Source: Bacteroidota bacterium | GTDB lineage: Bacteria > Bacteroidota > Bacteroidia > Flavobacteriales_D > Crocinitomicaceae | Assembly (NCBI GenBank): GCA_006226425.1 | Contig: SBGX01000020.1 | Span: 1 to 64,000 of the forward strand | Direction: 5' to 3' | Length of the DNA: 64,000 bases | Part shown: positions 1 to 64,000 of the stretch, one piece after another | Layout of the letters: every line of letters starts with the position of its first letter | Position numbering within the stretch: position 1 is the first letter of the stretch | Position numbers and translations under genes: made by a program | Notes under the pieces: generated by a model | Told to the model about the DNA's origin: nothing | Seen by the model: the letters and a program-made list of their open reading frames with translations, nothing else | Databases searched by the model: none

Positions 1-539
1 TTGAGGGAAACCAAATTGCCCCATCCGTAGATTACAAATCTTTGAATTACAATGCTTTCATCGCCATCCTAACCCAGGCAGTTCAGGAACAACAAGCTGA
101 AATCGAACAAAAAGATTCCCTGATCAACGATCTAAATGCTCGTCTGACCCAGTTGGAAAATTGTCTGGCAAACGCTTTCCCAAACTTATGTAGCATGAAC
201 CAGGGGATGATCCAGCAAAATGATTCGGAAACGCAAGACAAGATCAAGGTGGCCATGGAATTGGAACTGGTCAACGATCAGGTGGTGACGCTCTCACAAA
301 ATGTTCCAAATCCCTTTGCGGAGTCCACAGAAATTAGCTATTTCATTCCTGAGTTAATCCAGGAGGCCAAAATGCGTTTTTTCAATCAGCAGGGTCTGAT
401 GATCAAAGAGGTAATCCTTAAAGATCGGGGGAATGGAAGCATCCGTGTCTTTGGACAAAATCTGAGTGAAGGCGTCTACAGCTATCAACTGATCGTAGAT
501 GGACAGGCAGGAATCACGAAGAAGATGTTGAAACAGTAA
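1..539 (+). CDS. C-terminal part of a T9SS cargo protein (chaperone-of-endosialidase-like tail plus type A sorting domain)
   Basis: Partial gene: the frame is open from base 3, so the true start lies before the window. The visible 178 residues begin with a segment (IAPSVDYKSLNYNAFIAIL) that resembles the end of peptidase S74 / endosialidase-chaperone domains, which commonly precede a trimeric coiled coil. A coiled coil then runs over about residues 23-55 (QAVQEQQAEIEQKDSLINDL). The last 80 or so residues fit a T9SS type A sorting domain (VPNPFAESTEISYFIP, then GVYSYQLIVDGQ and a basic end TKKMLKQ). I infer a secreted surface protein exported by type IX secretion. A TTG at base 42 could be taken as a start, but the upstream codons clearly continue the protein. 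It converges on fabG and shares a hairpin terminator with it. Confidence 0.75.
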   Translation, partial: EGNQIAPSVDYKSLNYNAFIAILTQAVQEQQAEIEQKDSLINDLNARLTQLENCLANAFPNLCSMNQGMIQQNDSETQDKIKVAMELELVNDQVVTLSQNVPNPFAESTEISYFIPELIQEAKMRFFNQQGLMIKEVILKDRGNGSIRVFGQNLSEGVYSYQLIVDGQAGITKKMLKQ

Positions 540-553
540 ACTATTAAAATACG

Positions 554-587
554 ACAAGAGCCGGCTGTTATTACAACCGGCTCTTGT
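554..587. terminator. Shared bidirectional terminator hairpin
   Basis: An 11-bp perfect inverted repeat (ACAAGAGCCGG at 554-564 and its complement at 577-587) lies between two convergent genes, the T9SS cargo fragment (+) and fabG (-). There are short T runs on both sides. It probably ends both transcripts. Confidence 0.8.
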
Positions 588-608
588 TCAACTCTATTTC
601 TTTGCTTC

Positions 609-1355
609 TTACATCAGCATTCCACCACAAACATGGATGGTCTGTCCTGTAATGTAAGATGACATATCAGATGCTAAAAACACCGTCGCATCGGCTACAT
701 CTTTCGGTTGTCCACCACGTTTCAATGGAATTGAATTTCTCCATTCTTCCACTACTTTTTCGTCCAGGGCACCGGTCATTTCGGTTTCAATGAATCCTGG
801 TGCAATCGCGTTGCAACGAATATTTCGAGATCCCAATTCCTGAGCCACTGATTTGGTGAATCCGATCAATCCGGCCTTGGATGCCGCATAATTCGACTGC
901 CCGGCATTTCCGCTCACTCCAACAACTGAAGACATATTGATAATCGATCCCTTTCTCGCTTTCAACATCGGTCTCTGAACCGCTTTTGTCAGGTTAAACG
1001 CCGATTTCAGGTTCGTATTGATTACCTCGTCCCACTGTTCTTCTGTCATTCGCATCAAAAGTGTATCACGTGTAATTCCCGCATTGTTGATCAATACGTC
1101 CACCGTTCCGTAGGCAGCGACCACATCATCAACCAATTTCTGCGCGGCTTCAAAATTGCTGGCATCCGACTGAAAACCTTTTACTTCTCCACCCTGAGCA
1201 CTCAACTCTGCTTCCAAAGCTTTTGCCTTTTCCGCAGAAGACATATATGTAAAAGCAACTTTTGCTCCCTGATTCACACATTCCTGTGCGATCGATTTCC
1301 CGATTCCACGAGAAGCACCTGTAATCAGGACTACTTTTCCTTCTAATAACTTCAT
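609..1355 (-). CDS. fabG: 3-oxoacyl-ACP reductase FabG
   Basis: NADPH-dependent reduction of 3-oxoacyl-ACP in fatty-acid elongation, cytoplasmic. It is a classical short-chain dehydrogenase: the Rossmann motif TGASRGIG lies near residue 13, followed by NNAG, the catalytic serine in INMSSVVG, the YAASK catalytic Tyr/Lys pair and the PGFIETEMT loop. With the start chosen here it is 248 residues, the usual FabG length. An ATG seven codons upstream (1376) is possible, but it lies upstream of the expected transcription start of the promoter at 1374-1401, and GAAAGG sits just before the ATG at 1355. It is alone on its strand; no other fatty-acid genes are adjacent. Confidence 0.95.
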   Translation of the reverse strand: MKLLEGKVVLITGASRGIGKSIAQECVNQGAKVAFTYMSSAEKAKALEAELSAQGGEVKGFQSDASNFEAAQKLVDDVVAAYGTVDVLINNAGITRDTLLMRMTEEQWDEVINTNLKSAFNLTKAVQRPMLKARKGSIINMSSVVGVSGNAGQSNYAASKAGLIGFTKSVAQELGSRNIRCNAIAPGFIETEMTGALDEKVVEEWRNSIPLKRGGQPKDVADATVFLASDMSSYITGQTIHVCGGMLM

Positions 1356-1373
1356 ACCTTTCAATTTAGCCGC

Positions 1374-1401
1374 CAAAGATAAATAATATAGCTTATTTCA
1401 A
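1374..1401 (-). promoter_or_regulatory. fabG promoter (Bacteroidota type)
   Basis: Reading the minus strand, TTG (1399-1401), a 17-base spacer and TATCTTTG (1374-1381) match the Bacteroidota TTG/TAnnTTTG consensus. The expected start of transcription is about 12 bases before the ATG at 1355. Confidence 0.65.
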
Positions 1402-1452
1402 TTCCTTTATCTATTAAAAAGCGGCTTTTGTCAAAAAAATTAAAAATTTCAT

Positions 1453-1482
1453 TGCATCATTCGGATTATTCCTATATATTTG
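1453..1482 (+). promoter_or_regulatory. Promoter in front of a candidate small RNA
   Basis: TTG (1453-1455), a 19-base spacer and TATATTTG (1475-1482) on the plus strand are an exact match to the Bacteroidota promoter consensus. No protein gene lies downstream on this strand; the next element is the hairpin at 1521-1550. Confidence 0.6.
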
Positions 1483-1487
1483 TGTCA

Positions 1488-1556
1488 GGTTTAGTTGTAA
1501 AAGGTAGGTTAGGTTAGGTTAAAAGAGTGAGGCTCCCGCCTCACTCTTTTTCTTTT
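1488..1556 (+). ncRNA. Candidate small RNA, about 65-70 nt
   Basis: This is an inferred transcript, bounded upstream by an exact-consensus promoter (1453-1482) and downstream by a perfect 13-bp hairpin with a T-rich tail on the plus strand. Its 5' half carries a short direct repeat of AGGTT units (about 1503-1520), which would be single-stranded. No start codon with a plausible reading frame is seen. The same hairpin also lies just past the stop of the minus-strand porin gene, so a simple terminator with a chance promoter is the alternative. I do not recognise it as a known RNA family. Confidence 0.35.
1521..1556. terminator. Perfect 13-bp terminator hairpin
   Basis: The arms 1521-1533 and 1538-1550 are perfectly complementary with a 4-base loop (TCCC). 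T-rich flanks are present on both sides, stronger on the plus strand. It lies 30 bases past the minus-strand porin stop and also at the end of the candidate small RNA. Confidence 0.85.
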
Positions 1557-1580
1557 TAGTGCTTTCCGATCCTGCTCCGA

Positions 1581-3326
1581 TTAATTGAAGAAGTCCCAAC
1601 TCAGTCCTAATCGCAACACATTTGGTGTGACCGGATAATTCATTAAATCAATCCGATCAGCGTCATTCCAGAAGTAATCCACATTCTCCAGGGCTACAAA
1701 AAAGCGGAACTCGTCAATTTGGAATGCCGTCATCACATTCAGCTCTACCACGGCCTTTTTCATGACAGCACCTGGAACATCCAAACGGTTCAAATCCAAT
1801 ACGGGATCAATCGACCAAAGCTGAAAGCGGTCTTGATAACGGGTTTCCAATGCGATGACCCAATCAAATTTCTGTGCTTTAAATAATTTCTTTCGGAAAA
1901 ATAAACGCGCCCGAAAATCATACTGGGGCACAATATCTTCTTTTACAGGATTCAACGCTCCATAGAGATGCAAACCAAAAGCCCGTAGAGGAATCGTTGT
2001 ACGCACTTGCAATTGAAGAGCATTTAAAGAAGTTAAACTATCATTTCGCCAGCGATCTACCACGAACAGATAAGGATTTAACCACTGCTTATAGACTACT
2101 CCCAGCTGTGACTTCCAGGTTCCTACCCCTGTTATCTTCGCCCCTAGCTCACGCTGTCCTTCAGTGGACAACTGGTCCAATTTCCACCGGGAACTATTGG
2201 CATAGTATCTCCGCCAATATGGATCGGGAAGTGCTTCCTGGAAGCGATAATGAAGCATGGCCCTCCAGGACTTTTGACGATACTCCAAATTTCCGACCGA
2301 CATCCAGCTTCCGATGGCTCCACTCAAATGAGCCGAAGCCTGATTTCGAAATCGCCATGCCCCCTGATCCCAACGAAGGTTCCAGTGAACAGCTGTTTCA
2401 ACTGTATCCAGGTGTTTTCCCAGATTTTGGTAGTCCCAGTACTTCATACCATACAGTAACTCTGTTGACAGGCCCTTTTTTCTCCAGAACAAACCACTCA
2501 TCGCACTGGCACTTGCTAGCTGGTATTGATCCCTGGTTCGGTTGCTATCTAAATAAAACAAGCTGTATTTGGAGGTCATGTTCAGAGAATCCCGGTACTC
2601 CCGGTGCTGATTCTGCCAGTTCATCTGCTGAGTCCAGCCGAAAGCCGTCAGAGAATCTTTCAACCAATCCCATTCGTAGCTTCCCTGAACCAAAAACTGT
2701 CTTCTTTTCACCTGAGCCTCCGTATTCCCTACCCTCAAAATACTGAGTGCAAAGTCATTCGCCGATAAACTGTCATTCAGACCAAAGTTATACCCGACTT
2801 CACTTTGACGCATCGAGAACTCCAGCAATGCACGAAATTGTTCTCTATGATGATAAATATTCCACTGAAACTGCTGCTGATTGAAACGACCATGGCGCAT
2901 CATTTCGCCCAACTTATCTTGCTCCAGTAATAAGTTAAAAGCCGTCCGTTTTCCCCATTGCTGCTGATAATCCAGATGCAATTGCTGCAGGCCTTTGGAA
3001 CCAAACTGATAGAAGAATCCCAAATGAGGAAGTGCTGAGAAAGCCTGCTTCATCGTACTTCTTGCCGGAAAAGTTCTTCTTGCCCGGTCCAGGTAATGCA
3101 CATAATCTGTCTGATCACTTCCGAAAATATGCTCCTGCGCTCCTCCCGGATGCGTCAGTGTCATTCTTCCCGGATAAAAATCAATTGAATCGAGATGCTC
3201 TCCCCCAATCCGATTTGTAATCCGAATGGTATCCTGCTCAAAAAATAGAAGTGACTGCCCCTTTACAGACAGCAAAGAAAGCAGAGAAAGGAGGAGTATG
3301 AATGTATTTCGGTGAAACACGATCAA
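1581..3326 (-). CDS. Putative outer-membrane porin (Porin_10-like family)
   Basis: A 581-residue protein with a signal peptide at residues 1-23 (hydrophobic run ending in VKGQ). The rest is rich in alternating aromatic and polar strands typical of an outer-membrane beta-barrel, and it ends in an aromatic residue (SWDFFN). Length and composition match the Bacteroidota 'putative porin' family. A conserved N-terminal plug-like segment (DSIDFYPGRMTLTHPGG) follows the signal. Substrate cannot be told from sequence. It lies downstream of rpsT on the same strand but after a terminator, so it is probably transcribed separately; I see no clear promoter in the 84-base gap. Confidence 0.7.
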   Translation of the reverse strand: MIVFHRNTFILLLSLLSLLSVKGQSLLFFEQDTIRITNRIGGEHLDSIDFYPGRMTLTHPGGAQEHIFGSDQTDYVHYLDRARRTFPARSTMKQAFSALPHLGFFYQFGSKGLQQLHLDYQQQWGKRTAFNLLLEQDKLGEMMRHGRFNQQQFQWNIYHHREQFRALLEFSMRQSEVGYNFGLNDSLSANDFALSILRVGNTEAQVKRRQFLVQGSYEWDWLKDSLTAFGWTQQMNWQNQHREYRDSLNMTSKYSLFYLDSNRTRDQYQLASASAMSGLFWRKKGLSTELLYGMKYWDYQNLGKHLDTVETAVHWNLRWDQGAWRFRNQASAHLSGAIGSWMSVGNLEYRQKSWRAMLHYRFQEALPDPYWRRYYANSSRWKLDQLSTEGQRELGAKITGVGTWKSQLGVVYKQWLNPYLFVVDRWRNDSLTSLNALQLQVRTTIPLRAFGLHLYGALNPVKEDIVPQYDFRARLFFRKKLFKAQKFDWVIALETRYQDRFQLWSIDPVLDLNRLDVPGAVMKKAVVELNVMTAFQIDEFRFFVALENVDYFWNDADRIDLMNYPVTPNVLRLGLSWDFFN

Positions 3327-3363
3327 AGGAACGAAAAAAAAGCGAAAAGCGTTTGTTGAAGAC

Positions 3364-3391
3364 GAAAAAAGGGAGCCAAGAGCTCCCTTTC
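3364..3391 (-). terminator. rpsT terminator
   Basis: The hairpin AAAGGGAGC...CTCCCTTT (3368-3376 with 3382-3390) is followed on the minus strand by a run of six T. It sits about 20 bases past the rpsT stop. Confidence 0.8.
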
Positions 3392-3410
3392 ACAAATCTT
3401 TCGATTTGAA

Positions 3411-3662
3411 TTACAACTTATTCACATGCAACGCCAAACTTGATTTCAAGTTCGCTGCCTTGTTCTTGTGAATGATATTCTTTTTAACCAGTTTGTCAAG
3501 CATTCCACTTACTGATGGAAACAATGTTTCAGCCTCTTTTTTATCCTTCGTAGCTCTCAGTTTACGAACTGCGTTACGAGTTGTTTTGTGCTGATACTTG
3601 TTGCGCAATGCCTTCACTGCGTTAGATCTTACTCTTTTCTTTGCTGACTGATGATTCGCCAT
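3411..3662 (-). CDS. rpsT: 30S ribosomal protein S20
   Basis: An 83-residue, strongly basic alpha-helical protein that begins MANHQSAKKRVRSNAVKALR, the standard S20 N-terminus. S20 binds 16S rRNA early in 30S assembly. The length is normal for the family. It follows two tRNA-Glu genes on the same strand with only 27 bases between, so it probably shares their transcript. A hairpin terminator follows directly. Confidence 0.97.
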   Translation of the reverse strand: MANHQSAKKRVRSNAVKALRNKYQHKTTRNAVRKLRATKDKKEAETLFPSVSGMLDKLVKKNIIHKNKAANLKSSLALHVNKL

Positions 3663-3689
3663 TTTTTCTTTTTTAACTTTTCTTATTTG

Positions 3690-3761
3690 CAGCCCATAGG
3701 AGAATCGAACTCCTGTTTCCAGGATGAAAACCTGGCGTCCTAACCACTAGACGAATGGGCC
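3690..3761 (-). tRNA. tRNA-Glu (TTC), copy without encoded CCA
   Basis: The minus-strand cloverleaf has a 7-bp acceptor stem (GGCCCAT with ATGGGCT, first pair G-U), the anticodon arm CCAGG-TTTTCAT-CCTGG giving anticodon TTC, and a T-loop GTTCGATTC. The discriminator base is G. The three bases after it are not CCA, so CCA must be added enzymatically. The mature sequence is identical to the second copy at 3796-3867. Confidence 0.95.
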
Positions 3762-3792
3762 AAATTATGCTGTTTTACTGCCTATTTCAAGT

Positions 3793-3867
3793 TGGCAGCC
3801 CATAGGAGAATCGAACTCCTGTTTCCAGGATGAAAACCTGGCGTCCTAACCACTAGACGAATGGGCC
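3793..3867 (-). tRNA. tRNA-Glu (TTC), copy with encoded CCA
   Basis: Same cloverleaf and anticodon TTC as the neighbouring copy, but the gene continues into an encoded CCA (plus-strand TGG at 3793-3795). The tRNA body is 3796-3867. The two genes are separated by about 31 bases and lie downstream of one consensus promoter. Confidence 0.95.
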
Positions 3868-3896
3868 CTCACAAAATTCCGTCGAATTTGGGAGTG

Positions 3897-3926
3897 CAAA
3901 TATACTTAGAAAAAATGAAATCCCAA
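3897..3926 (-). promoter_or_regulatory. Promoter of the tRNA-Glu pair and rpsT
   Basis: On the minus strand TTG (3924-3926), a 19-base spacer and TATATTTG (3897-3904) give an exact Bacteroidota consensus. It is placed about 30 bases before the first tRNA. Confidence 0.75.
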
Positions 3927-3973
3927 ATAAACGAGATTAATTTTCCGTAGAAATTCATTTTTCTCCTAACTTC

Positions 3974-4654
3974 CTATAATTCCTGCTGTTCTCCTGCAAA
4001 TCGGAAGCCAACCCTTTTCTCTGTTTTCAGCCTCAAACTCAGGCTTAATTCCTTAATTTGATGGACATTCACTTCGGACATTACTTCGTAAGGTGGTGTC
4101 AGCAATTCGAACTGTGTGGCAAAACCAAAACAACGGTACAAAATGGTTCTCAGATTGTCATCGCTCAACACCTCTTTTTCCACATCTTTAAACTCTTTGC
4201 CCAACAAACCGTGTCCCTCGATAAAAAAGTGACCTTCCCGGTTCACAAAAATGCGACTAATCAGGTATCCCGGATCTTCACTGCGGTTTTGCAATACAGA
4301 TTGTGCCAGGAAATTGTAGATATAGATGATCCCGAAATAACCGTTATCTGGGTTTTCTTTTAAGTAATCCAATTTCCAAAAAGGATGCCCATCCGGAAGC
4401 AAAAACACGTTCGGGTGCATGTGAAAAAAGAGCATATCACTCCCAACAAAGATTTGAGACTCAAATTTCCCTTTATCAACGTACTGCATTCGCACGCGCT
4501 GATCTGTAATCTTCTTTCTCAAAATACCTACTTCTTCCCGCATCACTTCCTTGAAACGGTCAAATACTTTCAGGGTATCGAAATGAATATCCTGCTTCAG
4601 AGCTGCTTTCTGATGCAAAATCTCCAGTACCTCTTCTCTATACTTTTCTATCAT
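3974..4654 (-). CDS. Conserved hypothetical protein
   Basis: A 226-residue soluble protein with no signal peptide or membrane segment and no motif I recognise. It starts with a charged helical region (MIEKYREEVLEILHQKAALK), then a mixed segment with many aromatics (DMLFFHMHPNVFLLPDGH, NPDNGYFGIIYIYNF). Such proteins seem widespread in Bacteroidota, but I cannot name a function. It lies 4 bases downstream of proS and is almost certainly co-transcribed with it. The short hairpin-free gap before the tRNA promoter suggests the operon ends here. Confidence 0.75.
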   Translation of the reverse strand: MIEKYREEVLEILHQKAALKQDIHFDTLKVFDRFKEVMREEVGILRKKITDQRVRMQYVDKGKFESQIFVGSDMLFFHMHPNVFLLPDGHPFWKLDYLKENPDNGYFGIIYIYNFLAQSVLQNRSEDPGYLISRIFVNREGHFFIEGHGLLGKEFKDVEKEVLSDDNLRTILYRCFGFATQFELLTPPYEVMSEVNVHQIKELSLSLRLKTEKRVGFRFAGEQQEL

Positions 4655-4658
4655 CTTT

Positions 4659-6137
4659 CTAATATGCTTTGGCCATGATTACCCGACCAGCCGAAGGCTT
4701 TCCGGTAACCATACATTGCCCTGGCTCTTCTTCCCTTTCAAATGGAATACAACGAATCGTCGCCTGTGTTTCTTGTTTGATTCGGGCTTCCGTTTCCGCG
4801 GTTCCGTCCCAGTGAACAGCAAAGAAACCTCCCTCAGATTCCAGGCGTTGTTTGAAGGTCTCATAATCATTTACTTTCTGCAATCGGTCCGCTCGATAGT
4901 TCAGCGCTCGCTGATGCAGATTGGCCTGAATTTCTTCCAGCAATTCCTGAACGTAAACAACCAAACCATCCAAATCCCTCGTAAACTTCTCTTTGGTGTC
5001 GCGACGTGCCACCTCCACTTTATTCTCGGCAAGATCCCTTGGTCCCATTGCCAAACGCACCGGCACTCCCTTCACTTCATATTCGGCAAACTTCCATCCT
5101 GGTCTTCGTTTATCATCATCGTCAAACTTCACCGAAATTCCCATCGATCTCAATTCTTCACTCACCTGATTGGCTACTACTCGAATTCGATCGAGTTCTT
5201 CCTCTGATTTGTATATCGGTATGATAGCCACCTGAATCGGAGCCAACAAAGGAGGTAATACCAAACCTTCGTCGTCCGAATGGGTCATGATCAAGGCCCC
5301 AATCAAACGGGTCGAAACACCCCAGGAAGTAGCCCAAACGTGTTCCAGTTTCCCATTGGCATCCGCAAATTTCACATCAAAGGCCTCCGCAAAATTTTGT
5401 CCCAGGAAGTGGGATGTCCCTGCCTGCAATGCTTTTCCATCCTGCATCATGGCCTCAATACAATAGGTTTCTACCGCACCGGCAAAACGCTCACTTTCCG
5501 TCTTAATTCCTTTAATCACTGGCATCGCCATATATTTCTCAGCAAACTCCGCATATACATCCAACATTTTGGCCGTTTCCTCCAAAGCCTCCTCTTTGCT
5601 GGCATGCGCCGTATGCCCTTCTTGCCAAAGGAATTCGGTCGTTCTCAAAAACAAACGGGTACGCATTTCCCAACGGACTACATTTGCCCATTGGTTAATT
5701 AAAATAGGTAAATCCCGATAGGATTGAATCCAGTTTTTGTAAGTATTCCAGATGACCGCCTCACTCGTTGGTCGAACGACCAGCTCCTCTTCCAACTTGG
5801 CCTCTGGGTCCACCATCAACTTTCCTTTCTCATTTGGATCGTTCTTGAGGCGATAGTGCGTTACCACAGCACACTCTTTCGCAAATCCTTCTGCATTCTG
5901 TTCTTCAGCTTCAAACAGGCTTTTCGGCACGAAGATGGGGAAATAGGCATTGGAATGCCCTGTTTCTTTGAACATTCTGTCCAATACATCACGCATTTTT
6001 TCCCATACTGCAAAGCCATACGGTTTGATCACCATGCAACCCTTTACTCCGGAGTGTTCGGCCAAATCCGCCAAATCAACCAGCTCGTTGTACCATTTGG
6101 AATAATCATCCGCACGCTTTGTTAATTTCTGTGCCAT
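4659..6137 (-). CDS. proS: Prolyl-tRNA synthetase (short, archaeal/eukaryote-like type)
   Basis: Charges tRNA-Pro with proline. The 492-residue length and the domain order (class II catalytic core, anticodon-binding domain, C-terminal extension) match the ProS type 3 form, which lacks the bacterial editing insertion. Class II motifs are visible: motif 2 around residues 150-170 ([21 protein letters not shown]) and motif 3 near residue 270 ([20 protein letters not shown]). The C-terminus ends in Tyr, as is usual for this type. The start ATG at 6137 fits family N-termini ([20 protein letters not shown]). A -7 box TACATTTG lies at 6169-6176 on the minus strand, interleaved with the promoter of the divergent lipoprotein gene. 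Confidence 0.95.
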
Positions 6138-6165
6138 TTCGAATTGTTAAATAAGTGTTTAATTT

Positions 6166-6196
6166 TTGCAAATGTATAAATTTCAGCGTATCTTTG
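6166..6196 (+). promoter_or_regulatory. Promoter of the 6226 lipoprotein gene, overlapping the proS -7 box
   Basis: TTG (6166-6168), a 20-base spacer and TATCTTTG (6189-6196) on the plus strand. The minus-strand TACATTTG (6169-6176) of proS lies within the same 30 bases, so the two divergent promoters overlap and could interfere. Confidence 0.65.
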
Positions 6197-6225
6197 GTTA
6201 TACCATGAATCGATCATTTTTGCTT

Positions 6226-7179
6226 ATGAAAAGGCACTTTTTATACCCGGTTATCGGAGGACTTGTCCTACTGGTTTCTTCCTGTGCCGGAATTTCGCAT
6301 GTAACAGATGACGATGTGTACGTCGTAAAAAGTCCGGTACTTCCTCTGACAGATGAAGTGAACGACGAGAGTAGCTACGAGAACTATCGTTACCGCAGAG
6401 ATCGCGAAGATTTTGACGTTTACTACGGTCATTCCAGAATGCTGTGGAGACCTTACCTGTACTGGTCATCTCCTTACAGTTCCTTTGGTCTTTATGGTTA
6501 TAATTACAATCCATACATGTACGGACATCCTTATTCTCCTTATGCATGGAACGATCCTTTTAGCCCTTATTACAATCCTGGTTCCTGGTACTACAGCCCT
6601 TATTCCGGCTTTGGATACAATCCGTATTACAATCCTTACTATGGTTATTACGGTGGTTACGGATACGGCTCCTGGGCTAACAATGGGAATAACTCAGGAT
6701 CAGGGAATAATTCAAATTCCCTGAACAAACACTATAAACCAAGAAATTCGGTTTCAGGAAACTATATTGGGCGAAGACCTAATTCGCCGGGAATGGCTGG
6801 AATGATCGTCCAAGGAAACAGCCAGGGACGAAGAGCGTCAATCACACAAGATGACCATCTTTCCAATGCACATCTTAAAGGAGGAAGACCTGTTCACAGT
6901 GCTTCTTCGACGGACAAAACATACCGATCGCGACCCGTTCAGCACGGAACTGCTATTTCGAAACCGGGAAGAACAATTTCGACGAACAATGCTCGTAGTA
7001 CTGGAAGCAGCAGGCCATCCGGGTCTTCCATGGAACGAAGCGGCGGAAGCCAGATGAATCGTTCCGGATCTGGGAACAGTGGCGGCATGAGACCTTCCTC
7101 TTCAGGAGGTGGTAGCCGTCCAACTTCAAGTCCGAGACCTTCTTCAGGTGGCGGATCAAAAGGTCGTAGAGGCGGATAA
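6226..7179 (+). CDS. Tyr/Gly/Ser-rich lipoprotein of unknown function
   Basis: I start it at the ATG at 6226 because the promoter at 6166-6196 places transcription after the earlier candidate starts; this gives a 317-residue lipoprotein whose N-terminus is MKRHFLYPVIGGLVLLVSSC. The middle (about residues 75-155) is a low-complexity Tyr/Asn/Pro/Gly stretch with repeated NPYYNPYYGYY-like units. The C-terminal third is Ser/Arg/Gly-rich and ends in GGGSKGRRGG. It resembles structural or surface-associated low-complexity proteins; no enzyme motif is seen. It is 3 bases upstream of a FadL-like outer-membrane protein, so the two are co-transcribed and may work together at the outer membrane. Confidence 0.75.
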   Translation: MKRHFLYPVIGGLVLLVSSCAGISHVTDDDVYVVKSPVLPLTDEVNDESSYENYRYRRDREDFDVYYGHSRMLWRPYLYWSSPYSSFGLYGYNYNPYMYGHPYSPYAWNDPFSPYYNPGSWYYSPYSGFGYNPYYNPYYGYYGGYGYGSWANNGNNSGSGNNSNSLNKHYKPRNSVSGNYIGRRPNSPGMAGMIVQGNSQGRRASITQDDHLSNAHLKGGRPVHSASSTDKTYRSRPVQHGTAISKPGRTISTNNARSTGSSRPSGSSMERSGGSQMNRSGSGNSGGMRPSSSGGGSRPTSSPRPSSGGGSKGRRGG

Positions 7180-7182
7180 TTC

Positions 7183-8640
7183 ATGAAAAAGCACCTTCTT
7201 TTCTTTACCATCCTTGCCGCTCCCATGGTTTTGGGACAGGACGTGCGCGATTTGGTCAGATTCTCTCAGACTCAAACTTATGGGTCGGCGCGTTTCGAGG
7301 CCATGGCGGGTTCCTTTGGCGCCCTAGGTGCAGATTTAAGTACTTCCACGATCAATCCAGCGGGTTATGGTCGCTACTCATCTTCCACTTTCGGAATGAG
7401 TTTCGGACATAATTACACCAGGAACAGCGTCCTATTTAATGGAATTAAGAGTGAAGAAAAAGTCAATGCTTTTCGACTCAACAACCTGGGCTTTGTACTG
7501 ACCAATGACATCTCCAAAAACAATAAAGGATTTATCTTCAATCAATTCGGATTCAGCTACAATCGCATTGAAAACTTTAAAGATGCCTTTCATTATAAAG
7601 GACAACAGTATCGATCACTGCTAGACCACTTTGCTTCTTCAGCCAACGGAATGAGTGTGAACGACCTGTACACTTCACTGGCTTTTACTTCCGGACTTGC
7701 CTGGGACACTTACGCCATTGATCCGAATGGATCTGGAGGTTATTTTCCGAGACTTGATCAGGGGGCTGAAGTCATTCATCAACGAAGCGTCAACACACGT
7801 GGCGGAATGTCTGAATACAATTTCAGCGCCAGTGGAAACTACATGAATAAACTGTATGTTGGCTTCAACTGGGGAATCAGAACCGGTCGTTACATCGAAG
7901 ACTATGAGCATCGGGAAGAAGTCGTAAATAACAACTTTAATTCACTGGATTCATTCCAGTACGAGTACCATCTTAAGACCAGAGGGTCCGGAAACATATT
8001 CCGAATTGGGGCCATCTACCTGCCAATTGAACAACTGCGCATGGGGCTAAGCATTCATACTCCTAGCTTTTTTGAATTTAAAGATGAATTCAGTGCAGAC
8101 ATGGTCAGTTACCACAAAGACACAACTTACTACGTCCTGGAAGAGTATAAACCTGAAGGAGAATACAAATATCGTTTGCGGACTCCTCCCAAATTGGTGG
8201 CATCACTGGCATACGTATTCGGAACCCGGGGAGCGATCAATGTGGACGCCGAGTGGATGGGCTATGGACTTGCTCACCTGAAGACCACTCAAGACGAAAA
8301 CTATGAGCCCTACGACTATTCCGATATTAATCGCGAGGCGCGTGATCAGGTTCGTTCAGTCATCAACCTGAGAGTAGGTGGCGAGCTTGTTTTTCACTCT
8401 CAATACTTTCTGCGGGCCGGATATGCCATATACCCTTCTGCATATAAAGAAGACCTCTATCACATCAAGCCAATTCAAATCTACTCCTTTGGACTGGGCT
8501 TTAAATGGAAACGAAGCAGCCTGGATTTTGCATTTCGCTTTGAAGAACGGAATTATCCTTATTTTGCTTTTCCTGAAAGCAGCGTAGACCTCAGCTCACA
8601 GCGACAGCTCTTCTCCTTAAATTATCAGATTGGCTTTTAA
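7183..8640 (+). CDS. FadL/OmpP1-like outer-membrane transport protein
   Basis: A 485-residue beta-barrel with a signal peptide (residues 1-18, cleavage before QDVRDLV). The N-terminal region ARFEAMAGSFGALGADLSTSTINPAGYG matches the hatch-like start of the OmpP1/FadL/TodX family, where NPAG is the signature. The chain ends in an aromatic residue (NYQIGF), as outer-membrane barrels do. FadL proteins move hydrophobic substrates across the outer membrane; the substrate here is unknown. The gene lies directly behind the low-complexity lipoprotein and converges on the next gene, the two stop codons overlapping at 8637-8640. Confidence 0.75.
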   Translation: MKKHLLFFTILAAPMVLGQDVRDLVRFSQTQTYGSARFEAMAGSFGALGADLSTSTINPAGYGRYSSSTFGMSFGHNYTRNSVLFNGIKSEEKVNAFRLNNLGFVLTNDISKNNKGFIFNQFGFSYNRIENFKDAFHYKGQQYRSLLDHFASSANGMSVNDLYTSLAFTSGLAWDTYAIDPNGSGGYFPRLDQGAEVIHQRSVNTRGGMSEYNFSASGNYMNKLYVGFNWGIRTGRYIEDYEHREEVVNNNFNSLDSFQYEYHLKTRGSGNIFRIGAIYLPIEQLRMGLSIHTPSFFEFKDEFSADMVSYHKDTTYYVLEEYKPEGEYKYRLRTPPKLVASLAYVFGTRGAINVDAEWMGYGLAHLKTTQDENYEPYDYSDINREARDQVRSVINLRVGGELVFHSQYFLRAGYAIYPSAYKEDLYHIKPIQIYSFGLGFKWKRSSLDFAFRFEERNYPYFAFPESSVDLSSQRQLFSLNYQIGF

Positions 8641-10172
8641 GCCTCTTCCAGAGAACGTTTAACTTCCTGACTCAGATTGGTTTTATTCAACTTGGAATCA
8701 ATCCAGGCCTGAATGTTGAAATAATCCAACAGTACGCGTTCGTTGTGATCCTGCAACAAATTTTCGACTTCCCCCTTCATTTGCTCGAAAATTTCCAACT
8801 GCGCGATCGAATTGGAAGCTTTTGCCAGCTTTTTGATATTCTTGATCAACACCTCTTCAATCTTGTAGTCTTTTTCGTACTTCGACAAATAACGATTGGT
8901 TGATTTGATCACATATTCCAGGTAATCGTAATTCTCCAGTTCGAAATGAACGATCAGATTCAACAAACGACTGAAACTGTAAATATCCTGTCTGAGTTTT
9001 TGCTCATTGTCGTTCAAGACGTCGATCAGGTAGGAAAGCGCCTTTTTGTACTCTCCAACACCGAAAAAACTATAGGCCTTGTTGTACAAAAAGAGGATTT
9101 CCTGTTCTTTATTCAGTTTTCCATGGAATTCCTCTGCTTTCTTATCGATCTCTTCAATCAATTCAATGGATTTGGCAAAATCACCCTGACTATGCAGCAG
9201 ATTCAACTCTTGAATGTATGAATTGGCGAAAATCTTCAATTGAACCCCTGTCGCCGCAAATTCTTTGCGTTCTCCCAGAGACCGTATCGTATCAATCAAC
9301 TTTCTGGCCTCCGAAAAATCAGAGTTATCTGTATAGCAACGAAGCAGGTGGAAGAGTGTCGCGATGTATCGCTGTGGGGAATCCGCCTTGATCTTTGGAT
9401 TGTTATCCAGGATTTCACGCGTTCGATTAAAGAACTGAAAACTATCCTCGTAATTCCGGTTTGTTGCGGCACACAGTCCCTTGATATAATAACACATCGA
9501 CGATGCCCTGGTGGAGATCGCTGTATTCTTTCCTTTAATCAAATGATAATCGGCGATGTCTTCCACAATTTTCCGCTCGCTCTCATTTCTTGTAAAACCT
9601 CCACTTCGAAAGATGAGGTTGATCCGTGAGTAAATGATCTGATATTCGGCCAGGTTTCTCAATTTCGAAATCACCATTTCTTCTTCTGCCACTAATTCAT
9701 CCAGGTTAATCGTAAACTCTCCCTCCTGATAGGCTTCTTCCAATAATTTTTTCTGCCAGGAAATCAGCTCGAACCAGTAATAGAACTTTTCGTACTCAGC
9801 AGCCAGTGATTTTGCACGCGCCACAAACTTTTCACATTCCTTGTAAAGAGCCTTATTATAGAGAATTTCAACATTTTTAATCTCCTGTTTCAAAATACTG
9901 GAGATCGATTGCTCGCCATAAAAAGACCTTAAACTTTTCAGGATTAACTTATACAGGTGATTCTTCTCTGAAGGTAGATGGCGAATGAAACGTTCATTTT
10001 TGAAGCGATCTTTTAACTCCTCTTCATCATAGCTATTTTGCTTTTCGATCACATCAAAAATCTTCAGGTAATTTTTCTCACCTGATTGAAGAGAGGAGGA
10101 TAATTTGAAAAAGCGTTTCTCCGACTTGGAAAGCGATTTCACCAGCTTAAATAACTCTGTTGAGGGCTTCAT
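8637..10172 (-). CDS. Large alpha-helical (TPR-like) protein, unknown function
   Basis: A 511-residue cytoplasmic protein, almost entirely helical, with no signal peptide. It opens MKPSTELFKLVKSLSKSEKRFFKLSS, which is typical of a Bacteroidota family of TPR-like proteins with no known role. Repeated helix pairs with A/L/Y spacing (for example FAKSIELIEEIDKKAEEFHG, EYKKALSYLIDVLNDNEQKL) support a TPR-like fold. It is probably a scaffold or interaction protein. It has its own consensus promoter and converges on the FadL-like gene. Confidence 0.7.
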   Translation of the reverse strand: MKPSTELFKLVKSLSKSEKRFFKLSSSLQSGEKNYLKIFDVIEKQNSYDEEELKDRFKNERFIRHLPSEKNHLYKLILKSLRSFYGEQSISSILKQEIKNVEILYNKALYKECEKFVARAKSLAAEYEKFYYWFELISWQKKLLEEAYQEGEFTINLDELVAEEEMVISKLRNLAEYQIIYSRINLIFRSGGFTRNESERKIVEDIADYHLIKGKNTAISTRASSMCYYIKGLCAATNRNYEDSFQFFNRTREILDNNPKIKADSPQRYIATLFHLLRCYTDNSDFSEARKLIDTIRSLGERKEFAATGVQLKIFANSYIQELNLLHSQGDFAKSIELIEEIDKKAEEFHGKLNKEQEILFLYNKAYSFFGVGEYKKALSYLIDVLNDNEQKLRQDIYSFSRLLNLIVHFELENYDYLEYVIKSTNRYLSKYEKDYKIEEVLIKNIKKLAKASNSIAQLEIFEQMKGEVENLLQDHNERVLLDYFNIQAWIDSKLNKTNLSQEVKRSLEEA

Positions 10173-10193
10173 TTCAATTCATTTGACACTAAA

Positions 10194-10221
10194 CAAAAAT
10201 AAACAATTCTTGGTATCCCAA
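10194..10221 (-). promoter_or_regulatory. Promoter of the 8637-10172 gene
   Basis: On the minus strand TTG (10219-10221), a 17-base spacer and TATTTTTG (10194-10201). Predicted leader about 15 bases. Confidence 0.6.
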
Positions 10222-10249
10222 CGCACAGAATGGTCACTTTTTCTTGAAA

Positions 10250-10283
10250 TCCCAAAAGAAAAAGCCTCCCCGTAGGAAGGCTT
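10250..10283 (-). terminator. Terminator of the glucosaminidase gene
   Basis: Hairpin between 10262-10270 and 10275-10283 (AAGCCT...AGGCTT with one bulged base). The minus-strand 3' side is T-rich (TTTTTCTTTT). It lies about 60 bases past the glucosaminidase stop. Confidence 0.75.
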
Positions 10284-10339
10284 AAAACCAATAACAATTC
10301 ACGCTCCGAGTCTCCAGCACATTCACTTAAAACCAGCCT

Positions 10340-11260
10340 TTATTTAAGCGAAACTCGTTGTCCCTTCTCAAACATGTGATTAGGGGAATTAACTCTATTC
10401 ATACGCATTAAACGCTTCAAACGAACTCCTTCTTTTTGTGCTATTTCACGCAAAGACATTCGCTCTTCCGTATCAATGTGTCCTGTATCTTTTGCATTTC
10501 TTTTCTTTGGTTCCAGGTAGATAATATCTCCAGGACGCAAATAGTCTTTTCTATCTCCAAAATCGTTGTACTTGTACAATTGCCAAAGTGCAATCCCAAA
10601 TTCCTTGGAAATTCGGTAATAAGTATCTCCCCGCTCTGCAACAATGTATTTGATCTTATTCCGATGCATCATCGCTTGGCGCTTTGTCCCCTTCTGACCT
10701 ACTGTTACGACCGGAGATAAAGGATCTTGCTCCACTTTTCGCGTGACATACAGCTCTTTCTCCTGCACTTTGTCATACTGATTCAGTTCATAACGCTCAA
10801 TAATATCGATCAATTTAACCGCATAGGTCCGACTCGTCGCATACCCCGCTTTCATCAATCCCTTTGCCCAGGATTTATAGTCGGTGATATCGTATGTGTA
10901 CAATTCATCATAACGGCTTTTCTTCAGGATTTGACTGTGATCTTCATAAGAAGCTTCCACACGATCGTACACTCTGAAACACTCATTTTTCCGGTCATCG
11001 TCCTTATGAAAAGTAGGACCATCCCAGGTATTGTGACATTTGATTCCAAAATGATTGTTTGCCTCCTTCGCCAACAGAGAATTTCCACTTCCACTCTCCA
11101 GAATGGCCTGCGCCAGTGTAATACTGGCCGGAATGCGATGACTTCTCATCTGCTCAATCGCAGCATCTTTCCATTTGGCAACATATTCCTGTGGCGTTGT
11201 GCGAGCAACTAAACTGCTGGCCAGACTACAGGATACCATTAATACAACATATCGTTTCAT
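10340..11260 (-). CDS. Glucosaminidase (GH73) with LysM domains
   Basis: Cell-wall hydrolase that cleaves N-acetylglucosamine linkages in peptidoglycan, exported to the periplasm or surface. The signal peptide is residues 1-20 when the ATG at 11260 is used; an ATG seven codons upstream (11281) is possible. The GH73 domain spans about residues 22-165, with the catalytic Glu in AQAILESGSG (residue 55), the NNHFGIKC motif and the YATSRTYAVKLIDII segment of the FlgJ/LytG type. A clear LysM domain follows at about residues 200-250 (VAERGDTYYRISKEFGI) and a second, weaker one lies at the end (SLREIAQKEGVRLKRLMRMN). It is a single gene, with the clpB upstream region on its 5' side. Confidence 0.9.
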   Translation of the reverse strand: MKRYVVLMVSCSLASSLVARTTPQEYVAKWKDAAIEQMRSHRIPASITLAQAILESGSGNSLLAKEANNHFGIKCHNTWDGPTFHKDDDRKNECFRVYDRVEASYEDHSQILKKSRYDELYTYDITDYKSWAKGLMKAGYATSRTYAVKLIDIIERYELNQYDKVQEKELYVTRKVEQDPLSPVVTVGQKGTKRQAMMHRNKIKYIVAERGDTYYRISKEFGIALWQLYKYNDFGDRKDYLRPGDIIYLEPKKRNAKDTGHIDTEERMSLREIAQKEGVRLKRLMRMNRVNSPNHMFEKGQRVSLK

Positions 11261-11469
11261 AGCTTTTCGGATCAGTTTCATACATTGTAACGAGGTTTAT
11301 CAACATAAAGTTACAAGTTATTAACATTTTTTTCATGATTGTTTATAAGGTGAGGGGAAAACAATGACTTTTTGGCACTTTAAATCGTTTTTAAATGTCA
11401 TTTTGGCAGTTATTGCGCTTTGGAACATAAATTGACCGGATAGAAGAGAACAAGACAAGATAATTGAAT

Positions 11470-14085
11470 ATGGACTTAAATAAATTCACCATTAAAAGTC
11501 AGGAAGCCATCCAGCAAGCTCAGCAATTAGCCGAGTCCAAAGGTCATGGTAGCATTGACACCGGACACCTGTTCCGCGCTCTATTTTTGGTAGATCAGGA
11601 TGTCCTCCCCTACCTGTTAAACAAACTACAGGTCAACGAAAAACAACTGATCCAGGTCGCAGACCGGATCATCGATGGCTATCCGAAAGTTTCGGGTGGC
11701 CAGTTACATGCCTCCCAGAATTTGGGAAAACTGTTGCAGGAAGCTTTAAAGCAAGCAGCAAAATTCAAAGATGAATACGTATCAATCGAAATGATCCTGT
11801 ATGCCATGTTGCATGTTTCGGATGCTATCCAGCAACTATTGAAAGACAATCAAATCACACCTAACAAATTAAAAGAAGCAATTATGGACCTACGAAATGG
11901 ACAATCGGTTACCTCACACAGTCAGGAAGGAACCTATAAGTCCCTGGGCAAATACGCCAAAAACCTAAATGAATTGGCTGAATCCGGAAAACTGGATCCA
12001 GTGATCGGTCGCGATGACGAGATTCGAAGAGTCTTACAAATTCTTACCCGAAGAACAAAAAACAACCCCATTCTAATCGGAGAACCAGGTGTTGGTAAAA
12101 CTGCCATTGCGGAAGGACTGGCACACCGAATCGTTTCCGGAGACGTACCAGAGAACCTAAAATCAAAGCTGGTATATTCACTGGACATGGGAGCACTTGT
12201 GGCCGGGGCCAAATACAAAGGAGAATTTGAAGAACGACTGAAAGCCGTCGTCAAAGAAGTTATTGACGCTGACGGAGAAATCATTCTCTTCATTGATGAA
12301 ATTCATACCCTGGTCGGAGCCGGAGGTGGTGAAGGAGCCATGGATGCCGCAAACATTCTAAAACCAGCACTGGCACGAGGAGAACTCCGGGCAGTTGGCG
12401 CGACTACCTTAAACGAATACCAAAAGTACTTTGAGAAAGACAAGGCGCTGGTCAGACGTTTTCAAACGGTCCTGGTAGACGAACCAAGCACGGAAGATGC
12501 TATTTCCATCCTTCGTGGAATCAAGGAAAAGTACGAGAATCACCACAAGGTGCTCATCAAGGACGCCGCGATCATTTCGGCCGTGGAACTGTCACAACGC
12601 TACATCACGGAACGTCATTTGCCAGATAAGGCCATCGATCTCATTGATGAAGCTGCTTCAAAACTTCGGATGGAAATCAATTCCAAACCAGAAGAATTGG
12701 ACGAGTTGGAACGAAAAATCATGCAGCTGGAAATTGAGAAAGCTGCCATCATGCGAGAAAAGGATGAGAAAAAACTGGAAGCCATCCACAAGGAACTCGC
12801 CGACCTGAACGAGCAAAGGGACGCCCTCACAGCCAAATGGAAAGCAGAGCGAGATGTCGTTGAAAGCATTCAGAATTATAAAGAGGACATTGAGAACTTG
12901 AAACTGGAAGCAGATGCCGCCGAAAGAAACGGTGACTTTGGAAAGGTCGCTGAGATCAGATACGGTCGAATCAAAGAAGCTGAAAATTCGCTGGAACAAG
13001 CAAAAGCTCAATTGACCGAAATGCAGAGTCACTCCAAAATGATCAAGGAAGAAGTGGATGTCGAGGAAATTGCTGAAGTCGTTTCCAAATGGACCGGAAT
13101 TCCCGTTTCAAAAATGGTGGAATCGGAGAAAAGCAAGCTATTGCGACTGGAAGAAGAACTGGCCAAACGGGTCGTTGGACAGGAAGAAGCAATCGTCGCC
13201 CTCTCTGATGCCGTCAGAAGAAGTCGGGCCGGATTACAGGATTCCAAACGCCCCATCGGTTCTTTCGTTTTTCTGGGTACCACTGGGGTCGGAAAAACTG
13301 AACTGGCCAAAGCACTCGCGGAGTACCTGTTCAATGATGAAAATGCCATGACGCGGATCGACATGAGCGAATACCAGGAAAAACACGCTGTCAGCCGATT
13401 GGTTGGAGCGCCTCCCGGGTATGTTGGATACGATGAGGGCGGTCAATTGACAGAGGCCGTTCGGAGAAAACCCTATTCAATCGTTTTACTGGACGAGATC
13501 GAAAAGGCTCACCCAGATGCTTTCAACATCCTGTTACAAGTACTGGACGATGGTCGTCTGACAGACAATAAAGGTCGGGTTGTGAACTTTAAGAACACGA
13601 TTATCATCATGACATCCAATTTGGGCTCACACCTCATCCAGGAGGAATTTGACGGGATCAAAGAAGTGGAGCTGGAAGCCGCAGCAGAGCGCGCCAAATT
13701 CAAGGTCATGGAGCTATTAAAACAAAGCATCCGACCTGAGTTCTTGAATCGAATCGACGAAATTCTGATGTTCAGACCACTCACGAAAACAGATTTGAGT
13801 GCCATTGTACATCTTCAAATAGACCATTTGAAACAGTTGTTACAGAAAAAGGATATCCGTCTCCATGTGACCGACGAAGCCTTTGAGTGGATCTCCGAAG
13901 CAGGTTATGACCCTCAGTTTGGAGCCAGACCAGTCAAGCGAGTCATTCAAAAACAGGTCCTCAACGAGCTTTCCAAAGCCCTACTGGCTGGAAGCATCGA
14001 AACCGATCAGGTGGTTGTCATGGATGTTTTTGATGGAAAAATAGTTTTCCGCAAGGCAATTAATGAACAGGAAGAAATAGTTTAA
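11470..14085 (+). CDS. clpB: ATP-dependent disaggregase ClpB
   Basis: Hexameric AAA+ chaperone that extracts polypeptides from aggregates together with DnaK. It has 871 residues, a normal length. The N domain is at residues 1-145. The first AAA domain has Walker A GEPGVGKT near 204 and Walker B FIDEIHTLVGAG; the ClpB-specific coiled-coil middle domain is at about 400-520; the second AAA domain has Walker A GTTGVGKTE near 602 and Walker B LLDEIEKAHPD. The ATG at 11470 is taken as start; a TTG two codons earlier is less likely. No DnaK-type neighbours are present. No heat-shock operator is obvious in the 180-base upstream gap; a terminator follows. Confidence 0.97.
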   Translation: MDLNKFTIKSQEAIQQAQQLAESKGHGSIDTGHLFRALFLVDQDVLPYLLNKLQVNEKQLIQVADRIIDGYPKVSGGQLHASQNLGKLLQEALKQAAKFKDEYVSIEMILYAMLHVSDAIQQLLKDNQITPNKLKEAIMDLRNGQSVTSHSQEGTYKSLGKYAKNLNELAESGKLDPVIGRDDEIRRVLQILTRRTKNNPILIGEPGVGKTAIAEGLAHRIVSGDVPENLKSKLVYSLDMGALVAGAKYKGEFEERLKAVVKEVIDADGEIILFIDEIHTLVGAGGGEGAMDAANILKPALARGELRAVGATTLNEYQKYFEKDKALVRRFQTVLVDEPSTEDAISILRGIKEKYENHHKVLIKDAAIISAVELSQRYITERHLPDKAIDLIDEAASKLRMEINSKPEELDELERKIMQLEIEKAAIMREKDEKKLEAIHKELADLNEQRDALTAKWKAERDVVESIQNYKEDIENLKLEADAAERNGDFGKVAEIRYGRIKEAENSLEQAKAQLTEMQSHSKMIKEEVDVEEIAEVVSKWTGIPVSKMVESEKSKLLRLEEELAKRVVGQEEAIVALSDAVRRSRAGLQDSKRPIGSFVFLGTTGVGKTELAKALAEYLFNDENAMTRIDMSEYQEKHAVSRLVGAPPGYVGYDEGGQLTEAVRRKPYSIVLLDEIEKAHPDAFNILLQVLDDGRLTDNKGRVVNFKNTIIIMTSNLGSHLIQEEFDGIKEVELEAAAERAKFKVMELLKQSIRPEFLNRIDEILMFRPLTKTDLSAIVHLQIDHLKQLLQKKDIRLHVTDEAFEWISEAGYDPQFGARPVKRVIQKQVLNELSKALLAGSIETDQVVVMDVFDGKIVFRKAINEQEEIV

Positions 14086-14103
14086 TGTGTGTTCATATAG
14101 CAA

Positions 14104-14138
14104 AAAGGTCAGTTCTTTCAAGGGCTGACCTTTCTTTT
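14104..14138 (+). terminator. clpB terminator
   Basis: AAAGGTCAG (14104-14112) pairs with CTGACCTTT (14125-14133), followed by TCTTTTTTT on the plus strand. It is 18 bases past the clpB stop. Confidence 0.85.
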
Positions 14139-14211
14139 TTTCATTCGCACCAAAGTCATCAACAAATGTGAAAAAAAGGTATTTTAGCAACTGGATTTTA
14201 ATGTCATAACT

Positions 14212-14853
14212 ATGAATGAGGCATTGGCTTTTGGACTGCTTTCCTTTACATCCTTTTTTACCCTGATCAACCCACTGGGAACGATGCCTATCTTTATGAC
14301 CATGACCGCCGAACTGGACGTGAAAGACCGAAGCAGAACAGCAAGAAAAGCATCCATTGTTTCATTGATCACCATTATTTTATTTGCCTTTTCCGGACAA
14401 CTTCTCTTCGACTTTTTTGGCATTTCAGTCAATAGCTTTCGAATCGTAGGTGGGGTTATTTTCTTCCTGATGGGCATGGACATGTTGCAGGCCCGATTGG
14501 GGAAGGTTCGAATCAAAGATTCCGAAGTTAAAAGTTATGTCAACGACATTTCCGTTACTCCATTGGCCATCCCCATGATTTGCGGGCCGGGTGCGCTGAC
14601 CAATGCCATTGTCATGATGGAGGATGCAAATAGTGTCCCTAAGAAAATCGCTTTGATGATCAGTGTGCTTCTGGTCATGTGCCTAACCTTCCTCATTCTC
14701 TATAGTTCTTCCAAAATCATCAAGCTCCTCGGCGAAACAGGAAACAACGTCATGATGCGTCTCATGGGACTTATTGTGATGGTGATTGCCGTCGAATTCT
14801 TCTTCAGTGGTCTGAAACCTATTATTGCTGAAATGATAGCCACGTCTGTCTAA
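14212..14853 (+). CDS. MarC family integral membrane protein
   Basis: A 213-residue protein with about six hydrophobic helices. It starts MNEALAFGLLSFTSFFTLINPLG, and the conserved FxxxxNPLG motif near residue 20 and the PLAIPMICGPGALTNAIV segment near residue 115 are characteristic of MarC/UPF0056 proteins. Despite the family name there is no firm link to multidrug resistance; the role is unknown. It stands alone on the plus strand and its stop overlaps the end of the convergent 84-residue gene by 4 bases. Confidence 0.9.
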   Translation: MNEALAFGLLSFTSFFTLINPLGTMPIFMTMTAELDVKDRSRTARKASIVSLITIILFAFSGQLLFDFFGISVNSFRIVGGVIFFLMGMDMLQARLGKVRIKDSEVKSYVNDISVTPLAIPMICGPGALTNAIVMMEDANSVPKKIALMISVLLVMCLTFLILYSSSKIIKLLGETGNNVMMRLMGLIVMVIAVEFFFSGLKPIIAEMIATSV

Positions 14854-15104
14854 GCCGGCTTACCGCCTAGTGCATAGGCCAACTCCCATTCCGTTTCGCA
14901 CGCTTCGACGTAATGTCCTTCCAGACATTGAAGCATGTCTTGAATACGAAGTAACTCCGGATACTGTTTGGCCTGCATACTAAAATGCAAATAGCGCTTT
15001 CCCATTGGCTGAAGCTCTTCAAAATGATCCTTTGAATTGATTTTGTACAGGACTTTTCCGTTGGCCAATTTGCGAAAAGCGGGATACTGAACGTGTTCTT
15101 CCAT
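14850..15104 (-). CDS. Small conserved hypothetical protein (84 aa)
   Basis: A short soluble protein with no recognised domain (begins MEEHVQYPAFRKLANGKVLY). The first half looks like beta strands, the second half helical (LLRIQDMLQCLEGHYVEACE). It starts 2 bases after the stop of the upstream lipoprotein gene, so the two are very probably translated from one mRNA. That coupling is the main support for it being real. Confidence 0.65.
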   Translation of the reverse strand: MEEHVQYPAFRKLANGKVLYKINSKDHFEELQPMGKRYLHFSMQAKQYPELLRIQDMLQCLEGHYVEACETEWELAYALGGKPA

Positions 15105-15106
15105 AT

Positions 15107-16009
15107 TTACAATTTTGGAAGCCCCAATTCCCTGCGGTAAATACTATCCTTCTCTTTATTATGTTCCCAGTAAGGTAAGCGCATCTGCTTGGTCAATGTC
15201 GCAGTACTCGTCATGATATTCGAGTCGTCTGTCCAGCTTTCCGGATAGGATTCTTCCCAGGACCAGATGGTATGCGGGAAACTTTTTCCGAAATAGACTT
15301 TTAGACTTCGGTGTTCCCTGGGATAAGTCAGGTGATACAATTGCAGCGTATCACTAACAGATGTAAGTTCCGCATTTGCCTGATAAGCTTTTACCTCTTT
15401 GTGCTTTAAACGCATGTAAAAAAGAGAGGGTAACATTTCAAAATCCCCCTGAGGCAACAGCTCGGGATTGACCCGAATTTGATTCATCACATCATCTTCC
15501 AGGTGAAGTGATTTCAATTTCACATCTTGTTCTCCCTCCGATTCAAAGTAGGAATGTAATTGAATTTCAAAATCTTTTCGGTTCTCTAGCTGCATGAATG
15601 TATGTCCGCACCACTCCTGAGAGGATGCCGTTACCTTCAATGCGTGTGCCCCACTTTTCAAGGGAAAGAAATCACTCAGCATCATGGAATAATCATACAC
15701 CCCTGTACTGAATTTTTTGAGATAGTTCAATTTAAGTACCTGTTTGTTTTTTGGGGAAGACTGATCGGCCTTCACTAGCTTTTCCGATTGAAATGGCTCC
15801 GTTACAAAAACCATCACCGCCTGCCCTTTCCGGTACTCACCATATCGCGCCTGATGCAGATCATATACATTCAATTCAGCACCTCCCTGATACCAGTACG
15901 ACTTGAATGTGTCATCCAAAATCCGTTCTTTTTCTTCTGCCGAATCCTTGGTCACTCCACAAGCAAGCAGAATTCCCAAAAACACCGACGCGGCAATCAC
16001 CTTTTTCAT
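15107..16009 (-). CDS. Conserved Bacteroidota lipoprotein
   Basis: A 300-residue lipoprotein when started at the ATG at 16009 (signal MKKVIAASVFLGILLACG, Cys at 18). The body has the conserved features ELNVYDLHQARYGEYRKG, EPFQSEKLVKAD and a QEWCGHTFMQLENR segment. From memory this family is sometimes annotated in Flavobacteriales as 'septum formation inhibitor Maf', but I see none of the Maf pyrophosphatase motifs, so that name should not be used. The function is unknown. An upstream ATG at 16042 would add 11 residues before the signal and is unlikely. It is divergent from nth and forms an operon with the 84-residue gene. Confidence 0.75.
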   Translation of the reverse strand: MKKVIAASVFLGILLACGVTKDSAEEKERILDDTFKSYWYQGGAELNVYDLHQARYGEYRKGQAVMVFVTEPFQSEKLVKADQSSPKNKQVLKLNYLKKFSTGVYDYSMMLSDFFPLKSGAHALKVTASSQEWCGHTFMQLENRKDFEIQLHSYFESEGEQDVKLKSLHLEDDVMNQIRVNPELLPQGDFEMLPSLFYMRLKHKEVKAYQANAELTSVSDTLQLYHLTYPREHRSLKVYFGKSFPHTIWSWEESYPESWTDDSNIMTSTATLTKQMRLPYWEHNKEKDSIYRRELGLPKL

Positions 16010-16066
16010 TCTGATCTCATTTTTAACATTAAATTTAACCATTATTTACTGATTGAGCCCTACAAA

Positions 16067-16711
16067 ATGACCAAACAGGAAAAAGCAGACTACATCATTG
16101 AAGAACTGGAAAAACTATACCCGGAAACACCTGTTCCCCTCGATCATCAGGATGCCTATACCCTCCTTGTTGCCGTTTTACTCTCCGCCCAGTGTACGGA
16201 TGTCCGAGTCAATCAAATCACCCCCCTCCTTTTTGCCAGAGCAACCAGTCCGCAGGAAATGATCCTACTGGAAGTGGATGAAATCAGGGATATTATCCGT
16301 CCTTGTGGACTTTCCCCCCGAAAATCAAAAGCCATTTGGGAATTGTCTGATATCCTGATCCGAAAGTATCAGGGAGAGGTTCCGGCAGACTTTGAACTGC
16401 TCGAAGAACTTCCGGGTGTTGGACATAAGACAGCATCAGTTGTTATGTCCCAGGCTTTCGGAGTGCCTGCTTTCCCGGTCGACACCCATATTCACCGCCT
16501 TCTGACGCGTTGGGGAATCACCAATGGAAAGAACGTCGTTCAAACGGAAAAAGATGCCAAGCGCATTTTTCCTCGAGAGAAATGGAATAAGCTTCACTTG
16601 CAAATCATCTTTTACGGAAGGGAATATTCTCCGGCCCGATCACCAAAACGAGAAAAGGATTTTATTACTCGAACGATCGGAACTAAAAAGGCGCTAGCGG
16701 AACTTCAGTAA
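16067..16711 (+). CDS. nth: Endonuclease III-type DNA glycosylase lacking Fe-S cysteines
   Basis: Removes oxidised pyrimidines in base excision repair. The 214-residue protein has the helix-hairpin-helix motif LPGVGHKTASVV with catalytic Lys121, and the catalytic Asp139 in VDTHIHRL. The start at 16067 (MTKQEKADYIIEELEKLYPE) matches family N-termini; a far longer upstream frame is a shadow. Oddly, the C-terminal [4Fe-4S] loop of typical endonuclease III is absent: the only cysteines are Cys43 and Cys80, and the C-terminal segment (GREYSPARSPKREKDFITRT) has none. The fold's catalytic residues are intact, so activity is likely. It ends 7 bases from the convergent histidine kinase gene. Confidence 0.92.
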   Translation: MTKQEKADYIIEELEKLYPETPVPLDHQDAYTLLVAVLLSAQCTDVRVNQITPLLFARATSPQEMILLEVDEIRDIIRPCGLSPRKSKAIWELSDILIRKYQGEVPADFELLEELPGVGHKTASVVMSQAFGVPAFPVDTHIHRLLTRWGITNGKNVVQTEKDAKRIFPREKWNKLHLQIIFYGREYSPARSPKREKDFITRTIGTKKALAELQ

Positions 16712-16718
16712 AGTGAAT

Positions 16719-18590
16719 TTAACAGGAAAACTGAACACAGACAAAACACCCCTTCCCTGCTTGACTTTCTAACTCAACACTTCCCTGCAACAGATCGGTT
16801 CGTGTCCGAATATTTTTCCAGCCAATTCCGCCAGACTGTTCAGCAGGATCAAAGCCCTTACCGTTGTCCTCCATCACAAACAATAGGCGATCACCCCGCT
16901 TATACAGCTGCATCTTCACAAAATCAGCCTGAGCATGCTTTATGACATTCTGAATCAATTCCTGTATAATCCGATAAAGATTGGTTCTCACGAGGGGTGG
17001 AATGATCAAACCTGGCTCTAAATTAGACTCAAACTCATAACGTATCCCCTGTTTCCCAAAAGTATTGATCAGATTTTCCTCAATGGCTTCCTCCAGGCTT
17101 ACTTTCTCCAAAAGTTCCGGGGTATATAAATGTGACAATCTACGAACCTCTTCATAAATCCCTTCCAGTCTTTTGATTGATTTACTCCATGCTTCCGGTT
17201 CACTCTCCTCTTCCCCAATCAGATGGAGCTGTTCCAGACGTAAAGCACTTAATGACTGACAAACTCCGTCATGCAGATCTCTCCCTATTCGTTCCCGCTC
17301 CTGTTCCTGTGCATTAATTACTGATTGAATGCCCAGTTTACGCTCTTGTGCCAATGAACGCTGAAAACGCAATTCACTTCGGTTTCTCCTCGACCGGGAA
17401 TAAAAGAAAATTCCCAATCCTCCAACGACCAGCAATCCGAACAACAGGATGAGCCAAAATCGTTTCCGTTCGTCCTTCAATTGCAATTCTGCGGACTTCC
17501 GTCTTTCTGACTGTAAGTGAAGTTTTTCTCTTGCCAACTCAAGGTCCTTTGCTTCCATTTCAAAGCGCAATTGGTTTGTTGCATAGGTATTGGCTGCTTC
17601 TAGCTTAAATACCGAATCTCTAACTTTTTCATGTTCCTCATAATACCTACGCATTCCTTCAGGATCTTTCATGTGATATGCGATGGAGGCCAACAAAGAA
17701 GTACTTCTTGACAAACCGTCCATGATTCCGGTCTGCTGATAAAAACGATAAGCTGATTCCGCATATTTTTTCGCTAGAGCCGGCTGACCATTCTCTATAT
17801 AATAGGTCCCCAGTTTTATGTCTAAAAAGGCCCTGCTTGCCTCCTTTTTCAGTGTATATAATTCATCTGACTTCAAATAATAGTTGAGCGCTTCCTTCTT
17901 ATCTTTTCTGACATTGTAATACACGTCTCCCATGAGCGCATAAGCATGGGCAAGCACAAGTGAATCTCCTAGCTTCTGCAGGATTTTTTCGCTCTTCTCG
18001 AAATAGAGCAATGCAGAGTCTGCCTTGTTGCGTTGTGTATAATGAACTCCTAAACTTTTATAGGTCTTTGACAACACCGAAAGATCGCCGCACTCTTCAG
18101 CCTTATTAACTACCTTTTTTAGCTGACGAGCAAAGGCCGTTTCATTCTTTAAATAACTCTGCATGATCGCCATGCTGTGCAAAAAGGTCAATTGCCGGGA
18201 GCAGTCGTCTCCATGTTCAATGTAGCGATAAGCTCTTCGGTAATAATCATGTGCCCGATTATAATCTCCCATCCCGAAACGGAGCCAGGCCAGCTTGATA
18301 AAAGAACGAAGCACACGAATGGTATCATTTTGATGCAAGGCACGATCCAGCGACAGTCGATAATTGATTAGGGCATTGTTCCGATCGGTGAGCTGGTCAT
18401 AAAGAAGGGCACGGTACCAAAGGATGGAGTCCCGGTTCCAATCAGCTTCAATTTGTTTTAGGGAATCCAGATACCTTTGCGGTTCTGACTTCATTTTGGA
18501 CTCATAAAACTGATACTTTTTTTGCCCTATGGCAGTTAGTCCCATGAAGCAAAGCAAAAAGAGCCCGAAAAGTACTTTTATTCCCTTCAT
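16719..18590 (-). CDS. TPR-containing NarL-type sensor histidine kinase
   Basis: A 623-residue membrane sensor. The signal or first hydrophobic segment is at residues 4-22. TPR-like helical repeats fill about 30-330 (for example ADSALLYFEKSEKILQKLGD) and form the periplasmic sensing part. A coiled coil runs 335-375 and a transmembrane helix about 378-397. The HisKA_3 dimerisation domain has phosphoacceptor His440 in ERIGRDLHDGVCQ. The HATPase domain has the N box ELIQNVIKHA and G boxes DNGKGFD and GGIGWKNIRTR. It follows its likely partner response regulator by 51 bases in one operon. The signal sensed is unknown. Confidence 0.92.
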   Translation of the reverse strand: MKGIKVLFGLFLLCFMGLTAIGQKKYQFYESKMKSEPQRYLDSLKQIEADWNRDSILWYRALLYDQLTDRNNALINYRLSLDRALHQNDTIRVLRSFIKLAWLRFGMGDYNRAHDYYRRAYRYIEHGDDCSRQLTFLHSMAIMQSYLKNETAFARQLKKVVNKAEECGDLSVLSKTYKSLGVHYTQRNKADSALLYFEKSEKILQKLGDSLVLAHAYALMGDVYYNVRKDKKEALNYYLKSDELYTLKKEASRAFLDIKLGTYYIENGQPALAKKYAESAYRFYQQTGIMDGLSRSTSLLASIAYHMKDPEGMRRYYEEHEKVRDSVFKLEAANTYATNQLRFEMEAKDLELAREKLHLQSERRKSAELQLKDERKRFWLILLFGLLVVGGLGIFFYSRSRRNRSELRFQRSLAQERKLGIQSVINAQEQERERIGRDLHDGVCQSLSALRLEQLHLIGEEESEPEAWSKSIKRLEGIYEEVRRLSHLYTPELLEKVSLEEAIEENLINTFGKQGIRYEFESNLEPGLIIPPLVRTNLYRIIQELIQNVIKHAQADFVKMQLYKRGDRLLFVMEDNGKGFDPAEQSGGIGWKNIRTRTDLLQGSVELESQAGKGCFVCVQFSC

Positions 18591-18641
18591 TGTTCAAAGA
18601 TAAAATTCCCTTTTGCTTTTGGTCTAAGCGAATGTACGTAG

Positions 18642-19298
18642 CTATAAACCAGCCTTTAGAGCAAACTTGATCAAATCAACTGTGTTGTGAATATCCAACT
18701 TTTGCATTAAATTGTTCCGGTGCGTATCAACCGTTCTACGGCTAATTTCCAATTCCTCCGCAATTTTTTGATTTGAATTTCCGTCCACAATGTATTTCAG
18801 GATTTCCTGCTCGCGATCTGTCAATAATTGAATTCTCAGCGCTCCCTGTTCATCTTTTCCGATCATCTCAGCTGCATCTGGCGGATCTTCCTGGAGTGTC
18901 AATTCCCCGGAAAAATAGCTTTTCCCTTCCACTACCAAATCAATCGCTTCGCATATCTCTTCCGGATCGGAACGCTTAAGCAAATAGGCTGCAGCCCCCA
19001 ATCGCATGGCCCTCGAAACAATTGATTTCTCTTCATGAACACTCAAAACCAACACTTTTATATCCGGGAATTCTATCTTCAATTGTTTGAGCAAATCAAG
19101 CCCGTTCATTCCGGGCATGTTGATATCCATAATCAGCACATCCACGGAAACCACTTTCAGATAATTCATCAGCTGATCAGCCTGATTTGCCTCTACTACA
19201 AAGCGAAATCGCTTCTGCTTTTCCAATAATTTTTTGATCCCATCTACAATTAACTGATGATCATCAACGATTGCGATTCTGACAAGTGCTTCAGCCAT
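18642..19298 (-). CDS. LuxR/NarL-family response regulator
   Basis: A 218-residue transcription factor. The receiver domain (residues 6-125) has the acidic pair Asp12-Asp13, phosphoacceptor Asp58 in MDINMPG, and Lys at the KRSDPEE position. The C-terminal LuxR-type helix-turn-helix (about 155-215) reads LTDREQEILKYIVDGNSNQK and TVDTHRNNLMQKL. It is the first gene of a two-gene operon with the TPR histidine kinase and is presumably phosphorylated by it. Target genes are not evident; no obvious operator repeats were seen nearby. Confidence 0.95.
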   Translation of the reverse strand: MAEALVRIAIVDDHQLIVDGIKKLLEKQKRFRFVVEANQADQLMNYLKVVSVDVLIMDINMPGMNGLDLLKQLKIEFPDIKVLVLSVHEEKSIVSRAMRLGAAAYLLKRSDPEEICEAIDLVVEGKSYFSGELTLQEDPPDAAEMIGKDEQGALRIQLLTDREQEILKYIVDGNSNQKIAEELEISRRTVDTHRNNLMQKLDIHNTVDLIKFALKAGL

Positions 19299-19378
19299 CC
19301 TTTAATATTAATTATTTTCATCCAACCACACGCATTTTTATGAGCGTCATTTTACTTTTTTACAAAGATTTCATTTTG

Positions 19379-19386
19379 TACATTTG
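19379..19386 (+). promoter_or_regulatory. Probable -7 box for speD-speE
   Basis: TACATTTG matches the TAnnTTTG element, 27 bases before the speD-speE ATG. No TTG is found at the usual distance upstream, so support is partial. Confidence 0.45.
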
Positions 19387-19413
19387 ACCCAACATTTTTA
19401 GTTCAATTAAGGT

Positions 19414-20694
19414 ATGAGTACGGCTTTAGGAAACCACATTTTAGTAGAGTTCATGGGATGCGACCCGCACATTATGAACGATGTCTCTTCAATCGAGCGC
19501 GACATGGTCGGTGCAGCTCAAGTAGCAGGCGCAACAGTCATTAATTCGACTTTCCATCATTTCTCTCCCTATGGAGTTTCTGGTGTGGTCGTGATTCAGG
19601 AAAGTCATTTGGCTATTCATACCTGGCCAGAATACGGTTATGCTGCTGTTGATCTTTTCACCTGTGGAGAGATGAACGCCTGGATTTCCTTCGATCATTT
19701 AAAAGAAAAATTCGGTGCCAAGCAATATTCTGCCATCGAAATGAAACGTGGAGCTACTCAATTGTTGACCCGTACTGATTTTGATCTCTCCAGCATGCGA
19801 GAGAAAGCAGGAGAATGGAGAAATCCAGAAATGTATACGCGAAACGTTTGGTTCACGGATAAAGATGAAGATCAGGCACTTTCCCTCCGTTTTACCGGAG
19901 AGGTTTTTCACGACGTTCAAAGTCCATTCCAACGAGTTCGCATCCTGGAATCATACAAATACGGTAAGATGCTGGCCCTCGATGACATGGTCATGACCAC
20001 TGAAAATGATGAATTCCATTATCACGAAATGATCAGCCATCCTTCCCTGATTTCCAATCCCTCTATCAAAAATGTTTTGGTGATCGGTGGTGGTGACGGA
20101 GGAACAATCCGTGAGGTACTTCGCCATGAGCAGATTGAAAAGGTCACCATGGTTGAAATTGATGGGGAAGTGATCGATGCCTGTAAGAAGCATCTACCAA
20201 CAATTGCCGCCGCCTTCAATCATCCGAAACTGGAACTTATTGTTGGTGATGGAATCGCCTTCGTTGAAAATGCGACAGACGCTGCTTATGACCTGATCAT
20301 TATCGATGGATCCGATCCGGTTGGTCCTGCGGAAGGACTATTCTCCGTAAGTTTCTATAAGAACTGTCACCGGGCCCTGAAAGAAAAAGGGATTTTGGTG
20401 GCACAGGGAGAATCCCCCAAATTCAATGGTAAGGCCTTTGCCGAACTTAACTTCACGTTGCAAGGGATTTTCGGGAAGGAAAAAGCTCCGGTTTCCTTGT
20501 TCTACGTCCCGACCTACCCAACTGGTATGTGGTCTTTCCAATACGGAATCAAGGGCGACCTGAACATTCTAAGCATTGAAGATGAGTCAAAAGCCGAACA
20601 GTTTGTTTCTGCTCAGGGTCTCAGATATTACAACACGGAAATTCACCGGGCCAGTTTTGCTACCCCGAATTTCGTTAAGGAAATGCTTCGTTGA
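19414..20694 (+). CDS. Fused S-adenosylmethionine decarboxylase / spermidine synthase
   Basis: A 426-residue two-domain enzyme. Residues 1-125 are a prokaryotic SpeD: the pro-enzyme self-cleaves between Glu63 and Ser64 in [17 protein letters not shown] to form the pyruvoyl cofactor, and the TCGE motif (about 83-86) follows. Residues about 140-426 are a SpeE spermidine synthase: [15 protein letters not shown] is the decarboxy-SAM binding loop and [17 protein letters not shown] holds the catalytic Asp. Together they would turn SAM into decarboxy-SAM and transfer the aminopropyl group to putrescine. Such fusions are known in Bacteroidota. The stop overlaps the start of the downstream agmatinase-like gene (TGATG), so the two are translationally coupled. 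Confidence 0.93.
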
Positions 20695-21737
20695 TGAAGC
20701 CCGAATTTGACCCGAATGATATCGGGATTGCCAATGGGAATATCTTTGGATTTCCCGTTTCGGAAGAGGAAGCCAAGATTGTAATTATTCCGGTCCCCTG
20801 GGATGCAACAGCATCGTATGGTAAAGGAACTAGCGACGGACCTCAAGCCATTTTGCAGGCTTCTACCCAACTCGATTTTTTCCATCCGGAACTTCCCAAG
20901 GCTTATGAAACAGCGGTCTTCATGACTCCTATTTCAGAAGAATGGAAAGAAATCAATGAAGCACTATGTCTCGAAGTCGTTCCTTATCTGGATTATCTGG
21001 AGCAGGGAGGAAAATTAAGCGACTCGAAAGAATACCAAGGCCTCATTGGACGAGTTTCCGAGGCCCAAAATGCATTAAAAGAACACCTGAAGGAGCGAGC
21101 CCTCGAATTAATTGATCGGCAACAAATTCCCGCAGTATTAGGTGGGGAGCACAGCACCATCCTGGGAAATATCCAGGCCATCAATGAACGCTACGAGCAT
21201 TTTGGAATTCTACAGATTGATGCTCACGCAGACCTGCGCGATGCGTACGAAGGTTTTGAGCAGTCTCACGCCAGCATCATGTTCAATGTTCTAAAGAGCT
21301 GCCAGAATATGAGACAACTTGTACAAGTTGGAATACGGGATATTTGTGATGCTGAATATGAACTGACGGAAGAATCTACCCGAATTTCCTGTTTTTTTGA
21401 TTGGGACCTTAAAAAGGCCGGATACGAAGGAAAAAGCTGGGACCATTTATGTGACCAAATCCTGGAACGACTTCCGGAACACGTATACCTCTCTTTCGAT
21501 ATTGATGGATTGAGACCAGAATTGTGTCCCAACACCGGAACTCCTGTTCCAGGTGGTTTTCAGCTGGAAGAAGTCAGCTTTTTGCTGTTTAAATTGGTTC
21601 ATTCGGGGAGAAAAATCATTGGTTTTGACCTCAACGAAGTAGCCCCGGATCCAAATTCCGAATGGGATGCTAATGTTGGTGCACGGGCGCTTTGGGAACT
21701 GGTTTGCGCAGCTGAACTAAGCCGAAGAAAAGCCTAG
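20694..21737 (+). CDS. Agmatinase/arginase-family ureohydrolase
   Basis: A 347-residue Mn-dependent hydrolase. Metal ligands are all present: His153 in GGEHS, Asp176/His178/Asp180 in DAHAD, and Asp269/Asp271 in SFDIDG. The N-terminal PWDATASYGKGTSDGP loop resembles agmatinases. Its overlap with speD-speE suggests the substrate is agmatine, giving the putrescine that the upstream enzyme consumes; arginase or formimidoylglutamase activity cannot be excluded. No arginine decarboxylase is in this window. The start is the ATG sharing its A with the upstream TGA. It converges on the next gene with a 4-base overlap. Confidence 0.87.
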   Translation: MKPEFDPNDIGIANGNIFGFPVSEEEAKIVIIPVPWDATASYGKGTSDGPQAILQASTQLDFFHPELPKAYETAVFMTPISEEWKEINEALCLEVVPYLDYLEQGGKLSDSKEYQGLIGRVSEAQNALKEHLKERALELIDRQQIPAVLGGEHSTILGNIQAINERYEHFGILQIDAHADLRDAYEGFEQSHASIMFNVLKSCQNMRQLVQVGIRDICDAEYELTEESTRISCFFDWDLKKAGYEGKSWDHLCDQILERLPEHVYLSFDIDGLRPELCPNTGTPVPGGFQLEEVSFLLFKLVHSGRKIIGFDLNEVAPDPNSEWDANVGARALWELVCAAELSRRKA

Positions 21738-22288
21738 TTATTATTCATAAAACTCATATCTCCGCGCTTCATAGAGTGATAAATCCGGCTTAAATAAGCC
21801 AGACAAATCCGCATGGCATCGAAAGACTCTTCGGTTTCAGATGAAATTTCCTGCTTTTTGATACGAAGCAATAGTTTCATATACATGGCATGAAACATCA
21901 CCTCGATGTTGTTCTTTTCCTTCAAATTGGATTTCTCACGGAACATGGCAATATGCTCTTCCGCTCGTTCACACAACTCCCTATACTTTTGATCGTTAGC
22001 GATATTAAGCAGCGTATTGTGGAGGTATGACAGTTCTACCAGAATTTCATTCAATTGATGTAAGTGACCTTTCTCCGTCAGTTTCTCCCGTTTCATTTGA
22101 GCGAGGAGTTCCGCATACCAGGCTCTATTCGCTTCTAAAAAGGAATCATCGGCCAATTGAGGACGCACATAATGTTCTATCAAGGCATCCAAATCAAACT
22201 GAAAGGAGCGAATTAAATCTTCGGTCTGATACATGTAAATCATGTATTCAGCAATATTCTCCTGCTTCTTGTCTTCCGCCCAAATCAT
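21734..22288 (-). CDS. DUF4924-like conserved protein
   Basis: A 184-residue helical, soluble protein. The N-terminus (NIAEYMIYMYQTEDLIRSFQFDLD) and the later RICLAYLSRIYHSMKRGDM segment match my recollection of the Bacteroidota-only DUF4924 family, whose function is unknown. It lies 9 bases downstream of the Skp-like gene in the same operon. No catalytic motif is seen. Confidence 0.7.
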   Translation of the reverse strand: MIWAEDKKQENIAEYMIYMYQTEDLIRSFQFDLDALIEHYVRPQLADDSFLEANRAWYAELLAQMKREKLTEKGHLHQLNEILVELSYLHNTLLNIANDQKYRELCERAEEHIAMFREKSNLKEKNNIEVMFHAMYMKLLLRIKKQEISSETEESFDAMRICLAYLSRIYHSMKRGDMSFMNNN

Positions 22289-22297
22289 CGATTCCGA

Positions 22298-22921
22298 TTA
22301 TTTCTTCCCCTTCAGGTCCTTGTCTATTTTTTCCTGGTACTGATTCAGGAATTCAATGAATTCATTGGTCACATCCATTGAGGGACTCATGAAGTTGATT
22401 TGTCCTCCTTCCCCATTGATCAACAGCACATCTATTTGATTCTCTTCACAATACTCTTTTCCGGCAGCCTGAACTCTTTTATTGAGGACATCAAAAGCTT
22501 TGAAAGTGCTTTCTTCCAGTCTTACTCCTTCTGTCTGCTGATATTCCAACAAGGTCGCCTGACGACTCTGTGCTTCCTGCTGAACATGCATAATTTCATT
22601 GTCCGAGAGCTGGCCGCTTTTCATGCGTTGCTCATTGGTCACCACGTAATCCTCGAGTGATTTTTGCTTTCGGGCCAATTCACTTTGGAAACGCTCCTGT
22701 TTTTTACGAACATCTGCTTCTACCTCCACATACTTTTTGTAATGCAGTTTCAAGCTATCAAGATGGTAGAATGCCAGTTTCATTCCCCCTTTTACCACCG
22801 GTACTCGCGCAGTTGTGTCCTTTTTTGTCGTGCTTGCATCACTACTTTCTTTTTCTTTCGATGAACAGGAAACCGCCACCATTGCCACGCTGATTATCAG
22901 CCAATAAAATTTATTCTTCAT
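22298..22921 (-). CDS. Skp/OmpH-like periplasmic lipoprotein
   Basis: A 207-residue lipoprotein: the signal MKNKFYWLIISVAMVAVSC places the lipid-modified Cys at 19. After a Ser/Thr/Lys-rich linker, a beta strand (KLAFYHLDSLKLHYKKY) leads into long coiled-coil helices (about 75-150), and a final beta segment (IDVLLINGEGG) follows. This layout is that of Skp/OmpH chaperones, which hold unfolded outer-membrane proteins in the periplasm. A lipid anchor is unusual for Skp itself. The start ATG at 22921 overlaps the end of the upstream gene by 11 bases; a start 19 codons upstream would place charged residues before the signal. Confidence 0.82.
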   Translation of the reverse strand: MKNKFYWLIISVAMVAVSCSSKEKESSDASTTKKDTTARVPVVKGGMKLAFYHLDSLKLHYKKYVEVEADVRKKQERFQSELARKQKSLEDYVVTNEQRMKSGQLSDNEIMHVQQEAQSRQATLLEYQQTEGVRLEESTFKAFDVLNKRVQAAGKEYCEENQIDVLLINGEGGQINFMSPSMDVTNEFIEFLNQYQEKIDKDLKGKK

Positions 22922-23171
22922 TTTCCTCAATATGCTTATTCTTAAATGCTTCTTCCCAATCCGACCGCATCGAAACAAAGCGATCCAGACTGTTATTCAG
23001 GAGTTCGCGATTCACCATTGATTTGATTTCCTCCAGCCCCATGACATCCGTTTCCGAAATTTTGAAGACCTGCTCAAATTGTCCCAGTTCGATCTTTACA
23101 ATATACCTAGCATTATAATGAAAGACCTGAATCTTGTATCTACTATGTGGTATATCCGCGACTACTCTCAC
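22911..23171 (-). CDS. Small conserved hypothetical protein with GTG start
   Basis: An 86-residue acidic protein beginning MRVVADIPHSRYKIQVFHYN, with a beta-rich first half (YIVKIELGQFEQVFKI) and a helical C-terminus. I recall similar small proteins in Flavobacteriales with the same 'ADIP' start, but no function. The GTG start at 23171 sits inside a perfect anti-16S match, AAGGAGGTGA, so the site is too close to act as a normal Shine-Dalgarno for that GTG. A consensus promoter is 15 bases upstream. It heads the operon with the Skp-like and DUF4924-like genes. Confidence 0.7.
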   Translation of the reverse strand: MRVVADIPHSRYKIQVFHYNARYIVKIELGQFEQVFKISETDVMGLEEIKSMVNRELLNNSLDRFVSMRSDWEEAFKNKHIEENEE

Positions 23172-23185
23172 CTCCTTTTTAGGGC

Positions 23186-23212
23186 CAAAATTAGCCAGAA
23201 TTATCGAAACAA
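23186..23212 (-). promoter_or_regulatory. Promoter of the 23171 operon
   Basis: On the minus strand TTG (23210-23212), a 16-base spacer and TAATTTTG (23186-23193). It overlaps the T tail of the siaC-like terminator, so one transcript ends where the next begins. Confidence 0.5.
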
Positions 23213-23238
23213 AAAAACCACCTTCTCAGGTGGTTTTC
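23211..23238 (-). terminator. Terminator of the SiaC-like gene
   Basis: AAACCACCT (23215-23223) pairs with AGGTGGTTT (23228-23236) around a TCTC loop. The minus-strand 3' end is a run of seven T. About 22 bases past the stop. Confidence 0.85.
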
Positions 23239-23259
23239 AAATGCTCTCGATTGGGACTT

Positions 23260-23658
23260 TTACATGGCGTAAGCCATATCCAAATCATTATATTCCTTAA
23301 ACTCAAATGGCACTTTTACCATAAAAGCGTAATCCTGACCTACTTCATACATGTCTTCATCCGCTTTTCGATAATACCATTCTACTCGTGCTTCAAACCC
23401 ACGCTCAACAATCTCGTTCAATTTATACAATAAAAACAATATCCGTTTTGAAGAGGAGATATTGAAATATTCCAAATCAATTTTAAAAACGGTTGTTTGG
23501 CTCGGATCTTCTGCGTACTTGTCAAACCAAGCTAAAGCATCCCCCCAAAATGGCTCCGGATTGTCCGGGATTGCTCTACCTTTAATTTCCATTTCCCCTC
23601 CGGCCTGAAAGTTTATTGCCGGTGTTTGCAGGGTTGCCTCACGTACGAAATCTACCAT
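23260..23658 (-). CDS. SiaC-like regulatory phosphoprotein (DUF1987)
   Basis: A 132-residue soluble protein. DUF1987/SiaC proteins are STAS-like partner-switch regulators; in Pseudomonas aeruginosa SiaC is phosphorylated by SiaB and dephosphorylated by SiaA. Visible matches are the N-terminal ATLQTPAINFQAG, the central DLEYFNISSSKRILFLLYKL with a Ser-rich phospho-site region, and the VEWYYRKADEDMYEVGQDYA end. The start is the ATG at 23658; a GTG two codons upstream is also possible. No SiaA phosphatase or SiaD cyclase is in the window; a SiaB-like gene lies at 40663-41268. It follows the GlcNAc-kinase-like gene. Confidence 0.85.
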   Translation of the reverse strand: MVDFVREATLQTPAINFQAGGEMEIKGRAIPDNPEPFWGDALAWFDKYAEDPSQTTVFKIDLEYFNISSSKRILFLLYKLNEIVERGFEARVEWYYRKADEDMYEVGQDYAFMVKVPFEFKEYNDLDMAYAM

Positions 23659-23783
23659 TCTCACTTAGTTATTCAATCCTACTCGCAAGTTGCAAAAAAA
23701 AAATGAAACGCAAAGACTCTGCCCCGAACAATCTGCAAATTATTTAGATGAATCAGGATTTTTAACAAATCAATCAATGGATT

Positions 23784-24629
23784 TCATAAATTAAGACTTT
23801 TCCAATCCAAAAAGTCAACAATCAACTCTATCGGTTCAGCAACAAACTCCTCCACTTCCAAATTGACTTCTTCCAAAAGTTGTTTGATTTTTCCGGACTG
23901 TGCTACAGCATAGGAACCCACAAAATAGCCTGTTTTAAGATCCTCTGAATGGTGCTTCAAACAACTTTCCTGAAAGGCTTTTAAGTTCTCCAGGTGGATT
24001 TCCTCGATGAATTCTTTCTCCTGACAATTCTGACTTTGAACAGCCAATTGCCCTAACTCATACTTCATACTGGAATGCGACAATGCTGCTAACAATGATT
24101 CTCTGGACGGATACTTTTCTTCCATCCACTTGTACAGGCTCCCGGGTAGTAAGCCATCCAGATATTTCCGAACCAGTATTCTTCCAAATCCATAGGCACT
24201 CCCCTCATCACCGAACAGGTGGCCATATCCTCCTAACTGACGAAGCATTTTCCCCTGATCATATTCCTGATAAACGGACCCGGTTCCCAAAATCGCCAGG
24301 TATCCTCGCTTCTTCCCCAAAGCTGCCTGAGCAATTCCCTGCACGTCTGAAGACATCTCCTTCACGCGAAAACCAATTCCTTCCAAATGATGCTTCAAAG
24401 AAGCACAATGATTTTCATTCCCAAGTCCCGCTCCATAGAGATACACTTCCGGACCTCCTTCTATGCCACTTTGTTTCCAGTATTCCGAGCTTTGTCCCCA
24501 GAAATCATCTGACCAATACGCCGGATGATAGGACGGCCCTTGAAACTGTCGCCTCCTCCCTTCCCGGTCAACGTGACACCAGGTGGTCCCGCTACCTCCG
24601 CTATCTCCAATAAGTGCATTTCTTAGCAT
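23784..24629 (-). CDS. BadF/BadG-family ATPase, probable N-acetylglucosamine kinase
   Basis: A 281-residue ASKHA-fold sugar kinase. The phosphate-1 loop GDSGGSGTTW is at residues 8-17, a phosphate-2-like motif GTGSVYQEYD at about 116, and GGYGHLFGDEGSAYGFG follows at about 133, which is characteristic of eukaryote-like N-acetylglucosamine kinases. It would phosphorylate amino sugars recovered from peptidoglycan or chitin. The start MLRNALIGDSGG fits the family. It is divergent from the small Hanks kinase by 46 bases and has the siaC-like gene 120 bases downstream. Confidence 0.85.
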   Translation of the reverse strand: MLRNALIGDSGGSGTTWCHVDREGRRRQFQGPSYHPAYWSDDFWGQSSEYWKQSGIEGGPEVYLYGAGLGNENHCASLKHHLEGIGFRVKEMSSDVQGIAQAALGKKRGYLAILGTGSVYQEYDQGKMLRQLGGYGHLFGDEGSAYGFGRILVRKYLDGLLPGSLYKWMEEKYPSRESLLAALSHSSMKYELGQLAVQSQNCQEKEFIEEIHLENLKAFQESCLKHHSEDLKTGYFVGSYAVAQSGKIKQLLEEVNLEVEEFVAEPIELIVDFLDWKSLNL

Positions 24630-24675
24630 GAAGGCAAATTACTATTTTTTTTAATTTTAGATTTCGGTTTTGGAC

Positions 24676-25614
24676 ATGTCTTTTACTTTTTCCCATCCTA
24701 TTTCTGATTTCCTCATCCGGGAAGAATTTCGTTCCGGACAAAAACGAAAATTAAATCGGGTTTTTCTGGTTGAACACAAGACGCTGGGAATTTTCGGTGT
24801 GCTCAAGCATCACCAAAAGACCAAGGGGCAGGAACACCTGCAGCAGTTCTTGCGCAATGAGGCTTTGCACAGCTTTCATTTCATGGGCCTTCCCGAAACA
24901 CTTGCCTTCAGCGAAACGGAACAGGAAATTTTACTGGTTAAATCTTTCCAGGAGGGAATGGCCCTTGATCTATTCTGGCAGCAGTTGAAAAAACGGGATC
25001 GACTTTCGTTCCTAGTTTCCATGCTAGAAAAACTACTTCCCCTATTATGCCATCTAGAAGAAAGGGGTGTGGTCCATGCTGATATCAAGCCTAGCAATAT
25101 CATTATCCAGAAGAATGACGATTCGTTTTCCATTAGTCTAATTGATTTTGGTATGGCCTTTCATCCAAATGACCCCGGGCAACGAAAGCTCATTTTCTCA
25201 CTTGCATACTCTCCTCCCGAACTGATCTTACAACAATTGCATCTGGCTGGACCTCATAGTGACCTCTTTGCCCTTGGAGTGAGCGTCTATCAATTATTGG
25301 AAGGGAAACTTCCCTGGCACCACCCAAATCCGGCAATTATGACCAATCTTCAATTGACTCATCCCTTACCAGATTCTCCTGCCATTCCTAAGAAAATCAA
25401 AGCTATCCTCCATCGTTGTTGTGCCAAAGAAACTTTTCCTAAACCACCTCAGATGTTGAGCAAACAAGAACTGGAACAAATCCTACAACGAGGAATCAAT
25501 CAACGCTATTCTTCTTATGATGAAATGATACACGAAATTCACTCCCTTGATCTACATCGGGAAAGTGATGCGGGAATCTGGAATAGATTAATAAAAATCT
25601 TTTCTAAATCCTAA
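24676..25614 (+). CDS. Small Hanks-type serine/threonine protein kinase
   Basis: A 312-residue cytoplasmic kinase domain with no membrane helix or sensor region. Lys44 (GVLKHH) and Glu62 (RNEAL) form the expected salt bridge. The catalytic loop is HADIKPSN (134-141) with Asp136 and Asn141, the metal loop is DFG (157-159), and YSPPE (178-182) replaces APE. The glycine-rich loop near 20-30 is degenerate (SGQKRKLNRVFLVE). Substrates are unknown. The start is the ATG at 24676. It overlaps the end of a convergent beta-barrel gene by 27 bases, and no PP2C phosphatase is adjacent. Confidence 0.88.
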   Translation: MSFTFSHPISDFLIREEFRSGQKRKLNRVFLVEHKTLGIFGVLKHHQKTKGQEHLQQFLRNEALHSFHFMGLPETLAFSETEQEILLVKSFQEGMALDLFWQQLKKRDRLSFLVSMLEKLLPLLCHLEERGVVHADIKPSNIIIQKNDDSFSISLIDFGMAFHPNDPGQRKLIFSLAYSPPELILQQLHLAGPHSDLFALGVSVYQLLEGKLPWHHPNPAIMTNLQLTHPLPDSPAIPKKIKAILHRCCAKETFPKPPQMLSKQELEQILQRGINQRYSSYDEMIHEIHSLDLHRESDAGIWNRLIKIFSKS

Positions 25615-26247
25615 GCCAAAGTTAAAGAGCAGGCTTTTGAAGTTTTCGGTCTGGCTAGCGACATTATTACTTGGAACAGCAAAAAGCGCATAACTCATCC
25701 CAAGGTCCAGGTAGATCGTCCCAAAGTAAAAGCTTTTCTTCAGTCCTCCGTTCAATCCAAGGTAAAGTCCAAAAATGGAACCAATGCGATCACTCTCTGC
25801 CCCATCGATCTGATACTTATCCTGATCATAAGTATCTGTCACGTTCAACTTCACTTTATTAAAGATGAGCTGCATGTTGCTTCCACCATACGGACTGAAG
25901 CCGCTATCATAACCTTCTCCAAAGTAAAATCGCTTTCCAAATTCCAGTACGGTAAAATTAAAGCGTTCTTCCGCGTCCAATACCAAACTGTATGGAACTG
26001 TCGTTGCATCCTTTGCATAAGCGAAGACTCCGTTCGTTAAATCAAAGGACTTGGCTGGAAGAAAAGAAAACTTTCCGTAAAAACTTTGAACATCATCCTG
26101 CCCCAATTCCAATCCAATATGAAAACCGGGAAATATCCCTTCCTGACCAAAAGGCTTTACAAAACTTGACCCGACCATTAATCCCATCTGAGCGATCCCG
26201 GGAGTCAGGGCCAGGATTAACAGGGTACTTACTATCAACTTCTTCAT
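25588..26247 (-). CDS. Outer-membrane beta-barrel protein, unknown function
   Basis: A 219-residue protein with a signal peptide (MKKLIVSTLLILALTPGIAQ). The mature part alternates aromatic and small residues (SFYGKFSFLPAKSFDL, FGKRFYFGEGYDSGFSPYGG) and ends in a basic-aromatic tail (GLGFRKDFY), as in small eight-stranded outer-membrane barrels. The start ATG at 26247 leaves a proper signal; the ATG six codons upstream does not. A -7 box TATATTTG lies at 26263-26270. Convergent overlap with the Hanks kinase gene. Confidence 0.72.
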   Translation of the reverse strand: MKKLIVSTLLILALTPGIAQMGLMVGSSFVKPFGQEGIFPGFHIGLELGQDDVQSFYGKFSFLPAKSFDLTNGVFAYAKDATTVPYSLVLDAEERFNFTVLEFGKRFYFGEGYDSGFSPYGGSNMQLIFNKVKLNVTDTYDQDKYQIDGAESDRIGSIFGLYLGLNGGLKKSFYFGTIYLDLGMSYALFAVPSNNVASQTENFKSLLFNFGLGFRKDFY

Positions 26248-26262
26248 GGATCGGGCTTTATA

Positions 26263-26270
26263 CAAATATA
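26263..26270 (-). promoter_or_regulatory. -7 box of the 26247 gene
   Basis: TATATTTG on the minus strand, 16 bases before the ATG at 26247. No TTG at the ideal spacing. Confidence 0.45.
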
Positions 26271-26365
26271 CATTTTTTCATTTTCAATTGCTAATTTATC
26301 AATCAACGAGGACCTCCGTTCCATCAACATAAGTTACCTTTGAGACTAAATACATGATCATAGTT

Positions 26366-26971
26366 ATGTCTATTTATTCTTTCAAGGGCTTCGTCCCCGT
26401 GGTCAAAAAGTCCAGTTTTGTGCATCCAAAAGCTTCCGTAACAGGAAATGTTATTATCGGAGAAGATGTTTACATTGGTCCGGGTGCAGCGATTCGAGGT
26501 GATTGGGGACAAATTATCATTGAAGACGGTTGCAATGTGCAGGAAAATTGTACAATTCACATGTTTCCGGGAACCACAACCATTCTTAGGAAAGGTGCTC
26601 ATATTGGCCATGGAGCCATTATCCACGGAGGGATTATTGGTGAAAATTGCCTGATCGGAATGAATAGCGTTGTTATGGACGAGGTCGAAATTGAAGCCGA
26701 ATGCATTGTTGGAGCTCTTTGTTTTGTTCCGGCCAAGATGCACGTACCGAAACGCAGTTTACTCGTTGGAAATCCCGCTCGAATCGTCAAAGAAGTCTCT
26801 GATGAAATGATTGCCTGGAAAACTCAGGGTACAGCACTCTATCAGCAATTACCACGTGAATGCCACGAATCACTTCGTGAAACGGAGGCATTGGAAGAAA
26901 TTGAAGCCAATCGCCCCGAGCAAGAAGCGCTCTATCAAACCTGGGAAAATATTAAGTCTAAGAAGTCTTAA
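26366..26971 (+). CDS. Gamma-carbonic-anhydrase-like hexapeptide-repeat protein (PaaY-like)
   Basis: A 201-residue left-handed beta-helix protein. Hexapeptide repeats run from about residue 15 to 125 (SVTGNVIIGEDVYIGPGAAI, NCTIHMFPGTTTIL, GAHIGHGAIIHGGIIGENCL). The His residues of HMF, HIGHG and IHGG are the metal ligands of gamma-class carbonic anhydrases, and the arrangement is closest to PaaY-type proteins, which can be thioesterases. The start is the ATG at 26366; an in-frame ATG four codons upstream is also possible. It ends 4 bases inside the pdhC stop and is convergent to it, so no operon link. Confidence 0.82.
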   Translation: MSIYSFKGFVPVVKKSSFVHPKASVTGNVIIGEDVYIGPGAAIRGDWGQIIIEDGCNVQENCTIHMFPGTTTILRKGAHIGHGAIIHGGIIGENCLIGMNSVVMDEVEIEAECIVGALCFVPAKMHVPKRSLLVGNPARIVKEVSDEMIAWKTQGTALYQQLPRECHESLRETEALEEIEANRPEQEALYQTWENIKSKKS

Positions 26972-28242
26972 ACCAACATCATGACCGGATTCTCCAAATA
27001 GTTTTTCAGCGTTTGAAGGAACTCCGAACCAATGGCTCCATCCACCACCCGATGGTCGCAAGATAAACTCAATTTCATCACGTTTCCAGGAACGATCTCC
27101 CCATTTTTGACAACTGGCGTTTGCTTGATTTGTCCTACTGAGAGAATACAACCGTTTGGTGGGTTGATGATCGAGGTGAAATCTTCGATTCCGTACATTC
27201 CCAAATTCGATACAGCGAAAGTTCCTCCCTGCATTTCCTCCGGTTTTAACTTTTTATCACGTGCTCGTCCAGCCAAATCTTTGATCTCATGTCCCAAGGT
27301 GGCAATTCCTTTCGTATCCGCAAATCGAACAACCGGAACAACCAGTCCTTCTTCTACCGCAACGGCCACTCCTACGTGGATGTGATCATTGTAGCGAATA
27401 GATTCACCCAACCAATCCGCATTGACTTTTGGATGTCTTCTCAAAGCACTGGCAACGGCTTTGATCACCATGTCATTGAAAGAAATTTTCACCCCATCCT
27501 GTGCGTTGATTGCCTTTCGGGCAGCAATTGCATTGTCCATATCCACTTCCATTTTTAAATAGAAATGTGGAGCTGAGAACTTGGATGCGGATAAGGTTCG
27601 GGCAATGGCCTTTCTCATCTGAGAGTTCGGAACATCTGTGTAAGACTCAACCCCAGCTGTGACCTGCACACTTCCTCCCGCAGCAGGAACATAAGGTGAG
27701 TAATGTTCGATATCTCTTTTCACAATGCGACCACCATCTCCGGTACCACGTACCAGGTTGATATCGATGCCTTTCTCTTCCGCCAGTTTCTTAGCCAATG
27801 GAGAAGCATGCACACGTCCGTCTCCATTCGATGTCGGTACTACAGCAACCGGTTGTACCGGAGCTGCTTGCTTTTCGGTTTTACTTTCTGCTACAGGAAC
27901 CGGACTAGGAACTTCTTCCTTGGATGTCGGAGCTTTCTCTTCGTGCTTTTCCTCAGCAGGAGCAGCTACTTTGGCATTTGCCAAGATCGCTTTTACGTCC
28001 TCTCCTTTTTCCCCAATAATTGCCAATACAGCATTTACTGGTGCAGCCTGTCCGGTTTCAACCCCGATGTGCAATAAAACTCCATCGTAGAAAGACTCGA
28101 ACTCCATCGTTGCCTTATCTGTTTCTATTTCGGCCAGAATTTCTCCGGAAGAAACGGCTTCCCCCACTTTCTTATTCCAGGATGCAACGACTCCTTCAGT
28201 CATTGTATCACTCAATTTCGGCATGTATACGATTTCCGCCAT
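26968..28242 (-). CDS. pdhC: Pyruvate dehydrogenase E2 (dihydrolipoamide acetyltransferase)
   Basis: Core of the pyruvate dehydrogenase complex; transfers acetyl from lipoamide to CoA. The 424 residues hold one lipoyl domain (1-80, lipoyl Lys43 in ETDKATMEF), an Ala/Pro/Glu-rich linker (90-140), a peripheral-subunit-binding domain (about 143-178, RVHASPLAKKLAEEKG) and the catalytic domain (about 200-424) with active-site His397 in CDHRVVDG. A single lipoyl domain is common in Bacteroidota. It follows pdhA by 33 bases on the same strand. E1-beta and a functional E3 are not in the window. Confidence 0.95.
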   Translation of the reverse strand: MAEIVYMPKLSDTMTEGVVASWNKKVGEAVSSGEILAEIETDKATMEFESFYDGVLLHIGVETGQAAPVNAVLAIIGEKGEDVKAILANAKVAAPAEEKHEEKAPTSKEEVPSPVPVAESKTEKQAAPVQPVAVVPTSNGDGRVHASPLAKKLAEEKGIDINLVRGTGDGGRIVKRDIEHYSPYVPAAGGSVQVTAGVESYTDVPNSQMRKAIARTLSASKFSAPHFYLKMEVDMDNAIAARKAINAQDGVKISFNDMVIKAVASALRRHPKVNADWLGESIRYNDHIHVGVAVAVEEGLVVPVVRFADTKGIATLGHEIKDLAGRARDKKLKPEEMQGGTFAVSNLGMYGIEDFTSIINPPNGCILSVGQIKQTPVVKNGEIVPGNVMKLSLSCDHRVVDGAIGSEFLQTLKNYLENPVMMLV

Positions 28243-28275
28243 ATTCTAAATGCTTTGTAAGCTACTGCTAAATTC

Positions 28276-29328
28276 TTAATTATACTCTTTGATATACGGA
28301 TAGTCCTCCTGAACGTAAACGTCTTTGTAAAGTTCTTCTGCTTCCGGATATGGTGACTCCTCCGCAAATTTGATCGATTCTTCTACCTCATTTTTCACCC
28401 AGTCCTGGATTTCCTTCAGTTCCTTTTCGGATAACCACTTATTCTCTTGAATGACTCTTAAACAATGTTCGATCGGATCTTGTTCAATCCACTCGTTTAC
28501 CTCATCTTTCGAACGGTATTTTTGTGGATCTGACATGGAATGTCCTTTGTAACGGTAGGTCCGGATATCCAACAAAGTCGGTCCATCTCCCCTTCTTGCC
28601 CGGTCACACGCCTCTTCAATGGCCTCATGCACTTCTTCCGGTCGCATTCCATTCACTGAACGGGAAGGCATGTCATAAGACAATCCTATTTTTGAAAGGT
28701 CTGTCACATTGGTCGTCCGTTGCACGGATGTTCCCATGGCGTAGTTATTATTCTCAATGATAAATACAACCGGAATTTTCCAGTTCATCGCCATATTGAA
28801 GGTTTCATGCAGAATTCCCTGTCTCACAGCCCCATCTCCCATCGAGACGAAAGTAACGTTATCCGTCCCCATGTACTGTTCTGCGAAAGCAACTCCTGCT
28901 CCCATGGCAATTTGAGCTCCAACAATTCCGTGTCCTCCCATGAAGTTCTTTTCCTTATCAAAAAAGTGCATGGAACCTCCTTTTCCTTTGGAGCAACCAG
29001 TTTGACGACCGTACAATTCAGCCATCAATACCCTAGGATCCGTTCCCAATCCAATCGGATGAGCGTGGTCCCGATATGCTGTCATATGCTTGTCATCAGG
29101 TCTGCTGGCACTCACGGTTCCAGCTACGATGGCCTCCTGACCAATATACAAGTGGCAAAAACCACCGAATTTTTGCTGGATATAAAGTTGTCCTGTCTTC
29201 TCCTCAAACTTACGCATCAGCAACATATCCTTGTACCACTTCACGTATGTTTCCTTCGAAAATTTGGGTGCTGTTGCTTTGGCCTTTTTGGCTTTGACAG
29301 CCGGCTTCACCTTTGTTGTTTTTGCCAT
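28276..29328 (-). CDS. pdhA: Pyruvate dehydrogenase E1 component, alpha subunit
   Basis: Thiamine-diphosphate-dependent decarboxylation of pyruvate. The 350-residue protein has the ThDP-binding motif starting GDGAVRQG (164-171) and ending ENNN (192-195), with the family loop RYKGHSMSDPQKYR near 265. Residues 1-24 are a Lys/Ala-rich tail not conserved in the fold. The ATG at 29328 is chosen over one nine codons upstream because a -7 box TATATTTG (29353-29360) would leave that earlier ATG upstream of or at the transcription start. First gene of a pdhA-pdhC operon; pdhB must lie elsewhere. Confidence 0.95.
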   Translation of the reverse strand: MAKTTKVKPAVKAKKAKATAPKFSKETYVKWYKDMLLMRKFEEKTGQLYIQQKFGGFCHLYIGQEAIVAGTVSASRPDDKHMTAYRDHAHPIGLGTDPRVLMAELYGRQTGCSKGKGGSMHFFDKEKNFMGGHGIVGAQIAMGAGVAFAEQYMGTDNVTFVSMGDGAVRQGILHETFNMAMNWKIPVVFIIENNNYAMGTSVQRTTNVTDLSKIGLSYDMPSRSVNGMRPEEVHEAIEEACDRARRGDGPTLLDIRTYRYKGHSMSDPQKYRSKDEVNEWIEQDPIEHCLRVIQENKWLSEKELKEIQDWVKNEVEESIKFAEESPYPEAEELYKDVYVQEDYPYIKEYN

Positions 29329-29352
29329 TGTTTCTCTTTCAGATACGAAAGG

Positions 29353-29360
29353 CAAATATA
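29353..29360 (-). promoter_or_regulatory. -7 box of pdhA-pdhC
   Basis: TATATTTG on the minus strand, 24 bases before the pdhA ATG. No TTG at the expected upstream spacing. Confidence 0.5.
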
Positions 29361-29423
29361 ATAAGAAGAATTAAAATCCGGAACTCCCGAATCAAGCTTC
29401 GAAAAGAAGGTTTTTTTTCTGTG

Positions 29424-30239
29424 CTATTCCTCCTTCAACGGGGAATAAAGCATCCATTCGGACAAGTCTTTTAAAGAGACTTTTACATCTATCGCTCCCC
29501 ATTCCCTCGGTGCAATGTCCAAAACGCCATAGTGGAGGTATAAGAACTCCTGATCGAAATGGAACTGGTCTCCTGGTTTAAACTGGTCATCCGGAAAACT
29601 ATAACCTGCTTCATTCAGACTTTTTCCTGCTTCAATCTGTTGTTGCTTTCGAAATGTTTGCTCCAAGACCTGATAAAAGCCTTCTGATTCTCTGAAAAAA
29701 TCTTCCAGCTTCATTTGACTCCCATCAACTTTAGACAAATAAATATGACGAATTTGATTTCGTTCGTGGGCTCCACCAAGATAACTGTGTTCCTGATAGC
29801 AGAGTTCTACCCAGGTCGAATCCTGCTCCCGTACGCTTATCTGACTCTTGAAATACCATAAGGCATGGGAATCTCCTGATTGGGTCTCCTTTCCAGCTTC
29901 CTGATACAAACTATCTACGAAGCGATTCAAAAATGACTTCATATCCTGGTCTTTCTCCAGTTCAAAGTCGTAAGCATCCAAATAAAGTTGCTGCTGCACT
30001 TCATTGACACGTTCCTGCCAACTTTCCGAGGGCCTTCGATAACAGGTATATTGAATATCAAAGTAGGCGCTATCCGTACCATATTGGTTGTAATGACGAC
30101 AGCTGTGGGTTGTATCGATCAAGGGCGGTAAAACGGCCTCCTGAACAACAGGCTCACTAATCTTCTTTGTTTCGTGGCAGGAAGTCAACAAGGTGACTCC
30201 AATAACGATTCCATAAAATACTGCTACTGTTTTATTCAT
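29424..30239 (-). CDS. RsiV/DUF3298-like lipoprotein
   Basis: A 271-residue lipoprotein with signal MNKTVAVFYGIVIGVTLLTSC (Cys21). The N-terminal part resembles the DUF4163-like region and the C-terminal part has the DUF3298 pattern (DQFHFDQEFLYLHYGVLDIA, then WGAIDVKVSLKDL). RsiV of Bacillus binds lysozyme through this domain, but there is no anti-sigma segment here, so only the extracellular fold is shared. The ATG overlaps the cdd stop by one base (TAATG), so the two are translationally coupled. Confidence 0.78.
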   Translation of the reverse strand: MNKTVAVFYGIVIGVTLLTSCHETKKISEPVVQEAVLPPLIDTTHSCRHYNQYGTDSAYFDIQYTCYRRPSESWQERVNEVQQQLYLDAYDFELEKDQDMKSFLNRFVDSLYQEAGKETQSGDSHALWYFKSQISVREQDSTWVELCYQEHSYLGGAHERNQIRHIYLSKVDGSQMKLEDFFRESEGFYQVLEQTFRKQQQIEAGKSLNEAGYSFPDDQFKPGDQFHFDQEFLYLHYGVLDIAPREWGAIDVKVSLKDLSEWMLYSPLKEE

Positions 30240-30712
30240 TACTTCATCCCAAACGGAAAAATCAGCAGATCACTGATCCTGTCAAAGATAAAAGTTCTGT
30301 TGGATTCAGAAACCAAAATGATTCGGATGGGTGATTCCTGTCTCATCTCCGACTCGGCGATCACCTGCCTGCAAGCTCCGCATGGAGAAAGACAATCGTC
30401 TGGCTGAATCAGGTCTCCCTTTGCCACAATCACCAGCGTTTCGATCGCTTCGTTCGGATAACTGGCACCGGCATGAAACAAAGCCACACGTTCGGCACAC
30501 AAACCTGAAGGATAGGCTATATTCTCCTGGTTGTTCCCTTCAATAATCTCTCCACTCTTCAAACGCAATGCCGCACCAACCTGAAATTGGCTATAGGGTG
30601 CGTAAGCCCTTTCACAGGCTTTTTTGGCCGAGGCTAATAATTCCTGATCAGCTGGATCGAGTGTCTTGTAGTCTTCCAACTCCGTATAACTGATACTTAT
30701 TGATTTTTTCAT
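30239..30712 (-). CDS. cdd: Cytidine deaminase
   Basis: Deaminates cytidine and deoxycytidine to uridines in pyrimidine salvage. The 157-residue protein carries zinc ligands Cys72 (LCAE, with catalytic Glu74), Cys111 and Cys114 (SPCGACRQ), and YSQFQVGAALR near residue 40. It is slightly longer than the usual 130 residues because of N-terminal and C-terminal extensions. A rare clear Shine-Dalgarno (CGGAGG) precedes the ATG at 30712. Own consensus promoter at 30733-30761. First gene of a coupled pair with the RsiV-like lipoprotein. Confidence 0.93.
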   Translation of the reverse strand: MKKSISISYTELEDYKTLDPADQELLASAKKACERAYAPYSQFQVGAALRLKSGEIIEGNNQENIAYPSGLCAERVALFHAGASYPNEAIETLVIVAKGDLIQPDDCLSPCGACRQVIAESEMRQESPIRIILVSESNRTFIFDRISDLLIFPFGMK

Positions 30713-30732
30713 ACCTCCGATTTAGGGGGCGA

Positions 30733-30761
30733 CAAAAATACGATAATTCTCTGATTTACAA
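30733..30761 (-). promoter_or_regulatory. cdd promoter
   Basis: On the minus strand TTG (30759-30761), 18-base spacer, TATTTTTG (30733-30740). Divergent from the mtaB promoter, 31 bases away. Confidence 0.65.
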
Positions 30762-30792
30762 AACAAGAACTATCGGAAGCTCTCTGATTGGT

Positions 30793-30823
30793 TTGCCCGA
30801 AGTAAAAAAACTTCGTACTTTTG
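30793..30823 (+). promoter_or_regulatory. mtaB promoter, very close to the start codon
   Basis: TTG (30793-30795), 20-base spacer and TACTTTTG (30816-30823) on the plus strand. The mtaB ATG is at 30832, only 8 bases past the box, so the leader would be 0-4 bases. Confidence 0.6.
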
Positions 30824-30831
30824 CCGCCGCT

Positions 30832-32133
30832 ATGAACCCCTTCAAAAAGGTGACATTTTATACATTGGGCTGCAAGCTGAACTTTTCGGAGACTTCCACC
30901 ATTTCAAGGGTTTTCGAACAGGCTGGCTTTGCCAAAGTATCCTTCGATGACACTCCGGACATCTATGTGATCAACACTTGTTCGGTCACTGAAAATGCGG
31001 ATAAAAAATGTCGACAACTGGTTCGTCGTGCTCTAAAGATCAACCCCGATGCTTTTGTGGCTATCATTGGCTGCTATGCTCAACTAAAACCGGAGGAAAT
31101 TGGTCAGATACCAGGAGTGGATTTGGTATTGGGTGCCAACGAGAAATTTGACATCCTTTCTTACATTGAAGAACACGATCGCAGCGACCAGGCCCTGGTT
31201 TCATATCAAAACATTAAGAAAACCAAAGAATTCGTTCCTTCCCATTCGATGGGTGACCGAACCAGGTCTTTTTTGAAAATCCAGGACGGTTGTGACTATT
31301 TCTGTACTTTTTGTACCATTCCGCTTGCAAGAGGAAGCAGTCGAAATGCAAGTATTCAAGACACCGTTCAGGAAGCTCAGAAAATAGCTGACACAGCGAT
31401 CAAAGAAGTTGTTCTTACCGGAGTCAACATAGGTGACTTTGGCCAGGGTGGAGAGGAAAATTTTTATGGCCTGATCCAGGAACTGGACAAAGTAGAAGGG
31501 ATCGATCGCTATCGAATTTCTTCTATTGAGCCCAATCTGCTGAGCAATGAAATCATTGATTTTTGTCTTTCCAACTCCCAACGCTTTGTTCCCCACTTTC
31601 ACGTTCCCTTGCAAGTTGGGAATAACCGCATTCTCAAGGTCATGCGCCGAAAATATGAACGGGAACTTTATGCCGAGCGTGTGAAGCACATCAAAAGTAT
31701 TCGTCCCGACTGTTGCATCGGAGTGGATGTCATCGTCGGATTCCCGGGAGAAACGGAGGAGGAATTTTTGGACTCCATGAATTTCATCAAAGAACTTGAC
31801 ATCTCATACCTGCACGTTTTCACCTACTCGGAACGCGCCAATACAGGAGCGCCTAAACTGGGGGAAGCAGTTCCCATGGAAGTTCGAAAAGAGCGGAGCA
31901 AAATGCTTCATATTCTTTCCGACAAGAAGAAACGAGCCTTTTATGAGCAAAACTTGGGAAGTGAACGAACGGTACTCTGGGAAGCTGAAAATGATTTGGG
32001 AATGATGTATGGCTTTACGGAAAACTATGTCAAAGTAAAAACCAGCTTCCGGGAGGAATTGATCAATTCCTTTGGAAGAGTAAGCCTAAGAGAGATCGAT
32101 CGGGATGGAATTGTCCTGGTAGATTTCATCTAG
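30832..32133 (+). CDS. mtaB: tRNA t6A37 methylthiotransferase MtaB
   Basis: Radical-SAM enzyme that converts t6A37 to ms2t6A37 in tRNAs reading ANN codons. The 433-residue protein has the N-terminal MTTase domain with cluster ligands Cys14 (LGCKLN), Cys50 (NTCSVT) and Cys81 (GCYAQ), then the radical-SAM triad Cys154/Cys158/Cys161 (CDYFCTFC), and a C-terminal TRAM-like segment. NTCSVTENADKKCRQ is typical of MtaB rather than MiaB. The ATG at 30832 fits family N-termini; an in-frame ATG 44 codons upstream lies before the promoter. Confidence 0.93.
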   Translation: MNPFKKVTFYTLGCKLNFSETSTISRVFEQAGFAKVSFDDTPDIYVINTCSVTENADKKCRQLVRRALKINPDAFVAIIGCYAQLKPEEIGQIPGVDLVLGANEKFDILSYIEEHDRSDQALVSYQNIKKTKEFVPSHSMGDRTRSFLKIQDGCDYFCTFCTIPLARGSSRNASIQDTVQEAQKIADTAIKEVVLTGVNIGDFGQGGEENFYGLIQELDKVEGIDRYRISSIEPNLLSNEIIDFCLSNSQRFVPHFHVPLQVGNNRILKVMRRKYERELYAERVKHIKSIRPDCCIGVDVIVGFPGETEEEFLDSMNFIKELDISYLHVFTYSERANTGAPKLGEAVPMEVRKERSKMLHILSDKKKRAFYEQNLGSERTVLWEAENDLGMMYGFTENYVKVKTSFREELINSFGRVSLREIDRDGIVLVDFI

Positions 32134-32186
32134 TTCATTTTGATTTTTGAAAATTTATTCTAATTTTATCAGTTAAAGATTCGATT

Positions 32187-32573
32187 GTGAATACGCAAAC
32201 AACGGCCGGTATTATGATCTCTGTACAGGCAGGGTATAACTCCAGACTTTCTCACCTGGAAGAAAGTGCCTACGTTTTTGAATATCACGTAGAGATTCAA
32301 AATTCAAATCCTGATTCCGTTCAATTGTTGAGTCGGGAGTGGCTTATTTTTGACAGCCTGAACTTACACTCACGCATTGTTGGTGAAGGCGTGGTCGGAG
32401 AGCAGCCTATTCTGTCTAAAGGAGACAACCACCATTACACCAGTTATTGTGAACTTAAGAGTGACATCGGTTATATGGAGGGACATTACATTTTTGAAAA
32501 TCTGAAAACAGGTCATCGCTTTCGAGTAGCTATTCCTCGCTTTTACTTATACTTTCCGGGAAAACTGAATTGA
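32187..32573 (+). CDS. apaG: ApaG domain protein
   Basis: A 128-residue single-domain protein of the ApaG/DUF525 family (fibronectin-III-like fold). Conserved features are EYHVEIQNSNPDSVQLLSRE, GEGVVGEQPIL and GYMEGHYIF. The biochemical role is uncertain; the name comes from linkage to apaH in enterobacteria. The start is a GTG at 32187 (MNTQTTAGIMISVQAGYN), matching relatives. It lies 53 bases behind mtaB and may be co-transcribed. Its 3' end overlaps the convergent TPR gene by 27 bases. Confidence 0.9.
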   Translation: MNTQTTAGIMISVQAGYNSRLSHLEESAYVFEYHVEIQNSNPDSVQLLSREWLIFDSLNLHSRIVGEGVVGEQPILSKGDNHHYTSYCELKSDIGYMEGHYIFENLKTGHRFRVAIPRFYLYFPGKLN

Positions 32574-33818
32574 TCTACCAATAAACAGGTATAGGTTCAG
32601 CCCCACACTCACGAATATTACGATCCAAAAGAAAAGTTGTTTACCGGATTCTTTCGCGATTCTGGATTCCAACACACGTTCCCTTTCTCTTTGACGAACC
32701 GCTATGCTTTCTATGCGCTGCTCATAAAACTCATTTCCAAGCTTGCGCTTGTTCGTTTCTTCCTCCGCACGCTGCTTTTGGAATTGTTCTACCAAATTCA
32801 TCGAAGTAACAAATGCGCTGTCTATCTTCCCCATTGCTTCCAGGGTATAGGCCATGGCTTCCATGGCATCATTTCCTTCCCGGGATAAACTGAATTTTTC
32901 CGAAAGCTTCCATTCTTCTTGATAGTACTCCATAGCTTGCTTCCACTTTCCCTCCAGATAACATAATTCTCCCAGATTATAGAGACTTTCACATCTACCC
33001 CGGATATCTCCCTGCAAATTCCTTTGCTTCAAGGACTGCAAAAAATGCTTTCGTGCCTGATCCAGATCTCCACTTTGAGTGTAGGCTATCGCCAGGGCAT
33101 TGTGTGCCGAGGCAAGGGCTCCATGATCCCCTATTTCCAGAGCCAGCTTCATGCTCTCATTCAATTGATCAAAGGCTCTTTCAAGTTTCTTTTGTTCGAG
33201 ATAGACTTTCCCCAAAAGTTGAACTGCTCTTCGTTCAGAGCGAAGCAAACCCAATTGTTTTGCCCGCTTGTGAAAAGATCTTCCCTCTCTTTCAGCCATA
33301 TCATAGCGTCCTCTTGCATAAAATACCTCAGCTAAATTCAACTGTGCCACCGAAAGACCTCCCTTCGCAGGAGAATCTGAAAACAACTCCATCGAAGACA
33401 AAAAGCATAAGATGGCCTGGTTATACTTTTGATCTCTGAAATAGGTATGTCCCAATAGATTCTGCACCTCAGACTCCATTTCCAGGTCTCGATTTCGCTC
33501 ATAGTAACGTTGGCAATCTTTCAGATTCGCATAACTAAATGCCAATTCGTTGTGGTTGTTATAGTAATATGACAGGAGGAATTTTCCATAATACATCCAG
33601 CTTTTTCTTTCTTCCCGAATTCCCTCACTGATTAGGAATTCCCCCAAAGGACGCAAGGAATCCACATCATTTTCGAAGTAATAATCCCGTAATTGAACGG
33701 CATAATCCAAACAATGGTCATCCGCACGGTAAAAGCCTTCCCTGATTTCTTTGATGTTCTGTGACCAGGAAGATATGGGCCACAAGCATAGCACCGAAAA
33801 TACTATTCTTTTCAGCAT
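32547..33818 (-). CDS. TPR protein with C-terminal membrane helix, kinase-less sensor-like
   Basis: A 423-residue exported protein: signal peptide 1-19 (cleavage before QNIKEI), TPR repeats over about 35-335 (clearest at ALASAHNALAIAYTQSGDLD), a charged coiled coil at about 345-395 and one transmembrane helix at about 397-415 (LFFWIVIFVSVGLNLYLFIG), with only a few residues beyond. That is the layout of the sensing half of TPR histidine kinases such as the one at 16719-18590, but without any kinase domain. It may be a signalling partner or a truncated sensor. A -7 box lies at 33839-33846. Confidence 0.8.
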   Translation of the reverse strand: MLKRIVFSVLCLWPISSWSQNIKEIREGFYRADDHCLDYAVQLRDYYFENDVDSLRPLGEFLISEGIREERKSWMYYGKFLLSYYYNNHNELAFSYANLKDCQRYYERNRDLEMESEVQNLLGHTYFRDQKYNQAILCFLSSMELFSDSPAKGGLSVAQLNLAEVFYARGRYDMAEREGRSFHKRAKQLGLLRSERRAVQLLGKVYLEQKKLERAFDQLNESMKLALEIGDHGALASAHNALAIAYTQSGDLDQARKHFLQSLKQRNLQGDIRGRCESLYNLGELCYLEGKWKQAMEYYQEEWKLSEKFSLSREGNDAMEAMAYTLEAMGKIDSAFVTSMNLVEQFQKQRAEEETNKRKLGNEFYEQRIESIAVRQRERERVLESRIAKESGKQLFFWIVIFVSVGLNLYLFIGRSIQFSRKV

Positions 33819-33838
33819 ATTGAGAGTTTTAGGTAAGC

Positions 33839-33846
33839 CAAATATA
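33839..33846 (-). promoter_or_regulatory. -7 box of the TPR membrane protein gene
   Basis: TATATTTG on the minus strand, 20 bases before the ATG at 33818. No TTG at the ideal distance; it lies within the 3' end of the next gene upstream. Confidence 0.4.
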
Positions 33847-33849
33847 CGA

Positions 33850-36800
33850 CTATCGGCTCAAATTAACGAAACCGCGTCGAATGACTTCCTGGCCACCCCC
33901 ATCTTTAAACTTCATGACATACTGATAAATCCCATCCTGGCATTTCATTCCATTTTCCAGGCTTCCATCCCAACCGATCGCCAGATCTTTGGATCTGAAA
34001 ATCCGTTGTCCCCAACGGTCCAGAATGGCTAGTTCATAGTCGTCCACCACCAATTTATAAACTACCGGTAGGAAAACTTCATTGATTCCATCTTCATTTG
34101 GCGAGAATGTATTGGGGATATAAACCCTCGGCTCCATGATCACGCAGATTTCATTTGATCTGGCTAACTCTCTGAAACCATAGACATTCATGGCTTCTTC
34201 TGCCACGACATAATAGCAAATCTCTCCATTGTACTGTATCGTCTCAAACAAGGTATCTTGATAGTAAAATTCATCTGAATTCAAGGTCGCCTGTGGCAAA
34301 CTTCCGTAATTGCCTTCAATTCCCCTGAATACGTGATAGCGTAACACTTTCCCGTTGTATCCCTCATAGGGTGTCCAGGTCAGGTAATTCGTCATTCTCA
34401 AATGATCCGTATCAATGCTCAAATGTACACTTGTCACCTCATTCGCCACATCATTGGGTCGACCACAACTATCCACCAAACGAACGCGGTAAGTATATGG
34501 TTTTTCGGATGGATCTGCTTCCTCATCTTCATAGCTCACCTGACTCCCCGAATATAGAAAATCGCCGATGTAAATGAATTCTCCCTGCTCTTCATCCAGT
34601 CGTTCCAATTGCAATCCGGTCACTCCAGACACCTGCTCGATCATGTGTTTCACCACCAATACACCATCCTCTACCGTAACAGCTCTCGTATAGTGCTCTC
34701 CTGGCTTGGTTGGAGATTTGGCATAAACATAGAACGAATTTGAAAAGCTCGTGTTTGAACTCAAACTATCTCTGGTCTCCACCACAAAGCGGTAATTCTT
34801 CCGCTCTTCCAATGCCATCGTAAAGTTTCTGAATTTAGCGGTTCCAGCCATTTGCCAGGGACCTCCGTCCTCCTGGAAAAAAATCTGATAGTCCCGAATC
34901 AAATCCCAGCCTTTGTAGGCCGTCCACTGCAGGACGACATTTCTTCCACACAAATCATATTCTCCATTCAAAAACACCGTTTGGTGACGATTACTTTCTG
35001 GTGACGTCTTTCCAGGAGTCAAACAACTGTCAATGGCCGCAATGGAAAAGATCAGACTATCCCGGTCTTCTGACTGGGTATAGGTGTAGTTTGTATTACT
35101 GATCCCAATAGCCGTATCAATTTCGGTTGACTGTCCACCAAAATAAACGATGTAGCCGTAGGTGTCAGAATCCGAAATTTGATTCCAGGATAACATTGGA
35201 TTCCCGGTGATCGTATCAATACTCACATACTGAATCACCGGTTTGCTCGTCGGGGGCGTTTCATCTGTGAAATCATCACCTGCTTTGCTTGAAATGTGTG
35301 GACAGGCCAACTCGGTGTACAAAATCAAATAATTGATCGTTGCTGAACAAATGTCGATCGTGTCAAAAAACTGGGTTTGCAGATAGCTTGTTCTTCCAAC
35401 CTCAGTCCATAGTCCTGCAGGATATTCTCGCAAAATCAAATAGTTTCCAGTATGCCCACCAGCTGCTTCAAAAGGTGTGTTCCACTTCAATTGTGCCACT
35501 CCATTGGATGCCGATTTAATCACATCTAAAATCATTGGACGAACGGTATCGCTGCTGATCGAAATCGCACAGGGATCTCCCGAATAGGTTTTTACAAAAT
35601 AGGAATCGCCACTTCCGGACGGAGTGAAAGTATGATTGACTGTATTTATATCGTTCACGGTCTGAAGCAAGCCATTTTGAGTGGAATGCAATTCATAGCG
35701 CACAAAATTTCCACCCGGATCAACTGCCTGACTCCAGGATAGTTTCAGATCACCATTATCCAACACTTCCAGGCATTGGATTTTGGCCGGTTCCAAATCA
35801 ATTTGAGTTCTTACCGTTACCCGAATCCGCTGATACGTGCTGGCCGGCACCGGACAAACATCATCCTGTACGCGAAACACAAAATTATATGTTTGCTTCT
35901 CGAACTCATTTCCGTGGGTATTTTTCAAATGTTCACAGCTTGTTTGCCAGTCAAAGCTTAGGGACCCCCCCTGACTTCCGGACACCGGAGGTGTTTGGGT
36001 GAGCGTGGCACATGGTTGCTTCGGACATCCTGAGACGCTGGTAAAATCCGTTCCGAACATCACACCTGATGCAGTCATGATATTGTCTTGCGGACTTCCA
36101 TCCTGGAGGAACTCCAGGTCACTGCTCTGGAGTGTGAACGAAACCGGTGTATTGGCATTTACATCGATCTCAAAACTTCCGGAGAATGGGCCATCTACCT
36201 GTGGTGGGTTGTTAGCGAATTCACAAGAGAGTACGAATACTGTAAATTCCATCTCCACACTGGCATTTCGCTTCCCATTTCGGTAACTACTCACTTCCAG
36301 TTTGATTACATAGGCACCAGGGTCAGCACTTTGGAAAGAAAAATCCCCAAATTCAGCATTCAGACTGAAAGGAACATTCGATCCGTTCATCCCCGTTCCC
36401 GGAGTAGGTTCTGACAAGGAAAAGCCTGATGCATAATTTACTGGGGCAGGCACTACTCCGTCTTCATAAAATCCAGTTGGAAAGTTCTTCCAGGCACTTA
36501 CCGGACGGACGCTCACCGAATCCAAATCTGCATCACCAAGATCCATCATCAATTGAAATGGTCTGCCCGCACAAGCCTGCAAAACCGGATTATTCATCAA
36601 TTTGGGAGAAGCATCCAGACAACTTGTCTGTACCGTAGTGATCTCAAACATTTTGGACACAAGAGTCATTCCGGATAATTCGGAATCCACCAGATTATTG
36701 ATTCCAGGCCTTCTGGCGGTCGTTTCATAGGTGAAAACCCAGCCCTCAGAGGGAGGTGTTCCCAACAGATCCATGGGATCACTTTGATAAATGATCTTCT

Positions 36801-37116
36801 CCATGGCCCCTACACTTCCTGCATTGCAATTTAGCATGGTATCACTACCCACCGGTGTACAGGAGGGGGAGATCACTTCTCTGGAAACAAAAGTCACCTG
36901 AATGTCAGTCACATCCGGGTGATTCCAGACGCGGATATTTTCCTGATTCGTCGAAAGATTCTGTCCTGAGCATTCTCGGTACAGAGTCAATCGAAACAAA
37001 AATCTTCCCGTATTAGAGCACGACCAGGTAATATGTCCTCCTACCGCATCAATCGCCAGAGATTGATGCACCAGACATAAAAATATAGTACATATTAAAA
37101 TACGGAATCGAAGCAT
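33850..37116 (-). CDS. Large secreted protein with T9SS type B sorting (gliding-motility-type) domain
   Basis: A 1088-residue cell-surface protein. A signal peptide ends near residue 21 (VHQSLAIDAVGG). The middle holds many Ig/fibronectin-like beta segments (for example LKLSWSQAVDPGGNFVRYEL, and FSGSFEIDVNANTPVSFTLQ). The last 90 residues are a gliding-motility-associated C-terminal domain: VYIPNTFSPNEDGINEVFLP, then LAILDRWGQRIFRSKD and WDGS. This type B signal directs export by type IX secretion. No catalytic motif is seen; a surface or adhesion role is inferred. It stands apart from its neighbours. Confidence 0.85.
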   Translation of the reverse strand: MLRFRILICTIFLCLVHQSLAIDAVGGHITWSCSNTGRFLFRLTLYRECSGQNLSTNQENIRVWNHPDVTDIQVTFVSREVISPSCTPVGSDTMLNCNAGSVGAMEKIIYQSDPMDLLGTPPSEGWVFTYETTARRPGINNLVDSELSGMTLVSKMFEITTVQTSCLDASPKLMNNPVLQACAGRPFQLMMDLGDADLDSVSVRPVSAWKNFPTGFYEDGVVPAPVNYASGFSLSEPTPGTGMNGSNVPFSLNAEFGDFSFQSADPGAYVIKLEVSSYRNGKRNASVEMEFTVFVLSCEFANNPPQVDGPFSGSFEIDVNANTPVSFTLQSSDLEFLQDGSPQDNIMTASGVMFGTDFTSVSGCPKQPCATLTQTPPVSGSQGGSLSFDWQTSCEHLKNTHGNEFEKQTYNFVFRVQDDVCPVPASTYQRIRVTVRTQIDLEPAKIQCLEVLDNGDLKLSWSQAVDPGGNFVRYELHSTQNGLLQTVNDINTVNHTFTPSGSGDSYFVKTYSGDPCAISISSDTVRPMILDVIKSASNGVAQLKWNTPFEAAGGHTGNYLILREYPAGLWTEVGRTSYLQTQFFDTIDICSATINYLILYTELACPHISSKAGDDFTDETPPTSKPVIQYVSIDTITGNPMLSWNQISDSDTYGYIVYFGGQSTEIDTAIGISNTNYTYTQSEDRDSLIFSIAAIDSCLTPGKTSPESNRHQTVFLNGEYDLCGRNVVLQWTAYKGWDLIRDYQIFFQEDGGPWQMAGTAKFRNFTMALEERKNYRFVVETRDSLSSNTSFSNSFYVYAKSPTKPGEHYTRAVTVEDGVLVVKHMIEQVSGVTGLQLERLDEEQGEFIYIGDFLYSGSQVSYEDEEADPSEKPYTYRVRLVDSCGRPNDVANEVTSVHLSIDTDHLRMTNYLTWTPYEGYNGKVLRYHVFRGIEGNYGSLPQATLNSDEFYYQDTLFETIQYNGEICYYVVAEEAMNVYGFRELARSNEICVIMEPRVYIPNTFSPNEDGINEVFLPVVYKLVVDDYELAILDRWGQRIFRSKDLAIGWDGSLENGMKCQDGIYQYVMKFKDGGGQEVIRRGFVNLSR

Positions 37117-37166
37117 AAAACTCGCTCTACTAACTTGATAACGTTGAATCTACATATTTAGTTGCG

Positions 37167-38426
37167 TTATCCCGCCTTTATTATGATAAAATTAGACCAA
37201 TCCAGGTATTTTACTGCCATTCGACGAATATCCTCCGCCTGAACACTGTTAATTCTGTTCAAATAATTCTGGTAAAAGGACATATCCAAACCGAAACGTT
37301 CAACCCCAACAAAAAGATCCATCATCGCACCAGCTCCATCTGCGCTTTTGAGTAGCTGTCCTACCATATAGTTTTTCACCAAATCCAATTCTTCCGCTCC
37401 GACTTCTTCATGTTGAAGTCTTTCAAACTCTTTCCGAATCTCCTTCAAGGTATCATCTGCTACCTGACTTGCAACTTCCGTAACAACAATGAGGTACCCC
37501 ACCCGATTCAGTTCGATCAGGGCACTTCCCACTCCGTAAGTATATCCTTTGTCCTCCCGAATATTGGACATCAGGCGACTTCCGAAATAATCTCCCAAAA
37601 TCGTTTGAAGGATCAATACATCCAGGTAGTCTTCATGTTGTTTGTTAAACATGGGGATTCCCAGACGAATCGCCGTTTGAATGGCTCCCTCCTTTTTTAC
37701 TTCATACGATCCTCCTTGGGCCGATACCTGATCAAGATACTCGAGGGGTGCTGGATGAGTCCAATCTTCAAAACGGGAAGCCAACCACTCAATTTCCTCC
37801 TCGGGAATGTCCGCGACTACCACAATTCTCTTCAGGCCTTTCAGGTAATACTCCTGATGAAACGCAATCATCTCATCCCGGCTTACGAGATCAAAATCTG
37901 CTGCTTCTGTCAACCTGCCATAATCTGGGTCCGCTTCAAACAAGCGTTGTTGAAATTCTCTTCGGGCCAGGAAAGAAACTTTCTCCATAGACACCTGAAA
38001 ACGCTGTTTTTTCTCCTGCACCATTAGATTGATCTCCTCTTCCGGAAAAATCGCATCATGCATTGCCTGATAAACGATCTCCATCACTTCCCGTAAATGT
38101 TCTTTCAGGCAATAAACGTTCACAATAGCCTTCTCCAGACTCATTTCCTGGTCCAGATAAGCTCCAAGATCATCCAGTTTCTCCTGAATCTCCCGACTGG
38201 TCCAATTGGCCGTTCCACCAAACAGCATTCCATTCACCATGCCTGCCAACGCAGACTTTCCACGAATCGTTCCTGCATTGAAAAACAACTCCACTTTCAC
38301 GGTTTCGTCAGGCACCTGGTTCATCCAAAACAAATGGGCGTGCTCCCCCAAAGGTCTTTTGAAAGGCTCTATAAAATCGATGCCCGAAAGTGGGCTCAAA
38401 TGTGGGGCTACCGTCCTATCAATCAT
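37167..38426 (-). CDS. M16 peptidase-like protein, non-catalytic subunit
   Basis: A 419-residue member of the M16 (insulinase/processing-peptidase) fold that lacks the zinc motif HxxEH: the equivalent region reads GMVNGMLFGGT. The C-terminal substrate-binding pair is retained (NIREDKGYTYGVGS). This is the pattern of the non-catalytic partner in two-subunit M16 enzymes. Its ATG overlaps the last 8 bases of the catalytic partner gene, so the two are translated together in one-to-one fashion. No signal peptide is seen. Confidence 0.88.
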   Translation of the reverse strand: MIDRTVAPHLSPLSGIDFIEPFKRPLGEHAHLFWMNQVPDETVKVELFFNAGTIRGKSALAGMVNGMLFGGTANWTSREIQEKLDDLGAYLDQEMSLEKAIVNVYCLKEHLREVMEIVYQAMHDAIFPEEEINLMVQEKKQRFQVSMEKVSFLARREFQQRLFEADPDYGRLTEAADFDLVSRDEMIAFHQEYYLKGLKRIVVVADIPEEEIEWLASRFEDWTHPAPLEYLDQVSAQGGSYEVKKEGAIQTAIRLGIPMFNKQHEDYLDVLILQTILGDYFGSRLMSNIREDKGYTYGVGSALIELNRVGYLIVVTEVASQVADDTLKEIRKEFERLQHEEVGAEELDLVKNYMVGQLLKSADGAGAMMDLFVGVERFGLDMSFYQNYLNRINSVQAEDIRRMAVKYLDWSNFIIIKAG

Positions 38427-39663
38427 TTTTTTGGGCTTTAATTTTCAAGAGGGAACATTGTTCTTTCTGCAAAATATTTTTACTGACCTGTAGTAGGTAA
38501 TCCGAGGTGATTTCGGCATATCTCTCCAGTTCATGATTCACTCCTTCCGGATCTCCAAGCAATTCGTGATAACACAAATTCATTGCCCTGTTCAAAATTC
38601 CCTGTTCCTGAAATTCACGGGCTGTCCTGATTTTATTCTTGAGGCGTTCCAGTTCTTTTTCTTCAAAGCCTTCTTTCAATAACACTTCCAGATATGCCCA
38701 TATTTCTTTATCCACTTCCCCGAGACTGATTCCCTCGGCTGGCTTCCCACTGATCAGAAACATCCCTTCATCCAGTGAGCCCATAATGTATGCCTGGATT
38801 TCAGTGACCAAATTCAGGTCTTTCTTCAAGTGTTGATACAATCTGGACGATTTATTGCCTCCAAGCGCATCTGAAAGCAGATCACAGGCATAGTACGATT
38901 CATCTTTTCGGTCTGGCATCCTAAACGCATAATAGAACGCATCCGAAGGCACCTTTCTTTCAATCGTCTTCTCCCGATACTCCAGTTGTTTTTCTTCTCT
39001 CGGAAGAACTCGTTCTGGAACTTGCCCAGATGGAATGTCTCCATACCATTTTTCAACAAGCAGCTTGACTTCCTCCAACTCCCTATTTCCGGCAATACAT
39101 AAAATGGCATTGTTTGGACGGTAATGATCATGAAAAAATTGTTTGACTTCAACCATCGTCGCTTTCTCAATGTGACTAACCTCCTTGCCTATGGTTGCCC
39201 ACTGATACGGGTGAGTTTTATAAACGAGGGAACGCAGTTCCAACCAAACGTCACCATAAGGCTGATTTAGGTAGCGCTGTTTGAATTCTTCAATTACGAC
39301 GCTACGCTGTGTTTCCAGGCTTTTTTCCGTAAAGGCCAAAGAAAGCATCCGATCGGACTCTAACCAAAGTGCCGTTTCTAAATTTTGTGCTGGCAATACA
39401 TCGTAATAATTGGTGATATCATTAGATGTAAAAGCGTTATTCTCGCCCCCCGCCCTTTGCAAGGGAGAATCGAAATTGGGAACATTGACGGAACCTCCGA
39501 ACATCAAGTGTTCAAAGAGGTGAGCAAATCCAGTTCGCTCCGGGTCTTCATCCCTGGCTCCCACATCATAGAGGGTATTCACAACCACCAATGGAGTTGT
39601 CTCATCTTTGTGAAAAAGGACTCTTAATCCATTTTTTAACTCGAAACGTTCAAAACGGATCAT
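38419..39663 (-). CDS. M16 family zinc metallopeptidase, catalytic subunit
   Basis: A 414-residue zinc peptidase. The inverted zinc motif HLFEH (His48, Glu51, His52) is intact, with a further Glu ligand in a following helix (NLETALWLESDRM). ATG at 39663 is used; a TTG two codons earlier is a weaker alternative. It forms a tight operon: nitronate monooxygenase-like gene (2-base gap), this gene, then the non-catalytic M16 partner (8-base overlap). No export signal is seen, so a cytoplasmic peptidase is likely. Confidence 0.92.
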   Translation of the reverse strand: MIRFERFELKNGLRVLFHKDETTPLVVVNTLYDVGARDEDPERTGFAHLFEHLMFGGSVNVPNFDSPLQRAGGENNAFTSNDITNYYDVLPAQNLETALWLESDRMLSLAFTEKSLETQRSVVIEEFKQRYLNQPYGDVWLELRSLVYKTHPYQWATIGKEVSHIEKATMVEVKQFFHDHYRPNNAILCIAGNRELEEVKLLVEKWYGDIPSGQVPERVLPREEKQLEYREKTIERKVPSDAFYYAFRMPDRKDESYYACDLLSDALGGNKSSRLYQHLKKDLNLVTEIQAYIMGSLDEGMFLISGKPAEGISLGEVDKEIWAYLEVLLKEGFEEKELERLKNKIRTAREFQEQGILNRAMNLCYHELLGDPEGVNHELERYAEITSDYLLQVSKNILQKEQCSLLKIKAQKND

Positions 39664-39665
39664 GG

Positions 39666-40610
39666 TCAATTTATTTTTTGTTGTTCGCTCAATGCCTGAT
39701 TATACTCGTCAATTAATTCCCGAACGATTTCCGCAGCTGGTTTGATTTCATGAATCAATGCGGATACCTGGCCAATTTCCAATTCACCTGCTTCCATATC
39801 TCCTTCAAACATTCCTCTTTTGGCACGTCCTCTTCCCAGAATTTCACGCAGTGTATCTACATCTGCCTGATTGGCGTAGGCCGCTCTCAATTCTTCAAAA
39901 AATGGGTTTTTTAATAAACGGACCGGTGTCAGTTCCTTGAGCATCAACAGGGTATCTCCTTCACCAGCGTCTACTACTGCCTGCTTAAATAATTGATGCG
40001 CACTGGATTCGGGAGAAGCAACAAAACGACTTCCTATTTGGACAGCATCTGCCCCCAGGTTCATCGCCGCCAACATTCCTCTCCCCGTTCCGATACCTCC
40101 TGCCGCAATGAGCGGAATTGATAATTTCTCAGCCACTGCTGGGATGAGGCAAAAGGTCGTCGTTTCTTCCCTTCCATTGTGCCCTCCTGCTTCAAAACCT
40201 TCGGCTACCACTGCATCTACTCCCGCTTCCTGTGATTTCAAAGCAAATTTCACACTGGAAACAACATGCACCACCTTGATTCCATGCTGCTGCAAATGTG
40301 AGGTCCAGGTCTTTGGATTACCTGCCGAAGTAAATACAATAGGGACTTTGTGTTTGATGATCGTTTCTACATGTTTATCAATATCCGGATATAGCATCGG
40401 GAGATTGACGGCAAATGGCTTATCTGTCGCCTGTTTACACTTACGTACATGTTCATCCAAAACCTCTGGATACATCGAACCTGAACCCAGTATTCCTAAT
40501 CCTCCGGCATTGGAAACCGCTGAAGCCAATTCCCAACCGGAACACCAAATCATTCCTGCCTGGATGATAGGGTACTGAATTCCAAATAACTGCGTGATTC
40601 GATTCTTCAT
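39666..40610 (-). CDS. Nitronate monooxygenase / FabK-like FMN enzyme
   Basis: A 314-residue TIM-barrel flavoenzyme of the 2-nitropropane dioxygenase family. Family features are the N-terminal IQYPIIQAGM, the active-site His in EGFEAGGHNG (about residue 150), and the FMN-phosphate loops AAGGIGTGRGM and GADAVQIGSRF. The same fold includes enoyl-ACP reductase FabK, so lipid synthesis is an alternative to nitronate oxidation; sequence alone does not settle it. The ATG at 40610 follows a -7 box TAAATTTG (40632-40639). First gene of the operon with two M16 peptidases. Confidence 0.85.
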   Translation of the reverse strand: MKNRITQLFGIQYPIIQAGMIWCSGWELASAVSNAGGLGILGSGSMYPEVLDEHVRKCKQATDKPFAVNLPMLYPDIDKHVETIIKHKVPIVFTSAGNPKTWTSHLQQHGIKVVHVVSSVKFALKSQEAGVDAVVAEGFEAGGHNGREETTTFCLIPAVAEKLSIPLIAAGGIGTGRGMLAAMNLGADAVQIGSRFVASPESSAHQLFKQAVVDAGEGDTLLMLKELTPVRLLKNPFFEELRAAYANQADVDTLREILGRGRAKRGMFEGDMEAGELEIGQVSALIHEIKPAAEIVRELIDEYNQALSEQQKIN

Positions 40611-40662
40611 CTGATATTTTTTGGTATCAGACAAATTTAATAAGAATGTGTCAATGCAGTGG

Positions 40663-41268
40663 TCAGATTACTTTTTTCACCTGATTTTGCTCTTTTCTCA
40701 ATACGGTCTCCAATGTAAACAAAACCCGCTCCTCTGACAGTTCATACATCTGGTAATTGAGTGGACTTTTTGATTTCATTCGCATAGTAATAAATCCGAG
40801 TCCGGCATTGCCTTTCACTCCTAATTTCCCATTGGACAAAATGTCGAGATAATGATCTTTCACTTCCGCATCTTCCATTTCATTGAGGCGATCAAGACGC
40901 TTTAGTAGTTCCTGCGCCGTCCCGGTCTCCACCAAACTGCCAAAACAAATATTGATTTGCGATTCACTCCGGGTAATGAAAAAGATACCGTAATACTTCC
41001 CAAACTCATCCGCATCTCCATGGAAACGAATGTTTTGTAAACCTTCAATCATGATCGAAAAAACCCTTTTGATGAGCGCTTTTTTCTCCCCGGCAGCAAT
41101 GAGCATTTCCTCCACTCCTTCCGTAAATCCGTTGACTAAATCCTGTGAGAAATAACCAAAATGAGATAACAAGACGGACGCCTGTTTATCCTGCTCATAA
41201 CTCTGCTTGCACTGCTCGAAAACTTCGCGTGCGCGCTCGGCAACTGTCATAGTTTGAAAGTCGATCAT
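40663..41268 (-). CDS. SiaB-like protein kinase
   Basis: A 201-residue soluble protein of the SiaB family (GHKL-like fold), which in Pseudomonas phosphorylates the switch protein SiaC. Visible features are the N-box-like MIEGLQNIRFHG, the YYGIFFITRSESQINICFGS strands, and the GNAGLGFITMRMKS lid. It has its own exact-consensus promoter. The presumed partner, a SiaC-like gene, lies 17 kb away at 23260-23658 rather than next door. The nearest downstream gene is the nitronate monooxygenase-like gene, 52 bases on, which has its own -7 box. Confidence 0.82.
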   Translation of the reverse strand: MIDFQTMTVAERAREVFEQCKQSYEQDKQASVLLSHFGYFSQDLVNGFTEGVEEMLIAAGEKKALIKRVFSIMIEGLQNIRFHGDADEFGKYYGIFFITRSESQINICFGSLVETGTAQELLKRLDRLNEMEDAEVKDHYLDILSNGKLGVKGNAGLGFITMRMKSKSPLNYQMYELSEERVLFTLETVLRKEQNQVKKVI

Positions 41269-41284
41269 AGCATGGCTCTTCTAT

Positions 41285-41315
41285 CAAATATACGCTATTT
41301 TTTGTGCGTAAACAA
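41285..41315 (-). promoter_or_regulatory. Promoter of the SiaB-like gene
   Basis: On the minus strand TTG (41313-41315), 20-base spacer and TATATTTG (41285-41292): an exact consensus, about 16 bases before the ATG at 41268. Confidence 0.7.
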
Positions 41316-41320
41316 AATGA

Positions 41321-41815
41321 TCAACTATTTTTTTCAGTAGCCAGGCGCAACTTTTCCGTAATCCTCCACACCGCCGGACACACCAGGGTATTCCGATGCG
41401 TGAGCCCCTTGATCTGATACATATTCTTTCGGTCAGTGTGCGGATATTCCCGACAAGCCAAGGGACGATTTTCGTACACAAAACACTTATTATCAGGCCC
41501 CAAAAAGCTACAGGGGGAAGATTTTAATACGTAATCTCCTTCTTCATCCAGGCGAAGATATTCTTCAATAAATCCTAACTCTGAAACCCGCAATGCGCGC
41601 GACAAACGGCGAATGTCCACATCCCTAAAAATAGGGCTGGTCGTTTTACAACAATTCGCGCAGTCCAGGCAATCCAGGTCATCGAAAACTTCTTCGTGCC
41701 AGGTATGAATTCGCTGATCCATCTCCCTGCGATTTGCTTTACTGAGTTTTCCGAGAACTGTTTTGCTCCTCTTGTAGTGCTGTTTTGCCTGTTCCAACTC
41801 ATTTAAAAGGGACAT
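41321..41815 (-). CDS. YkgJ-family cysteine-cluster protein
   Basis: A 164-residue protein of the UPF0153/YkgJ type, thought to bind zinc or an Fe-S cluster. Cysteines at 49, 52, 55 and 56 (CLDCANCC) plus later ones in SSPCSFLGPDNKCFVYENRP and LACREYP make the cluster. The frame extends upstream, but the ATG at 41815 (MSLLNELEQAKQHYKRSK) gives the family start and leaves 62 bases to the divergent flavoprotein gene. The role is unknown. Confidence 0.85.
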   Translation of the reverse strand: MSLLNELEQAKQHYKRSKTVLGKLSKANRREMDQRIHTWHEEVFDDLDCLDCANCCKTTSPIFRDVDIRRLSRALRVSELGFIEEYLRLDEEGDYVLKSSPCSFLGPDNKCFVYENRPLACREYPHTDRKNMYQIKGLTHRNTLVCPAVWRITEKLRLATEKNS

Positions 41816-41877
41816 GATGCTACTTTTATATTTTTGGGTAAATTTAAAGCCTATTTTGTGTTTTGTAAAAGTTAAGG

Positions 41878-43368
41878 ATGGAAAAATATGACCTGGTCGT
41901 ATTAGGAGGTGGTCCGGCGGGATACGCTGCTGCCATGCGAGGAATAGATTACGGGAAAAGAGTTTGTCTGATTGAAAAAGAACGAATCGGAGGGAGTGGA
42001 CTTTATAATGGGGCCTTGTCATCCAAAACACTTTGGGAGATTTCCAAACGGGTCAATGATGTAAATGAAACCCTTGGAACCAAAACGGACAGACGTTTCA
42101 AACTATCCTGGGAGCAGGTTAAAAAGACCCTGGACGATGCCATTTTCGAGCGAAAATTTCAATATTCATGTCATGTGAAGTTGTTACAGCATGAAACGGT
42201 CAGCACCCATTTTGTTTACGAACGTGGGTATGGAAAATTTCTGTCGGATCACGAAATAGAAATCAGCGGAGAACACGGGATTAAGAAAATCTGGGGAGAC
42301 AATATCGTGATTGCCACGGGATCTCGCCCACGAACCATTCCCTCCATTCAGGTGGATGAAAAACATATTTTGACAAGTGACGGCATCGAGGGGATTGAAG
42401 ATTATCCGGAAAGCATGGTGATTGTCGGTGCGGGTGTGATTGGTTGTGAATACGCTACTATTTTCGCCAACTTCGAGCGAACCAAAGTGTATATCATCGA
42501 CCGCAAAGATCGAATTCTACCCTTCGAAGATGAAGATGTTTCCAGAATCATCAGTCGGGAGATGGAAGAAAAGGGAATCACTATCCACCACAATGCCCAA
42601 CTGGAACGCATGGAAGTGGTTGATGGCGAAGTAGAATACGAACTTTCCTTTACCGATGGAAGCCGGGAAGTCATCCGGGTGGAAAAAGCATTGCTATCCA
42701 TCGGTCGGGTACCAAACATTGAAAACCTGGACTTGGACAAAGCAGGCGTGGCCATGTCCAAACGAGGGATCCATATCGGTGATGATGACACCCGAACCAA
42801 TGTGCCACATATCTACGCCGTTGGAGACGTTTCCGGCCGAATTGCCCTGGTTAACATGGGAGAAATCGAAGGCCGACACGCCGTGGAAAAAATGTTCGGA
42901 AATATCCAGCAACGCATTTCTTATGACAATGTCTGTACCATCATGTTCCTAGATCCGGAAGTTGCCGCGGTCGGGATGAACGAAATGGAATGCATCAAGA
43001 AAAATATTCCGATCAAAGTGGTGAAGATCGACTACTCAGTGATTGCACGGGCCATTGCCATGCGGAAACCCGAAGGCTTTTTCAAAATTATTGTCACCAA
43101 CGACAAGGAAATGAAAATTCTGGGCATGCGAGCAGTTGGAGAACATGCCTCCTCTGCTATCCAGGCAGTTGGTTTACTAATCAAAATGAACGTGGGAATC
43201 GAAGTTCTTTCGGAGCTTGTACACCCTCACCCCTCCATTGTGGAAGGGATTCAGGAATGTGTTCGGATGCTCCTGAAAAAGGCGGTCTTCAAAGCTTCCG
43301 TCTTCAAAGACAAACTAGCCTGCTACTCACTAGTGGACGGAGTCAAAACCCCGCTTGAACGACTTTAG
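41878..43368 (+). CDS. Lipoamide-dehydrogenase-like flavoprotein lacking the redox disulfide
   Basis: A 496-residue class I pyridine nucleotide-disulfide oxidoreductase fold: FAD motif GGGPAG at 10-15, second FAD motif near IVIATGSRP, NAD(P) motif GAGVIGCE, and the C-terminal dimerisation domain with HPHPSIVEG. The usual redox motif CxxxxC is gone: the segment reads GGSGLYNGALSSK, with Gly41 and Ala46 in place of the cysteines. It therefore cannot act as a normal E3. Soluble transhydrogenases (SthA) have lost one cysteine, so an NAD(P)H transhydrogenase or quinone-reductase-like role is possible. It is followed 26 bases later by rarA. Confidence 0.85.
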   Translation: MEKYDLVVLGGGPAGYAAAMRGIDYGKRVCLIEKERIGGSGLYNGALSSKTLWEISKRVNDVNETLGTKTDRRFKLSWEQVKKTLDDAIFERKFQYSCHVKLLQHETVSTHFVYERGYGKFLSDHEIEISGEHGIKKIWGDNIVIATGSRPRTIPSIQVDEKHILTSDGIEGIEDYPESMVIVGAGVIGCEYATIFANFERTKVYIIDRKDRILPFEDEDVSRIISREMEEKGITIHHNAQLERMEVVDGEVEYELSFTDGSREVIRVEKALLSIGRVPNIENLDLDKAGVAMSKRGIHIGDDDTRTNVPHIYAVGDVSGRIALVNMGEIEGRHAVEKMFGNIQQRISYDNVCTIMFLDPEVAAVGMNEMECIKKNIPIKVVKIDYSVIARAIAMRKPEGFFKIIVTNDKEMKILGMRAVGEHASSAIQAVGLLIKMNVGIEVLSELVHPHPSIVEGIQECVRMLLKKAVFKASVFKDKLACYSLVDGVKTPLERL

Positions 43369-43394
43369 GATTTAAAACAATCAATATAACGGCT

Positions 43395-44672
43395 ATGGAC
43401 GCTCCCCTGGCAGAACGTATGAGACCCAAAAAACTGAGCGAGTACATCGGTCAGTCTCATCTGCTTGGAGAGGGAAAATCCCTACGGATGGCCATCAATA
43501 ACAAGGTCATTCCTTCGATGATTTTCTGGGGACCTCCTGGTGTGGGAAAAACAACTCTTGCACACCTGATTGCCGAAGAAATCGGAGTACGGATGTTCAC
43601 CCTTTCCGCTATCTCTTCAGGAGTCAAAGAAGTCCGTGAAGTGATCCAGTCCGTCCAGAATCAGGGGCTTTTTCAAGGGAAACGCCCCATTCTGTTTATT
43701 GATGAAATTCACCGCTTCTCAAAAGCCCAGCAAGATTCTTTGTTAGGCGCGGTTGAACAAGGCATTATTACTCTGATCGGTGCCACGACTGAAAATCCAT
43801 CGTTTGAGGTCATTTCCGCATTGCTTTCGAGATGTCAGGTCTATACCCTCAAGTCTCATGAACGAAATGAACTGGAGGAAATACTGAGCAGAGCTTTGGC
43901 AGAGGACCCCTGGCTCCAGGAACATAAAGTCCAATTGGTAGAGACAGAAGCGCTGATCATGATGTCTGGTGGAGATGCCCGAAAACTGCTGAACTATCTT
44001 GAAATTGTCGTTTCAGTTCATAGGGGCCACGAAGCTTTTGAGATCAGTAATCAACTGGTGCGGGACACCGTTCAAAAATCAGGGGCCATGTTTGACAAAG
44101 ATGGAGAAATGCACTACGACATCGCCTCCGCCTTTATCAAGTCCATGCGTGGAAGTGATCCGAATGCTGCTGTTTACTGGCTTGCCCGACTGATTGCCGG
44201 TGGAGAGGACCCAAAATTCATTGCTCGCAGGATGTTAATTCTTGCTAGTGAAGACATCGGTTTGGCAAATCCTACCGCACTAATCATGGCTAACAACACC
44301 TTCCAGGCGGTGCAACACATCGGTTGGCCCGAATGTCGGATTATTCTTTCCCAATGCGCTATTTATTTGGCCAGTTCTCCGAAAGGAAATGCCGCTTATT
44401 TGGCTATTAACGAGGCTCAACGACTGGTGGAAGAAAGCGGTGATTTACCTGTTCCTATTCATTTGAGAAACGCTCCAACCAAATTGATGAAAGAACTTGG
44501 TTATGGTGAAAACTATCGCTACGCACACGATGCTCCTGGAAATTTTGTAGATCAGGAATTTCTGCCGGAAGCCATCCAGGGGAACAATTTTTTTCATCCC
44601 GGAAGCAGCAAAAAAGAAAAAGAAGTAGCCGAGCTGATTCAGCGACTTTGGCCCGATAAATACAAGATTTAG
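43395..44672 (+). CDS. rarA: Replication-associated recombination protein RarA (MgsA)
   Basis: A 425-residue clamp-loader-like AAA+ ATPase acting at stalled replication forks. Walker A GPPGVGKTT is at 46-54, Walker B LFIDEIHRF near 100, sensor GATTENPSFEVISALLSRCQ follows, and the C-terminal MgsA domain has SDPNAAVYWLARLIAGGEDP and ASEDIGLANP. The stop TAG shares its G with the GTG of the next gene, so the two are coupled. It probably forms an operon with the flavoprotein and the acyltransferase. Confidence 0.95.
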   Translation: MDAPLAERMRPKKLSEYIGQSHLLGEGKSLRMAINNKVIPSMIFWGPPGVGKTTLAHLIAEEIGVRMFTLSAISSGVKEVREVIQSVQNQGLFQGKRPILFIDEIHRFSKAQQDSLLGAVEQGIITLIGATTENPSFEVISALLSRCQVYTLKSHERNELEEILSRALAEDPWLQEHKVQLVETEALIMMSGGDARKLLNYLEIVVSVHRGHEAFEISNQLVRDTVQKSGAMFDKDGEMHYDIASAFIKSMRGSDPNAAVYWLARLIAGGEDPKFIARRMLILASEDIGLANPTALIMANNTFQAVQHIGWPECRIILSQCAIYLASSPKGNAAYLAINEAQRLVEESGDLPVPIHLRNAPTKLMKELGYGENYRYAHDAPGNFVDQEFLPEAIQGNNFFHPGSSKKEKEVAELIQRLWPDKYKI

Positions 44673-45604
44673 TGTCAGCCATCGCTTACCATATCATTGT
44701 TTACCCGCTCTCCCTCCTTCCCCTTGGAGTCATTTACCTAATCTCTGATTTCTTTTACCTCCTGTTGATTAGTGTCTTTCCTTACCGAAAAGAAGTCATC
44801 GTACGGAATATTCAAAACAGCTTTCCAGATTATACACCCCAGCAAATTAAGCAATTGAGACGATCCTTTTACCGACACTTTGCCGACCTACTTGCCGAGG
44901 GAATTAAGAACCTGAGCATTCGTGAAAAAGAACTACGTAATCGATTACGTGTTTCAAATCCCGAGTTATTAGATGAGCTCTATGAAGAAAAGCGAAATGT
45001 CCTCCTTGTTTCGGGTCACTACAATAACTGGGAATGGCTCATTTCTGCCCAAAATTTTCTTTTCAAGCATCAGGCCGTTGGCATTGGAACACCATTGAGT
45101 AATCGCTTCTGGAATAAAAAAGTGAATGAACGGCGCGCCCGTTTTGGAATGCGAATCATTCATGCCAAGGATGTCAAAAGCTTTTTCTCACAAAGCCATG
45201 AGCAGGCAATCGCTACCCTGATCCTTTCAGATCAGGCTCCAGGAGATGCACGGAAGGCATACTGGATGAATTTTCTGAATCAGGAAACACCAGTACTTTT
45301 TGGCTGCGAACAACTGGCTCACGCTTACGATCAGGCCGTAGTCTTCTTTCATACAAGCAAGGTCAAACGAGGACACTATGAAATTGAACTGAAATTGATC
45401 TGCCGGGACGCTTCCCAAATGAATTGGGGAGAAATTACGGAACAGCATACGCGACTACTCGAAGAGGTCATTGTAGATCAGCCTTCCTACTGGGTTTGGT
45501 CACATAAGCGTTGGAAAAGACCTCGTCCAGACGATCTTGAAACCTTAAAAACAGAGCAAAAAAATAAATTCAATGAAAAGTATAAGCATGCAAAGACTTC
45601 TTAG
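44672..45604 (+). CDS. LpxL/HtrB-like lipid A acyltransferase
   Basis: A 310-residue inner-membrane acyltransferase of the lipid A (LpxL/LpxM) type. An N-terminal hydrophobic anchor covers residues 8-36. The catalytic HX4E motif is GHYNNWEW (His116, Glu121), followed by the substrate-pocket segments NRFWNKKVNERRARFGM and ILSDQAPGD. The C-terminal WVWSHKRWKRPRP is typical of this family. The start is a GTG overlapping the rarA stop. The end overlaps the next gene by up to 32 bases. Acyl chain and step cannot be told. Confidence 0.9.
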   Translation: MSAIAYHIIVYPLSLLPLGVIYLISDFFYLLLISVFPYRKEVIVRNIQNSFPDYTPQQIKQLRRSFYRHFADLLAEGIKNLSIREKELRNRLRVSNPELLDELYEEKRNVLLVSGHYNNWEWLISAQNFLFKHQAVGIGTPLSNRFWNKKVNERRARFGMRIIHAKDVKSFFSQSHEQAIATLILSDQAPGDARKAYWMNFLNQETPVLFGCEQLAHAYDQAVVFFHTSKVKRGHYEIELKLICRDASQMNWGEITEQHTRLLEEVIVDQPSYWVWSHKRWKRPRPDDLETLKTEQKNKFNEKYKHAKTS

Positions 45605-46604
45605 TCTCGGAATCGGTACTATTTTACTTTTTTCCTGCGGTACCAGCCATGACATCGGCCAATACGCCAAGTCACTTGAACTTAACTATGTCCAATATGC
45701 CAGTGAGGCGACCTATTCGAGAGCCATTCAGGTTTCGCATGGACAGGTTTTTCTCGGAAATTCTGATGGTTTTGTCTATCGTTATGACCTGAAATCGAAA
45801 GAGGTGAAAAAACTGAACGCCATGCCTTATCCGGAAATCAGAGATTTATTTGTCCCTGGAAAAAAGGGAGACGTCATCGCCACACAGTCAGCCGATACCA
45901 GCGTGGTCATTTACCTCGGTGAAAACATGGAAAGCACCAAAACTGTTAGCTCTTATCCTCTTTTTATTGATGCTATGGACATGAATACACTGGGCCATGG
46001 TTTTTTTGTAGCGGATCCTGTCAACGGTTTCTTTCAAGTCTATTATACTTTCGATATGGGTAAAAGTTGGAGTGATGGATTTTCCGGATTAAAAGCAGCA
46101 GAGGGAGAGGCGGCCTTTGCGGCCAGTGGTTCAATCGCCCAAATGGTCAACGACAGTACCTATTTCTTTGCTAGCGGAGGAAAGGAAAGTCACCTATTTG
46201 AGTCAAACGATTTTGGCAAATCCTGGGAATCGAAAAAAATCCCCTTTGATACCGCCGCCTCTTCCGGAGCTTTTTCTATTTTCTTCTGGAATGCCTGGCA
46301 GGGAGTTGTAGTCGGAGGAGACTATCTGAAACCCAACGATCGAAGCAATAACTGCTGGATCACGAAAAACGGGGGAAGAAGCTGGTTCAAACCCAAGACA
46401 GCTCCGGGAGGATATCGTTCGCAGGTCATCTGGACCGGAAAGGCACTCTATGCCAGCGGCACGAATGGAATTGACATTTCCCTGGATCGTGGACTTACCT
46501 GGACCAAAATCAGCGATGAACGAGCCTATGCCATGACTTATGAACGAGGGACAATTTACGCCACGACCAAATCCGGGAAGTTCTTCTATTTCAAAGCTAT
46601 TTAA
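45573..46604 (+). CDS. BNR/Ycf48-like beta-propeller lipoprotein
   Basis: A 343-residue exported protein. The signal ends in a lipobox (GIGTILLFSCG, Cys near residue 22). The body holds BNR/sialidase-type repeats with the marker SxDxGxxW: FDMGKSWSDGF, NDFGKSWESK, KNGGRSWFKP and LDRGLTWTKI. Such proteins are often binding or assembly factors; the sialidase catalytic residues are not evident. The start may be the ATG at 45573 or the one five codons later (45588); both overlap the acyltransferase gene, implying coupled translation. Confidence 0.8.
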   Translation: MKSISMQRLLSLGIGTILLFSCGTSHDIGQYAKSLELNYVQYASEATYSRAIQVSHGQVFLGNSDGFVYRYDLKSKEVKKLNAMPYPEIRDLFVPGKKGDVIATQSADTSVVIYLGENMESTKTVSSYPLFIDAMDMNTLGHGFFVADPVNGFFQVYYTFDMGKSWSDGFSGLKAAEGEAAFAASGSIAQMVNDSTYFFASGGKESHLFESNDFGKSWESKKIPFDTAASSGAFSIFFWNAWQGVVVGGDYLKPNDRSNNCWITKNGGRSWFKPKTAPGGYRSQVIWTGKALYASGTNGIDISLDRGLTWTKISDERAYAMTYERGTIYATTKSGKFFYFKAI

Positions 46605-46631
46605 GCCAAAAAAGGGGCTCACGCCCCTTTC
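46605..46631. terminator. Bidirectional terminator
   Basis: AAAGGGGC (46611-46618) pairs with GCCCCTTT (46623-46630). The minus-strand tail (TTTTTT) is stronger, serving the thioredoxin gene; it also lies just after the BNR lipoprotein stop. Confidence 0.8.
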
Positions 46632-46650
46632 AGTATTTTGATCACTTCCA

Positions 46651-47106
46651 TTAAAGTGATTTCCCAACTCCCAGTAACTGGGCTGCTGTTTGGGAACCAA
46701 TCACCGATTTAACCAATTTTCCATCACCATCCACAAAAAGTAGTGTTGGGTAAGCGCGTACGCCATACTTTCTGGCAACAACAGGTCCGTCAGCACTTTT
46801 TTCCATCTCAATTTTCAAATTGATAAACTTGGAGTTAAACAATTTGGCAACGGAGGCATCCTTAAACGCTGTGGCAGCCATTCTCTTACACGGTCCGCAC
46901 CAGGAAGTATAAGAGTCAATAAACACCAGTTTTCCTGTTTCTTTTGCCTTTTTCAGGGCCTTCTCGAAGCTGAGGTCCTGAAATACGATCTCACTGTCTG
47001 CCGGAACCGAAATCTCATTTCCAGTTTTCTCGTCCGTGCTTTCCTGCCATACGAATGCGGATCCAATCATCCCCACCGCAAACAATCCGATTAAAATCTT
47101 TTTCAT
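46651..47106 (-). CDS. Periplasmic thioredoxin-fold protein
   Basis: A 151-residue exported thioredoxin. The signal or anchor is at residues 1-18 (MKKILIGLFAVGMIGSAF). The active site is WCGPC with Cys70 and Cys73, and the cis-proline motif is in RAYPTLLFVDGDGK. The spacing and the KLVFIDSYTSWCGPCKRM lead resemble the DUF255/thioredoxin_7-like group used for periplasmic disulfide reduction. A hairpin terminator follows 20 bases past the stop. Confidence 0.9.
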   Translation of the reverse strand: MKKILIGLFAVGMIGSAFVWQESTDEKTGNEISVPADSEIVFQDLSFEKALKKAKETGKLVFIDSYTSWCGPCKRMAATAFKDASVAKLFNSKFINLKIEMEKSADGPVVARKYGVRAYPTLLFVDGDGKLVKSVIGSQTAAQLLGVGKSL

Positions 47107-47190
47107 TGCTTATTTTATTTATTTCTTTACGATTATTTTCTTTATAACGTCTTCAGGCATCATAAAGTAACGCATTTTTCTGTATTAATT

Positions 47191-48231
47191 GTGGCAAATA
47201 TTGTTCCAAAAATTGAAATCCAAGACCTGATTTTCAAAACTTCCGATCAGGAATTGAAAAGGGAAATCCTTGGTTTCGTCCATTCATGGAACGATTCCAG
47301 CCCTTCCTTTGTGGTAAAAACCAGTGGCTCCACAGGCATTCCTAAAAGCATTCAACTGCAGAAAAAGTATGCGGTCGAATCTGCCAAACGGACTGGAAAC
47401 TTCTTTTCTTACCAGGCCGGAGAGCAACTGGCTTTATGTATCTCCATCCAAACAATTGGGGCAAAAATGATGTTGATCCGGGCAGCATGTTTCCAAATGA
47501 AAGTCCAGATCTATGACGTAAGCAGAAATCCTTTTGAGACACTTTCAGAAGCGATTAAACAAGTTTCTCTGGTTCCTCTCCAACTTGCTCAACTAATCAG
47601 CGAGAGCCCAGAAAAACTTTCCTACTTTGAGAGTATCTTGCTCGGAGGAGCGCCTGTCGACGATTCCCTTCGAAAGCAAATCGAAGACCTTCATTTGAAC
47701 GTCTATGAAGGCTTTGGAATGACCGAATGTTACTCCCATATTGCACTTCGTCAAGTCGCAGGAGAAGACCAACGTTTCAGAGCCCTTACAGGAATCCGTT
47801 TCAGTAATCTGGACGAACAGCTATGCATTGACGCTCCACATCTAGGATTGGAAAAATTAGTGACAAACGACCTGGTCGAGGTCCATTCTGAAACCAGTTT
47901 CTCCTGGATTGGGCGGGCCGATTTCGTCATTAACTCCGGTGGATACAAATTCTTTCCGGAAAAAATCGAACGGAAAATCGGCGATCTTTTAACGGTTCCC
48001 TACTTCATTTTCGGGCAAAAAAATGCGGAATTTGGAGAAATCATTTGCCTCGCACTTGAATCTTCTCCAGAAGTCACACCCGAAAACGCCATCCGAAGTT
48101 TACTAGAACAAGTACTGACTTCTTATGAACGTCCCAAAAGAATCTATTTTATTTCTACTTTTGAGCGAAGTAGTTCGGGGAAAATCAGACGAACGGAGAC
48201 CAAAAAACACATTTTTGAATCGGAAAGCTAA
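47191..48231 (+). CDS. AMP-forming acyl-CoA ligase, MenE-like
   Basis: A 346-residue adenylate-forming enzyme, shorter than typical ligases. The P-loop-like motif TSGSTGIPK (44-52) and the motifs YEGFGMTECYSH (about 170) and IGRADFVINSGGYKFFPEKIE (about 240) are present; the C-terminal Lys region has SGKIRRTETKK. The short form fits o-succinylbenzoate-CoA ligase (menaquinone synthesis) of Bacteroidota, though no other men genes are adjacent. The start is a GTG at 47191. The end overlaps the likely start of the J-domain gene by about 17 bases. Confidence 0.8.
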   Translation: MANIVPKIEIQDLIFKTSDQELKREILGFVHSWNDSSPSFVVKTSGSTGIPKSIQLQKKYAVESAKRTGNFFSYQAGEQLALCISIQTIGAKMMLIRAACFQMKVQIYDVSRNPFETLSEAIKQVSLVPLQLAQLISESPEKLSYFESILLGGAPVDDSLRKQIEDLHLNVYEGFGMTECYSHIALRQVAGEDQRFRALTGIRFSNLDEQLCIDAPHLGLEKLVTNDLVEVHSETSFSWIGRADFVINSGGYKFFPEKIERKIGDLLTVPYFIFGQKNAEFGEIICLALESSPEVTPENAIRSLLEQVLTSYERPKRIYFISTFERSSSGKIRRTETKKHIFESES

Positions 48232-49066
48232 ATACTATGCTTTATTTGGATTAAAGGAGACTGCTACCAAAGCAGAGATCAAAAGAGCCTACCGGAAGCT
48301 GGCCCTGAAGTACCACCCGGACAAAAACCCGGACCCAAGAGCGCATCAGGTATTTGTTGATCTAGCGGAAGCCTATTCCATCCTGATGAACGAAGATGAA
48401 GAGTCGGAGATCCCTTCTTCGCCAGGCTCAGGAAAAAGTGACCGGAAGGAAAAAAGTTTTGAGGAACGAAAGAGAGAAGCCGAACAAAGATATAAGCAGT
48501 ACCAACGTCGCGAATGGGAAAAGCAAGAACGGTATTTCCAAAAACTAACCAGCGGGTGGACTTGGAGTCTATTTCGTTCCGGTGCTATTTTTAGTTTTAT
48601 CCTCGGTCTCTTACTATTGCTCGACCCACTGCTCCCAAGTCATTTCGAAGATCATCGAATTGTGGCTGTATCAGACGATTACAATGGTATTTTTAAGGAT
48701 CAGGTCGTTTGTATCAAAACGAATCGTGATTTGTATGTATTTGTTCAAAATCCTTATCCGGTCATGCTATTTCGGAGACCTGAGATTCAAGTGGAACGCT
48801 CGTACATCTTCCACAACCCGGTCTACGTATGGTATCAAACTCTGAATTACACCCAAAACTTCAAAGTGGATTTTTCAGTAACGAATTTATTTCCGATCGT
48901 CTCCCTTTTGTTCTTTGTACCACTGATAGTCTACTACTTCCGAAGGAAAACGTATTGGTTTACGTTGGGGTACCTGGCCAGTAATTACATGATTTACCCC
49001 TTCGTCATCTATTTTCTGATTAACCAGGAACGTTTCATCCACCTCCTGACTCTGGGACACCTATAA
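48215..49066 (+). CDS. Membrane-bound J-domain protein
   Basis: A 283-residue protein with an N-terminal J domain (residues 5-65, HPD motif at 34-36, KYHPDKNPD) that would stimulate a DnaK ATPase. A charged coiled coil follows (about 75-115, ERKREAEQRYKQYQRREWEK), then three hydrophobic segments (about 120-145, 225-245, 250-275). The frame opens upstream at an ATG at 48125, but the J domain begins only around 48215, where a TTG (MNRKAKYYALFGL) is the most plausible start; no ATG fits. It overlaps the MenE-like gene and is convergent to smpB with a 3-base gap. Confidence 0.75.
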   Translation: MNRKAKYYALFGLKETATKAEIKRAYRKLALKYHPDKNPDPRAHQVFVDLAEAYSILMNEDEESEIPSSPGSGKSDRKEKSFEERKREAEQRYKQYQRREWEKQERYFQKLTSGWTWSLFRSGAIFSFILGLLLLLDPLLPSHFEDHRIVAVSDDYNGIFKDQVVCIKTNRDLYVFVQNPYPVMLFRRPEIQVERSYIFHNPVYVWYQTLNYTQNFKVDFSVTNLFPIVSLLFFVPLIVYYFRRKTYWFTLGYLASNYMIYPFVIYFLINQERFIHLLTLGHL

Positions 49067-49069
49067 TTT

Positions 49070-49522
49070 TTAACGTTTCATCGCCCGGTCCATAGAACGT
49101 TTATCGTCCCTTTCTTTCAAATCCTGTCGCTTATCGTGTATTTTTTTACCCTGAGCACAGGCTATTCGGACCTTCAACCAGCCTTTTTCACTGATAAACA
49201 TACTGAGAGGCACCACGGTATTTCCCTGATCTTTCAGGAACTTTTCAATCTTCTTGATTTCCTTCCGATTCAACAACAATTTCCGGTCGGCTCGTGGCTT
49301 GTGGTTGTAAAAAGAACCATTTTCATATTCGGCGATGTACATGTTTCGGAGATATAATTCTCCCCGATGCATCACGCAGTACGCCTCCATGATGCTTGCC
49401 TTTCCTTTTCGGATACTTTTGATCTCCGTGCCCTGCAGCTGAATTCCCGCCACAAACTCATCCCTCAGATGATAAAGGAAACGTGCTTTTTTGTTCTGTA
49501 TGTTGAGCTCTTTACTTGCCAC
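49070..49522 (-). CDS. smpB: SsrA-binding protein SmpB
   Basis: Binds tmRNA and brings it to stalled ribosomes for trans-translation. The 150-residue protein has the expected beta-barrel (NKKARFLYHLRDEFVAGIQL, GTEIKSIRKGKASI), the NHKPRADRKLLLN segment and the basic C-terminal tail KKIHDKRQDLKERDDKRSMD. The start is a GTG at 49522. A -7 box TAATTTTG lies only four bases upstream, so the mRNA may be leaderless. tmRNA itself is not in the window. Confidence 0.95.
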   Translation of the reverse strand: MASKELNIQNKKARFLYHLRDEFVAGIQLQGTEIKSIRKGKASIMEAYCVMHRGELYLRNMYIAEYENGSFYNHKPRADRKLLLNRKEIKKIEKFLKDQGNTVVPLSMFISEKGWLKVRIACAQGKKIHDKRQDLKERDDKRSMDRAMKR

Positions 49523-49526
49523 GAAA

Positions 49527-49534
49527 CAAAATTA
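49527..49534 (-). promoter_or_regulatory. -7 box immediately before smpB
   Basis: TAATTTTG on the minus strand ends four bases before the GTG start of smpB. It implies a transcription start at or next to the start codon. No TTG at the expected spacing, so the assignment is tentative. Confidence 0.4.
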
Positions 49535-49536
49535 AA

Positions 49537-49573
49537 CAAAAAAGCCACCCGTCTGATGACGGATGGCTTTTAG
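49537..49573 (-). terminator. Terminator of the M43 protease gene
   Basis: A 14-bp stem (49540-49553 with 49558-49571, loop TGAT). The single mismatch on the plus strand (C against A) is a G-U pair on the minus strand, so the minus-strand RNA folds perfectly; a T-rich tail follows. About 20 bases past the protease stop. Confidence 0.85.
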
Positions 49574-49589
49574 ATCTTTTAGAAATTGT

Positions 49590-52500
49590 TTACTGAACAA
49601 CCACCTTTCTGGTGATCAACTCACCATCGATGGTACCGCTGACAAAATATACTCCTCTCGCCATGTCGGTTACTTCATATCTCAATCCTGTTTCCTGAGT
49701 AATGTCAATCTTCTTGATCAACTGACCCAGTTCATTTACAATTTTAAATTGTCCTGCTTGTGAAGACTGCACAACAAACTGACCACCGTTCGGGTTTGGA
49801 TATGCAATCAGACTGGCAGTACCAAGATACTGAGTTGCTTCCTCTCCATTTGTCAGGTCGTTAGCGACCATCGCAGCTGGTGTAGTCACCGTACAAGGAT
49901 CACCGTAAGGTCCCCACATTCCATTTGCGTACGCAGAAACATAAACCGTATACGTTTTGTTTGTCGTTGTTCCAGTCAACCAGCTCAAACGGAACAGGTT
50001 GTCAGACGAACCTCTAACAGACAATCCTACAAATGATCCACCGTCCATTACTTTGTAACGGTAGTTGGTTGCATCTGTCACTGCCTCTGCATACAATGCA
50101 CTGGTCATCGCTGGAATAGATACTCCACAAGATGCCACATTTAGTTTCGTAGCAGGAACTGGTGTCGTAACCGTACAATACGGTCCGTAAGACTGCCATG
50201 CACCACTCACGTAAGCCGCGATTCGTACCTGGTAAGTTCTTGCCATAGTTGCACCAGTAATCCAGCTCAGTCGGAAGTTCGTATTTGCAGAACCTCTTTC
50301 AGAACGTGCATAGAAGGAAGTTCCCCAGTGACGTACTTCAATACGATAGTTCGTTGCACCAGCCACCGGATAGAAGCTCAATTCTTCATCCAATGTAGCC
50401 ACTGTTGTACCACAATCAGATGAAATCAACTTCGTTGCAGGAGTTGTTACGGTTCTTGTCGTTCCATAAGACTCCCATTGTCCATTTACGTATGCAGCTA
50501 CCTGAACATTGTAAGTTGTTCCGTACTTGATTCCGGAAGACAACCAACTCATTCGGAACAAGGTGCTTGAGCTTCCACGAACTGAAATCGTCGTGAACCC
50601 TGTTGCCGGATGTGTAATCAGGTAACGGTAGTTTGTTGCTCCTGAAACTGCTGTACAGTTCAATGCTTCATTCAAGGAACTCAAGGTTGCATTTGAAGTC
50701 AAAGCTGTTTGACAGTTCTGAATCGTTGCAGTAACTGCAGAACGAGCAGCAGATGTACACTGTCCGTCAACCGCTTCCGCATAATACGTAGTCGTAGATG
50801 AAATGCTTGGTGTTGTGAAGCTTGAACCACTTCCGATGGAAGAACCTCCCGTAGAAGCTGTGTACCAATCAATTGAACCATTACTTGGTGTTGCACCAAT
50901 GCTAACAGTTCCGGTACCACAATTCAAACCATCAGATGTAGCTGAAATCGTTGGGATGGCACAAGGAATGATGATTCCGTAATCTTCTGCTTCCCCATAA
51001 GCCATGTTGTCACAAGCACCTCCAACACCACCGAAGTCGGACATCACACGCATTCTCAATATTTTTCCTACGACAGCAGGGCTGGATGGAATATTGATTG
51101 TAGTAGAGTGAGAACCTGCGGCACTACCACTACTGTAAACCAATTCTCCGGCATCATCCATGTCTCCATCATCATTGTAATCAATGAAAACCTTACAGAA
51201 CTCAGCGTTAGTTCCTACCAGGGTCACTGTAATATTATGAGAAGAACCAGGCATTACTGTTGTAGTTGCTGCACAGGTGAAATCCTGAGTTCCATCGTTA
51301 TTACTGTCATTATGATTGTTATCAATCGTATTGAATTGTACACGGATGACTCCCGTACCAAAGTTTCCTGTATTCGTGGTAGAAGGAGTACAAGCTGCCG
51401 TTGGTGTATTATAAATGCTTAAAGTCGCTTCATTGGAAGTAGCGTTTCCACATCCGTTTGAAACATAACAACGATACTTGTAACCATCGTGCGTTCCTGT
51501 TGCACCTGTAATTGTCAATGAAGCTGTCGTTGCTCCACTATACACACCTCCGTTGGAAACGTTACCGTAACCTGAACCGGTGTCTACCTGCCATTGATAA
51601 GCTTTACTCGTTCCAGAAGCAGTCACCGTAAAGCTTGCATTTGAACCTGAACAACCTCCTGCGTTCGACGGATGAGAAGTTATGGCTGGAGCTGAACATG
51701 GAGGGGTATTGATATAAATACCGTAATCCTCGATCTCTCCGTAAGTTACGTCATTACATCCACCTGTAATACTGTTGAAATCGGAAATGATACGCATTCT
51801 AAGGATCTTTCCTGTTACATCTGGTTCCGCCGGAATGGTGATCGTCGTTGTGTGAACACCTCCACTAATTGAACCGGAGTTATATACCTGCTCACCTGCA
51901 GCAAAACTTCCGTCGTCATTATAATCGATGTAAACTCTACAGTTTTCAGCGTTCCCATCATTTAAGGTAACTGTTAAGCTGTAACCAGTATTTACGTCAA
52001 CCGTTGCATAATTGGAACAAACAAAATCTTGTGTTCCGTCATTGCTATTGGCCGTATGTGCATTGTCAATTGTTACAAACTGTACGCGGTCAATTCCAGT
52101 TCCAAAGTTTCCTGTACTCGTGGTAGAAGGAGCACAGGCTGAAGTCGGTCCCGGAGGAGTTGCCGTATAACTCAAAGAACTGGCATCATTTGCCGAATAA
52201 GCATCCGTACTGCTATTCGGACTGGATACAGATACATTGAAGGTATGTGAACCCGAAGTTCCTGAATAACTTGACAAGGTCACATCCGTTTGCGCATTAG
52301 ATGCTAAACTTCCAGTCCAGTTATAATTTACAGGAGTTCCTCCGTCGACGTTATAAGATATCGTCATTGAAGTGACTGTTGTAGAACCGTAATTTTTAAT
52401 CGTCACCACCGGATCATAACTACCACCACAATTTGTGGAAGTTGGTGTAACGATTGCATGCACCCCCACGTCCAATGCATAAACAGGATTACAACCATCC

Positions 52501-53648
52501 GAAGTTGTCAAACTAGATCTATCACCGGTCATCGCAGCTGTCAAACGTGTTTTTTGCCCCGCGGTAAATTCTGTTTGACACACATCTGAAGAATAATCCA
52601 TGAAGTTGTGTACAAACAGTGCGTTGGAAGAGTTTCCGTCACAAGAGTTTGTCCCTCCAGAGTTACAGTCACTATTACTTCTCTGATGAGGTGGCGTATC
52701 AGTAACACAGTCACCTATATGCACCCATTGCCCAGCATCTGAGTCCCAATAAGTACAACCGTCCGATTGAGTTGGACAGCTTACTGAACCAGCATTATTT
52801 GTACCTTTGTCACCTTCAAAAGTATGGTACAGACTCAATGCATGTCCCATTTCGTGCACAAACGTAATGTTTCGGTTCGTATAACTTTTTAGGTTGTAGC
52901 TCAATGATCCATCCGGGTCATATCCGAAGGAGTTATAAAGCATTACCGCACCATCTTTAGCAGATGAAGCACCTGGGAAATAAGCATATCCCTGCGTGCC
53001 GGCTCCTGCATTATTGTCATTGATCTCAGTTACAATCCAAATGTTATAATATTTTGTATTATCCCACTTGCTTAAGGCTTTCACAGCATCCTCGTTATTC
53101 GTTCCTGTTCCTCCATTGGCATCACAGATTCCTTTTGTCGAATACTGGGTTACTCCGGAACCATCCACACGCAAAATCCCGGTAGTTGGGTTTCCAGAAG
53201 CATCACGCTGCGCCAAACAAAATTGAATATCCGTATCTACCCCTGTGTAAGTTGTATGTGCCGTACTGGTATTTGAATACGCTGCATTCAAATTGGTAAT
53301 GGCACTTTCAATTTGTGCCGTTGAAATGTTGGCACCAACACCTACAGCCTGTCCTGTGTGGATCACGTGTACAACCACCGGAATGGTATACGTGGCCTTA
53401 GACTGGACCGGGTTCTTTAAAAATTTCTGATAATGCTCTTCCTGTTGCTTTACTCGCTGAGCAAAGGCAGGGTCTTTTTTGAGCATTTCTCGATGTCGCA
53501 GATCGAAGCCACATTTTTCGTGCGTCGCTCCGTGACTAGTGGCGACGCCCACCTTACTTTTCCCGGGAGTATGCCCAAATTGTTCGAGCTGCCCGAAAGA
53601 GTACGATGAAGCTAACACCACTGCTAGAAGTACTGATTTCAGTTTCAT
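49590..53648 (-). CDS. M43 (pappalysin/cytophagalysin) metalloprotease with GEVED domains, three C-terminal repeats and T9SS signal
   Basis: A 1352-residue secreted protease. The signal peptide is 1-19. The zinc site HEMGHALSLYH is at 265-275 (His265, Glu266, His269, His275), with the Met-turn in NFMDYSSD. Two GEVED domains (each ending YGEIEDYGIYI or YGEAEDYGIII) flank an Ig-like domain. Three tandem repeats of about 90 residues follow (about 980-1257), each built as CG...LSF/LYA...GATNYRYxV...RGSxxxxFRLSWxxG...TYxVxVAAYVxGxWxSYGxxCTVTTP. A type A T9SS sorting domain ends the protein (YPNPNGGQFVV onwards). It is probably released or anchored on the cell surface by type IX secretion. Confidence 0.93.
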   Translation of the reverse strand: MKLKSVLLAVVLASSYSFGQLEQFGHTPGKSKVGVATSHGATHEKCGFDLRHREMLKKDPAFAQRVKQQEEHYQKFLKNPVQSKATYTIPVVVHVIHTGQAVGVGANISTAQIESAITNLNAAYSNTSTAHTTYTGVDTDIQFCLAQRDASGNPTTGILRVDGSGVTQYSTKGICDANGGTGTNNEDAVKALSKWDNTKYYNIWIVTEINDNNAGAGTQGYAYFPGASSAKDGAVMLYNSFGYDPDGSLSYNLKSYTNRNITFVHEMGHALSLYHTFEGDKGTNNAGSVSCPTQSDGCTYWDSDAGQWVHIGDCVTDTPPHQRSNSDCNSGGTNSCDGNSSNALFVHNFMDYSSDVCQTEFTAGQKTRLTAAMTGDRSSLTTSDGCNPVYALDVGVHAIVTPTSTNCGGSYDPVVTIKNYGSTTVTSMTISYNVDGGTPVNYNWTGSLASNAQTDVTLSSYSGTSGSHTFNVSVSSPNSSTDAYSANDASSLSYTATPPGPTSACAPSTTSTGNFGTGIDRVQFVTIDNAHTANSNDGTQDFVCSNYATVDVNTGYSLTVTLNDGNAENCRVYIDYNDDGSFAAGEQVYNSGSISGGVHTTTITIPAEPDVTGKILRMRIISDFNSITGGCNDVTYGEIEDYGIYINTPPCSAPAITSHPSNAGGCSGSNASFTVTASGTSKAYQWQVDTGSGYGNVSNGGVYSGATTASLTITGATGTHDGYKYRCYVSNGCGNATSNEATLSIYNTPTAACTPSTTNTGNFGTGVIRVQFNTIDNNHNDSNNDGTQDFTCAATTTVMPGSSHNITVTLVGTNAEFCKVFIDYNDDGDMDDAGELVYSSGSAAGSHSTTINIPSSPAVVGKILRMRVMSDFGGVGGACDNMAYGEAEDYGIIIPCAIPTISATSDGLNCGTGTVSIGATPSNGSIDWYTASTGGSSIGSGSSFTTPSISSTTTYYAEAVDGQCTSAARSAVTATIQNCQTALTSNATLSSLNEALNCTAVSGATNYRYLITHPATGFTTISVRGSSSTLFRMSWLSSGIKYGTTYNVQVAAYVNGQWESYGTTRTVTTPATKLISSDCGTTVATLDEELSFYPVAGATNYRIEVRHWGTSFYARSERGSANTNFRLSWITGATMARTYQVRIAAYVSGAWQSYGPYCTVTTPVPATKLNVASCGVSIPAMTSALYAEAVTDATNYRYKVMDGGSFVGLSVRGSSDNLFRLSWLTGTTTNKTYTVYVSAYANGMWGPYGDPCTVTTPAAMVANDLTNGEEATQYLGTASLIAYPNPNGGQFVVQSSQAGQFKIVNELGQLIKKIDITQETGLRYEVTDMARGVYFVSGTIDGELITRKVVVQ
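49878..50711 (-). repeat. Three tandem ~280-bp repeats inside the M43 protease gene
   Basis: The three copies encode homologous but diverged segments (approximately residues 980-1070, 1071-1164 and 1165-1257), each ending in TVTTP with conserved RGSS and SWL/SWI motifs. Divergence between copies argues for old duplication rather than recent expansion. I recall similar repeats in secreted proteins of Fluviicola-like bacteria, which I could not check here. Confidence 0.8.
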
Positions 53649-53669
53649 AATTTTGACTTTGAGTTTTCA

Positions 53670-53677
53670 CAAAAATA
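53670..53677 (-). promoter_or_regulatory. -7 box of the M43 protease gene
   Basis: TATTTTTG on the minus strand, 21 bases before the ATG at 53648. No well-placed TTG; a 6-bp palindrome (TTTTGA-ATGG-TCAAAA, 53702-53717) lies just upstream. Confidence 0.45.
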
Positions 53678-53778
53678 AGTAATTCAGTTAAAAAAAACAC
53701 GTTTTGAATGGTCAAAATGTGGAATTCAAATCACTCACATGGTCCCCTAAGTTACTAATTTTGTGGACTCAAGCCAAA

Positions 53779-55779
53779 TTAATAGGATGCTAACTCCTGT
53801 AATGCCTTAAAGAAGCGCTCTTTCGGAAGGTAATTGTTTTCCAGTTCCGCTGCAAAAGGGATTGGAGTATCCAATGCCGCAATTCGTTCTACGGGTGCAT
53901 CCAACAGTTCAAAGCAATTTTCCTGGATCAGGGAACTAATTTCGGCTCCAATCCCTCCGGTCATATTGTCCTCATGCAAGATCAACACTTTCCCTGTTTG
54001 CTCCACAGCCTCAAAAATAGCGTCCTTATCCAAAGGTGCCAGGCTTCTTAAGTCCAGGACATGAATGGAGATTTCCGGATACTTCTCAACGGCTTCCAGT
54101 GCCCAATGCACTCCCAAACCGTAGCTAATGACCGTCAATTCATCTCCTTCATTTCGACACAAGGCTTTCCCGATCTCTGTGGTGAAGTATTCCTGAGTCA
54201 CGTCTTCGCGTACACTTCGGTAGAGGTACTTGTGCTCAAAAAACATCACTGGATTCGGATCTTCGATCGCCGCATTCAACAAACCTTTGGCATCTTCCGG
54301 AAAGGCCGGATAGACAATTTTTAATCCTGGTGTATGGAAGAACCATGCCTCGTTGCTTTGGCTGTGGAATGGTCCCGCAGCAGCACCAGCTCCCGTTGGC
54401 ATCCGCACTACCACGTCTGCATTCTGCCCCCATCTCCAATGGATTTTGGCTAAATTATTGACGATTTGATTGAATCCACAGGTCACAAAATCCGCAAACT
54501 GCATTTCTACCACTGCTTTCATTCCAGCGATGGACAGCCCCAAACCAGCTCCAACAATCGCCGATTCACAAATCGGCGTATTCCGAACACGGTCTTTTCC
54601 AAACTCTTCGACAAAGCCTTCCGTGATCTTAAACACCCCTCCATACTCGGCGACATCCTGCCCCATTACAACTAAATCAGGGTATTTGCGCATAGATTGT
54701 CGCAAGCCGTCCGAAATGGCATCAATGAATCGCTGCTCTCCCTTTACTCCTTTCGCTTCAATCACCTGTTGATTATAGGGCGCAAACAAATCGTTTACTT
54801 CCCGATCAGTATCGGGTTGAACTTTCTCTTCATTGAACGCCAAATCAAGTCCTTCCTGAATTTCCGCTTTGATCTCATTGCGAAACAACTCAATCATCTG
54901 TTCATTCAACAAACCAATCTCCAACAAGTATCTCTCAAAATTGCTCACTGGATCTTTGATCTCCCATTCATCCTGCAAGCCTTCCGGGTAATACTTTGTT
55001 CCGGAAGCTTCCTCGTGTCCACGCATCCGGAAGGTCATGAACTCCAGTAAAAAAGGTCTTGGCTTCTCACGAATGGATTGTGCTACTTTCCGCACTACGG
55101 AAACGACTTCCAAAATATTGTTTCCATCAATCTGAAATGCATCGATTCCATACCCGATTCCTTTATCCACAAACTGCTTACAGCGGAATTGTTCTCTACT
55201 TGGAGTAGAAAGTCCCCAGGCATTATTCTCAATTCCAAAAATCACTGGCAAATCCCAAACGGAGGCCACATTCACAGCTTCGTGAAAATCTCCTTCGCTC
55301 GCTCCACCATCTCCGGTGAACACCATAGTCGCTTTTCCTTCACCCTTCAATTGTGAGGCCAGTGCGATTCCATCCGCCACCCCCATCTGTGGCCCCAGGT
55401 GTGAGATCATCCCCACAATGCGGTGTTCATTAGAACCAAAATGAAAGGAACGGTCCCTTCCCTTTGTAAAACCGGACATTTTTCCCTGAAACTGGGCAAA
55501 TAATCTGTTCAAGGGCACTTCTCTCGTTGTAAAGACACCCAGATTTCGGTGCATCGGAAGCATGTATTCATCCTTGTTCATGGCCCAGGCAGTTCCGACG
55601 GAAATAGCTTCTTGTCCCCAACCCGAGAACCATTTGGAGATTTTTCCCTGGCGGAGCAAAATGAGCATTTTCTCCTCGATCATTCGAGGTTTCAAAATGG
55701 CTTTATAAATGGCTAATAACTCCTTATCTTCAAAGCCCATACGATCAAACTTGATCGCCTCTTTCTTGGCAAGCTTCAT
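53779..55779 (-). CDS. Fused branched-chain 2-oxoacid dehydrogenase E1 (alpha-beta)
   Basis: A 666-residue fusion of both E1 subunits, thiamine-diphosphate dependent, for oxidative decarboxylation of branched-chain 2-oxoacids. The alpha part (1-335) has the ThDP motif GDGGASEG at 156-163 and ENN at 184-186, with RMRGHEEASGTKYYPEG. The beta part (about 345-666) begins VKGEQRFIDAISDGLRQSMR and contains the MPTGAGAAAGPFHSQSNEAW and VLDLRSLAPLDKDAIFEAVE segments. Such fusions are common in Bacteroidota and feed branched fatty-acid synthesis. No terminator is visible after the stop. It lies 21 bases behind the coiled-coil gene. Confidence 0.93.
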   Translation of the reverse strand: MKLAKKEAIKFDRMGFEDKELLAIYKAILKPRMIEEKMLILLRQGKISKWFSGWGQEAISVGTAWAMNKDEYMLPMHRNLGVFTTREVPLNRLFAQFQGKMSGFTKGRDRSFHFGSNEHRIVGMISHLGPQMGVADGIALASQLKGEGKATMVFTGDGGASEGDFHEAVNVASVWDLPVIFGIENNAWGLSTPSREQFRCKQFVDKGIGYGIDAFQIDGNNILEVVSVVRKVAQSIREKPRPFLLEFMTFRMRGHEEASGTKYYPEGLQDEWEIKDPVSNFERYLLEIGLLNEQMIELFRNEIKAEIQEGLDLAFNEEKVQPDTDREVNDLFAPYNQQVIEAKGVKGEQRFIDAISDGLRQSMRKYPDLVVMGQDVAEYGGVFKITEGFVEEFGKDRVRNTPICESAIVGAGLGLSIAGMKAVVEMQFADFVTCGFNQIVNNLAKIHWRWGQNADVVVRMPTGAGAAAGPFHSQSNEAWFFHTPGLKIVYPAFPEDAKGLLNAAIEDPNPVMFFEHKYLYRSVREDVTQEYFTTEIGKALCRNEGDELTVISYGLGVHWALEAVEKYPEISIHVLDLRSLAPLDKDAIFEAVEQTGKVLILHEDNMTGGIGAEISSLIQENCFELLDAPVERIAALDTPIPFAAELENNYLPKERFFKALQELASY

Positions 55780-55800
55780 GAAATTTCCTTTTCTGTTGAT

Positions 55801-56760
55801 TTACTTGAGTGTGAAACTATCCTTTCCTATCACCTGCTGGTCGCAGAAAATCTTAATATGATAATTCCCTTTGACTGCCTTCTCTCCTTTCAAATCAAAG
55901 AAGACGGCCATATCCAATTGTTGATTATTATAATCAATTTCCTTTCTATCTGAATAGGCGACCTGCACCCCATCCACAGTCGTTACGTAATCTGCTCTCG
56001 CTTGTAGAATACGTCCTTCCGGGTTAGTTACCTGCAAGTAAACCACTTTTCTTCCGGCACTTGCAATGGCATTTTCAGATAAGGTGAATGAAGATTTAAT
56101 CTGTACACAGTTTCTCGCCCGATTCGTCGGCTCAGTTGTATTGTTCAGCTTCATCCGAAGTCCTGTGGAACTGAAATTATATGCCTGCAACTTCGATCCC
56201 TGTCGGACCTTTTCGGCATTATCTTCTGCTTCCGCCCGGTATTGATCACGTTCTTCAATGGTTGAACTCAATTGGGTCGACTTGGTTTCTAATTCTGAGG
56301 TCAATTGCAAATTCAGGGTATTGAGGGAGTCAATCTGATGTACATAGCCCTTCATAATGCGACGCAAGGTCTCATTCTCTTTGTTTAATTCAAACAGTTC
56401 CCGGGCACTCCATCTCCGCTGACTATTCAATTTATTTAACAACTCCTGAATTCGTTCCTTTTGTTTGTTAATGCTATCCGACTGGGAAACATCTTTGGCC
56501 TTTAACGCGTCATAGGTATCCAGCATTCGTTGAAAATCTTTTCGCAAATCATTGCTCATATTCCCTACATAACCGGACATCATATCATTCATCCCCTTCA
56601 TGTCTGCCTCCAACTCCTGCTTTGCACTCGCACAATCATTGATCTCACGTGTTGCTCCTGCCAATCGGTATGCCAGATAGCCAACTCCTGCCGCTAACAA
56701 CAAGATGACAATCAGGTAAATCCCACCCGTTTTTCTGGGCTTTGAAACTTCTTCAGACAT
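55801..56760 (-). CDS. Membrane-anchored coiled-coil protein, unknown function
   Basis: A 319-residue protein with one N-terminal transmembrane helix (about 11-31, GGIYLIVILLLAAGVGYLAY), a long coiled coil (about 45-190, for example KQKERIQELLNKLNSQRRWS and LELTSELETKSTQLS-like heptads) and a beta-rich C-terminal domain (about 215-319, QLDMAVFFDLKGEKAVKGNY). The N-in orientation would put the coiled coil in the periplasm. No known family is recognised. It lies between an aldehyde dehydrogenase and bkd E1, with its own -7 box at 56778-56785. Confidence 0.75.
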   Translation of the reverse strand: MSEEVSKPRKTGGIYLIVILLLAAGVGYLAYRLAGATREINDCASAKQELEADMKGMNDMMSGYVGNMSNDLRKDFQRMLDTYDALKAKDVSQSDSINKQKERIQELLNKLNSQRRWSARELFELNKENETLRRIMKGYVHQIDSLNTLNLQLTSELETKSTQLSSTIEERDQYRAEAEDNAEKVRQGSKLQAYNFSSTGLRMKLNNTTEPTNRARNCVQIKSSFTLSENAIASAGRKVVYLQVTNPEGRILQARADYVTTVDGVQVAYSDRKEIDYNNQQLDMAVFFDLKGEKAVKGNYHIKIFCDQQVIGKDSFTLK

Positions 56761-56777
56761 ATTCCCTTTTTTTAAAA

Positions 56778-56785
56778 CAAATATA
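56778..56785 (-). promoter_or_regulatory. -7 box of the coiled-coil protein gene
   Basis: TATATTTG on the minus strand, 17 bases before the ATG at 56760. No TTG at the ideal spacing. Confidence 0.45.
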
Positions 56786-56788
56786 CGA

Positions 56789-58294
56789 TTAACTAATTAA
56801 TTCTTTGAGTTGCTTCTCCGAAAATCCCTGAAAACAAATCGGCCTCAAAAAACGCGCTATGGCATCACTACCGACGGCCGTAAACCGTGAATCACTGGAA
56901 GCCGGAAACGGGCCTCCGTGATGCATATCCCGATCAACCGTTACCCCGGTCGGAACACCATTTAACACCATTCTTCCGGCATGCGACATTCCCCATTCAA
57001 AAACCGAACGATATTGTTTCAATTCACTATCGGAGGCAAACACACTACAGGTTAATTGCCCTGCTAAATTATTCAATACTTCCAGCAATTGCGCTTCATC
57101 CTTACATCGCACAAATAGCGTATGCAAACCAAACACCTCCTCTGCAAGCACTTGACTGCTGACAAAGGTTTCCGCAGACAATTCTACCATAAAAGGTTCG
57201 GCAATACCTGTTTTTTCTGGCAACTCCACGTTCACCCCCTTTTCCTGGAGTAAAAGCACATTCCGTTCCAAGCCTCCATAATACTTCTCATATAAGTCCG
57301 GGTGGACCATCACCTGAGGCGCAATCGCCTTAACAGCCGCACTCATTTCATGCACCAAATAGTCCCACTCGGAAGACGCCAGGCCAATGACCAAACCTGG
57401 ATTCGTACAAAATTGTCCGGCATCCAGCGTCATCGAATCTCGTATCAGAGTAACTAGTTGCTCTTTCTCATCTTTCAGTTTCTGAGGCAATACCACTATC
57501 GGGTTAACGCTTCCCATTTCAGCAAAGAAAGGAATTGGCTCTTTCCGATTTTGAGCAATTTGATACAGGGCCATCCCTCCAGGAATACTGCCCGTAAAAC
57601 CTACTGCCTTTACCAATTCATGTTTTACCAAAAAAGCACCTAACCAATGTCCCTTCGCATTTAGATTGGAAAAAACTCCATCAGGCATCTTTGTCTCCTT
57701 CGCCGCCCGATTCACCAGTTGTGCCACTAAATCTCCTGTGCCGGCATGCATCTCATGTCCCTTTACAATCACCGGACAACCTGCCGCTAGTGCCGAAGCA
57801 CTATCTCCACCCATCGTGGAATAGGCAAAGGGAAAATTAGAAGCCCCAAAAACCACTACAGGACCCAGACTCAGAAATCTTTTATTCAAAAAACATGCTT
57901 CATCCGAATCGCTCTCGGAAGGCAACAAGCGTTGATTCTGTTCGATTGCTTTCGCAAAATGTTCTAATTGAAAACAGGTACGATCTAATTCCGCCGCAGC
58001 TCTTTTTTCAGAGAGCCCTGACTCCAGACAAAAAATTTGTTCCAGATAAACCCGTTCTGCTCTAAATGATTCAGCAATTTTCCTTAAAAATTCAGCCCTT
58101 CTACTTATGGGCATAAAACGATAAGCCTCCCAGGCAAGGTGAGCTTTTCGTACCGATTCATAAGCCATCTCTTCCGTGGCTTCTTCAATCACAAAATGAT
58201 TTTCTTCGTTCCGTTTCGGGTTGTAAGTCCTGAATGTCTTGACAGCCCCCTCCCCATTGGAAAAACCTAGTATATTCTTCCCTTGAACTTCCAT
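56789..58294 (-). CDS. Aldehyde dehydrogenase (NADP-type, ketoglutarate-semialdehyde-like)
   Basis: A 501-residue aldehyde dehydrogenase. Catalytic residues are in place: Asn154 (GASNFPFA), Lys178 (IVKGHEMH), Glu259 (FFAEMGSVNP) and nucleophile Cys296 (DAGQFCTNPG). The GSVNP and QFCTNPG wording is typical of the NADP-dependent 2-oxoglutarate-semialdehyde dehydrogenase subgroup, used in pentose or hydroxyproline breakdown, but no such pathway genes are nearby. It lies 5 bases behind purS, an unexpected metabolic partner. Confidence 0.88.
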   Translation of the reverse strand: MEVQGKNILGFSNGEGAVKTFRTYNPKRNEENHFVIEEATEEMAYESVRKAHLAWEAYRFMPISRRAEFLRKIAESFRAERVYLEQIFCLESGLSEKRAAAELDRTCFQLEHFAKAIEQNQRLLPSESDSDEACFLNKRFLSLGPVVVFGASNFPFAYSTMGGDSASALAAGCPVIVKGHEMHAGTGDLVAQLVNRAAKETKMPDGVFSNLNAKGHWLGAFLVKHELVKAVGFTGSIPGGMALYQIAQNRKEPIPFFAEMGSVNPIVVLPQKLKDEKEQLVTLIRDSMTLDAGQFCTNPGLVIGLASSEWDYLVHEMSAAVKAIAPQVMVHPDLYEKYYGGLERNVLLLQEKGVNVELPEKTGIAEPFMVELSAETFVSSQVLAEEVFGLHTLFVRCKDEAQLLEVLNNLAGQLTCSVFASDSELKQYRSVFEWGMSHAGRMVLNGVPTGVTVDRDMHHGGPFPASSDSRFTAVGSDAIARFLRPICFQGFSEKQLKELIS

Positions 58295-58299
58295 GCCTT

Positions 58300-58551
58300 T
58301 TAGGCAGGATCAATCACGAAGGAATAACTCTCCATAATTTGATTGGAAAGTATTTTTTTACAGGCTTGATCAACTTTGGCACTTGCCTCATCGGCAGAAC
58401 CTGCTTCCACAAATAAACGAATATGACGACCAATCCGAACCCCTTCAATTTCAGGTAAGCCAACATTCTTCATACTGTTCGTTACCGCCTTTCCTTGTGG
58501 ATCCAACAGGGCATCCAATGGCATCACGTCTATTTCTGCTTTATACTTCAT
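58300..58551 (-). CDS. purS: Phosphoribosylformylglycinamidine synthase subunit PurS
   Basis: An 83-residue purine-synthesis subunit that bridges PurL and PurQ in the three-protein FGAM synthase. It has the family pattern MKYKAEIDVMPLDALLDPQG, then GLPEIEGVRIGRHIRLFVE, and CKKILSNQIMESYSF near the end. The ATG overlaps the pssA stop by 11 bases, so the two are co-translated. PurL and PurQ are not in the window. Confidence 0.93.
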   Translation of the reverse strand: MKYKAEIDVMPLDALLDPQGKAVTNSMKNVGLPEIEGVRIGRHIRLFVEAGSADEASAKVDQACKKILSNQIMESYSFVIDPA

Positions 58552-59377
58552 CGTTCCTTTTTTTTGTCAAATTAGACACACCAGAAAGTGTCAGGTACAA
58601 AATTATAATAATTGGCACAGACCAAAACCTTAATAAGACAATAAGAAATAAACAAGTTATTAAGAATCCCCAACGCAGTTCGTTTCCTTTCCACCCAAAA
58701 TTCTTGAATTTGAGAGCCATCAGCGGCCACTCCGCAATCAGCAGGAAGGACATGAGTAGAATAAGCAACATCAACACGTAAGGATTCAACATCCAGGTCA
58801 CCAGGGTTCCCGCCAGTCCACCAGAAGCATGATTGGCATAAATAATCAACGGAAAAGCACAAAAAAACAAGGTGTTTGCCGGAGTAGGAAGACCTATGAA
58901 CTGATCGCTTTGTCGTTCATCAATATTGAACTTGGCTAATCTCAACATGGAAAAAACAGCTATCAACAGACCTGAAAAAGGAATCCAGGAAAAACTCCCC
59001 CAATGAATGACCTTTTCAAACCAGGCAAAAAACATCAACTTCAACTGGAATTGTTCCGGGACCACGCTCCACAAATCCGGCTTGTAAAAATGGTGAACGC
59101 TGTAGGTCAACAAAACCATCATCATTATAGCTGGAGCCAGTCCAAAACTAACCATATCAGCCAGCGAATCCAACTGCTTCCCCAGTTCTCCTTGTTGCCT
59201 CAAAAGTCGAGCAACAAATCCGTCGGCAAAATCAAATAGAGCAGCCAACAACAATGGATATGGAGCCAAATCAACCCTTCCGTGCAAAGACAAGAGTATG
59301 GAGATGATCCCGCAAAGCATATTTGCGATGGTCAACAGATTGGGCAGATTGAAAAGTGAAATGGAGCTTTTAGTCAT
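58541..59377 (-). CDS. pssA: CDP-diacylglycerol-serine O-phosphatidyltransferase
   Basis: Makes phosphatidylserine, the precursor of phosphatidylethanolamine. The 278-residue membrane protein has several hydrophobic helices and the CDP-alcohol phosphotransferase motif with Asp49, Asp52, Gly53, Ala56, Arg57, Gly66, Asp70 and Asp74. The C-terminal region is strongly hydrophobic (about 195-275). ATG at 59377 is preferred to a TTG five codons earlier. It heads a minus-strand operon pssA-purS-aldehyde dehydrogenase and is divergent from the porV2-like gene. Confidence 0.92.
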   Translation of the reverse strand: MTKSSISLFNLPNLLTIANMLCGIISILLSLHGRVDLAPYPLLLAALFDFADGFVARLLRQQGELGKQLDSLADMVSFGLAPAIMMMVLLTYSVHHFYKPDLWSVVPEQFQLKLMFFAWFEKVIHWGSFSWIPFSGLLIAVFSMLRLAKFNIDERQSDQFIGLPTPANTLFFCAFPLIIYANHASGGLAGTLVTWMLNPYVLMLLILLMSFLLIAEWPLMALKFKNFGWKGNELRWGFLITCLFLIVLLRFWSVPIIIILYLTLSGVSNLTKKRNDEV

Positions 59378-59501
59378 TTTATCCCGCTTCAAATCGCAGA
59401 TTTTGTTATTTTTAGCACAAATAAACGTATTTTTATAGGACTGTAATACAATTTACAGAAGATAACGGAGTTTAATAGTACCGAATACAGTTCACGGTTA
59501 A

Positions 59502-60626
59502 ATGAAACACTACTTATACACAGGAATATGCTTGCTTTTTTTCCTGAAAAACATTCAGGCTCAAGAAGACAAGGTTGCGCCCAAGTACTCCAACGAATTT
59601 CTACAAATAGGAATCGGTGCCGATGCTTTGGGACGGGGAAATTCCGTCGTAGCTTCAAGCAAGGGAGTTAATTCGGGTTACTGGAATCCGGCTGGACTGA
59701 TCCATTCCAGTGAGTTTGCCGAAATCGGTTTAATGCACTCCGAATATTTTGCCGGGATTGCCAAGTATGATTATTTAGGTTTTTCGAAGACTATCCATGA
59801 TCCGGGATCATTGGAGGATCAAAGTGCCATCGGCTTCTCTCTGATTCGATTTGCCGTGGATGATATTCCGAATACCACCCAGCTCATTAATCAACAAGGC
59901 CAAATCGATTATTCTCAGGTCACCTCTTTTACCGCAGCTGATTTTGCCTTTATCGCTTCCTATGCCCGCAAATTGCCTATTGACGGTTTGAATGTAGGTG
60001 CCAATTTCAAAGTAATCCGAAGAAAAGTAGGGGACTTTGCTAAATCCTGGGGTTTTGGCCTGGATGCAGGTGCTCAGTACAAGAAAAATGAAAATCTTCA
60101 GTTCGGATTGATGTTTCGGGACGTTACTTCCACTTTTAACGCCTGGATTTTTGACCTCGATAACGAAACTCAGGAGGTTTTCATCAAAACAGGAAATGAG
60201 TTGCCCTCCAACGGGCTGGAATTAACCCTCCCTAGAATGATTCTGGGAACTCAATACCGGAAAGAGTTGGGTAAAAAAGGAATCTACCTCGAAGGAGAAC
60301 TGGATTTGACCTTCACCTTTGACGGAAAACGAAACACCCTGATTAAATCGAATTTTACCAGTATTGATCCTACCTTGGGGATTCAATTGGGCTTTAAAGA
60401 ATTTTTCTCCATCAAAGCCGGACTGATCAATATTCAACAGGTATCTGACATTGACAAAAATGTATCCTACAGTCTTCAACCCAACATCGGTTTCGGGTTG
60501 GCCATCAAAAACTTTTATCTTGATTACGCATTTACCGATATAGGAGATCAGTCGATCGCATTGTATTCACATGTCATCTCATTGCGACTGAAACTAGCTC
60601 CACCAACTAATTCTAAGAAGAGATAA
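59502..60626 (+). CDS. T9SS outer-membrane protein, PorV2-like
   Basis: A 374-residue FadL-fold beta-barrel of the PorV/PorQ family. The signal peptide is at 1-20 (ICLLFFLKNIQAQ). The family N-terminal motif GIGADALGRGNSVVASSKGVNSGYWNPAGL is present as shorter elements: GIGADALGRGN and SGYWNPAGL. In type IX secretion, PorV binds the cargo C-terminal domain and passes it to the PorU sortase. It sits 1 base upstream of the PorU2-like gene, a standard pairing. The label PorV2 rather than PorV is from the gene pairing and is tentative. Confidence 0.82.
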   Translation: MKHYLYTGICLLFFLKNIQAQEDKVAPKYSNEFLQIGIGADALGRGNSVVASSKGVNSGYWNPAGLIHSSEFAEIGLMHSEYFAGIAKYDYLGFSKTIHDPGSLEDQSAIGFSLIRFAVDDIPNTTQLINQQGQIDYSQVTSFTAADFAFIASYARKLPIDGLNVGANFKVIRRKVGDFAKSWGFGLDAGAQYKKNENLQFGLMFRDVTSTFNAWIFDLDNETQEVFIKTGNELPSNGLELTLPRMILGTQYRKELGKKGIYLEGELDLTFTFDGKRNTLIKSNFTSIDPTLGIQLGFKEFFSIKAGLINIQQVSDIDKNVSYSLQPNIGFGLAIKNFYLDYAFTDIGDQSIALYSHVISLRLKLAPPTNSKKR

Positions 60627-60627
60627 C

Positions 60628-63600
60628 ATGAAGAAGCTACTAGGAATCGTCTATGTATGGGTAGGGCTTCAGAGCATCGCTCTCGGACAAACTTTTGGAA
60701 ATGAGTGGATCAATTACTCTCAGAAGTACTACCGTTTTGAAATTCTCCAAGAAGGACTTTACAAAATCGATTATCAAACGCTGGTTGACAATGGCATCGA
60801 CCCTTCTCAATTCAATTCTGACAACATCCAGATTTTTGGGAGGCAACAAGAACAAGCTCTTCATGTATATGACGGTGGTGACAACAAGTTAGATCCAGGA
60901 GATTTTTTCATTTTTTATGCGCTCCCCAATGACGGTTGGTTAGATTCCACCTTGTTTGATGACCCAAATACCATCGGGAACCCGAAGGTCAGTCTTTTCA
61001 ACGACACCATCAATTATTTCTTCACCTGGAATTCTTCCTCCAATAACCTGAGGTATAAAATCGAAAATGCAGATGATTTTAACCCCATTGGCTTCCCTCC
61101 GCTAAAGTTCGGAATGAGCAAACTGGAATATACCGTTGTGAATCCCGTCTATTTTCAGGCCAAAGAACCAAACGGGACTTCGAGTCCCTTCTTCAAGCCC
61201 GGAGAAGGATTTACGAGTGGAAACCTCAATGCACTAAATGAACCACTAGGAAATATCATCAAACCTTTTTTCAGGACCTATCATCTCTACACGGATTTAG
61301 GAGCCCCCTTTGCGGAATTCCATTGTAAATCATCCTCCAATTCGGACGCCGACAGTAGCAATGGCGAATATCCGCTTTACAATCACCACTTGCGAATCAC
61401 GCTGGCCGATTACACGGTCGTCGATACACTTTTCTCCGGATATCAGCAAATTATCCTCAACAAGAAAATAGAACCCAACAATCTTGTTGATGCTTATACC
61501 CCTGGACTTTTTGAAGTTGTCAATGACCTCGATCTGAAAGCAGACCAGCAAGTCATGAGTTACATGTCGCTCACTTATCCTCGAAAACCCATCCTATATA
61601 ACACTAAAAAAGACAAGTTTACTTTTGAGAACGACGTCCTAAGAGGATCTGTCCGAATCGAGATGAGCAATGCAAACATCAACATTCCGGATCCCATTGT
61701 ATTGGTGCACGGAAGTCAACCAAAAAAGCTACTGGTTAATAATGAAAATGATACCATCCGAGCATTCGTTTCCAATTCCTCCAATGGAGTGGATCAGGAA
61801 TTCATCGTGATAGATTCCAGTCAACTGATCGCGATTTCAACCCTAAAAGCCATCAATGGCAACGGTAATTTCACGGATTATGATGCCATGGATTTCAACG
61901 CTGCCGACATCATTGTCTATCACGATCAAATGGCATCAGCAAGTCTGTCATACGCTGACTACCGAGCTTCCGGCCCTGGTGGCTCCTACAATGTTGTTCG
62001 AGCAAACATTGATGAACTCTATATGCAATTTGGTGGAGGAATTCCAAAACACAATGCCGCCATTCGCCGATTCTGTCACTTTGCCTATAATAATTCCGTT
62101 AGCAAACCTCTTGCCTTAACGCTTCTTGGAAAGGGCTTCGGAATTGATAAAACGCGTTTTTCCAAAGATTTTTACAACAGCAGTCTGATTCCTCCGTTCG
62201 GGTATCCATCCAGCGACGTGGCCCACACAGCCATGCTAGAATCCAGTGGTTTTGCCCCACTGATCCCAACCGGAAGGGTGGCGGCTGAATCCGAAAAAGA
62301 ACTACTGGATTACCTTGAAAAACTGAAAGAATTTGAGGCACTTCAGGATACCAATGACGTGTACGACACTCCTTCCAAAGACTGGCAAAAACAGGTGCTC
62401 CACTTCTCTGGAGGTGACACAGATGAATTGATCAATCAGATTCGCGCATACATGAACGTTTATGAGCGAAGCATTGAAGACTCTGTTTTCGGAGGAAATG
62501 TCACCACTTTTGTTAAATCGACAAGTAATCCGTACGACCCGACCATGGTAAAAACGATCAATGAGCGACTGCAGCAAGGAGCTTCCTTATTGAACTTCTT
62601 TGGTCACTCAACGGCAAGCGGTTTTGACATCAGTGTTGATGATCCCGGAAACTGGGAAAACAAAGGAAAATATCCGGTGATCTTAGGAAATGGTTGTCAC
62701 GCCGGGAACATGTACAGCAGCCACGAGAAGTCCTTTTCAGAGCGGGTCGTATTACTTCCTGAAGAAGGGGCTATCGCTATGCTCGCTTCTACCAATACGG
62801 AGTTTGCCAACGTGCTCTATATCTACAATCTTGAATTATATAAGCAAATCTCCTATAAGTCATACGGACAGCCCTTTGCCAAGCAAATTCAGAAGACCAT
62901 TGCCCTGTTACAGGATAGCCTTCCTCTTGGAATCGGAACAGTCATTCAAACAACCTACGCATCGGTCAACCTGCATGGAGACCCACTCGTAAAAATCAAT
63001 TCTCACCAACGTCCGGAAATCGAATTGCGTGACGAAAACGTCTATTTCGAACCGGCCAACATTGACCTTTCCGTTGATACGATCGACCTGAACATTATTC
63101 TCAAAAATTTGGGACAATCGGTGATGGATAGCTTTGAAGTTGAAATCATTCGAAACTTCCCTGGAACGAATGTGGACTCGATCTATCGCTTTACCATCAA
63201 TCGACTTCATTACAGCGATACAGTCACGCTCAGGATGCCCCTTCAGGCAGGAATTTCGGTCGGGATTAATGAATTCACCATTAACGTGGACCTTCCGTCA
63301 TACATTGAAGAGCAGTACGATGAAACAATGAATAATCAGTTAAAGAAAACCCTTTTCCTGAAACTGGATGCCATTGTCCCAGTGTATCCCTATGAATTTG
63401 CCGTGGTTCCAGAAGATAAAATCACAATTAAAGGATCGACGCTTAATCCAATCAAAGAAGAAAAAACCTATCACTTTGAACTCGATGTTACTGATGAGTT
63501 CAATAGTGATTTCCTCAGACATTACAGCACCACGGATGTTGGTGGGGTGAAAGAAGTCCCGTTCGATCAATGGTTGGACAAAGACAACAACCCAGCCCCG

Positions 63601-64000
63601 CTAATTATGACGGATAGCACCGTTTATTTCTGGCGAGTGGCTACAGATAGCAACGTACTCATTTGGAGTGAAACTTCCTTCCAGTACATTAAAGGGAAAG
63701 AAGGTTGGGGACAAGACCATTTTTACCAGTACAAAAACAATCGCTTCAGTTCGATCGATTACAAGAAATCAGAATTCAAAAAGGATTTTGCACCAATCAC
63801 CAAAACTATCCAGGGATTTGCGACGCATAATATAGCTTACTCACCTAGCAACTATCACTATGATATTGAAAAACTGCAAGTCGATTACGGGCAGTGTGGT
63901 GGAAAAAAACTCCTTTGTGTAGCAGTCATTGACTCTGTTTCCCTCGAACCATGGTTCACCAGATACCAGGGAGAAAACCCGGATAACAATTTCGGAAACA
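60628..64000 (+). CDS. T9SS sortase, PorU2-like C25 family protease (partial)
   Basis: Runs off the window; at least 1124 residues are visible. The signal peptide is MKKLLGIVYVWVGLQSIALGQ. The gingipain-like C25 catalytic domain (about 420-790) has the catalytic His660 (NFFGHSTASG) and Cys690 (LGNGCHAGN), so it should be active. An Ig-like domain (about 800-920) follows. PorU-type sortases remove T9SS C-terminal signals and attach cargo to the cell surface. The start is the ATG 1 base after the porV2-like stop. The part beyond residue 1124 is not seen. Confidence 0.85.
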   Translation, partial: MKKLLGIVYVWVGLQSIALGQTFGNEWINYSQKYYRFEILQEGLYKIDYQTLVDNGIDPSQFNSDNIQIFGRQQEQALHVYDGGDNKLDPGDFFIFYALPNDGWLDSTLFDDPNTIGNPKVSLFNDTINYFFTWNSSSNNLRYKIENADDFNPIGFPPLKFGMSKLEYTVVNPVYFQAKEPNGTSSPFFKPGEGFTSGNLNALNEPLGNIIKPFFRTYHLYTDLGAPFAEFHCKSSSNSDADSSNGEYPLYNHHLRITLADYTVVDTLFSGYQQIILNKKIEPNNLVDAYTPGLFEVVNDLDLKADQQVMSYMSLTYPRKPILYNTKKDKFTFENDVLRGSVRIEMSNANINIPDPIVLVHGSQPKKLLVNNENDTIRAFVSNSSNGVDQEFIVIDSSQLIAISTLKAINGNGNFTDYDAMDFNAADIIVYHDQMASASLSYADYRASGPGGSYNVVRANIDELYMQFGGGIPKHNAAIRRFCHFAYNNSVSKPLALTLLGKGFGIDKTRFSKDFYNSSLIPPFGYPSSDVAHTAMLESSGFAPLIPTGRVAAESEKELLDYLEKLKEFEALQDTNDVYDTPSKDWQKQVLHFSGGDTDELINQIRAYMNVYERSIEDSVFGGNVTTFVKSTSNPYDPTMVKTINERLQQGASLLNFFGHSTASGFDISVDDPGNWENKGKYPVILGNGCHAGNMYSSHEKSFSERVVLLPEEGAIAMLASTNTEFANVLYIYNLELYKQISYKSYGQPFAKQIQKTIALLQDSLPLGIGTVIQTTYASVNLHGDPLVKINSHQRPEIELRDENVYFEPANIDLSVDTIDLNIILKNLGQSVMDSFEVEIIRNFPGTNVDSIYRFTINRLHYSDTVTLRMPLQAGISVGINEFTINVDLPSYIEEQYDETMNNQLKKTLFLKLDAIVPVYPYEFAVVPEDKITIKGSTLNPIKEEKTYHFELDVTDEFNSDFLRHYSTTDVGGVKEVPFDQWLDKDNNPAPLIMTDSTVYFWRVATDSNVLIWSETSFQYIKGKEGWGQDHFYQYKNNRFSSIDYKKSEFKKDFAPITKTIQGFATHNIAYSPSNYHYDIEKLQVDYGQCGGKKLLCVAVIDSVSLEPWFTRYQGENPDNNFGN

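Follow-up and report, generated by a model that had tools for sequence, protein, structure and literature searches.

Does the gap at positions 1356–1580 of the window (the whole 64,000-nt stretch of DNA analysed here) hold a small RNA gene of its own, or does its hairpin belong to one of the adjoining genes? A fabG-like gene lies on one side of this gap and a putative porin gene on the other, both on the minus strand, and no plus-strand open reading frame (ORF) of at least 60 aa is listed within it. The original prediction placed here an orphan small RNA with its own promoter, a repeat-bearing open 5′ part and a terminator, a proposal that conservation now strongly supports. From sequence comparison, the feature is very probably a real regulatory RNA, and it is termed class A below.

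Anatomy of the plus-strand element

The whole element occupies window positions 1452–1557 on the plus strand. Its parts and its neighbours are:

609–1355, minus strand: fabG-like short-chain dehydrogenase, 248 aa (adh_short_C2); neighbour upstream of the small RNA, on the opposite strand
1374–1401, minus strand: promoter-like site of the fabG-like gene, TTG-N17-TATCTTTG (sequence pattern), separate from the small RNA promoter
1452–1454, plus strand: −33 element TTG of the small RNA promoter (sequence pattern)
1475–1482, plus strand: −7 element TATATTTG (TAnnTTTG) of the small RNA promoter (sequence pattern, register in copies)
1487–1557, plus strand: inferred small RNA, with predicted start A1487 (from the box position) and 3′ end at about 1551–1557
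1487–1520, plus strand: C-free unpaired 5′ region AGGUUUAGUUGUAAAAGGUAGGUUAGGUUAGGUU, conserved; predicted interaction surface
1521–1550, plus strand: terminator hairpin, perfect 13 bp with a 4-nt loop, arms 1521–1533 and 1538–1550; covaries in 42 copies
1547–1557, plus strand: U tract TTTTTCTTTTT of the terminator, U-rich, overlapping the stem foot
1581–3326, minus strand: putative porin (Pfam Porin_10); neighbour, convergent with the small RNA

The promoter pair pointing into a gap free of plus-strand genes was found as predicted, except that the spacer from TTG to TATATTTG is 20 nt and not N19. The TAnnTTTG box spans −12 to −5 in Flavobacterium psychrophilum, according to the excerpted text of PMC9723704. 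Because the same rule was applied here, the predicted start is A1487, separated from the box by four bases, and the conserved block of the relatives starts at the base matching A1487. The RNA would be about 65–70 nt long, in agreement with the length first proposed. Its front reads AGGTTTAGTTGTAAAAGGTAGGTTAGGTTAGGTT; these 34 nt are predicted to be unpaired and comprise 13 U, 12 G, 9 A and no C, so that the 5′ part is not U-poor, as had been claimed, but C-free. The perfect 13-bp hairpin with a 4-base loop and a T-rich tail is present as described. Folding of the window element gave z = −2.44, with 3 of 200 shuffles as good. The sole start-like codon in the front is a TTG followed by TAA, leaving no reading frame, and a GTG within the hairpin opens 10 codons.

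The front is conserved in relatives

A porin protein search in 99 relatives matched 48, and 30 loci were fetched, the window's own included. In eight of these besides our own the porin is adjoined by a fabG-like gene, and the resulting nine porin–fabG gaps were located without recourse to the RNA sequence. The element is present in six of them (our own, L013, L015, L029, L031 and L037), that is, in five of eight relatives; the three without it (L017, L023 and L024) are short gaps. Porins of the five element-bearing relatives are 25–33% identical to that of the window, while the RNA front is nearly identical, and by eye the remaining gap sequence seems unrelated among the syntenic loci. Recurrence in five of eight gaps despite such divergent porins argues against chance.

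An exact front-pattern scan of named genomes gave 46 loci, titled mostly Crocinitomicaceae, Fluviicola, Flavobacteriales/Flavobacteriia or unplaced Bacteroidetes MAGs. Strains of Taishania pollutisoli and Lishizhenia tianjinensis were also among them, and two of the MAGs are titled Chitinophaga pinensis and Chryseobacterium gleum. Together with the earlier loci, and with duplicates removed, these make up 42 distinct copies. A 26-nt core of the front is nearly invariant over the 42, an invariance partly built in by the search pattern that all of them fit, while the letters of the stem vary yet stay paired. In 38 of the 42 there is no C within 28 nt of the front. The GUAGG(UUAGG)n run has one AGG unit in 4 copies, two in 25 and three in 13, and the most constant part of the front is the non-repeat GGUUUAGUUGUAAAAGGUAGG, itself partly fixed by the pattern. 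A two-tetrad G-quadruplex was considered only; a GG is lost in L031 and L071.

We built a covariance model, R1, and searched large genome samples with Infernal's stricter filters. Among 200 family genomes, 134 had a match at E ≤ 0.01, and the scores form two tiers. The upper tier comprises 56 places of at least 54.6 bits in 55 of the 200 genomes and 11 of 24 genera, the next score being 46.5 bits. All five genomes of our own genus belong to it, and 54 of the 55 carriers have a single upper-tier place. Inspection covered 49 of these 56 places, listed as 51 rows because two places appear twice; nine of the 49 depart from the search pattern, lying 1–3 edits away from the 26-nt core. Because these nine places differ so little, the near-invariance is not merely a pattern effect, with the proviso that they were found by a model trained on pattern copies. 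Of the genomes with an empty porin–fabG gap, one (G022) has an upper-tier class A elsewhere, and the other two (G013 and G039) have no upper-tier match.

In the samples searched, the upper tier was confined to the family Crocinitomicaceae, which are water bacteria. In an order sample of 299 genomes, family included, 88 matched at E ≤ 0.01, with no upper-tier match outside the family; the 22 outside genomes at this threshold reached 39.3 bits at best. In a phylum sample of 345 genomes searched at E ≤ 1e-4, our own genome was the only one in the upper tier, and three f17 genomes scored 35.9–37.8 bits. Viral contigs gave 0 exact matches. Within our own genome, a 28-nt stretch near a dusB-like gene (by eye; L003, G000:C9:162590–162617) is 90% like the front. 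This would-be second copy was taken as chance; by eye it has neither promoter nor hairpin.

The hairpin covaries and faces one way

Stem cells in the 42 copies are paired at a rate of 96.0%, whereas shuffles give 78.7%. Cells altered on both sides number 100, compared with 28.8 in shuffles, and none of 500 shuffles came up to the observed value in either measure. Changes on both sides occur at 12 of 12 pairs, which 14 of 500 shuffles equalled. The stem was predicted on the alignment on which it was tested, which favours it, but the margin over controls with slid partners (51–60% pairing) is large.

The T count after the hairpin gives its orientation. Of the 12 nt that follow, a mean of 7.24 are T on the plus side and 3.36 on the minus side, and the plus side is T-richer in 40 of 42 copies, a count that retains three copies with wrongly cut stems (L054, L057 and L084), two of which (L054 and L084) are the two exceptions. 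In the window, the minus side of the hairpin has four U and then AACC, and only the plus strand has a good U tract. The minus-strand U tract that a porin terminator would need was not found as a rule in the set of 42 copies. Because the U tract is plus-sided in 40 of 42 and nine copies have neither porin nor fabG, the hairpin is assigned to the small RNA and not to the porin, with a predicted role as Rho-independent terminator on the plus strand. The idea that it doubles as the porin terminator was not borne out.

Mode of action

The element has its own promoter and terminator and is not bound to one neighbour, as a trans-acting small RNA would be. We favour a stand-alone, trans-acting small RNA gene resembling FopS of Bacteroides, a reading to which sequence comparison lends a probability of roughly 0.7. 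The RNA would be transcribed from a TTG/TAnnTTTG promoter of the Bacteroidota housekeeping type. Its open 5′ part would be the working surface, attaching to short stretches rich in C and A within several mRNAs, to an RNA-binding protein, or to both; the genome encodes two RRM_1 proteins. Such binding would change how those mRNAs are translated or how stable they are, in the manner of FopS, and the hairpin would serve solely to end and protect the RNA.

To look for mRNA partners, duplex energies were calculated for 371 start regions from a 464-kb sample of our own genome. Pairing above expectation was not found in these regions; at −14 kcal/mol the class A front had 114 duplexes, against a shuffle mean of 115.2. 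The difference between start regions and ORF bodies, taken alone, leans toward class A pairing, with 4 of 60 shuffles as low. A search of 10 genomes for long antisense sites to class A gave 7 apart from the gene itself, two of them class B genes (see below), whereas the reversed pattern gave 71. Anti-Shine–Dalgarno pairing with the 16S tail was ordinary, 112 of 500 shuffles being as good, and three of the top 20 partners were signal-peptide-like genes by a crude rule, versus 4.5 ± 1.7 in shuffles. A strong pairing with the fabG start (−21.3 kcal/mol) was dropped; it relies on sequence ahead of the probable start site, and by eye the leader differs in L013. The null results speak against broad pairing, and a few short targets would escape them. 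The suggestion that the 5′ part pairs with mRNAs remains a conjecture: both target tests were negative.

CsrB/RsmY-type sponges carry a short motif repeated in unpaired RNA, with GGA in loops. It is possible, though we think it unlikely, that class A is such a protein sponge or an RNP scaffold, its AGGUU-rich, C-free front binding a protein (an RRM protein, for example) and titrating it CsrB-style, with no need for mRNA pairing. A near-invariance of 26 nt is long for a single pairing seed, the GUAGG(UUAGG)n run reiterates the AGG unit, and the mRNA signal was absent in both target tests. In addition, at least one RRM_1 gene was found in each of 10 genomes tested, with two in our own. Class A shares with CsrB a repeated motif in unpaired RNA, but the motif is AGGUU and the repeats are few, and it is the non-repeat part, in part held fixed by the pattern, that varies least. 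RRM proteins are also encoded by G099, a genome without upper-tier class A.

Genomic neighbours

A convergent porin adjoins 31 of the 42 copies, a fabG-like gene lies upstream on the opposite strand in 30, and both are present in 28; some upstream flanks end at a contig or locus edge, the shortest at 348 nt. Neither gene is near nine copies, in which the front is kept. All nine have at least 2,287 nt of downstream sequence, with no porin hit in it. Judging from their translations, the genes adjoining the 11 copies without a porin hit are presumably carB/parE-like, PpiD-like, miaA-like and others, and the next downstream ORF is on the plus strand in seven of these copies and on the minus strand in four.

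The frequent position downstream of a convergent porin gene, with both neighbours in 28 copies, is what a cis element of the porin/fabG locus would show, either a convergent antisense RNA or a shared terminator whose overlap regulates the porin. Yet the nine copies with neither neighbour weaken any action in cis, 40 of the 42 have the U tract on one side only, and the syntenic porins are 25–33% identical while the RNA front hardly varies. We judge this explanation very improbable, and the same nine copies speak against the tail-to-tail overlap first proposed as a mode of regulation. The shared spot beside the porin is best explained as inherited position and not as mode of action. Since nine of 42 copies have other neighbours, we argue for the trans-acting small RNA.

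A riboswitch-like leader or attenuator of a downstream plus-strand gene would also present promoter, conserved RNA and terminator in that order, and in seven of the 11 copies that lie outside a porin–fabG gap a plus-strand ORF does come next, 80–500 nt away. Against this, an opposite-strand gene follows in 31 of 42 copies (the porin) and in four of the other 11, and the plus-strand ORFs downstream are of several kinds, which makes a leader hardly credible.

The promoter box keeps its register

The box was scored over the 42 distinct copies as at least five of the six fixed letters of TAnnTTTG. It ends at −5 (23 copies) or −4 (12 copies) relative to the conserved A in 35 of 42, and 27 of these 35 boxes are perfect. 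Other offsets had a median of 0 copies and a maximum of 8, reached at −33 with no perfect box among them. Allowing −6 to −4, a box is found in 36 copies, 27 of which also have a TTG 17–22 nt upstream. Loss of the box in close relatives with the hairpin retained had been proposed as the refuting observation; by this rule the box is held in register in 36 of 42, and six keep front and hairpin without it, an outcome that for the most part favours the small RNA.

The pattern TTG-N18-21-TAnnTTTG was found 45 times in the 464-kb sample of our own genome. Of these matches, 26 fall in the 70 kb outside called ORFs, where a Markov-1 model expects 6.25 ± 2.1, and 18 of these 26 point toward the start of a gene. 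By itself, therefore, the promoter match is only moderately unusual, and conservation establishes the feature as real. A chance promoter beside an ordinary terminator, with nothing transcribed, would fit the 45 sites elsewhere and the six copies without a box, but conservation, covariation and box register make it exceedingly improbable.

Look-alike classes B and C

The lower tier of R1 matches led to two further sets, class B and class C. Class B (TTAGTTTTCATAAGTAGTAG...) occurs at 22 places in the fetched loci, 21 of them distinct. Upstream, TGGCA(C/T)-N5-TT(G/T)(A/G)A stands at 16 of the 22 and, by eye, at one more (L122:256); five places, all first copies of arrays, have a different upstream sequence. 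Tandem arrays of 3–4 class B genes are found at L121, L122, L123, L130 and L131 (G158, G225, G173, G152 and G040). By eye, those at L121–L123 and L130 adjoin a lepA-like start, and the upstream region of the first copy differs. Small RNA-like genes of class C, with the front GATTTAGGTGGTTAGGTTAGGTTGATTA, are found at L132, L124, L125 and L126–L128 (G009, G148, G099, G057 and G047), in several copies in some.

A class B model, R2, matched 121 of 200 family genomes at E ≤ 1e-4 and a class C model, R3, matched 66 of 200; R2 was built from 21 sequences and R3 from 6, and low matches overlap other classes (G004 C16, for example), so that these counts are upper bounds. Our own genome has a class B match at G000:C25:57572–57660 (79.7 bits, R2) and no R3 match. 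The corresponding locus (L120:476–561, minus strand; G000:C25 about 57575–57660), a second small RNA-like gene of this genome, stands behind a sigma-54-type promoter, TTGGCAC-AGTAT-TTGAA, and its front is antisense to CTACTACTTATGAAAAC. In the order sample, R2 matched 58 of 299 genomes at E ≤ 1e-6, all of them family members except G088, which is 71% complete and assigned to another family (f8). Its two class B copies (L139, G088:C127) are closely like those of genus g18, and may reflect mis-binning or transfer. In f17 genomes (L262:1500–1566 and L263), a small RNA-like element combines CATAAGTAGGTTAAGTTTATGGTA with a terminator and is similar to the class B core; at L262 it follows a TATATTTG box and lies, by eye, between purF-like and sodA-like ORFs.

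Since a sigma-54 DNA-binding domain is near-universal in the family (195 of 200 genomes), its presence tells nothing about class B. In nine genomes, antisense sites to class B were not in excess: 13 were non-self, and the control gave 19. Ten of the 13 hold an ATG, and six start an ORF of at least 140 codons or running off the locus; by eye, all six ORFs have signal-peptide-like fronts. The one site in our own genome is not a start. Against the 371 start regions, class B likewise gave no excess in the number of duplexes. By the crude rule, 12 of its top 20 partners were signal-peptide-like, against 7.8 ± 2.3 (maximum 13) over 60 shuffles that keep TTTTCAT. That class B targets the AUGAAAA start codons of secreted proteins is no more than a suggestion.

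The resemblance of the three classes is confined to the low-complexity GGUUAGGU and the hairpin, and we treat them as look-alikes. More doubtfully, they could be related and form one family-wide Crocinitomicaceae system, a Qrr-like plus FopS-like switch setting the output of secreted and surface proteins. Class A, mostly single copy, and class C, with up to 11 model matches per genome, would then both have housekeeping-type promoters. Class B, often tandem and near-identical, would stand behind the sigma-54-type TTGGCAC-N5-TTTGAA, its unpaired part antisense to CUACUACUUAUGAAAAC, the start codons (AUGAAAA) of signal-peptide proteins. Such a switch would have constant and sigma-54-controlled arms. 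The Qrr small RNAs of Vibrio are several near-identical RNAs with sigma-54-type promoters. The likeness to Qrr concerns class B only, Vibrio belongs to a different phylum, and the class A promoter is of the housekeeping type.

Comparison with known RNAs

At the gathering threshold, Rfam release 15 matched two tRNAs only in the window and, likewise, two tRNAs only in ten related loci. Below threshold, the plus strand of the gap reached at best 26.8 bits against 95.5 required and 18.5 against 77. Neither gathering nor relaxed thresholds gave a credible family for the element, consistent with an unlisted RNA. The window's tandem tRNA genes (3690–3761 and 3796–3867, minus strand) have equal scores and, by eye, the same sequence, and sit just upstream of an rpsT-like gene (3411–3662). 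In the open-licence literature searched, no description was found of a Crocinitomicaceae or Fluviicola small RNA of this kind. In all likelihood, class A is a real, conserved small RNA gene that is absent from the databases and papers searched.

The closest comparison is FopS/GibS of Bacteroides thetaiotaomicron, likewise of the phylum Bacteroidota and, in the excerpted text of PMC11697453, with a housekeeping-type promoter like that of class A. According to that text, Bacteroides is without classic RNA chaperones; its FopS small RNAs are bound by RbpB, an RRM protein, and act as repressors of a SusC porin mRNA. FopS and class A share an unpaired, conserved 5′ stretch followed by a Rho-independent terminator, and RbpB is an RRM_1 protein, RRM_1 genes being likewise present in the class A genome. 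The two are likened by description and not by core letters; FopS has 14 members, whereas class A is limited to a single upper-tier place in 54 of its 55 carrier genomes. FopS is stated there to be deposited in Rfam; class A has no gathering match in the Rfam copy searched. Rfp18 of F. psychrophilum is a conserved flavobacterial small RNA from the paper that describes the TAnnTTTG box (PMC9723704). That paper describes it as strongly folded and predicts pairing through its third stem-loop; class A, in contrast, combines a single hairpin with an open front.

If real, the look-alikes linked to sigma-54 would provide an independent example of small RNAs in several copies that sigma-54 controls. 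To our knowledge, the regulatory RNAs of Bacteroidota are little mapped beyond a few models. The class A front is nearly invariant in 55 of 200 Crocinitomicaceae genomes, and its occurrence in named strains of Lishizhenia tianjinensis and Taishania pollutisoli makes it directly testable.
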